7,249 nt of DNA, taken from positions 1 to 7,249 of the forward strand of contig RGUK01000066.1 of assembly GCA_010027825.1 (NCBI GenBank), written 5' to 3'. The position numbers and the translations under genes were made by a program. Each line of letters starts with the position of its first letter. Position 1 is the first letter of the stretch. The notes under the pieces were generated by a model. It made no database searches. It saw nothing but the letters and a program-made list of their open reading frames with translations, and was not told the origin of the DNA. Source of the DNA: a bacterium. Its GTDB lineage: Bacteria > Dependentiae > Babeliae > Babeliales > RVW-14. Below, one piece after another: positions 1-7,249 of the stretch.

Positions 1-36
1 GTTATGTGGGATGGAAGCGACTGGTTAATTTGCTAA
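1..36 (+). CDS. C-terminal end of an upstream gene (partial)
   Basis: Frame 1 is open from the first base and reads VMWDGSDWLIC before a TAA at 34-36. The W-[DN]-G-S-x-W pattern just before a stop is common at the ends of phage tail and fibre proteins, and the stop lies eight bases before a strong hairpin, as expected for a gene end. Only eleven residues are visible, so the product cannot be identified; another tail-module protein is the likely choice from context. Confidence 0.45.
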   Translation, partial: VMWDGSDWLIC

Positions 37-39
37 AAT
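31..39 (+). promoter_or_regulatory. possible extended -10 promoter element
   Basis: TGC followed by TAAAAT (34-39) matches an extended -10 element (TGn plus five of six bases of TATAAT). No good -35 hexamer lies at the expected distance. Initiation would fall near base 46, at the foot of the following hairpin, so the transcript would begin with a stem-loop and then the fibre gene at 94. This is only a pattern match and overlaps the end of the previous reading frame. Confidence 0.22.
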
Positions 40-43
40 AATG

Positions 44-80
44 TTCTAGGGGGAGAGGATTCTCTCTCCCTAGAATTTTT
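44..80 (+). terminator. strong stem-loop with T-run, rho-independent terminator
   Basis: A 14-bp stem pairs 44-57 with 62-75 around the four-base loop GATT, with a single G-U pair (52/67), and is followed by TTTTT at 76-80. It sits eight bases after the stop at 34-36, so it most simply ends the upstream transcript. The ribosome-binding site of the next gene begins immediately after the T-run, leaving no room for a promoter between them. The downstream gene must therefore be reached by read-through or from a start site just before the hairpin, in which case the stem would be a protective 5' structure. Confidence 0.75.
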
Positions 81-93
81 AAGGAAAGATAAA

Positions 94-615
94 ATGGCTT
101 ACAAACCACCTTCCCAAACCATTGTTGATAATGCTACGGCGTCGGTTCCCTCATCGGAAGCTGTATTTGAGGAACTAAAGCTTAAGGCTAACGCAAGCCT
201 CAATAACCTGAGCAATACGGGAACAGAGAATCAAGTTTTGAAATGGACAAGCGGCGCTCCCACATGGGGAAGTGCCCCCGCTCCTAGTCCACTAGCTCAA
301 ACTACGGTGACGCTTACTGACGCGGCAACAATTAGCGTTAACGCTGCATCAGGAAACATTTTTAGGGTGACTCTTGGCGGCAATCGCACTTTAGGAAATC
401 CAAGCGGTGCTACTGACGGTCAAATGCTACATTTTGAAATTAAGCAGGACGGAAGCGGAGGCAGAACGCTTGCCTTTGACACAAAATACCGCTTTTCAGC
501 CGATGTCGTATCGCCTACGCTTTCGACAGGCGCAAACAAACTTGATAGACTATTATTCATCTACCGAAGTGCTGACGACAAATTTGATTGTTTCCGACAC
601 CTGGGCGGTTATTAA
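94..615 (+). CDS. short phage tail fibre protein
   Basis: The product has 173 residues. Start ATG 94 has a good ribosome-binding site, AAGGA at 81-85, eight bases upstream. The N-terminal part carries the fibre-type stretch SVPSSEAVFEELKLKA (residues 17-32) and a linker of the type QVLKWTSGAPTWG (47-59), both familiar from phage tail fibres and probably used for attachment. Residues 73-173 form a C-terminal domain (DAATISVNA, IFRVTLGGNRTL, DGQM, IKQDGSGGR, FDTKYRFS, LDRLLF) that aligns without gaps for most of its length, about half identical by eye, with the end of the fibre at 4299-5522. This domain is probably the distal tip or trimerisation unit. No transmembrane segment or signal peptide is seen. 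The following gene appears to start inside this one. The tail-fibre role is inferred from sequence style and neighbours; the exact part of the virion is unknown. Confidence 0.8.
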   Translation: MAYKPPSQTIVDNATASVPSSEAVFEELKLKANASLNNLSNTGTENQVLKWTSGAPTWGSAPAPSPLAQTTVTLTDAATISVNAASGNIFRVTLGGNRTLGNPSGATDGQMLHFEIKQDGSGGRTLAFDTKYRFSADVVSPTLSTGANKLDRLLFIYRSADDKFDCFRHLGGY

Positions 616-2038
616 CGGAGATTCTGTTACCGCTCTCTCCTCAAACGTAACAGAAGGATCTTCTTCAAGTTATTCTGCGGCAACAACATCGTGGGTGGCC
701 TCTTCGTCTTTTACTCCGGGCGCAATAACCATTGACGGAATTGGTGTTTTTATAGCATCAACATCATTGGTTGGTTTAGCGTATCAAAGAGCAAATGCAA
801 ATTTTGGTACTTTTTCTGTTAGGCTTGGTCAAGCCGGATCTGCTGTAACCGGAACCACCGTTACCGTGGACGTGGTAGACCTTGCCAAACAAACCATGCA
901 ACAACAAGGAAGCGGCGGCGAATATGGCGAGATTACCGACAAAATAGGGGGATCTTGGGTTTTCTTTAAGTTTGCTTCTTCGGTCACGCTTTTGTCTGCT
1001 ACCGCTTACACTGTCGACATAATAAAAAGCAATTCTACCGGAGCGGTTTCGGTTGGCGTAAGCGCCGGAACAAACTGGCTTAGATATTTAAGAACCACAA
1101 GCACCGGAACTCCGGCGGCAACAGATAGACTGTTTATTTGTGGAGAGATAACGGGATCAGGGGCTTGGTCAACAAATACTGTAAACCACAATTCTACAGA
1201 CTTAAGCACAACTTACGGCAGGGTTGACGTTGGTGCTTACGGTCAATGGAATTGGAATAATGCCGCCTCTACAAACTACTACTTCAAAACAAGTGGCGAC
1301 ATTAGGGTTGGAACTCTTGGGCAATTACAAATTGGAACAAGCGCAAATCCAATTCCATCGACTTCAACAGCCACAATAGACTTTGTTTCTGCGTCCGGCG
1401 GTGGTTGTACTCTTCATTGTGCTAGAAAATCAACACTTACAATGAACGGGCCAACCAAAACGCATTACGGCTATTTAAGGACAAACACTATTGCCGGAGC
1501 TACAACCGCAAGCGTTTCAACGTCTACAAGCAGCAACGTAGATCCAGGCTGGAAAAACGGAGACAAAGTTGTTTTTGGCGCTTACGACACCACCTACAAT
1601 TCAAACGGGTTTTGGTCAAATTACGATATAGTGACATTAACCGCAGATTCTTCAAATTGGGCCGGGGCATCGTCAACAAATTTACAATGGACGACATCAA
1701 CAAACAATTCAGGAACTTCTCAATCGGGAAACTGGTACGCTCACGACACTTATTTGCCTTGGGTGGCAAACTTAACAAGAAATATTGTTATTAAGGGTGC
1801 GTCTGCCGCAAATACCTGCGCACTTACAATTAACACCGATCAAATCAACATGGTCGGAGTGGAAATGTATTTTTGTGACGGGCTTTACCTAAGAAACGGC
1901 GATGGGGTTACGGCCAGCCTTGTAAAAAATTGCGTTGTAAGAGAAGGGAGATCAAGAACTGTTGACGCCACCGGAGCCGGAACCGGAATAGTTTTGAGGG
2001 GCTGCCGCAACATGACGGTTGAGGATTGTGTTGCTTAA
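584..2038 (+). CDS. tailspike/fibre protein, N-terminal portion (beta-sandwich, G8-like region, start of beta-helix)
   Basis: The reading frame is open from before 407, but its residues upstream of about 584 lie inside the previous gene and look like a shadow. Start TTG 584 gives 484 residues and places TWAVINGDSV and VTEGSSSSYSAATTSWV at the N terminus, where I remember this phage family beginning. ATG 503, ATG 407 and GTG 569 are alternatives, and none has a clear ribosome-binding site; coupling to the 94-615 gene (32-base overlap) may drive initiation. Residues 5-190 look like an all-beta sandwich (GSWVFFKFASSVTL, LRTTSTGTPAATDRL). Residues 195-405 resemble a G8 region: GQLQIGTSANPIP (246-258), GWKNGDKVVF (322-331), VANLTRNIVIKG (394-405). 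From 406 a right-handed beta-helix begins (KNCVV, EDCVA) and is cut by a TAA at 2036-2038. The helix resumes in the next frame, so this is probably the front of one larger gene. It is likely a virion appendage that contacts surface glycans; no catalytic residues could be assigned. Confidence 0.78.
   Translation: MIVSDTWAVINGDSVTALSSNVTEGSSSSYSAATTSWVASSSFTPGAITIDGIGVFIASTSLVGLAYQRANANFGTFSVRLGQAGSAVTGTTVTVDVVDLAKQTMQQQGSGGEYGEITDKIGGSWVFFKFASSVTLLSATAYTVDIIKSNSTGAVSVGVSAGTNWLRYLRTTSTGTPAATDRLFICGEITGSGAWSTNTVNHNSTDLSTTYGRVDVGAYGQWNWNNAASTNYYFKTSGDIRVGTLGQLQIGTSANPIPSTSTATIDFVSASGGGCTLHCARKSTLTMNGPTKTHYGYLRTNTIAGATTASVSTSTSSNVDPGWKNGDKVVFGAYDTTYNSNGFWSNYDIVTLTADSSNWAGASSTNLQWTTSTNNSGTSQSGNWYAHDTYLPWVANLTRNIVIKGASAANTCALTINTDQINMVGVEMYFCDGLYLRNGDGVTASLVKNCVVREGRSRTVDATGAGTGIVLRGCRNMTVEDCVA
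2023..2038 (+). other. frameshift junction within one tailspike gene
   Basis: Frame 1 has a TGA at 2020-2022 and frame 2 a TAA at 2036-2038, so a single switch from frame 2 to frame 1 must fall in 2023-2038. A net -1 shift (equivalent to one missing base or two extra ones) joins the two open frames into about 1,171 residues. The interval has no X-XXY-YYZ slippery heptamer and no homopolymer longer than two, so programmed slippage is unlikely. A base-calling or assembly error, or a real inactivating mutation, fits better. Frame 3 just downstream reads NTTSNNKQT, a plausible loop, so two single-base insertions are another option. Confidence 0.65.
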
Positions 2039-4098
2039 CACCACAAGTAATAACAAACAGACGCGGCAACTTAGTAAAAAATTGTATTTCTATTGCGAAC
2101 AATTTATCAAACTTTAACAGCATGGGCAATGCAACCTCAAATGGCACTGAAGATTGGAATGTTTTGTTTGAAAACTGCATTGCAAACAGCAATGCCCTTG
2201 GCTTTTATGTATCTAAGTTGGGTGGAAATTCTTTTTTGGGTGGCGATGACACTGTTGTCCTCAAGGGTTGTAGCTTTGGCATATCTTCCGGCACAAGCAG
2301 AGTTGTTGGATCGCAGGTAAATGACGCCAGTTGGAATAACTCGCAATCTGGGGATGGAAGCAGAAAGTTAATAATAGAAACCTGTACGTTTTATAGTCAA
2401 GAGATAGGCGTTTTGTGGGAAAATATTGAGTTTAAGGATTGTTCTTTTATAAAAAGAAACCCTGACATGACCTACACTTCTTGCGTTTCAAACAGCGTCG
2501 CAACCAATGGAGGCTGTGTTTACCCTGTTGTTTTTAATAATTGTACTTTTAATACTACAGCTAGTGGCGGCGCACAAAGAATATTCTTCCTAAGCAACCC
2601 GTGTTATTGGGTTGTAAATGGTGGTAGCACAAACACCAATCCTTCCAGTGCGGCCCCCTTATATTTTGGCAATCACAATATAAAATTGGTTTTTAACAAT
2701 TTTTCTTGCTCAAGTTGGGGGAATGCTTTTCCAACAACGGCAACCATGGTTACAGCTTCAAACCCATTAATATATTATTCGTCATCTTTATCTTTTCAAA
2801 GATTTAATCAGGTAGAAGGCGATCACAGATATTATACCCATGGTTATATGTCGTTTTCTGACTCATCGGTGGTCGATTCGTCCCCAAGATCTCTCAAAGT
2901 CTATTCAAATCTTCCGGGGCCTGGCGCAAAATTTAATCCGCTTCGCATACCAGTAAAGAAAAACCAATCAGTCACAATTTCTGCAAAAGTAAAAATGAGC
3001 GAGCCTGGGGCTACGGGTTCCAATGCATTTAACGGAAGGATTCCAAGTCTGTTTATCAAGGCAAACAGGGCGCTTGGTTCTAGCTTTAATTCTGATGTTG
3101 AAACTTTCGCAAGCGCAACCGCTATTAACGGGGACGTATCTACTTCTGGGTGGACTCCGGCAAGTCTTGGCTCTACAAATTTGCGACTATGGCTTGTGGC
3201 AGACGCAGCAAACATCACCTACAACTCAACAACAAAAACTATTAGTCAGTGGAACGACTTGTCCGGCAACAACAATCACTTAACGCAATCAACCGACACA
3301 AAAAAACCAATCTTTACGATTGACTCAAATCACAATGGTTTTTCTGCCGTGAGCTTAACCAGGGAAGTTGATCAACGGCTTGTTTCTTCTGGAAACATTT
3401 TGTCCGGCAACACATCAAACGTAACAATTTTTATGGTGGCTGCTTTTAAGTATGGGTTAGATCAAACAAATGCATCAACCTACGGACAATTCTATTCGTT
3501 TAATGGCGCTTCTTCTCGAATGTCTGGATGGGCGGCGGCGCAATACTCTGGCAACCCGTCAATGCTTGTTAGCCATGTACTTGACACTGACACCGCAACA
3601 ACAAATACAGAAGCGCCAGACTATCATGCGGTTCCGGGCATGATTCAACTATTTTCGTTACAAAATAACAATGGGTCAAGCTATCGAAGGGGATACATTA
3701 ACGGGGTTAGATATAACAGCCAGTTAAATTCCGACACTGTAGCGACCGTAAATATAACACCAACAAACTTTTGCCTTGGTGTGGGAAAAGAATCAACTTA
3801 CTCACAATCAGCAACCATGGTTAACCATTCTGCTTCGGTTGATATTATGGAGTTTATTGTTGTGGACAAAGTGATGACCGCAACCGAAACCGCAGACATG
3901 AATAAATACCTTGCAAACAAGTATTATGTGTATTTGCGAGGAGAAAAAAACTCAACGACAAGTTGGAACACTTTAAGCTGGACAACTCCATCGGTTACTG
4001 ACGACACGGTAATCGAAGCAAGCATAAATATCAGGGCCGCAGTAAACAGAAGTCAAAGCCTTGGCTTTATAAACATTGATTCAATTACGGTGACATAA
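2026..4098 (+). CDS. tailspike/fibre protein, C-terminal portion (beta-helix, split carbohydrate-binding-like sandwich, LamG-type lectin)
   Basis: The 690-residue frame can only begin at TTG 2026, which has no usable ribosome-binding site (GAGGA abuts the codon), or at ATG 2122. It is better read as the continuation of the 584-2038 frame. Residues 15 to about 240 continue the beta-helix with repeated turns KNCIS, ENCIA, KGCSF, ETCTF, KDCSF and NNCTF. Residues 262-371 are the first half of a carbohydrate-binding-like beta-sandwich (RSLKVYS, SVTISAKVKMS, RIPSLFIKANRALG). Residues 375-638 are a LamG/concanavalin-like lectin fold (GWTPAS, LRLWLVADAANI, ISQWNDLSGNNNHLTQ, YINGVRYNS, IMEFIVVDKVMT). 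Residues 641-690 (WNTLSWTTPSVTDDTVIEA, GFINIDSITV) look like the missing second half of the sandwich. Asn is very frequent (75 of 690). The protein probably binds host-surface polysaccharide; whether it also cleaves it cannot be told. The next small gene begins two bases after the stop. Confidence 0.78.
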   Translation: MCCLTPQVITNRRGNLVKNCISIANNLSNFNSMGNATSNGTEDWNVLFENCIANSNALGFYVSKLGGNSFLGGDDTVVLKGCSFGISSGTSRVVGSQVNDASWNNSQSGDGSRKLIIETCTFYSQEIGVLWENIEFKDCSFIKRNPDMTYTSCVSNSVATNGGCVYPVVFNNCTFNTTASGGAQRIFFLSNPCYWVVNGGSTNTNPSSAAPLYFGNHNIKLVFNNFSCSSWGNAFPTTATMVTASNPLIYYSSSLSFQRFNQVEGDHRYYTHGYMSFSDSSVVDSSPRSLKVYSNLPGPGAKFNPLRIPVKKNQSVTISAKVKMSEPGATGSNAFNGRIPSLFIKANRALGSSFNSDVETFASATAINGDVSTSGWTPASLGSTNLRLWLVADAANITYNSTTKTISQWNDLSGNNNHLTQSTDTKKPIFTIDSNHNGFSAVSLTREVDQRLVSSGNILSGNTSNVTIFMVAAFKYGLDQTNASTYGQFYSFNGASSRMSGWAAAQYSGNPSMLVSHVLDTDTATTNTEAPDYHAVPGMIQLFSLQNNNGSSYRRGYINGVRYNSQLNSDTVATVNITPTNFCLGVGKESTYSQSATMVNHSASVDIMEFIVVDKVMTATETADMNKYLANKYYVYLRGEKNSTTSWNTLSWTTPSVTDDTVIEASINIRAAVNRSQSLGFINIDSITVT

Positions 4099-4099
4099 T

Positions 4100-4276
4100 A
4101 TGGCCGCAACCAACGAAACAAAAGACTATACAGTTTTTATCGACGGTCAGCCATGTACTGATCTGCAAAACACTAACAACTCAACGCCACAAGATTGTTT
4201 CTTGGACGGGCAGCCGTTTTTAACCCTGTTCCCGGATGTCACAACCAACACAACTAGATACTTCTTTGGGTTTTAG
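4100..4276 (+). CDS. 58-residue phage protein with two DGQP motifs
   Basis: ATG 4100 opens a 58-residue frame beginning MAATNETKDYTVFIDGQP and ending RYFFGF before TAG 4274-4276. The start follows the previous stop (4096-4098) after one base, and the next gene's ribosome-binding site lies 14 bases beyond its stop, so it fits an operon of coupled genes. It holds two imperfect copies of a short unit, FIDGQP (residues 13-18) and FLDGQP (34-39), about 21 residues apart. Small proteins of this D-G-[QL]-P style occur beside tail and fibre genes in other phages, from memory; their function is unknown. A minor structural component or fibre-assembly helper is possible. There is no signal peptide or membrane segment. 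No strong ribosome-binding site is visible, so translation probably depends on coupling. Confidence 0.62.
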   Translation: MAATNETKDYTVFIDGQPCTDLQNTNNSTPQDCFLDGQPFLTLFPDVTTNTTRYFFGF

Positions 4277-4298
4277 TTTTTATATTTTTTGAGGATAT

Positions 4299-5522
4299 AT
4301 GCTAACCAAAGTTACAAATGAAATGTTAATTGATTTAGCTGTTACTGAATCAAAAATCTCTCCCGGATCTGTGACTAGCTCAAAAATCGCAGATTCGTCG
4401 GTTACCGCAGCCAAGCTTCAAAATTCAAGCATTACAGCCGACAAAATAGCCGACGGCACAATTACGTTTGCAAAACTAGCCTCGGGCGCTTTTTCTTCTG
4501 TCACAGTTTCGGACGGATCTATCACCTCAGCAAAACTTGCCGACAATGCTGTGATTCAATCAAAGCTGCCTGACGGAGTCATTTCGCAGTTTAAAATCTC
4601 GGACGGCGCTATTGTGAGTTCAAAGATATTGGACGGTTCGGTAACGACGCCAAAGATTGCTGATGCGGCGGTGACTACCGCAAAAATCTCCGACGCTGGG
4701 ATTACAACCGCAAAAATTGCCGACGGCTCTGTGATCACAGCAAAGCTTTCGAACGGTTCCGTCACTACCGCAAAGCTTGATGATCTGTCGGTCACCTCTA
4801 TAAAGCTTGCCTCTTTAAGCGTTACAACCGCAAAGATAGTCGACCTATCGGTAACGACACAAAAAATAGCCGCAGGGGCAATCGTAAATAGCCTAATCAG
4901 CAACGGGGCGGTCACAGAAGAAAAAATATCTGCTAACTCAATTAGCTCTTCAAAAATTATAAACTCATCAATTTTAAACAATCACATAAGCGCTTCGGCA
5001 GACATCGAAAGGTCAAAGATTGCATCTGGCTTATTTGATCATGTTTTAATTAACAATGCGTCAGGGATAATATCAAGCGAAGCACAGCTTGCAAAATCTC
5101 GAGGGGGCTGTGGCGCAGACATGTCCTCTGTCACCTTTCCTTCCTCTGGAACCATTGCAACAACCAGCGGGACGGAGACACTAAGCAACAAGTCTATTAC
5201 AAAGAGAATAGCGTCTTTAGTTGATGCGGCATCAATTTCAATAGACGCTTCCTTGGCAGATATTTTTAGGGTTACCATTGCGGGAGACAGAACGCTTTCA
5301 AACCCAACAAACCTTGTTGATGGACAAATGATAGCTATTCATATCAAGCAGGACTCTCTTGGGGGAAGGCTCATTTCTTTCGACACCATGTATAGATTTT
5401 CTACCGATCTTCCAAAACCCAACTTAAGCTTTGATCCAGATCTCATGGACAGGCTTTTATTCGAGTATGACGCATCAGCAAACAAACTTGATCTTGTTGC
5501 GATAAATAGGGGCTATTTATAA
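4299..5522 (+). CDS. tail fibre protein with 22 decapeptide repeats and a C-terminal tip domain
   Basis: The product has 407 residues, with start ATG 4299 preceded by GAGG at 4291-4294. Residues 11-230 are 22 consecutive ten-residue repeats with consensus x-D-G-S-V-T-T-A-K-[IL] and no insertion or deletion. Such repeats build elongated trimeric beta-structured shafts in fibres. Residues 231-300 are a connector carrying motifs common in phage fibres: ADIERSKIASG (234-244), LAKSRGGCG (264-272) and FPSSGTIATTSGTETLSNKSI-type sequence (280-300). Residues 306-407 are a diverged copy of the C-terminal domain of the 94-615 protein (DIFRVTIAGDRTL, DGQM, IKQDSLGGR, MDRLLFEY), probably the distal or trimerisation tip. 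Three repeats have lost the conserved Lys (residues 61-70, 191-200 and 221-230). A weak hairpin and a 131-base non-coding stretch follow, so this is probably the last gene of the fibre operon. Confidence 0.85.
   Translation: MLTKVTNEMLIDLAVTESKISPGSVTSSKIADSSVTAAKLQNSSITADKIADGTITFAKLASGAFSSVTVSDGSITSAKLADNAVIQSKLPDGVISQFKISDGAIVSSKILDGSVTTPKIADAAVTTAKISDAGITTAKIADGSVITAKLSNGSVTTAKLDDLSVTSIKLASLSVTTAKIVDLSVTTQKIAAGAIVNSLISNGAVTEEKISANSISSSKIINSSILNNHISASADIERSKIASGLFDHVLINNASGIISSEAQLAKSRGGCGADMSSVTFPSSGTIATTSGTETLSNKSITKRIASLVDAASISIDASLADIFRVTIAGDRTLSNPTNLVDGQMIAIHIKQDSLGGRLISFDTMYRFSTDLPKPNLSFDPDLMDRLLFEYDASANKLDLVAINRGYL
4329..4988 (+). repeat. 22 tandem 30-base units coding decapeptide repeats
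   Basis: The 30-base period holds exactly for 660 bases and encodes x-D-G-S-V-T-T-A-K-[IL]. At the DNA level the units have diverged, with many synonymous changes (ACT ACC GCA AAA, ACA ACC GCA AAA, ACT ACC GCA AAG), so this is an old protein-level repeat kept by selection and not a fresh slippage array. The repeat also produces a long open frame on the opposite strand (4556-4981), which is a shadow. Confidence 0.9.
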
Positions 5523-5536
5523 AAACCGTTGCTACA

Positions 5537-5558
5537 ATAAAAACAAGGGGGTTTTTAT
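5537..5558 (+). terminator. weak A/T-rich hairpin after the fibre gene
   Basis: ATAAAAAC (5537-5544) pairs with GTTTTTAT (5551-5558) around AAGGGG. A competing pairing joins AAAAACC (5521-5527) to GGTTTTT (5550-5556). The position, 14 bases after the fibre stop, suits a terminator, but the stem is nearly all A-T and there is no separate T-run, so the call is weak. Confidence 0.25.
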
Positions 5559-5613
5559 GTGTAATGGTTTTGAATTTTAACACAAACAATATAAGCTACT
5601 TTTAGTGTATGGG

Positions 5614-5646
5614 GGGGCTGTTAGGCGCTCCTGTCCTTTCGGCCCC
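5614..5646 (+). other. G/C-rich stem-loop just before the tRNA gene
   Basis: GGGGCTG (5614-5620) pairs with CGGCCCC (5640-5646), seven pairs including one U-G. The 19-base loop contains a further small AGG/CCT stem (5623-5625 with 5630-5632). The stem ends seven bases before the mature 5' end of the tRNA. It could be a processing or leader structure for the tRNA precursor, or a terminator for the fibre operon; the following TTGCTATT is a poor T-run. It has no tRNA-like T-loop, so it is not a degenerate second tRNA. Together with the weaker hairpin upstream, this is all I see in 5523-5653. Confidence 0.4.
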
Positions 5647-5653
5647 TTGCTAT

Positions 5654-5729
5654 TGAGGCGTAGCTTAATTGGTAAAGCCCCGAGCTGTTAACTCGGAATA
5701 TAAAGGTTCGAGACCTTTCGCCTCAGCCA
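5654..5729 (+). tRNA. trnN: tRNA-Asn (anticodon GTT) with encoded CCA
   Basis: A complete cloverleaf can be drawn. The acceptor stem pairs TGAGGCG (5654-5660) with CGCCTCA (5719-5725), seven perfect pairs. The D stem is GCTT/AAGC (5663-5666 with 5675-5678), with GG in the loop. The anticodon stem CCGAG/CTCGG (5680-5684 with 5692-5696) encloses the loop CTGTTAA, giving anticodon GTT at 5687-5689. The variable loop has five bases, and the T stem AAAGG/CCTTT (5702-5706 with 5714-5718) encloses TTCGAGA. The discriminator is G5726, usual for tRNA-Asn, and CCA is encoded at 5727-5729. It would read AAC and AAT. The neighbouring spike protein is unusually rich in Asn, which suggests a supplementary role in late gene expression. 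Confidence 0.96.
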
Positions 5730-5735
5730 AAAAAA

Positions 5736-6275
5736 ATGATAAGCCTACCGTCGATAAAGGTTGTTGTTTTAAATGAACACCTAACAGACTTTCAAAAGCC
5801 TGGAACTACCGAAGCATACCTTCTGGCCGCGGATTGCAGACCCGGCTCAATTATTAAATTTACGGTTTATTTAAGCGGCGGGGCTGTGTGGTCTGGGCTT
5901 CCGATAGAGGCTATTTTTTGCGATAGATTTTCTTGCGTTGATATATCAAAAAAAACAACGACAGATGTGCTTCAACCGTTTTCCTGTCTTGAGGGCCCAG
6001 TATCGATTTTAACCTACGACTTAATTAAACACTCTAAAGTTCAAACTAAAATTGGCCCAGGGCATTATTTATTTACTATAAATTATGAAGGGTGCGGCCT
6101 TTCCGAAGATCCAGAGCAACACAAAACCCACAACATTATCATTCTTAGCACCGGGCAATTATGTGCGCTTCCAAACAACTTTATTAAAATTGTAGATAAT
6201 TGGTTTTCTGATAACAGTGACAATGACCTAACGCACTACAAAAGAACAAAAAAATTCTTTTTTCCGGGCGGTTAA
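5736..6275 (+). CDS. conserved phage protein of unknown function
   Basis: The product has 179 residues. ATG 5736 is the only early ATG in the frame and lies six A residues after the tRNA CCA, with no ribosome-binding site, so translation may be leaderless-like after tRNA processing or inefficient. The sequence has the style of an uncharacterised family I remember from aquatic podovirus genomes: PGSIIKFTVYLSGGAVWSGLPIEAIFC around residues 36-62 (quoted in part: GAVWSGLP at 49-56), then HYLFTINYEG (110-119), SEDPEQHKTHNIIIL (123-137) and ALPNNFI (144-150). The pattern suggests a compact mixed alpha/beta or beta-rich soluble protein. There is no membrane segment or signal peptide. No catalytic motif could be assigned. 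Its place directly before Bbp19-like and scaffold genes suggests a packaging or head-assembly context, but that is only by association. The end of the gene is A/T-rich and includes a KRTKKFFFPGG tail. Confidence 0.8.
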   Translation: MISLPSIKVVVLNEHLTDFQKPGTTEAYLLAADCRPGSIIKFTVYLSGGAVWSGLPIEAIFCDRFSCVDISKKTTTDVLQPFSCLEGPVSILTYDLIKHSKVQTKIGPGHYLFTINYEGCGLSEDPEQHKTHNIIILSTGQLCALPNNFIKIVDNWFSDNSDNDLTHYKRTKKFFFPGG

Positions 6276-6291
6276 ATGATAATCTATTGCT

Positions 6292-6630
6292 ATGCAGGAA
6301 ATGTTAGATCCGCTTGATTTAAGCGGACAAAAAAAGCACAGAGAAAATTTAAAAAAGTCCTCGACGATTAAGAAAAAAATAGAGGCAGAAGATCTTAAGT
6401 GGGTGATGGGCAACAAGCGCGGAAGACGCTTTGCGTGGAGACTTTTGGACAGAGCTGGCATATACAGAACTTCGTTCACTGGAAACTCTACAACTTTTTT
6501 TAACGAAGGGATGCGAAATATAGGGCTCATGTTGGTAGCCGATATTCACGAAGCTTGTCCAGAGGCTTACGCCCTTATGATAAAGGAAAATAGAAATGAC
6601 ACAGACATTGATGACGCAAGCCGCAAGTAA
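6292..6630 (+). CDS. Bbp19-like phage protein
   Basis: The product has 112 residues. Residues 36-62 (KWVMGNKRGRRFAWRLLDRAGIYRTSF, in part RGRRFAWRLLDRAG) followed by FFNEGMRNIGLMLVADI (69-85) and CPEAYALM (89-96) match the pattern I remember for the Bbp19 family named after Bordetella phage BPP-1: a short helical protein that often sits next to scaffold and capsid genes in podoviruses. The N terminus (residues 1-35) is Lys-rich and probably helical. ATG 6292 and the in-frame ATG 6301 are both possible starts; neither has a well-spaced ribosome-binding site. The gene begins 16 bases after the previous stop, and its last 35 bases overlap the next gene, indicating a co-transcribed and probably coupled unit. 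The molecular role is not established; a structural or assembly function is inferred from position. Confidence 0.82.
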   Translation: MQEMLDPLDLSGQKKHRENLKKSSTIKKKIEAEDLKWVMGNKRGRRFAWRLLDRAGIYRTSFTGNSTTFFNEGMRNIGLMLVADIHEACPEAYALMIKENRNDTDIDDASRK

Positions 6631-7249
6631 CACTGATGGCTCGTCTCAAACCGAGGCGACTAAAGTAGCTGCAACGACGGAAGCTGCGAAAGCAGCTCCG
6701 GCGACAGAGACTAAGGAAGTCTCAAATCAACAAGCTGAAACCAAGGAACCGCAAGCCCAAGCGGAGGCCAAGGTAACCGAGGTCAAAGAAGCTCCCATAG
6801 AGCTGAAGGATTTTGCCGCTCCCGAAGGCGTTAAACTAGACGCCGAAGCTGCGACAGAATTTAAGACCGTTGCCAAGGAACTTGGACTAAAGCAAGAGAA
6901 CGCGCAAAAGGTGTTCGACGTTGGCGTAAAGCTAATGCAAAAATGGGAAGCAAGACAAGCCGAAGCCGCCAAAGCTGCAAATGCAGCGTGGATCGAATCG
7001 ACCAAAGCTGACAAGGAGTTCGGGGGCGAAGCCCTCGATCAAAACTTGGCCGTCGCCAAGAAAGCCTTAGACACCTTTGGTACACCCGAGCTGCGAACGC
7101 TGTTGAACGAGTCCGGTCTTGGAAATCATCCCGAAATAGTTCGGGCTTTTTACCGAGCCGGAAAAGCAATCAGTGAGGACCGCTTTGTTTCAGGCAATAG
7201 GGGTCCTGCAAAAACCGGAGACAGAGACTTTGCTAAGTCTCTTTATCCA
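6596..7249 (+). CDS. phage scaffold/capsid-assembly protein (partial, runs off the window)
   Basis: The frame is open from ATG 6596 to the window edge, 218 codons without a stop. AGGA at 6584-6587 lies eight bases before ATG 6596, which supports this start over the in-frame ATG 6611. Residues 1-65 are low-complexity (Ala, Glu, Lys, Thr, Gln), probably disordered. Then come KDFAAPEGVKLD (71-82), KELGLKQENAQKV (94-106), ADKEFGG (138-144), LAVAKKALDTFGTPELRTLL (151-170), GLGNHPEIVRAF (174-185) and ISEDRFV (192-198). This mostly helical series is one I remember for podovirus scaffold proteins, sometimes annotated as capsid-assembly protein or endoprotease. No protease active site is evident. Relatives end soon after a LYP-type motif, so only a few residues may be missing. 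It overlaps the Bbp19-like gene by 35 bases, is richer in G/C and Ala than its neighbours, and the major capsid gene is expected downstream. Confidence 0.82.
   Translation, partial: MTQTLMTQAASNTDGSSQTEATKVAATTEAAKAAPATETKEVSNQQAETKEPQAQAEAKVTEVKEAPIELKDFAAPEGVKLDAEAATEFKTVAKELGLKQENAQKVFDVGVKLMQKWEARQAEAAKAANAAWIESTKADKEFGGEALDQNLAVAKKALDTFGTPELRTLLNESGLGNHPEIVRAFYRAGKAISEDRFVSGNRGPAKTGDRDFAKSLYP

What the first reader, a model, noticed from the sequence alone, without database searches (positions are those of the whole stretch)
3138..3946. Lectin (LamG-type) domain nested inside a carbohydrate-binding-like beta-sandwich
In the 2026-4098 product, residues 262-371 (SVTISAKVKMS, SLFIKANRALG, ETFASATA) are the first half of a sandwich module that in phage proteins I remember continues directly into a W-x-x-L-x-x-T-T-x-x-V-T-D-D ... 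G-[WF]-[IV]-N-[IV]-D ending. Here that ending appears only at residues 641-690 (WNTLSWTTPSVTDD, GFINIDSITV). The 264 residues between form a self-contained LamG/concanavalin-like domain (LRLWLVADA, ISQWNDLSGNNNH, IMEFIVVDKVMT). A domain inserted into a loop of another glycan-binding domain would give one spike two sugar-binding surfaces and suggests modular acquisition of receptor specificity.
Basis: partly seen in the sequence, partly recalled or inferred. Interest (0 to 1): 0.72.

Follow-up and report, generated by a model that had tools for sequence, protein, structure and literature searches.

The report
Lectin domain nested in spike sandwich
The tail spike of an environmental phage has a whole lectin-like domain plugged into one loop of its end domain, and related phages have that loop empty or plugged with different domains, which shows one way phages may bolt new binding parts onto a spike.

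Summary
Residues 254-370 and 641-690 of the 2026-4098 ORF are two halves of one CBM-like beta-sandwich; residues 376-637 are a separate concanavalin/LamG-like domain inserted between two neighbouring strands. A profile built only from 39 relatives without the insert matches the ORF as positions 2-113 at residues 254-370 and 108-151 at 641-690 (E 7e-20; best of 200 shuffles 0.13). The loop is unfilled in 33 of 34 loci from an N-half search, which cannot reach the window's own family. It holds a different lectin (Laminin_G_3) in L009 and an 85-residue insert in L098. Two other loops carry inserts in other phages. The empty module folds confidently (pLDDT 95), resembles CBM22/4/16 and tailspike C-terminal domains, and shares strand order with the window model. 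Glycan binding is inferred; model coordinates could not be inspected. The ORF is not a complete product: the spike gene is split near 2036, and an intact 1192-residue relative exists. Rating: new variant of known phage spike modularity. Tandem CBM-lectin ends and beta-helix insertion domains are described; I found no nested version in the searches listed.

The parts
407..2038 (+). 5' part of the spike gene as an open frame (homology to intact relatives starts at about residue 63 of this frame); N-terminal region and first part of the rung-rich, probably beta-helical body
   Evidence: 99.4% identity over 481 residues to P0004 residues 15-495
2026..4098 (+). 3' part of the spike gene as an open frame (690 aa): rest of the rung-rich body, then the C-terminal sandwich with nested lectin
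2785..3135 (+). first half of the CBM-like beta-sandwich (residues 254-370; includes FQRFNQVEGDHR and SPRSLKV)
   Evidence: matches empty-site profile positions 2-113; hhalign prob 98.7, E 2.1e-16; strands in model
3136..3150 (+). linker into the insert (residues 371-375)
   Evidence: between the end of the N-half match and the first residue shared with LamG proteins elsewhere
3151..3936 (+). inserted LamG/concanavalin-like cassette (residues 376-637)
3937..3945 (+). linker out of the insert (residues 638-640)
   Evidence: between the matched blocks
3946..4095 (+). second half of the CBM-like beta-sandwich (residues 641-690), last three strands, end of protein
   Evidence: empty-site profile positions 108-151; hhalign prob 97.1, E 5.5e-11

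Best explanation
This is the C-terminal tip of a phage spike. A rung-rich, probably beta-helical body ends in a conserved CBM-like jelly roll. In this lineage a complete LamG/concanavalin-like cassette has been inserted into the loop between two neighbouring strands, so the jelly roll is split in sequence but whole in space. Most likely mechanism: the jelly roll caps and helps assemble a trimeric spike end, and may touch glycan. Its surface loop displays the LamG domain sideways as an extra, replaceable adhesion module for host-surface glycans. Shown by sequence: the two halves, the foreign cassette, the empty and differently filled sites. Predicted: both folds and the strand order. Inferred: trimer, sugar binding, role in host choice.
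Confidence: 0.78

Rival explanations
1. Nested as described, but the LamG cassette is a structural spacer, folding aid or virion decoration and does not bind host glycans.
For: LamG-like domains of this type sit in phage proteins labelled only 'virion structural' or 'hypothetical'. The C-terminal sandwich of K2-2 serves trimer assembly (PMC10936425, passages). KP32gp38 CBM and LEC alone did not bind capsule (PMC13082707, passages).
Against: The fold matches glycan-binding domains such as AbnA domain 4 and the PilC lectin. A spike tip is where receptor contact is expected. Six surface domains of phage Douge bind glycans (PMC13033339, passages).
Confidence: 0.2
2. Sequential domains: 641-690 is an independent C-terminal piece or packs with the LamG domain, and the resemblance to the empty module is incidental.
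For: Coordinates of the window model were not available for inspection. Some LamG-led structural alignments reach model residue 419-420.
Against: The halves are contiguous in 39 non-redundant relatives and the empty-site profile matches both halves with a split at the same position. Inserts of different kinds share the site.
Confidence: 0.05
3. The architecture is an assembly artefact of a metagenome contig.
For: The window's spike gene does carry a frame break, and identity to P0004 drops beside it.
Against: Seven of seven close relatives from other contigs have the same three parts. The break is over 700 bases upstream of the sandwich.
Confidence: 0.01

Closest known systems
Klebsiella phage KP32 gp38 CBM-LEC tandem (DepoCatalog Class 1F, 'double C-domain')
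   Same: spike ending in a CBM-like and a lectin-like domain
   Different: there the two domains follow one another; here the lectin lies inside a loop of the sandwich (PMC13082707 and PMC13385381, passages seen)
Insertion domains of tailspikes (KP34gp57, LKA1gp49; DepoCatalog Class 2)
   Same: a domain inserted into another domain of a spike
   Different: [quoted passage not shown] here the insert sits in the C-terminal sandwich (passages of PMC13082707 and PMC13385381; LKA1 abstract start in the listing)
K2-2 tailspike C-terminal sandwich (8iq9) and CBA120 TSP4 C-terminal domain (5w6h)
   Different: the aligned ranges (435-574 and 897-1034, 140 and 138 residues) leave no room for a cassette of this size
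Cyanopodophage Pan3 tailspike (9vyh)
   Different: there the domain makes up most of the chain and is not nested in a sandwich of this kind
Streptococcus sanguinis PilC
   Same: ConA-like lectin module added to another surface structure; shown to bind glycans (PMC9934059, passages)
   Different: pilus subunit, module placed at the C terminus, no split sandwich
Mycobacteriophage Douge central fibre gp20 (8zdp)
   Different: no lectin nested in that sandwich was mentioned in the passages seen

Membership tests
LamG / concanavalin A-like lectin domain | LamG-like jelly-roll fold | tested here: met
   [not shown]
LamG / concanavalin A-like lectin domain | Pfam Laminin_G_3 (PF13385) at curated cut-off | tested here: not met
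   no Laminin_G_3 match for the window ORF or its insert; the L009 insert does match (71.6 bits, cut-off 27.6). The window insert matches phrog_10356. So LamG-like by fold, not filed in PF13385
LamG / concanavalin A-like lectin domain | binds carbohydrate | not testable with these tools
   needs a binding assay
CBM4/9, CBM22, CBM16-type beta-sandwich | jelly-roll fold of these families | tested here: met
   [not shown]
CBM4/9, CBM22, CBM16-type beta-sandwich | Pfam CBM_4_9 (PF02018) at curated cut-off | tested here: not met
   3 of 39 empty modules match at E 0.1 or better, best E 0.012; L014 has 13.9 bits against a cut-off of 25.9; none for the window
CBM4/9, CBM22, CBM16-type beta-sandwich | binds carbohydrate | not testable with these tools
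   needs a binding assay; the fold is shared with cyclases
DepoCatalog Class 1F double C-domain spike | two consecutive C-terminal domains after the beta-helix | tested here: not met
   the lectin interrupts the sandwich; the halves are contiguous in relatives
[quoted passage not shown]
   the insert studied lies between two strands of the C-terminal sandwich; the body was not modelled, so a further insertion there is not excluded
beta-helical phage tailspike | central right-handed parallel beta-helix | tested here: inconclusive
   rung-like repeats seen by eye in A1; residues 1-249 and ORF 407-2038 were not modelled; only weak G8 matches in 2 of 8 rows, best E 0.035
beta-helical phage tailspike | homotrimer | not testable with these tools
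   no complex prediction was available

The most novel reading that the evidence does not exclude
The C-terminal CBM-like sandwich of these spikes is a general display scaffold. At least three of its loops have accepted whole foreign domains at different times (six different inserts seen: two lectins and an 85-residue domain in this loop, a 222- and a 69-residue domain in a second, a 199-residue domain in a third), so phages can gain, lose or exchange side-mounted binding domains without changing the spike's fold or its ends.
Probability: 0.5. Interest if true: 0.62.

Novelty: new variant of a known kind. Interest (0 to 1): 0.52.

Why it matters
Phage spikes are known to shuffle domains end to end and to carry insertions in the beta-helix. 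A whole lectin nested in the C-terminal cap, at a site also found empty or holding other domains, is a concrete example of how an extra putative binding domain can be added while both ends and the fold of the cap stay intact. It makes a testable prediction (natural empty and filled versions should share a cap fold and differ in glycan binding) and warns that reading spikes as linear domain strings, or annotating by Pfam alone, misses such tips.

Full report
WHAT IS IN THE WINDOW. The window carries tailed-phage structural genes: a small tail-associated protein (94-615), the spike (407-2038 and 2026-4098), a 58-residue ORF (4100-4276), a tail-fibre-like protein (4299-5522; phrog_892, E 7e-43), tRNA-Asn (5654-5729), a Bbp19-like protein (6292-6630; PF25181) and a phrog_458 'protease' match (6596 onward). 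No whole genome is held for it. The neighbourhood of the relative on L001 (terminase-like, portal-like and capsid-like ORFs downstream of the spike; my reading, not searched) agrees with a tailed phage.

THE SPIKE GENE IS SPLIT. ORF 407-2038 is 99.4% identical over 481 residues to residues 15-495 of P0004, an intact 1192-residue relative, and ORF 2026-4098 aligns to residues 507-1192. The window's copy therefore reads as two frames, with a stop at 2036-2038. The database lists the window's own product as a 658-residue protein (P0003). The finding lies well downstream of the break.

OBSERVATION. In the alignment of the window with P0004-P0010, seven of seven relatives have the first half, the LamG-like part and the ending.

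HOMOLOGUES WITHOUT THE INSERT. Scans of viral contigs with the profiles of the first half and of the whole found one contig of the window family and L009. A motif from memory, G-W-[IV]-N-V-D-D-W, found 25 stretches. In 24 of the 25 the last strands of the first half run straight into the ending (L020 is too short to tell); four of these (L013, L018, L015, L019) show other sequence inserted earlier in the module, and L029 and L030 lack its beginning. Several are copies of one another. Because that motif selected for the ending, I then searched with the first half only (A6: 14 empty modules and L009). Of 39 matched stretches 34 were confirmed, and 33 of these 34 loci have at most 6 residues between the two halves; the other is L098 with 85. 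This pattern does not reach the window family or L009, and the 34 include near-copies, so it is not a frequency. In the search with the whole empty module, 35 of 35 loci have an ORF without a large insert at this loop (spacing at most 6 in 33, 11 in L062 and L065); L062, L063 and L065 carry inserts in an earlier loop, L064 is the cut-short end of an L063-type module, and L059 has a second ORF with an insert elsewhere. The two lists together name 51 contigs by my count.

PROFILE TEST. hhalign puts the window family's first half on columns 3-108 of the empty module (prob 98.7, E 2.1e-16) and its last part on columns 114-153 (prob 97.1, E 5.5e-11). A profile from 39 non-redundant empty modules, none from the window family, matches the window ORF at E 7.2e-20 as positions 2-113 on residues 254-370 and 108-151 on residues 641-690. 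Nine of nine nested proteins give these two pieces, though the second piece is weak in P0007 (iE 0.0013), P0009 (0.0076), P0005 (0.037) and P0010 (0.82); in P0010 the first piece stops at position 73, and P0009 has a third, chance-level piece. With the ending-only profile P0005 is not matched at E 10 and P0010 has E 0.12. The best of 200 shuffled sequences scores E 0.13 with the full profile, 0.071 with the first-half and 0.49 with the ending profile.

THE INSERT IS A CASSETTE. With a query starting at residue 373, 9 of 12 matched phage records (S-CBS4, KBS-S-2A and REQ2 twice each) begin at W376. With a query starting at 376, five of ten BLAST alignments start at its first residue, in Barba26A gp135, KBS-S-2A, S-CBS4, REQ2 and P0011; in P0011 four such domains stand in tandem. 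The window insert matches phrog_10356 (E 6e-15) and no Pfam family apart from a sub-threshold DUF4304.

DIFFERENT CONTENTS AT ONE SITE, AND OTHER SITES. L009 has a different lectin here, a clear Laminin_G_3 (71.6 bits), without BLAST or phmmer match to the window insert at 1e-3. L098 has 85 residues with only a weak structural-protein match (phrog_697, E 0.0014). In L063 (222 residues) and L062 (69 residues; phrog_20658 'head decoration', E 2e-7) the insert sits earlier, after the strand ending in -MTP or -LTP. In the second ORF of L059 (199 residues; phrog_5939 'tail protein', E 3e-15) it sits between the IRKSS and YNG segments. On a tree of the sandwich alone (51 rows, 38 empty, inserts left out) the window family is one clade (100/100). 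L009 groups with two empty modules and L063 (87/68, not starred), and an empty module (L101) branches between L009 and the window family on starred branches. The six states need six changes; starred branches alone force at least three for 'empty' against the rest. The root is not known, the bootstrap had not fully settled, and L059 and L031 are long branches.

MECHANISM. Shown: the split sandwich, the foreign cassette and several states of the site. Predicted: both folds. Inferred from family knowledge: the sandwich caps a trimeric spike. In K2-2 a single change in the comparable domain nearly abolishes the trimer (PMC10936425, passages). In Douge six surface domains bind glycans (PMC13033339, passages), but whether the matched stretch 181-318 is among them I did not establish. 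So both roles are possible. The ConA-like module of PilC is a lectin by experiment (PMC9934059, passages). On this basis I think it more likely than not that the insert is an extra glycan-binding domain displayed from the cap. The negative result for isolated CBM and lectin domains of KP32gp38 (PMC13082707, passages) warns against certainty.

KNOWN AND NEW. Domain shuffling in spikes is well documented (PMC10684548, passages). DepoCatalog describes tandem 'double C-domain' ends and insertion domains of the beta-helix (PMC13385381, passages). In the passages I read, and in the listings (two returned nothing), I found no lectin nested in the C-terminal sandwich and no case of several loops of that sandwich taking inserts. 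That is a limited, open-licence search. I rate it a new variant of a known kind.

Noticed in passing
window 2026-2040; ORFs 407-2038 and 2026-4098: The spike gene is split into two frames; an intact relative (P0004, 96% identical over residues 230-690) exists. Natural inactivation, frameshifting or assembly error cannot be told apart here.
   Followed up: partly
window about 2077-2800: Against P0004 the stretch corresponding to its residues 521-760 is only about 67% identical (160 of 240) while the flanks are about 98-99% identical: a sharply bounded variable block, with the frame break near its left edge.
   Followed up: partly
L059 ORF from 4567; L063 ORF from 416; L062, L013, L018 and L065: The same sandwich carries other inserts in two other loops (199, 222 and 69 residues).
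   Followed up: partly
window 94-615 and 4299-5522: The C-terminal parts of these two proteins look paralogous (both match phrog_19976), flanking the spike gene on both sides.
   Followed up: no
window 5654-5729: A tRNA-Asn gene lies among the structural genes.
   Followed up: no
window 5736-6275: ORF matches phrog_3704, labelled 'ferredoxin' (E 2e-20), although nothing in it was checked for iron-sulphur ligands.
   Followed up: no
P0011 (872 aa): Unnamed protein made of four tandem LamG domains of the window's type.
   Followed up: no
ON014754.1 (Pseudanabaena phage Pam2), 58024-58305: A phage protein deposited as 'botulinum neurotoxin type A' matches the window's LamG-like insert (35% over 102 residues); probably a label taken from a shared lectin-like fold. 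The rest of that protein was not looked at.
   Followed up: no
one of the 39 rows of A7: One empty sandwich module matches Laminin_G_3 at E 3e-4; which row, and whether the two jelly rolls are distantly related, was not pursued.
   Followed up: no
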